Source of the DNA: a bacterium
GTDB lineage: Bacteria; Spirochaetota; UBA4802; UBA5550
Assembly (NCBI GenBank): GCA_024224995.1
Contig: JAAENB010000308.1
Coordinates: 1-14,365 of the forward strand
Direction of reading: 5' to 3'
DNA: 14,365 nucleotides
The stretch's first letter is position 1, and the number at the start of each line of letters is the position of its first letter. A model generated the notes under the pieces. The model was given only the letters and a program-made list of their open reading frames with translations, was not told where the DNA came from and ran no database searches. The position numbers and the translations under genes are program-made. Positions 1 through 14,365 of this stretch are shown here, in pieces.

Positions 1-57
1 AGCTTGCATCAATGTTCTCCTCTCTCTCAAGAAACTAAGATTATGCTTGTGCCCGGG

Positions 58-147
58 TCTTGAAGTAGTATGGGCTCTTTGGATTGCTGCGGAACTCGCT
101 CCGCTCAAACAGTCCTCACAACCCAAAGAGCCCATACTACTTCAAGA
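58..147. repeat. Palindromic repeat E1 (29-bp arms)
   Basis: Arms 58-86 and 119-147 are inverted copies with one mismatch, enclosing a loop at 87-118. The arms are unrelated to those of E2 and E3. The loop carries the same core as E3: GGAACTCGCTCCGCTC at 91-106, followed by a CCTCACAACC stretch. E1 is therefore a shorter member of the same repeat family with different arms. Short reading frames across it, on either strand, come from the palindrome and are not genes. Confidence 0.85.
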
Positions 148-166
148 CCAGATACAGCTCGCAAAG

Positions 167-198
167 CTATTTAGTCTCCGGTCTATTTTTTCCCTGCT
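167..198 (-). repeat. Decayed copy of the 3' end of the SpoIIM-family gene
   Basis: Bases 167-198 closely match 379-410, which contain the last codons and stop of the SpoIIM-family gene and the bases just beyond. The shared pieces include CTATTTAGT, then TCCG, then TCTATTTTTTC. Copy 167-198 lies just past E1 and copy 379-410 just past E2, so the pair 'palindrome plus gene 3' end' appears twice in tandem. This suggests an old local duplication. The match is imperfect, so the boundaries are approximate. Confidence 0.55.
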
Positions 199-232
199 AA
201 ACCGGGTCGGTCGTGTCTCAATATACCAAAAA

Positions 233-377
233 ACGTAATTCGGAATGTAAGCTATGGCCGGAGCGATGCCTCTGCGGGTTGTGAGGCTGTTTGAGCGGAG
301 CGAGTTCCGAACGTTCCGCGGAGGTATTGCTCCGGCCATAGCTTACATTCCGGGTTCATATACCTTATATATGACGC
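233..377. repeat. 145-bp palindromic repeat E2
   Basis: Perfect 24-bp arms at 241-264 and 329-352 surround a loop containing GAGCGGAGCGAGTTCCGAAC. Aligned with the reverse complement of E3 (3876-4020), similarity begins at ACGTAATT (233) and ends at GACGC (377), giving 145 bp in both copies. Flanking sequences differ outside these limits, which marks the ends of the element. No transposase or open coding frame is present. It is a non-autonomous palindromic repeat of the REP/BIME or MITE kind; which class is not known. Confidence 0.9.
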
Positions 378-394
378 ACTATTTAGTTTCCGCT

Positions 395-1354
395 CTATTT
401 TTTCACGCTACGCTCAACCACCACAGGATACAAAACATAGTACCATATAACAAAAAGCAGGGAGCCTGCGATAATCGCCATGCAGAGAGGCCGGGGCATG
501 GTTGTATACCGGGTAACGAATCCTTCAAGGAAACCCGCAATAATAAAGAGCGGTATTGCTCCAAGAAACATTTTGAGCCCGTCCTTTGCGCCCCGGGCAA
601 AAGAATTAGCCCTGGACCAGGTTCCGGGGAATAGAATACTGTTTCCAATAACAATTCCCGCACCTGCGGAAAGAAGTATGGCGGTGACCTCAAGAGTGCC
701 GTGAATCCAGATACTTAAAACAGAAGTAAAAAACAGCCCCTTTTGATAAAACAAATAGTGAAAAGCCCCCATTAGTACCCCATTCATAAAAAGAATAATA
801 CCGGTTCCAAATGAAAAGCAGACTCCAATGGTAAACGCCGCCAGCGCAACCTTGATATTATTTATTGTTATACCCAAAAACATATTCAACTCATTCGCCT
901 GCTTATATACAGCCATAGGATCGCCGCCCTCAATATTATCAAGAGTCATATTCACATAGGAATCTCCCAGGATAAGCCGTATAAACCCATCATCATTGGC
1001 AGAGGAGAGAACCCCAATACCGATTGAAGTAACAAAAATAACCAGGGAATATAAAAGATGCTGCCGGTACTTTCCATACAGCAGGGGCAGTTCCTTAATC
1101 CAGAACGAGCCAAAACGCTTTTTATCCTCTTTCTTGTTCCGGTAAATTGCCTGGTGATATTTTGAAGTTAGACTGTTTAAATAGATCGTTGTTTTACTTC
1201 CGGAATAAAACGTTTGCGCGTACGCAAGGTCATCAGTGAGCTGAATAAACAACTCTGCCAGTTGATCCGGGTCGGCATCCTTCTCATTGGCCATCAATAA
1301 CTCCAACCGTTTCCACCGTTCGGCATTCTGCTTTAAAAAGACTATTTCTTTCAT
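395..1354 (-). CDS. SpoIIM/DUF95-family integral membrane protein
   Basis: A protein of about 319 aa. The N-terminal 95 residues are soluble and charged, opening MKEIVFLKQNAERWKRLE, the usual start of this family. At least five hydrophobic segments follow. The loop-helix motifs WIHGTLEVTAI and AGFLEGFVTR are typical of SpoIIM-like proteins. In endospore formers SpoIIM works with SpoIID/SpoIIP in engulfment; in other bacteria the family is a membrane protein of unknown role. I chose ATG 1354. An in-frame TTG at 1375 would add only an isoleucine-rich heptapeptide encoded by ATA/ATT repeats, and neither start has a well-placed Shine-Dalgarno. The gene ends inside a duplicated stretch directly beside repeat E2. 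It is divergent from the orphan gene at 1606. Family assignment is fairly sure; function is not. Confidence 0.82.
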   Translation of the reverse strand: MKEIVFLKQNAERWKRLELLMANEKDADPDQLAELFIQLTDDLAYAQTFYSGSKTTIYLNSLTSKYHQAIYRNKKEDKKRFGSFWIKELPLLYGKYRQHLLYSLVIFVTSIGIGVLSSANDDGFIRLILGDSYVNMTLDNIEGGDPMAVYKQANELNMFLGITINNIKVALAAFTIGVCFSFGTGIILFMNGVLMGAFHYLFYQKGLFFTSVLSIWIHGTLEVTAILLSAGAGIVIGNSILFPGTWSRANSFARGAKDGLKMFLGAIPLFIIAGFLEGFVTRYTTMPRPLCMAIIAGSLLFVIWYYVLYPVVVERSVKK

Positions 1355-1397
1355 GATAATTATTATTATCGCCAATCCCTAATTGAGTCAACCAAAA

Positions 1398-1442
1398 ATC
1401 GCTGTCAATTTCTGACACCGGGTGTCAGAAATTGACAGCGAT
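1398..1442. repeat. Perfect 45-bp palindrome, possible upstream activator site
   Basis: Arms 1398-1419 and 1421-1442 are perfect 22-bp inverted copies around one base (1420). Each arm contains the smaller dyad TGTCA-N5-TGACA. It lies between divergent genes, 43 bp before the SpoIIM-family ATG and centred about 160 bp before the predicted sigma-54 start point, a distance typical of enhancer-binding protein sites. It cannot end either flanking gene. Alternatives are a stray REP-type hairpin or a leader hairpin of the SpoIIM-family transcript. Confidence 0.75.
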
Positions 1443-1553
1443 AGACTGTTCCGGCAATATTTCCACACAAAAAAACTACACAAATAACTGGCTGTTTTTT
1501 AAAAAATAAATAAAAACACAAATAATATCAAAAAAAATACGTTCAAATCATTT

Positions 1554-1581
1554 CTGGCATAAATCTTGCATAATATATTGG
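1554..1581 (+). promoter_or_regulatory. Sigma-54 (-24/-12) promoter
   Basis: The sequence CTGGCATAAATCTTGCA has GG at 1556-1557 and GC at 1568-1569, exactly 12 bp apart as in the RpoN consensus TGGCACG-N4-TTGCW. The -12 element TTGCA is a full match; the -24 element matches five of seven positions. Transcription would start near 1581, leaving a 25-nt leader with AAGGAG at 1591-1596, nine bases before the ATG at 1606. No comparable sigma-70 pair is visible here. Confidence 0.68.
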
Positions 1582-1605
1582 TATAAATATAAGGAGTATT
1601 GAACC

Positions 1606-1914
1606 ATGGAGAAATTCAAATCCTACTACAACAAATTCCTTTCTCTTTCAGAGAACCGGGAGTACTTTAAGATGATGAAAAATGTTAGAAGAAACTTCAG
1701 CGAAGGCGGCAACAAAGCTTACGTCTCTCCCTATGACGTAAAAATCCTTAAAGAATTACTCACCAAGGGCATGCTTAATCCCGGAGCCTTTCAACTCATT
1801 GACAATGGAAATTATATTTACCAATACAGCTCCGAGCCCTTTACCGATAAAGGCTTTACCGAATTCGACGGCACCTGGCTCACCAAAACAAAAACCACCT
1901 ACTACGAACACTAA
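1606..1914 (+). CDS. Small orphan protein behind a sigma-54-type promoter
   Basis: A 102-aa soluble protein that I do not recognise. It is basic at the N-terminus (MEKFKSYYNKF) and rich in aromatic residues, especially Tyr and Phe. It has no signal peptide, membrane segment, cysteine pair or known motif. The coding call rests on a strong Shine-Dalgarno (AAGGAG, 9-nt spacing), a matching -24/-12 promoter and a terminal TAA fitted to the neighbouring gene. The TAA at 1912-1914 overlaps the TAG of the convergent DUF115 gene at 1911-1913, so the two transcripts must run into each other. RpoN control would suggest induction by a specific activator, for example in nutrient or envelope stress; this is inference. 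No function can be assigned. Confidence 0.75.
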   Translation: MEKFKSYYNKFLSLSENREYFKMMKNVRRNFSEGGNKAYVSPYDVKILKELLTKGMLNPGAFQLIDNGNYIYQYSSEPFTDKGFTEFDGTWLTKTKTTYYEH

Positions 1915-3818
1915 ACAAGAAGGGATTTCATTTTGCCCAGGATCTTTTTATTAAAGAGCGCGCCTTCAAGAAGTCCCCGGTAGAGAAATCCCGATTTTTT
2001 TGCCACCAGTTCGTCCTCACTAAGAGAGCTGTCCGCGTCGTCGATCTCGTATCCTTCGGTTATGGTGTGGATAACCCGCTGGATCGTAAAGCTGATGACA
2101 TCCTTGATGGTCTCTTTTGATTCAATTACCGCGTCTGCTTCAGAGAGCTTTCTTAAGGTATAATCAACTTTTCCCCGGTCCCGTTTTTCCTTTTCCTCTT
2201 TCATCATAGCCAGCAGATTGTCCGAATATTCGATTCCCCGCTCCAGAACAGGAATAAGCGACTCTATCTCATCAAGCATGAGCCCTACCCGCTTAACAAG
2301 CCTCTCATGCGTACTTCCCTCTGCGCCCTTCTTTTCGGAATGGGCCGCTTGTGCTGAATATATTTCATCGATTAATGCTGATATCGTACTACCACGGTCC
2401 GGGTTGCTTTCACCGGAGAATTCCCCCTCAAGGTCCGAACAATCCCGGTGGGCAACACCGGTAATATAGGCACCGTCATGGGTAGCGTTTATGAGATTGC
2501 TGTCTTTTCTTTTTTCGAACCAGGAAAGAAAAATCATCATCTTCTGGTTGGTATGTACTTGCGGGGTCCGTATTCCCTTAACGAATATTTTGGGAAGCGC
2601 CGTGAGCTGCCTGCGGTTAAACATATCAACCGTATTTACCCTGTTTGTTTTTAGATGGATCTGCTCATCCAGGTAGGAGCCCCGCGCATGCGCCTGGCCG
2701 TTGGTAAAAGAAAGATCCTGCCCCACCATAATAATGGGCTTTGCTCCCAGGCGCAGGGCAAAATCATAGGCATTGGTAGATACCGATCCGCCATGAGTCA
2801 GTTCTCCCCGCTCTCCAAATATCCGCTCTATCCACTTCATGAGCTTAAAGGCTACCCCTGTGCATACGACCCTGCCCCGGAAGAGGCGGTAGACTGAAGG
2901 GTGTACTGTGGGATCGGCCACCAGAATGGTTTTCCCTTCTCTTGTTCCTTCGAAATACCGGGCATTGATTACCTGGGGGTCTACTGCTATACAAAAATGA
3001 GGCTCTATTCCGTGATGCAGCAATACCCCATACGCCGTATCCACTGCCACGATGATCATACGCTCACGGTTTTTCCGGATAAATTCCAGGCTGTGCAGTA
3101 AGGTTGGTCCTGCTGCCACAACCAGGGCCGGCATATCTTTGAACATATCATAAAAAATATTCGCTCCCGGAGAAGCGGCAAATGCACCTATATTCCGGGC
3201 AATATTTGAACTCCAGATCTTTTCGAACTTAGCCAGGGTGGCAATGTTTACCTCTTTTGTAGAGAGGTAGGACCGGGCCTTTTCCAGGAGATTGTTATAA
3301 TACTCAGGGTCTGCCTGGTATGATCCCCGGTGGCTTATAAAACTGACCCTGCGCGAGGACTTCCCTTTCATTGTTTCGGCAATAAGATCTTCATTGGGAT
3401 TTACCAGTATATGTACCCGCTCATCCGCGAGAATTGTCCGTAAATCCCGGTGAGCCAGGGCCTCTTTTACCATTGCGGGAAACTTTTCTATTGCCAGGAG
3501 AATGGAACCGGGTCCTATTTTTTTTAAGAGCTCTTCTATATGATAGGCAAATCCGAATCCCAGCACAATATAGAGATCGTGCTGCTCCGGGTCCACTTCG
3601 GAAACAAACCGCGCTGCTTCTTTAAAGGGATCGAACTTGCTGTGAATAAAGATCTTTTTTCCTTCCCCGTCAAGGGTTACTTGCGGAACAAAATCCCCTT
3701 TTTTGGATTCGATTGCCTGTATGAAATTATCGGCATTACAATCCGTGAGAGCCCGGTGCAGAAGGGGATGCTTTTCCAGTAAGAGCTCCCGGTTGTTCTT
3801 TTGTATACTGTTGTCCAT
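1911..3818 (-). CDS. DUF115 / Maf-type motility-associated glycosyltransferase-like protein
   Basis: A 635-aa soluble protein. Residues about 205-395 form the DUF115 (MAF_flag10) core, with ALVVAAGPTL (231-240), VDTAYGVLLHHGIEPHF (259-275) followed by AVDP, and a stretch at 343-370 ending in GQDLS. This fold is related to the 6-hydroxymethylpterin diphosphokinase MptE. Maf proteins of Campylobacter, Aeromonas and Clostridium transfer nonulosonic acid sugars to flagellin, and spirochaetes carry several such genes. The C-terminal part (about 505-590) is charged and helical. The start at 3818 has only a weak purine run upstream. It stands alone, divergent from the phosphatase gene with repeat E3 between them, and converges on the orphan gene. 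The family is clear; the role in flagellin or surface glycosylation is inferred. Confidence 0.88.
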   Translation of the reverse strand: MDNSIQKNNRELLLEKHPLLHRALTDCNADNFIQAIESKKGDFVPQVTLDGEGKKIFIHSKFDPFKEAARFVSEVDPEQHDLYIVLGFGFAYHIEELLKKIGPGSILLAIEKFPAMVKEALAHRDLRTILADERVHILVNPNEDLIAETMKGKSSRRVSFISHRGSYQADPEYYNNLLEKARSYLSTKEVNIATLAKFEKIWSSNIARNIGAFAASPGANIFYDMFKDMPALVVAAGPTLLHSLEFIRKNRERMIIVAVDTAYGVLLHHGIEPHFCIAVDPQVINARYFEGTREGKTILVADPTVHPSVYRLFRGRVVCTGVAFKLMKWIERIFGERGELTHGGSVSTNAYDFALRLGAKPIIMVGQDLSFTNGQAHARGSYLDEQIHLKTNRVNTVDMFNRRQLTALPKIFVKGIRTPQVHTNQKMMIFLSWFEKRKDSNLINATHDGAYITGVAHRDCSDLEGEFSGESNPDRGSTISALIDEIYSAQAAHSEKKGAEGSTHERLVKRVGLMLDEIESLIPVLERGIEYSDNLLAMMKEEKEKRDRGKVDYTLRKLSEADAVIESKETIKDVISFTIQRVIHTITEGYEIDDADSSLSEDELVAKKSGFLYRGLLEGALFNKKILGKMKSLLV

Positions 3819-3875
3819 AGTGTTCTTTTTAAGCGTTTGAAAAGAGGCGTCAAGAATTATTTTATGTTAAGTTCC

Positions 3876-4020
3876 GCGTCGTGTATATGGGGTATCTGCC
3901 CGGAATGTAACGTATGGCTGGCGTAATACCTCCGCAGAACGTTCGGAACTCGCTCCGCTCAGACAGCCTCACAACCTGCCGAGGCATCACGCCAGCCATA
4001 CGTTACATTCCGAATTACGT
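3876..4020. repeat. 145-bp palindromic repeat E3 (inverted copy of E2)
   Basis: Perfect 24-bp arms at 3901-3924 and 3989-4012. Read on the minus strand it aligns with E2 (233-377) over exactly 145 bp, from ACGTAATT to GACGC. The loop core differs from E2 at only a few positions. The arms differ at five positions per side, and every change in one arm is matched in the other so that pairing stays perfect. It ends 17 bp before the -35 box of the phosphatase promoter and 57 bp before the divergent DUF115 start. Confidence 0.92.
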
Positions 4021-4036
4021 TCACGGGATAATTTAT

Positions 4037-4073
4037 TTGACAGACTTTTAATGATGTTGTACAATTACTGGTA
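4037..4073 (+). promoter_or_regulatory. Sigma-70 promoter of the RsbU-like gene, possibly giving a leaderless mRNA
   Basis: TTGACA at 4037-4042 and TACAAT at 4060-4065 are separated by exactly 17 bp, a near-consensus promoter. Only seven bases separate the -10 box from the ATG at 4073. The expected transcription start is therefore at or within a base or two of the A of the start codon. There is no Shine-Dalgarno before this ATG. Confidence 0.75.
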
Positions 4074-5317
4074 TGAACGGTAATAACTCTTCCGACAATT
4101 ATTCCCTATCCAATGATTTTCCCATTGCCCAGGCGGTACTGGACGAAAATCTTTTGCTGTTGGAAACGAATATTTTTTTTAACGAGCTTTTTGAAATAAC
4201 GCCCGGAACCCTGGAGCCCCATCTGCTGGAAAAGACCTTTAAAAATAAATTCAAACGCCTGGCCGCAACCCTGAAAAGCGGTTCTTCCGAAAAAATAATC
4301 TTCTCGTTCAAGACCGTAAGCGGAAATAAAAAATATATCCTGTTTAAATCGGCTCAAGGAGAAGTGAACAGCTCGATAATTTACTACACCATATTCATTG
4401 ATGTTACAGAGTTCCAGGAACTCATACAGTACTTAAACTCAGCCTTTGACCAGTTTAAATCCACAACCAGCTCCCTTGAAAAAGAACTGACAAGCACCAA
4501 AGAAAAAGAAGAGGCATTTGAAGAGAATTATAATAAACTCATAACCGGGTACAGCCAGATGAACAAAGACATGAACCTGGCCATGGTACTGCAAAATTCC
4601 CTGCTTCCCACTCCTCCGGCCTCCCGCCACTGGCGGTTAAGCTATTTTTTCAAGCCAATGGCCGGGGTTTCCGGAGATATAATCGATTTTTATGATTTTA
4701 GTGATGTTTATTTTGACGAATCGGAACAGGAAGAGAACCTGGGAATTCTGCTGCTCGATGCTTCGGGACATGGAGTCTCATCGGCATTAATTACAGCCAT
4801 TGCCCGGCCTATCTTTTATAAAAATCACCGCCTCCATAAAGATGATTCCCTGGCCAAAGCCATTAAAGATGCCAATATTGAATTGTGCAGGGAAATAGGT
4901 CATATTTCCAACTATTTAACAGGAATTACTCTTCGTCTCAGCAATAATCACTTTTCTTACGTAAACGCTGCCCATCCATATATTATCTATAAAAGAGCCA
5001 AAACCGGGAAGATACATGAACTGGACAACAACGGCATCCTTCTGGGACTGGACGAATTCCAGGGAGACTTCACTGCCAGAAAAGCAGAAGCCTCACGAGG
5101 TGATATACTTCTGCTATATACCGACGGGCTCATTGAAACTAAAAATCCCGATGGTGAGGAATTTGGTGTTGAAAGAGTAAAAAAAATCATTGCCCAAACC
5201 GACGGTGAGGCTAAAGACGTCAAAAAGAAAATTCTTAGCGAAATGACCTCTTTTGGCATAGACCTGGATAAACTCCGGGACGATATGACCTTTGTAGTTA
5301 TTAAGAAGGTGAGGTAA
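4073..5317 (+). CDS. RsbU/SpoIIE-type PP2C phosphatase with N-terminal PAS-like region
   Basis: A 414-aa cytoplasmic protein. Residues about 15-115 look like a PAS-type sensor (IAQAVLDENLLLLETNIFF, ending in FIDVTEF). A charged, probably coiled-coil linker covers 115-165. The C-terminal half is a SpoIIE/PP2C domain with metal-binding acidic motifs SGDII (Asp202), LLLDASGHG (Asp229), YTDGLIE (Asp351) and DDMTFVV (403-409). Such enzymes dephosphorylate a Ser/Thr on an anti-sigma-factor antagonist (STAS protein) and so free a sigma factor or other target. No STAS or RsbW-type partner lies in this window. It is a single gene with its own strong promoter, probably translated leaderless, and converges on the PBP gene with an 80-bp gap lacking an obvious terminator. 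Confidence 0.93.
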   Translation: MNGNNSSDNYSLSNDFPIAQAVLDENLLLLETNIFFNELFEITPGTLEPHLLEKTFKNKFKRLAATLKSGSSEKIIFSFKTVSGNKKYILFKSAQGEVNSSIIYYTIFIDVTEFQELIQYLNSAFDQFKSTTSSLEKELTSTKEKEEAFEENYNKLITGYSQMNKDMNLAMVLQNSLLPTPPASRHWRLSYFFKPMAGVSGDIIDFYDFSDVYFDESEQEENLGILLLDASGHGVSSALITAIARPIFYKNHRLHKDDSLAKAIKDANIELCREIGHISNYLTGITLRLSNNHFSYVNAAHPYIIYKRAKTGKIHELDNNGILLGLDEFQGDFTARKAEASRGDILLLYTDGLIETKNPDGEEFGVERVKKIIAQTDGEAKDVKKKILSEMTSFGIDLDKLRDDMTFVVIKKVR

Positions 5318-5397
5318 ACACGCCCAGGGAGCTTCAAAGCGAAAAGATCGAATGTAACAGGGAAAATGCAGGTAGATGTCAAACGAAGATGCGGGTG

Positions 5398-7233
5398 CTA
5401 CTGCAAATACAAAACAACCTGCTCATCCCGCTCCAAACTCTTCCCCGCTTCCGGTCTTTGCGTAAACACCGTCCCTTCTCCCGATATGGAGTACCGTATT
5501 CCACGCTCTCCCTGAAGCCGTATGAGCAGCCTTACTGCCTCCGGAAGCCTGAGCCCGGTAAAATCGGGCATGGTTTTTCCGTCAAAATCGAGCTTGCTTA
5601 TACCTGCCCTGAGAGGAGGTTTTGCTTTTATCCCGGTGTTTTTTACCCCCATTTGAGGCAAAATCCTGTTAATGACGGCTGAAAATATGGGGGCAGCGGT
5701 TTTCCCCCCGGAAAGACTCTCCGCGGGCTCATCAAGCAGAACAAGCACGCAAACCTCAGGCGCCTCATAAGGAGCAATCCCAATAAACGAAGCCATAACT
5801 TTGCTTGAATAGCCGCCTCCCTGGCGGGAGAATTTTCTGGAAGTTCCGGTTTTACCGGCAACAGTATAATACGCGGACGCGGCCCGCTTTCCGGTCCCGT
5901 CTTGTTCAACAACACCTTTCATAATACGCAATACTTGCTTTGCTTTTTTTTCCGAAAGCACCCGCCCCCTGGAACGGGGGGTAAACAATTGAACAGGAGC
6001 GCCCTCATGATCCTCAACCGATTCAATAATAGAAGGAACCATATACACCCCCTTATTGGCAATAGCAGCAAACGCGGCAGCCAGCTGAATGGTTGTTGCC
6101 GAAACCTCATACCCAATAGAAACCGTATATTTCGACAGGCCCGACCATTGCCCCGGGCTTCGCAGAACTCCTTCCGCTTCGGCTGGAAGCTCAATTCCAA
6201 TCCGTTTACCAAAACCGAATTTTTTTAGAGCGGCATGAAGGTCTTCTTTTTTTACCCGTTTCATTGCCTCAATAATACCGGCATTACAGGAATGTTTGAT
6301 AACCTCCTCCATGCCCACTGTTCCATGAGTACCGGTACAATTAATCGTAGTCTCCCCAATCTCACTCTTGCCGGTACATAAAAATTTTTGTTTTAACAGG
6401 AAGGGATATTTTTCCATAATCGCGGCGAGAGATATTATTTTAACCGTAGATCCCGGTTCAAAAGCATTAACAATGCCAAAATTCCTTCTTGAATTCGCGG
6501 AATAGCGGTAATAATAATTCAAATCAAAATTCGGATATTTTGCCAGGGCCAGGATCCTGCCGGTCTTCACTTCCAGTACAACAACCGCGCCCTGTTTGGC
6601 CTTGTTTTTTTCCACCCCCAGCGCCAGTTCACGCTCCGCTACATGCTGTATAAAACGGTCAATCGTAAGTGATATATTATTTGCCAGAACCAGCACATCA
6701 TCCTGCTCTGAAGATCGGGATAGTACGGGGTTATGTAAATACTCAATCCCCTCCAGGCCGTTGTTGTCTATCCCTACAAAACCAATGATATTTGACGCTA
6801 ATTGTTCATGAGGATATACCCGTTTATATTCCTGTTTAAAATGAAGCCCTTTAATACGCATATTAGCAATTTCCCCGGTTGTTTCAGCATCCAGCTTCCT
6901 CTTCAACCAGACAAATCTCTTATTTTGTTCAAGTTTTCTCTGAATCCGCTTTACGGAATAACCGAGAAAAGGAGATAAACGGCGGGCAGTTTCCCGGGCG
7001 TTTATTATCTTTTTGGGATTAGCAAAGAGGGATTTGGATTCGATACTTAACGCCAGGATGCAGCCATTCCGGTCTTTTATTAATCCCCGCCGCAGCTCTT
7101 TCTGCCGGGCTGCCGGAACGACTACTTTGTTGGAAAAATGCAGGAAAAAAAGTTTAAAAATAAAAGCAACTGATACCAGGATTACAACCAGGCCCGATAT
7201 ATATACTCTTCTTTTAAATGCCTTTTGTCTCAT
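5398..7233 (-). CDS. ftsI: Class B penicillin-binding protein, FtsI type, with one C-terminal PASTA domain
   Basis: A 611-aa transpeptidase cross-linking peptidoglycan, anchored by one N-terminal membrane segment (about residues 10-32) with the rest outside the inner membrane. RGLIKDRNG (49-57) opens the non-catalytic domain. The catalytic triad motifs are all present: STVK (Ser262 nucleophile), SCN (315-317) and KTGT (461-464). Residues about 553-611, beginning TMPDFTGLRLPEAVRLL, form a single PASTA repeat. Length and order fit FtsI/SpoVD-type septal enzymes rather than MrdA/PBP2, so the symbol is given on family grounds only. The usual mra/fts neighbours are absent; it sits 73 bp downstream of lepB, probably co-transcribed. 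The ATG at 7233 has no clear Shine-Dalgarno, and the gap upstream holds hairpin-forming repeats. Confidence 0.93.
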   Translation of the reverse strand: MRQKAFKRRVYISGLVVILVSVAFIFKLFFLHFSNKVVVPAARQKELRRGLIKDRNGCILALSIESKSLFANPKKIINARETARRLSPFLGYSVKRIQRKLEQNKRFVWLKRKLDAETTGEIANMRIKGLHFKQEYKRVYPHEQLASNIIGFVGIDNNGLEGIEYLHNPVLSRSSEQDDVLVLANNISLTIDRFIQHVAERELALGVEKNKAKQGAVVVLEVKTGRILALAKYPNFDLNYYYRYSANSRRNFGIVNAFEPGSTVKIISLAAIMEKYPFLLKQKFLCTGKSEIGETTINCTGTHGTVGMEEVIKHSCNAGIIEAMKRVKKEDLHAALKKFGFGKRIGIELPAEAEGVLRSPGQWSGLSKYTVSIGYEVSATTIQLAAAFAAIANKGVYMVPSIIESVEDHEGAPVQLFTPRSRGRVLSEKKAKQVLRIMKGVVEQDGTGKRAASAYYTVAGKTGTSRKFSRQGGGYSSKVMASFIGIAPYEAPEVCVLVLLDEPAESLSGGKTAAPIFSAVINRILPQMGVKNTGIKAKPPLRAGISKLDFDGKTMPDFTGLRLPEAVRLLIRLQGERGIRYSISGEGTVFTQRPEAGKSLERDEQVVLYLQ

Positions 7234-7239
7234 TTATGT

Positions 7240-7300
7240 AAGTTTGAAGTTTAAAGTTTAAAGTTTGAAGTTCAATGTTCAGGGTAGGAACTTCAAACTT
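7240..7300. repeat. Heptad repeat with alternative hairpins between lepB and ftsI
   Basis: From 7242 the plus strand reads GTTTGAA, GTTTAAA, GTTTAAA, GTTTGAA, GTTCAAT and a partial GTTCA, a 7-bp tandem repeat of about 5.7 units. The 12-mer AAGTTTGAAGTT occurs at 7240-7251 and 7261-7272, and its exact reverse complement lies at 7289-7300. In the lepB-ftsI transcript the 7289-7300 arm can pair with either copy, giving mutually exclusive hairpins. The second hairpin ends only six bases from the ftsI ATG. Confidence 0.8.
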
Positions 7301-7306
7301 TTATTA

Positions 7307-8494
7307 TTATCTTATCAGTCCTACCCTGGAAAAATCGAGGTTTAATATTTGCTCGGTATTCCAGTATAGAATAAAGGCTCTGCCTTTTATTTCTTTAATG
7401 TCAAGGTATCCAAAATACCTGCCGTCCTGGGAATTTTCACGATTGTCGCCCAGAACCACGGCCTTTCCTTCGGGAACAATACCCTGAACCCGGCTTGACC
7501 TGGCATCATCGACTGTTGTGCCCCTTACATAGGGCTCTACCTGTTTTTTACCGTTAAGATAGACATAGCCATCCTTTATTTCCAGCTTGTCTCCGGGCAG
7601 GGCAATACACCGCTTGATGTAATCTTTATCTTCCTCGTTTGGCGGCTTAAAAATGACAATATCACCCCGTTCAAGGGACCTGATCCCCAGAAAAGAAAGA
7701 TGGAAGGGATTATCCATACCGGGCATTTTGGGAATAATAGGGCCATAGGTTATTTTTTCCACAAAAAGGTGATCCCCCACCAGTAATGTATCCTGCATGG
7801 AACCTGTTGGTATATAATAAGCCTGAACAATATATTGTATAATATGTACTGCCAGAATAAGTGCCACTACAACGGCATCCAGTATCTCCCAGACCTTCCT
7901 GGTATATACTGTTCTCATAGGGGTCATATCCGGAAAAAGAGACAATAAAGAATCCCGGTTCTCTTCCGAAAGCAGCATTGCCGGAAATGGTATCTTTTTG
8001 TCTTTATCTAATATAACCAGGTTTCCCAGGAGATTTAACTCGAGAAAACCAATATTTCCGGCATTAATCACTGTTGTATTTGCCGAATCTTTTAACCGGA
8101 CGGAAGATATATCAAAAAAGTGCTTTTCTTCCCCTTCATTCTTTTTATTTACCGCTTCGATTCTTTTTCCGGTTATGGAAACGGAACCATTCCTGAATTT
8201 AATATATTTTACAATATGATTAACCAGGCGAGCGATATACATTAATGTAGCAAAACTGCCAATATAATATATTGGAATAAAAGGAGTTTTAACAAAAGGG
8301 ACCGCAACAGCCAGAAATAGTGTCGCGTAAACAAAAATAATAAGATATATTATTCTTTTAATGAAAAATTTAACAGCATCACTCCCGGAAATAACAGGAT
8401 ATACAATCTCATCATCATTTGATTCAACAATTTTAAAGTTACTCTTACCCGATTCCAGGTCTTTTGACCTGGTAATTCTTAACAACTGGATCAT
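7307..8494 (-). CDS. lepB: Signal peptidase I with a membrane/PH-like N-terminal extension
   Basis: A 395-aa protein. The peptidase part (about 200-395) has a membrane helix (204-224), the catalytic serine in YIPTGSMQDT (Ser232), the lysine general base in DYIKRCIALPGD (Lys294) and the box GDNRENSQDGR (349-359). It removes signal peptides from exported proteins on the outer face of the inner membrane. The first 200 residues are not part of standard LepB. They hold two hydrophobic segments (about 46-66 and 71-90), then a strand-rich region (100-190) reminiscent of bacterial PH-like domains. The start is firm: GAGGAG, complementary to 8501-8506, lies six bases before the ATG. It is the first gene of a likely lepB-ftsI operon and is divergent from the XPB-N-like gene. 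Confidence 0.93.
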   Translation of the reverse strand: MIQLLRITRSKDLESGKSNFKIVESNDDEIVYPVISGSDAVKFFIKRIIYLIIFVYATLFLAVAVPFVKTPFIPIYYIGSFATLMYIARLVNHIVKYIKFRNGSVSITGKRIEAVNKKNEGEEKHFFDISSVRLKDSANTTVINAGNIGFLELNLLGNLVILDKDKKIPFPAMLLSEENRDSLLSLFPDMTPMRTVYTRKVWEILDAVVVALILAVHIIQYIVQAYYIPTGSMQDTLLVGDHLFVEKITYGPIIPKMPGMDNPFHLSFLGIRSLERGDIVIFKPPNEEDKDYIKRCIALPGDKLEIKDGYVYLNGKKQVEPYVRGTTVDDARSSRVQGIVPEGKAVVLGDNRENSQDGRYFGYLDIKEIKGRAFILYWNTEQILNLDFSRVGLIR

Positions 8495-8534
8495 TATTCG
8501 CTCCTCATTAACCGCCGGATTGAGTTTTCCACCA

Positions 8535-8567
8535 AAATTACTCAGAAATTACTCAGAAATTACTTAA
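8535..8567. repeat. Three tandem 11-bp repeats upstream of lepB
   Basis: AAATTACTCAG occurs at 8535-8545 and 8546-8556, with a diverged third copy (AAATTACTTAA) at 8557-8567. The period is about one helical turn, so the copies face the same side of the DNA. They lie 41-73 bp before the lepB ATG, where an operator or promoter spacer would be. Simple slippage repeats are the alternative. Confidence 0.6.
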
Positions 8568-8634
8568 ATGTGTAGGTACTGCAACGATATTTTTCATTAG
8601 TTGCCACTTTTTAGGTGGAGACATACAAAACTTA

Positions 8635-8663
8635 TTGCAGAAATAACAGAGACTATATAAAAT
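8635..8663 (+). promoter_or_regulatory. Candidate sigma-70 promoter of the XPB-N-like gene
   Basis: TTGCAG (8635-8640) and TAAAAT (8658-8663) are separated by 17 bp, giving a start near 8670 and a short leader before the ATG at 8697. A TATAAA starting two bases earlier is an alternative -10. No Shine-Dalgarno follows. Confidence 0.45.
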
Positions 8664-8696
8664 TGTACAAATCAAGTGTCCACAACTTTTTTAATT

Positions 8697-10559
8697 ATGA
8701 AAACAATAACAGACGCCATAAAGAGATTATCAAAAGAAAAGATTAAGGAACTCGCATCACTTCTTATGCTCAAAAAAGCAGACGAAAATGCGATTATTTC
8801 CCGGATCACCTCTTATTCAGGTCTCGATAAAATACTAACGGGGCTTTCCCTTAATGAGCTTCAAATGCTGCAATTGGTATACAGTAATGACGCGGTTATT
8901 ACCCTGGGGGAAATTGAAAAGAAACTGGAGATCAATATTGCGGAAGTGGAAAAAACCGCTAACGGTCTTGCCGGTAAACTGATGCTTTATATTATCAAAA
9001 ACCGGCAGCTTTTAAGCAATAAACTGGATAAGATCTATGGTATAGAAGAAATTGCTTCAATTATCAATATTACCGGTATTTCCACAATTCATGAAGAGCT
9101 GGCTAAAATATCGGCTTCTCTTGAACAAACTGATGAAGATGAAGCTGCTTCTTCTACGGTTTTGAACAATGCAGAAAGCAATATCAAACAAATTCTGATA
9201 CACCTTGCCGAATCCGGCGGGATTGTGTCACTTGAAGATTTTCAAAGTTACTGTACAAAAGAGCCATTTGATTCGGTTCTTTCCACTATGCTGGAACAAA
9301 AACTGATTTCAATGTGCCAGGTGATTACTCCCCGTTACCATACGGTGATCCTTGTTGATGAGAAGATAGCGCCTGCGGCAGCTCACCTTGTTGCGAAAAA
9401 GGAAACCAAAGATAACCGCGTTCATAACAGGTTTCACTTCCTTTTAAATACCTTTAATGCTTTTGATGTTATTTCCACTTATGGCATGTTTCTGACAAAA
9501 CAGGGTAAATTCAGAATAATCGATGAAAAAAGGATAATGGAGTCGCAGCGGCGGCTGCAATGGCCTAATGGAAAATACCCGGTTCCCGAAGAGGTATTAC
9601 GCCTTACTCTCTTCTTTCTTAACAGGCTGGGCTGCTTAAAACTGGACAAAGACATCGCGAATATCACTCTTGCTCCCATTCAGAACCAGGTTGAAGAGCC
9701 GGAAAATGTTATAATCACAATGATGAAGGTGCTCGACTCTACTGAACCGGTAGATCCCTACTTTTTACCCCCTTTTGAGATGCCTTCTTATGACTCAATT
9801 CTCTCAACACTTAAAATATTGTCTAATCTTAAGAAACCTTCATTTACCTATCTTAAAATCACTGAATTGTCCCGGTTCCTGGGTAACTCTCCTGATGAAG
9901 ACCTGGAAAATGACCTTCATGAAGTTGATGCCGAGTATCGCCGGTTCAAAAGAAAGATCGATTTTTTATGTTTAACCGGTATTATTGAGATAATCGGAAA
10001 CCGGATCCAGCTTTCCGATATCGGAAAAGAGATCGTTGCCAGGGAGCTTAAAACCGATATCCGGGATGAAGAGCAGGAAATAAAAAAAACCATCTATATT
10101 AATCCCGATTTCACCATCATTATTCCGGAAGAAGATATTCCGTCACGTGCTCTTTTTAATATTCTTACATACACGGAAATTGTCAAAGATGATGTTATTC
10201 TTCATGCTACGATTGACAAGTCTTCTATTATAAAAGCCCATAAGCTTGGATTATCTGTTGACCGCTTTGTTACTATTCTGGAAGAATATTCAAAGAATGA
10301 AATTCCGCAAAACCTTAACTTCCTGCTTACCGAATGGTCGAACCAGGCTATCACCCTGAAAATTTCCCGTGAAATTTTGCTTAAAATAAACAATCCCTCT
10401 TTTCTCGACGAAATTGAATATAATAAAACAACAAATATGATGATTGAACGTATTTCTTCTCATTACGCCATTGTTAATAAAGAATATATTGATGATATTA
10501 TTAAACTTGCCAGGAAAAATGATGCGGTAATTTCTCTTTTTGAAGAAAAAACGGATTAA
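8697..10559 (+). CDS. Helicase-associated (XPB/Ssl2 N-terminal-like) domain protein
   Basis: A 620-aa soluble protein from ATG 8697; an in-frame GTG at 8676 would add seven residues that look unlike an N-terminus. It has many short helices resembling repeated winged-helix modules. Nucleotides about 10080-10335 encode INPDFTIIIPEEDIPSRALF through the stretch ending IPQNLNFLLTEW. That is the pattern of the PF13625-like domain (helicase C-terminal 3, XPB/Ssl2 N-terminal-like), familiar from actinobacterial helicase-associated proteins encoded beside XPB-type helicases. No Walker A, DEAH or other ATPase motif is present, and no XPB gene lies in the window. A DNA-repair or transcription-coupled role is possible but inferred. 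It is divergent from lepB and convergent with the next gene. Confidence 0.8.
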   Translation: MKTITDAIKRLSKEKIKELASLLMLKKADENAIISRITSYSGLDKILTGLSLNELQMLQLVYSNDAVITLGEIEKKLEINIAEVEKTANGLAGKLMLYIIKNRQLLSNKLDKIYGIEEIASIINITGISTIHEELAKISASLEQTDEDEAASSTVLNNAESNIKQILIHLAESGGIVSLEDFQSYCTKEPFDSVLSTMLEQKLISMCQVITPRYHTVILVDEKIAPAAAHLVAKKETKDNRVHNRFHFLLNTFNAFDVISTYGMFLTKQGKFRIIDEKRIMESQRRLQWPNGKYPVPEEVLRLTLFFLNRLGCLKLDKDIANITLAPIQNQVEEPENVIITMMKVLDSTEPVDPYFLPPFEMPSYDSILSTLKILSNLKKPSFTYLKITELSRFLGNSPDEDLENDLHEVDAEYRRFKRKIDFLCLTGIIEIIGNRIQLSDIGKEIVARELKTDIRDEEQEIKKTIYINPDFTIIIPEEDIPSRALFNILTYTEIVKDDVILHATIDKSSIIKAHKLGLSVDRFVTILEEYSKNEIPQNLNFLLTEWSNQAITLKISREILLKINNPSFLDEIEYNKTTNMMIERISSHYAIVNKEYIDDIIKLARKNDAVISLFEEKTD

Positions 10560-10575
10560 CCGGGATTCTCCCGGT
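10559..10575. terminator. Short GC hairpin between convergent genes
   Basis: ACCGGG (10559-10564) and CCCGGT (10570-10575) form a 6-bp stem with a 5-base loop, starting on the last base of the XPB-N-like stop codon. No U-tract follows directly on the plus strand. On the minus strand a run of T occurs about ten bases further on. It is a weak, possibly bidirectional terminator. Confidence 0.4.
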
Positions 10576-10615
10576 ATAAAACCAGCTTTAGATTTAAATC
10601 AAAATAAATCAACTT

Positions 10616-10891
10616 TTAGTCAATAACAACAATCCTTCTCGGGAACTTCCAGTCTAAAAATTCTTGCAGCGCTTTTATCGTTTTTTCCTGAACAAAAAAA
10701 AGTTTATTGTTCGCCTTTACCAGGCCGCCTTTGTAATGAGTATATTTCATCTGGTGATCCACCCACCCGATCAACTCTACTTTTTTCCAGTCAGTTGTGG
10801 TCTTTAAAAAAGGAAGCTTTCGTAGATGTAGCTCTTTAATTTGTCCGTTCTTAACGGAGTCTGCCAGTATTCTTTCCCATTCCATCGCCAT
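10616..10891 (-). CDS. Conserved-looking small protein of unknown function (91 aa)
   Basis: A 91-aa soluble basic protein that I do not recognise. It begins MAMEWERILADSVKNGQIKE and ends with FLDWKFPRRIVVID. The middle part (KKVELIGWVDHQMKYTHYKG) alternates hydrophobic and charged residues like a small beta-rich fold. A purine-rich GAGAG lies eight bases before the ATG at 10891; a second Met at codon 3 is also possible. It follows the receiver-like gene by 36 bp on the same strand, so the two are probably co-transcribed and may work together. No cysteine clusters, membrane segments or catalytic motifs are visible. Confidence 0.7.
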   Translation of the reverse strand: MAMEWERILADSVKNGQIKELHLRKLPFLKTTTDWKKVELIGWVDHQMKYTHYKGGLVKANNKLFFVQEKTIKALQEFLDWKFPRRIVVID

Positions 10892-10927
10892 ATTGTATTC
10901 TCTCTTTAAACCTAAAAATATTACTTA

Positions 10928-11803
10928 CTACTTTTTTAAAGCCTCATTTTCTCTTAAAAGCCGGTCAATCTCTTCAGCCAGGCTCCTGTTTAACAATTTC
11001 TCCCTTTTCAATTCATCATGAAGATCTATTGCCTCAGTCCTGCCGAGCTCTGCTACAGTTTCCGTGGCATTTATTACGGATTTTGCATTATTAAGCTCAT
11101 GTGCCGAAAATTCCAGAACCGATGCCTGAGCATCTATTACACTATGGGCATCCACCAGCTCCCGCTGCTTGATATTGAGTAGAATCTCCTCGGAATTTGC
11201 CCGTTTTTTCATATCAAACATTTCACTCTGTCTGAGCAGGGAAAAATTGCTTATTGCCTTGTTTAAGCGGTCCTGTTCTTTTAAGAGCTTCTTCTCATAC
11301 GCAATAATACTCTTAAAACCAGCCTCTTCCCGCTCCGATTCAAAGATATTCTTCCTGTTTATATCCATCAATCCCTCAAATAACTGGACCCGGGATTCCG
11401 ATTCCCTGGATATATATGTCATTATCTCACGATACCGTTCGACTATTATCGATTTTTCAACCAGGAGCAAAAACTCGCGCTTGTCGATTGGTCTTCCTAT
11501 AAATTCCAGGTGGAGTGTGTTATATGACAGCTTTGAAGCGTCTTTTATCTCCTTTTTCTTCAATACAACAAACTTCAAATAACTCTGAAGTCTTTGATCA
11601 CCCAATATCAGAGATACTGTCTTCTCAGGTGTTTTTTCTGCCAGGTCGAAAACAAAAAGGTTTATTTCATTTTCCAATATATTCGAAGCCTTCAACTCCT
11701 GTTCGGATATCACATTCGTTGTAAGACCAAGTTCCCTGATAGAGGCAGCTATTTTTTCACCGCTGCCGTTGTCTGTTAAATACCAAATTGTCGCTTTTTC
11801 CAT
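10928..11803 (-). CDS. Degenerate receiver-like domain plus long coiled coil
   Basis: A 291-aa cytoplasmic protein. Residues 1-118 fit a response-regulator receiver fold: strand TIWYLT with Asp11, strand LFVFDLAE ending in Asp53 at the phospho-acceptor position, strand KFVVLKKK, and a last strand followed by GRPIDKREFLLLVE. The conserved lysine before that proline is replaced by Arg and the switch Thr/Ser is missing, so it may not be phosphorylated normally. Residues about 140-291 are charged heptads predicted as coiled coil, with no output domain. It could be a scaffold or localisation factor; the cell process is unknown. The ATG at 11803 has AGAGG eight bases upstream. It precedes the 91-aa gene and is divergent from the transglycosylase gene. 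Confidence 0.78.
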   Translation of the reverse strand: MEKATIWYLTDNGSGEKIAASIRELGLTTNVISEQELKASNILENEINLFVFDLAEKTPEKTVSLILGDQRLQSYLKFVVLKKKEIKDASKLSYNTLHLEFIGRPIDKREFLLLVEKSIIVERYREIMTYISRESESRVQLFEGLMDINRKNIFESEREEAGFKSIIAYEKKLLKEQDRLNKAISNFSLLRQSEMFDMKKRANSEEILLNIKQRELVDAHSVIDAQASVLEFSAHELNNAKSVINATETVAELGRTEAIDLHDELKREKLLNRSLAEEIDRLLRENEALKK

Positions 11804-12028
11804 ATCATAAACCTCTGTTTACCGATAGGACACTTAAATATTATTATCACTCTTTTGCAAGAAAAAAACAACTACTTTTTTTTTAAACTCCCGCGTCACT
11901 TTTTAAAATATTTAAAATTGGTTGACATTTATTGCTCACTTCTATTCTTTGTCCACAACATCGTCTTTATCTGTTCATTTATTATAACTATACATATATT
12001 ACAAAAAAACACAGGAAATTTTAGTAAA

Positions 12029-13120
12029 ATGAAAATCTCAAGGTTTATTATCGTATTTATTGTTTTCGCCACGGTCTTTGCGTCGTACCAGCACCTCTTC
12101 TCATGGGGACTTTTTAACCTTTTTTCCGACACCTCCTTTTCCGAAGAAGGTCTTCAAAAATCCGTGGATTTTGATCCGGACAAAGATATTCTCTATCTCC
12201 CCAAATTAGAAGGCAAAAAGCTCTTTGAATCGGTCGATGATCTTTCTATCTGCCGAAAAAAAGATGTCCGTAAATATATCTATATCTACCTTACTACCGG
12301 TAGAAAATTCGCGATCCGCTCTATTGAACGGTCCTATCTTTATATGGGAATTATTGACGATATTTTCGAAAAAAACAGTGACATCCCTAAGGATATCGCC
12401 CTGCTTCCTCTTCTGGAAAGCGGCTTTAGCCCGAACGCGGTTTCCCGCAGCAAAGCGATGGGGCTGTGGCAGTTCATGAAATCCACGTCCAAACCCCTGG
12501 GACTCAAGCGAAATAAATGGGTCGATGAACGCCGCGATATTGAAAAATCTACCAATGCCGCCATCCGGCACCTGCGCCATCTTCACAAAAGCCTTGGCTC
12601 CTGGGAGCTGGCCCTTGCCGCGTATAACGGCGGCGGCGGGCATGTTCGCCGGTCCATGAAAAAATCCGGAACTTCGGAAATCTGGTCTCTTATCGATTCC
12701 GGTGCCATGAAGCAGGAACCCAGTGAATATGTTCCCCGGTATCTCGCGCTCTTGCTCATATACAAAAACCAGTCTCTCTTTGGCATTAAAGACGAGATCT
12801 CCATACCCGAGACCTTTGACACGGAGAATATCACCCTTGAATTCCCGGTTAATATTAAAGACGTTTCCAAAGTCTGTGAGGTTCCGCTTAAGACCATTAA
12901 AAAATTCAACCCAGAGCTGAATCATCATATTACTCCGCCGTACAACAAAGAGTATTCTCTCAGGCTTCCCGCTGAAGTGAAGGATAAATTTAAGCTGAAT
13001 AAAAAGAAGCTTTATAAGTATAAATTCAAGGGAGTTAAACGCTATACCGTCAAACGCGGTGACAACCTTTCCTCTATTGCCAAACGTCATAAAAAAAAAC
13101 TCGTCAGCTTATTGAGCTGA
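12029..13120 (+). CDS. MltD-like membrane-bound lytic transglycosylase, LysM domain broken by a frameshift
   Basis: Cleaves the glycan strand of peptidoglycan on the outer side of the inner membrane. From ATG 12029 (363 aa as read) it has an uncleaved or cleaved signal segment (residues 1-25, ISRFIIVFIVFATVF), then an SLT domain with LLPLLESGFSPNAVS (catalytic Glu130), AMGLWQFM (143-150) and AAYNGGGGHV (197-206). A LysM domain begins at about residue 336 (VKRYTVKRGDNLSSIAKRH) but stops after the A9 tract with the non-LysM tail LVSLLS. The frame also stays open upstream to 11855, but the signal segment and an AGGA at 12012-12015 favour 12029. A TTGACA at 11922-11927 lacks a good -10 box, so the promoter is unclear. 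It converges on the toxin remnant. Confidence 0.88.
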   Translation: MKISRFIIVFIVFATVFASYQHLFSWGLFNLFSDTSFSEEGLQKSVDFDPDKDILYLPKLEGKKLFESVDDLSICRKKDVRKYIYIYLTTGRKFAIRSIERSYLYMGIIDDIFEKNSDIPKDIALLPLLESGFSPNAVSRSKAMGLWQFMKSTSKPLGLKRNKWVDERRDIEKSTNAAIRHLRHLHKSLGSWELALAAYNGGGGHVRRSMKKSGTSEIWSLIDSGAMKQEPSEYVPRYLALLLIYKNQSLFGIKDEISIPETFDTENITLEFPVNIKDVSKVCEVPLKTIKKFNPELNHHITPPYNKEYSLRLPAEVKDKFKLNKKKLYKYKFKGVKRYTVKRGDNLSSIAKRHKKKLVSLLS

Positions 13121-13179
13121 ATAATATAAAAAATCCCCGGAGGATTTATCCGGGGAAGGTTATTTATATTCCTTATTAG
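13091..13179 (+). other. A9 frameshift site and out-of-frame LysM remainder
   Basis: Nine adenines (13091-13099) follow the CAT codon. The zero frame ends at TGA 13118-13120. Reading resumed one base back, from ACT at 13099, gives TRQLIELNNIKN, then PRRIYPGKVIYIPY and TAG at 13177-13179. This is a textbook LysM second half and yields a 383-aa protein. The zero-frame codons form A-AAA-AAA, a -1 slippery heptamer. Possible causes are a mutation, a base-calling error, transcript slippage or programmed frameshifting. Confidence 0.88.
13135..13155 (+). terminator. 7-bp hairpin at the 3' end of the transglycosylase gene
   Basis: CCCCGGA (13135-13141) pairs with TCCGGGG (13149-13155) around a 7-base loop. 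It lies after the zero-frame stop but inside the frameshifted LysM coding part. No U-tract follows, so termination is doubtful. At about 35 bases from the A9 tract it is too distant for a usual frameshift stimulator. Confidence 0.35.
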
Positions 13180-13189
13180 AATCCGGATG

Positions 13190-13483
13190 TTACTTCATAG
13201 CCTCGTCAAAATCCCTTTTCCCGTGAATAATATCATGAATTAATACATCATCTTTTTGTATCTCATAAATAAGTCGATAAGAATAAATAAAAATTTCTCT
13301 AATTTTGTTATCATCAATTTCCGGAACAACTCGTCCCATTGAAGGAAATTCATTGAGTGATTCTGATTTTTCAATTATTGTGAGTGTGACTTTTTGTGCA
13401 TAGAAGTGAGAATCCAAAGCAATATAATCATGGATACTTTTAAGATCCTCTTTGGCAGGATTGGATTTCTTTTTTCAATTCAT
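13190..13483 (-). pseudogene. ParE/RelE-type toxin with an in-frame TGA near its start
   Basis: The visible open frame (from TTG 13417) encodes 75 aa with the ParE signature ESLNEFPSMGRVVPE, IREIFIYSYRLIYEI and DIIHGKRDFDEAMK. ParE toxins of this type are about 95-100 aa. Extending upstream in the same frame adds NPAKEDLKSIHDYIA, which fits the missing first helix, then three lysines, a TGA at 13475-13477, and ATG AAT at 13478-13483. Counting from that ATG gives 97 codons before the stop, the family length. The toxin is therefore probably inactivated, by TGG to TGA or by a slip in the adjoining A6 run, unless it starts at a weak codon. It overlaps the end of the antitoxin gene. Known ParE toxins inhibit DNA gyrase; RelE relatives cleave mRNA on the ribosome. 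Confidence 0.75.
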
Positions 13484-13640
13484 CAACAGTGAGAGTTTTT
13501 CCATCTTTAACAGCTTCCTGACTGTGTGCAACTTTATCTATCACATAGAGACGATACATGATATCTTCAATGTTTGCATTATCCGGAAGTTTAGAAATTG
13601 CCTCAAGGGCTTCTTGTTTTATATTTGAATGCATACGCAT
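13440..13640 (-). CDS. Antitoxin partner of the ParE-type toxin
   Basis: A 66-aa acidic protein whose core SKLPDNANIEDIMYRLYVID matches the helix pattern of small antitoxins paired with ParE/RelE toxins ('LP-x-D-A-x-x-E-D-I-M-Y' type). The C-terminus (LTVDELKKEIQ) would wrap the toxin. The start is well supported: AGGAG five bases before the ATG at 13640; a second Met is at codon 3. It precedes the toxin remnant and overlaps it by 44 bp, the normal antitoxin-toxin order. The antitoxin frame is intact while the toxin is broken, the usual order of decay since an antitoxin alone is harmless. It probably represses its own promoter as in other type II modules; this is inferred. Confidence 0.75.
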   Translation of the reverse strand: MRMHSNIKQEALEAISKLPDNANIEDIMYRLYVIDKVAHSQEAVKDGKTLTVDELKKEIQSCQRGS

Positions 13641-13673
13641 TATTTCTCCTAAAAGTGTTATCTTGAAAATTCA

Positions 13674-13716
13674 AATAATATACTATTAAGATATTAATTA
13701 TTGCATCAATTGTCAA
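13674..13716 (-). promoter_or_regulatory. Promoter and candidate operator of the toxin-antitoxin pair
   Basis: On the minus strand TTGACA (complement of 13711-13716) is followed after 17 bp by TATCTT (complement of 13688-13693). An AT-rich dyad with outer arms AATAAT (13674-13679) and ATTATT (13697-13702) straddles the -10 box, where an autorepressor would bind. Confidence 0.5.
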
Positions 13717-13744
13717 GTAATATCTCAATTATCTCACCGGAGTC

Positions 13745-14119
13745 CTACTCCCCAACAATCCCCTTCACCTTATTCCGTGCAATCAAAGCATCTATCATAT
13801 GCCGGATCATTTCCTGGTCCTTATCACTCAGCTTATAAATCTCCGAAAGAAGCAGCTTCATTTCATCCCCGGGCTCGCTCCGCAGCAAGGGCTTTCTCTC
13901 CGCCTCTTTAATAAGAAGATAATCAATAGAAACATCAAAGACCTGCGCCAGTTTAATTAAAACCACGGCAGAAGGAACATTCCTGCCGTTCTCCTAATAA
14001 CCAATCATATTATTATCAATATCAACCTTTTTGGCAAGATCAAACTGGGTCCAGCCTCGTTCTTTGCGAAGCTTTTTAATACGTTCATAAACAGGTAATT
14101 CTTTAACATCCATACTCAT
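13745..14119 (-). pseudogene. XRE-family (HTH_3) regulator interrupted by an amber stop
   Basis: Read through, this frame encodes 124 aa from ATG 14119 (or ATG 14113). It begins with a Cro/C1-type helix-turn-helix, YERIKKLRKERGWTQFDLAK (residues 11-30) and then DNNMIGY. Codon 42 is TAG (13994-13996), and the frame continues ENGRNVPSAVVLIKLAQVFD. Family members normally have Tyr at codon 42 (pattern Y-E-N-G-R), so a Tyr codon probably mutated to TAG. The C-terminal part (about 75-124) is a charged helical region. The remaining open piece from GTG 13966 lacks the DNA-binding helices. Such regulators often control nearby mobile or toxin-antitoxin genes. No clear Shine-Dalgarno precedes ATG 14119. 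Confidence 0.82.
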
Positions 14120-14147
14120 TATGTTTTAAGAGTTAAGTAAAAAAATC

Positions 14148-14214
14148 AGTGTTGTCATTGCGCGGGTTTAACACTATTTGGAAAAATCATTGTTTTTAAC
14201 ATAGTTTTTTCCAA
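14148..14214. promoter_or_regulatory. Dyads upstream of the XRE remnant, candidate operators
   Basis: AGTGTT (14148-14153) and AACACT (14170-14175) are inverted with a 16-bp spacer. A second dyad, TTGGAAAAA (14178-14186) and TTTTTCCAA (14206-14214), follows. Short GTTTAACAC/GTTTTTAACA motifs recur here. They could be binding sites of the regulator. The second dyad could instead end transcription from the right. Confidence 0.35.
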
Positions 14215-14226
14215 TTATAAAATCTA

Positions 14227-14346
14227 TCAATCCCCCCATCCAATGAGTCGAGCTTCCTCTTCAGGCTTTTTTTGATTATCGTTATTCCAATCTCGTGATC
14301 TAAAATGAAACCAATAAAAAAGATGATAATTCAATATGCTGCGCAA
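14227..14346 (-). CDS. Possible short protein or C-terminal fragment at the window edge
   Basis: From TTG 14346 the minus strand encodes 39 aa ending in DWNNDNQKKPEEEARLIGWGD (last 20: WNNDNQKKPEEEARLIGWGD). AAGGAGG lies four bases before the TTG. An in-frame TAA sits at 14362-14364, so it cannot extend upstream without a frame change. The Trp-rich, charged ending looks protein-like, but I recognise no family. It may be a small gene or, given the damaged neighbours, the tail of a broken one. Confidence 0.3.
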   Translation of the reverse strand: MRSILNYHLFYWFHFRSRDWNNDNQKKPEEEARLIGWGD

Positions 14347-14365
14347 AGGGCCTCCTTCCAATTAT

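Follow-up and report, generated by a model that had tools for sequence, protein, structure and literature searches.

The closest known kind of element to the repeats described here is REP/REPIN. In Pseudomonas fluorescens, REPINs are paired inverted REPs in which compensatory changes on both sides are common (PMC3116915). The likeness lies in an extragenic symmetrical hairpin with conserved ends and a less conserved part whose length and hairpin capacity seem critical (PMC3116915), and the repeats here indeed combine a conserved 10-bp base with a variable pairing stem that carries mirrored changes. They differ from REPINs in that the head near the loop is strongly conserved too, in that the unit measures 145 bp with its tail, against a REPIN spacing of 71 or 110 bp (PMC3116915), and in their mirrored length differences. 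REPs tagged with GTAG or CGTC are likewise palindromic, form dimers in opposite orientation and fall into subfamilies set apart by complementary residues in the stem, and one type carries GTAG two bases before the palindrome; their stems, however, are mostly of 6–9 bp (12–13 in one family) with frequent G.T (PMC3733652, PMC8266576), whereas the stems here have 27–41 pairs, with loops of about 32–40 nt, and G.U is rare in their outer parts. In BIMEs, neighbouring REP units alternate in orientation (PMC2817692), as do the neighbouring units here in 4/4 pairs (-,+,- on each of two contigs).

Template switching is documented to homogenise the arms of inverted repeats (PMC8604942, PMC6649704) and can also invert the spacer (PMC8604942). 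Such quasipalindrome correction shares with the present case its identical arms and clustered mirrored changes, but the descriptions covered concern scattered inverted repeats and mitochondrial genes rather than a dispersed repeat of bacteria whose head is conserved (PMC8604942, PMC6649704). The repetitive hairpin-forming elements of sponge mitochondria are also dispersed, in two types a few complementary substitutions apart, but there it is the loops that vary and the stems that are conserved, opposite to what is found here (PMC2800124). The BOX and RUP elements of pneumococcus are dispersed intergenic repeats with predicted folding once transcribed; their sequence and module plan are different, and mirrored stem turnover is unmentioned in the parts of that source covered (PMC3049150).

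The window, i.e. the whole stretch of 14,365 nucleotides that was analysed, holds three units of two types, E1 on the one hand and E2 with its inverted copy E3 on the other (Table 1). Two complete-stem copies (L1b, E2-type; L1E1, E1-type) and one cut-off copy (L1a) were found on a second, public contig, L001, and six exact cores, three per contig, lie within 17.4 kb of the two contigs.

Table 1. Coordinates of the hairpin units and associated features in the window.
Feature	Position	Strand	Basis and remarks
E1, hairpin of the second type, with its arms at 56-86 and 119-149 and its core at 90-112 on the minus strand	56-149	-	Inverted-repeat detection, alignment, folding; relative at about 200-291 in L001
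E1-E2 linker; aligns with L001 apart from one 18-nt length difference	150-232	.	
E2, 145-bp hairpin repeat with 3' tail	233-377	+	Inverted-repeat detection, alignment, pairing, folding
E2 5' arm; base (241-250) and upper stem (265 onward) conserved, 251-264 variable	241-277	+	
Core, 23 nt; exact complement of 90-112 in E1, one change vs E3	287-309	+	
E2 3' arm	316-352	+	
Second copy (92%) of linker segment 167-192; holds the stop codon of a SpoIIM-domain gene	379-404	+	
E3, inverted second copy of the E2-type repeat	3876-4020	-	Inverted-repeat detection, pairing, folding
E3 hairpin; arms 3901-3937 and 3976-4012	3901-4012	-	

E2 and E3 belong to a 146-nt inverted pair (232-377/3876-4021) at 85% complementarity, and each forms a local hairpin of its own (Table 1). 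As the original prediction had it, both measure exactly 145 bp, in a gap-free alignment, and five stem differences (positions 11, 12, 19, 22, and 24) are mirrored between the arms, with all pairs Watson-Crick in both copies, so that the outer 24-bp stems are perfect. This perfection is confined to the outer 24 bp: the whole 37-pair stem is imperfect because, near the loop, two G.U pairs are conserved and one position varies. Over its full length it shows six mirrored changes, the sixth at stem position 36, and one one-sided change, at position 33, the latter two being nearer the loop. If the arms changed independently, the chance of such mirroring would be P ~3e-6 when only the positions are considered and 4e-9 when base identity is included, values that ignore relatedness and serve as a guide only. 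The E2-type unit comprises three zones, namely the conserved 10-bp base, a variable stem of 14–18 bp and a conserved ~63-nt head that contains internal loops. Between E2 and E3, the head differs at 4/63 positions, the variable stem at 10/28 and the core at a single site; the original prediction had noted changes at a few sites in the loop.

The copies on L001 extended this pattern, and mirrored changes were present in 4/4 pairwise comparisons of same-type complete-stem copies. E1 and L1E1 differ by nine mirrored and two one-sided changes, E2 and L1b by six mirrored changes plus one column altered on both sides without mirroring, and E3 and L1b by four mirrored and one one-sided; the sample is small, with no more than five complete stems from the two types, and the copies are related. 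Transversions account for 3/6 of the mirrored changes in E2-E3, 1/6 in E2-L1b, 4/4 in E3-L1b and 6/9 in E1-L1E1. Mirrored 4-bp length differences occur in both hairpin types (E1 and E2), and adjacent mirrored changes form runs in the outer stems, while the 32-nt stretch spanning the E1 loop is identical in L1E1. Among the copies found, the outer arms match in 5/5 complete stems, with 2/134 pairs non-Watson-Crick, both G.U, and the arms vary from copy to copy, the E2/E3 pair being no exception.

L001 is assigned to a Lentisphaerae MAG, in which it is probably misbinned. Its tetranucleotide correlation with the window averages 0.79, the same as among pieces of the window (0.79), against 0.56 with 20 kb from a large contig in the MAG; codon usage gives no clear assignment (L001-window 0.82, L001-MAG 0.77, window-MAG 0.85). 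The core was present in 1/288 genomes of the Lentisphaerae phylum, that genome being the MAG that holds L001. A spread of the repeats across phyla was not accepted, since the tetranucleotide profile of L001 fits the window and not the MAG sequence compared. L001 ends at copies on both sides, which is consistent with many copies but is not proof of them. A protein search with one L001 gene returned 40 relatives.

With regard to genomic setting, the cores lie outside genes with Pfam matches on both contigs, as in REPs and REPINs, and E3 is located between the divergent genes 1911-3818 (-) and 4073-5317 (+). Terminal inverted repeats, a trait of MITEs, are present as the base CGGAATGTAA / TTACATTCCG, conserved in E2, E3, and L1b. 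No consistent direct repeat that could represent a target-site duplication was seen by eye in the aligned flanks, and no RAYT (Y1) transposase was found among the 13 proteins scanned with Pfam (10 from the window and 3 from L001, small ORFs being left out). The tag of the tagged REPs is inconsistent here: two bases ahead of the E2-type stem, L1a has GTAG whereas E2 and E3 have GTAA, which amounts to GTAG in 1/3 and GTAA in 2/3 of the E2-type copies whose 5' flank is visible, L1b having none in view. E1 and L1E1 have no such tag at their foot, and on the opposite strand the tails of E2 and E3, unlike that of L1b, end in CGTC. An intrinsic terminator was rejected, since the 3' flanks of E1, E2, E3, L1b, and L1E1 have no T run after the stem; terminator scans gave 0 sites, with loops of 3-8 only, a range that does not cover the long loops of these hairpins. 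An outward promoter was not supported either, with a 10/12 site in the L1b base and tail, none in window positions 1-420, and a 9/12 site with other hexamers in the E3 tail.

The original prediction knew of no named family with this core. A search of literature text indeed gave no match to the core, but mirrored stem changes as such have the REPIN precedent (PMC3116915). Rfam 15 returned ten hits up to E 5, none of them at the gathering score and 6/10 to microRNA models. An exact 17-base core in three viral contigs was dropped as chance, being without flanking hairpin arms, as was one viral hit to the 18 bases of the 5' end, whose second arm was absent in the stretch viewed; two further viral pattern searches, with linker and core, gave 0 matches. 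With blastn, two plasmid records (E 1 and 4) and one phage record (E 0.4) were returned. A Thiothrix stretch that matches no more than part of an E1 arm and a microvirus match with GAGCGGAGCGAG units but no palindrome were attributed to chance. No protein sharing three words with the 54-residue read-through peptide was found among candidates of about 0.55-1.75x its length.

We propose, with a probability of about 0.52, that these repeats form a dispersed hairpin family of an uncultured spirochaete, with two unit types that have a head sequence in common and alternate in orientation, in which the stem is maintained by template-switch copying between the arms and the head is under selection. A constant head together with stem sides that change jointly, letter for letter, suggests recopying of one side from its partner. 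From a mechanistic point of view, the hairpin would form in single-stranded DNA during replication, and a polymerase switching to the opposite arm would copy a change or small indel across, or remove it. The stem would then drift in sequence yet remain a near-perfect palindrome, while head and base would be kept by selection, their reader being a transposase-like or other protein, or else an RNA function of the core-forward strand. Spread through the genome may be supposed from the dispersed copies. Work by van Noort in 2003 reportedly deals with quasipalindrome correction, i.e. the homogenisation of arms by template switching.

Selection alone may also be considered, if near-perfect pairing is required, in an RNA of the core-forward strand or in a protein-bound DNA hairpin, and changes in one arm are compensated later in the other; this is possible, if somewhat unlikely. 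The authors of the REPIN study take compensatory stem changes to mean that hairpin capacity matters (PMC3116915). In line with a selected fold, the core-forward strand gives the better fold of the two strands in 5/5 copies, so that selection perhaps acts on this strand. Its RNA folding z-scores are -11.4 for E2, -10.0 for E3 and -11.0 for E1, and 0/200 shuffles were as stable as the native fold for each of them. The five distinct transition-type mismatches are all G.U on the core-forward strand and none is A.C, a bias that fits pairing selection on that strand and has a two-sided chance of 1/16, assessed post hoc.

The low number of G.U pairs in the outer stems nevertheless favours copying, because stepwise compensation with tolerated G.U predicts more of them. 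When pairing selection was simulated with a G.U acceptance of 0.1, so few G.U had P 0.007 (divergence-matched) or 0.017 (equilibrium), and at 0.3 or 1 zero runs had so few non-Watson-Crick pairs. Very strict pairing was compatible with the data (P 0.08 at a G.U acceptance of 0.05; P 0.49 at 0.03 with mismatches at 0.003), so that selection alone requires an acceptance of about 0.05 or less. Mirrored transversions favour copying too, since G.U intermediates cannot serve them, and so many are hard to reach stepwise; with very strict pairing (0.01/0.01), however, simulation still gave at least three of them in 42% of runs. The mirrored 4-bp length differences likewise disfavour the stepwise route, which needs matching complementary indels at matching sites. 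Copying between the arms has evidence against it as well. Two upper-stem G.U pairs persist uncorrected in 3/3 complete-stem E2-type copies, which argues against it unless copying stops there or selection opposes it, and an inverted head, seen in 0/6 copies, would have been a mark of template switching, so that its absence counts against this process. The original prediction had left the choice between a selected fold and arm copying; the outer stem leans toward copying, by its mirrored indels, adjacent runs, transversions, and rare G.U, and the head points to selection.

Old subfamilies might also account for the pattern, if lineages spread separately with mirrored differences long fixed in their master copies, in which case these differences would be uninformative on the process at these loci. 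Compared with the window copies, both E2-type copies of L001 indeed share AATT after the base and a 5' arm 4 nt longer. We regard this explanation as quite improbable, since E2 and E3 stand on one contig with common length and ends and yet show six mirrored differences, and since it merely shifts the origin of the mirrored changes back to the master copies. An assembly or amplification artefact producing inverted duplicates is barely credible: the window's own protein is indeed listed from just one contig of 14,365 bases, but the elements recur in a second public contig with different flanks and different stems, and non-mirrored upper-stem positions are common to both contigs.

If copying does maintain the arms, each copy would be a record of template switches that took place during replication, and a full genome rich in such copies would make switching rate, tract length, and strand bias measurable in a wild bacterium. 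Compensatory changes in REP-like hairpins, which are usually taken as a sign of selected structure, would then need a control for copying. In a bolder version of arm copying, which we consider unlikely, the stem would be the sequence-blind handle of a mobile, or formerly mobile, hairpin, rewritten continually during replication by arm copying that includes indels, with a conserved head and base as the parts that an enzyme recognises; the family would then act within the genome as a natural recorder of template-switch events.

The three hairpins (E1, E2 and E3) of the window, a 14,365-base spirochaete contig, together with the copies found on a second public contig, L001, make up a real family of dispersed hairpins whose arms evolve by mirrored changes. 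A single core is common to all three window hairpins, which lie in intergenic positions or at a gene end: a SpoIIM-domain gene stands immediately upstream of E2, and E3 is flanked by divergent genes, with an MptE-like domain on one side and a SpoIIE domain on the other. Folding of the core-forward strand, which reads the core sequence, gave z-scores of -11.0 (E1), -11.4 (E2) and -10.0 (E3), with 0 of 200 shuffles matching the native stability in each case. Among the relatives listed for the window's signal peptidase (at least 120), the organism names given were mainly Spirochaetota, the best named one of those listed showing 60% identity at 94% query coverage.

Hairpin copies in the window and in L001
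Element	Position	Strand	Description
E1	56-149	minus	hairpin with core TGAGCGGAGCGAGTTCCG
E2	233-377	plus	hairpin with core TGAGCGGAGCGAGTTCCG
E3	3876-4020	minus	hairpin with core TGAGCGGAGCGAGTTCCG
L1a	L001 ~1-110		E2-type, cut off
L1b	L001 2865-3011		E2-type, complete stem
L1E1	L001 ~200-291		E1-type

Exact matches to the core (31-32-base pattern) were sought in 84,980 species genomes, in a collection of contigs of at least 3,000 bases where copies in fragmented assemblies and inexact cores would escape; one contig, L001 (3,011 bases), was returned with two matches, and it holds three cores in total. Both of its ends fall inside hairpin copies; repeats are places where assemblies break off. 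Window and L001 alike carry a single composite made up of E1, the linker and E2, in inverted order. The database places L001 in a Lentisphaerae MAG, where it looks misbinned, since its mean tetranucleotide correlation was 0.79 with five window pieces versus 0.56 with seven pieces from 20 kb of that MAG. Codon usage was uninformative on its origin, and the core occurred in one of 288 genomes of the MAG's phylum, that MAG alone. Between its hairpins (433-2829), L001 carries genes for a treble-clef zinc-finger protein, a ThiF-family protein (none of 40 listed relatives bearing an organism name) and a 274-aa protein without Pfam match. The base and tail of L1b contain a sigma-70-like site (10/12; 2901-2872, minus) directed towards a gene start at 2829; none comparable was found in window 1-420.

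Arm changes were indeed concerted, as the original prediction held, when paired columns were scored in copies with complete stems (L1a, with its truncated 3' arm, was excluded). Six mirrored changes stood against a single one-sided change between E2 and E3 (37 pairs), and mirrored changes were present in all four comparisons: E2-L1b showed six, plus one change on both sides but unmirrored (37 pairs); E3-L1b four, with one one-sided; and E1-L1E1 nine, with two one-sided, both tied to a G.U pair (27 pairs). A mirrored 4-bp length difference was added in E2-L1b, the same one in E3-L1b, and another in E1-L1E1, their position in the arms not being fixed (six of six cut points tried tie in L1b, four in E1). 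Transitions/transversions among mirrored changes were 3/3, 5/1, 0/4 and 3/6 for E2-E3, E2-L1b, E3-L1b and E1-L1E1, respectively, and mirrored changes formed runs in E1-L1E1 at positions 13-15 and 21-23. Compared with E3, E2 had no change in its 8-nt 5' flank or in either 10-nt base segment, while 5/14 positions per side differed in the variable stem, 4/63 in the head and 8/25 in the tail; stem and tail are thus the fast-changing parts and the head the slow one. The three E2-type copies with complete stems all have G.U at upper-stem positions 25 and 28, and U.G, G.G or G.A at position 33.

From a mechanistic point of view, arm copying combined with selection on the head is the most likely reading, at moderate confidence because only five complete stems could be compared. 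Most economically, one arm would be copied onto the other in the outer stem, while head and base would be held by selection. The mirroring of length differences, and the runs that mirrored changes form, point to copying; for the arms of inverted repeats, homogenisation by template switching is documented (PMC8604942; PMC6649704). Selection on pairing alone may also shape such stems if G.U is almost as harmful as a mismatch. With tolerated G.U it predicts many non-Watson-Crick pairs at such divergence, and only 2 of 134 were observed. In a simple Metropolis scheme (kappa 2, stems treated as independent) matched for divergence, the mean in 134 pairs was 36.7 with G.U free, 16.9 at acceptance 0.3 and 8.3 at 0.1, the probability of two or fewer being 0, 0 and 0.007 (300 runs each). 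It rose to 0.08 at acceptance 0.05 and to 0.49 at 0.03 with mismatches at 0.003, the strict setting that suits this explanation; at equilibrium, the same five settings gave 0, 0, 0.017, 0.033 and 0.32 (60 runs each). Single 24-pair stems lacked any non-Watson-Crick pair in 0%, 2% and 15% of 400 runs at G.U 1, 0.3 and 0.1 (mismatches 0.01). The simulated excess of such pairs means that selection alone requires G.U to be nearly as bad as a mismatch. Pure copying as the whole explanation is opposed by upper-stem G.U pairs left uncorrected, by the lack of inverted heads (0/6 copies) and by a strand bias whereby the core-forward strand folds better in 5/5 copies by 7 to 20 kcal/mol, at least partly because all five distinct transition-type mismatches are G.U there. 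Of the alternatives first proposed, selection on the fold or arm copying, each seems to keep its own zone: copying the outer stem (mirrored length differences, mirrored runs, few G.U), selection the head and base.

Other elements were noticed around these hairpins. A 26-bp linker segment flanks E2 on both sides (379-404 and 167-192, 92% alike); the copy at 379-404 contains the end of the SpoIIM-domain gene, whose last codons may thus derive from repeat DNA. The cores of E1 (90-112) and E2 (287-309) are exact complements on one strand over 23 nt, so the composite's two loops could pair mutually; its minimum-energy fold is two separate hairpins. Between two genes, at 1398-1442, lies an inverted repeat with perfect 22-bp arms 1 nt apart, possibly a second palindromic repeat; a 31-base pattern from it had 0 matches in viral contigs. 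Two adjacent small minus-strand ORFs (13190-13640; 75 and 66 aa) presumably resemble a RelE/ParE-type toxin and antitoxin. Several GAGCGGAGCGA units, like the core middle and without stems, occur in an intergenic stretch (~585-670) of a microvirus, L009.

Searches of one open-access library for the core string, and for palindromic elements together with compensatory or concerted arm change, yielded no paper; no existing name was found there for the family either, in agreement with the initial statement that the core is not known from a named one. GTAG/CGTC REPs are described as falling into subfamilies that differ by complementary residues in the stem, and as often showing G.T pairs, unlike the outer stems of the window and L001 hairpins (PMC3733652). 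L1a has GTAG two bases ahead of its stem (L001 ~95-108, minus), resembling the REP tag, whereas E2 and E3 have GTAA there; a REP type with GTAG two bases off the stem has been described (PMC8266576). No RAYT transposase turned up among the 10 window and 3 L001 proteins compared with Pfam. A genome-wide tool reported REPs in spirochaetes with default limits of 32 nt for palindromes and 11 nt for loops, both of which the present hairpins exceed (PMC12306157). In plan, the family is a variant of the REP/REPIN kind, and as such a candidate member only.
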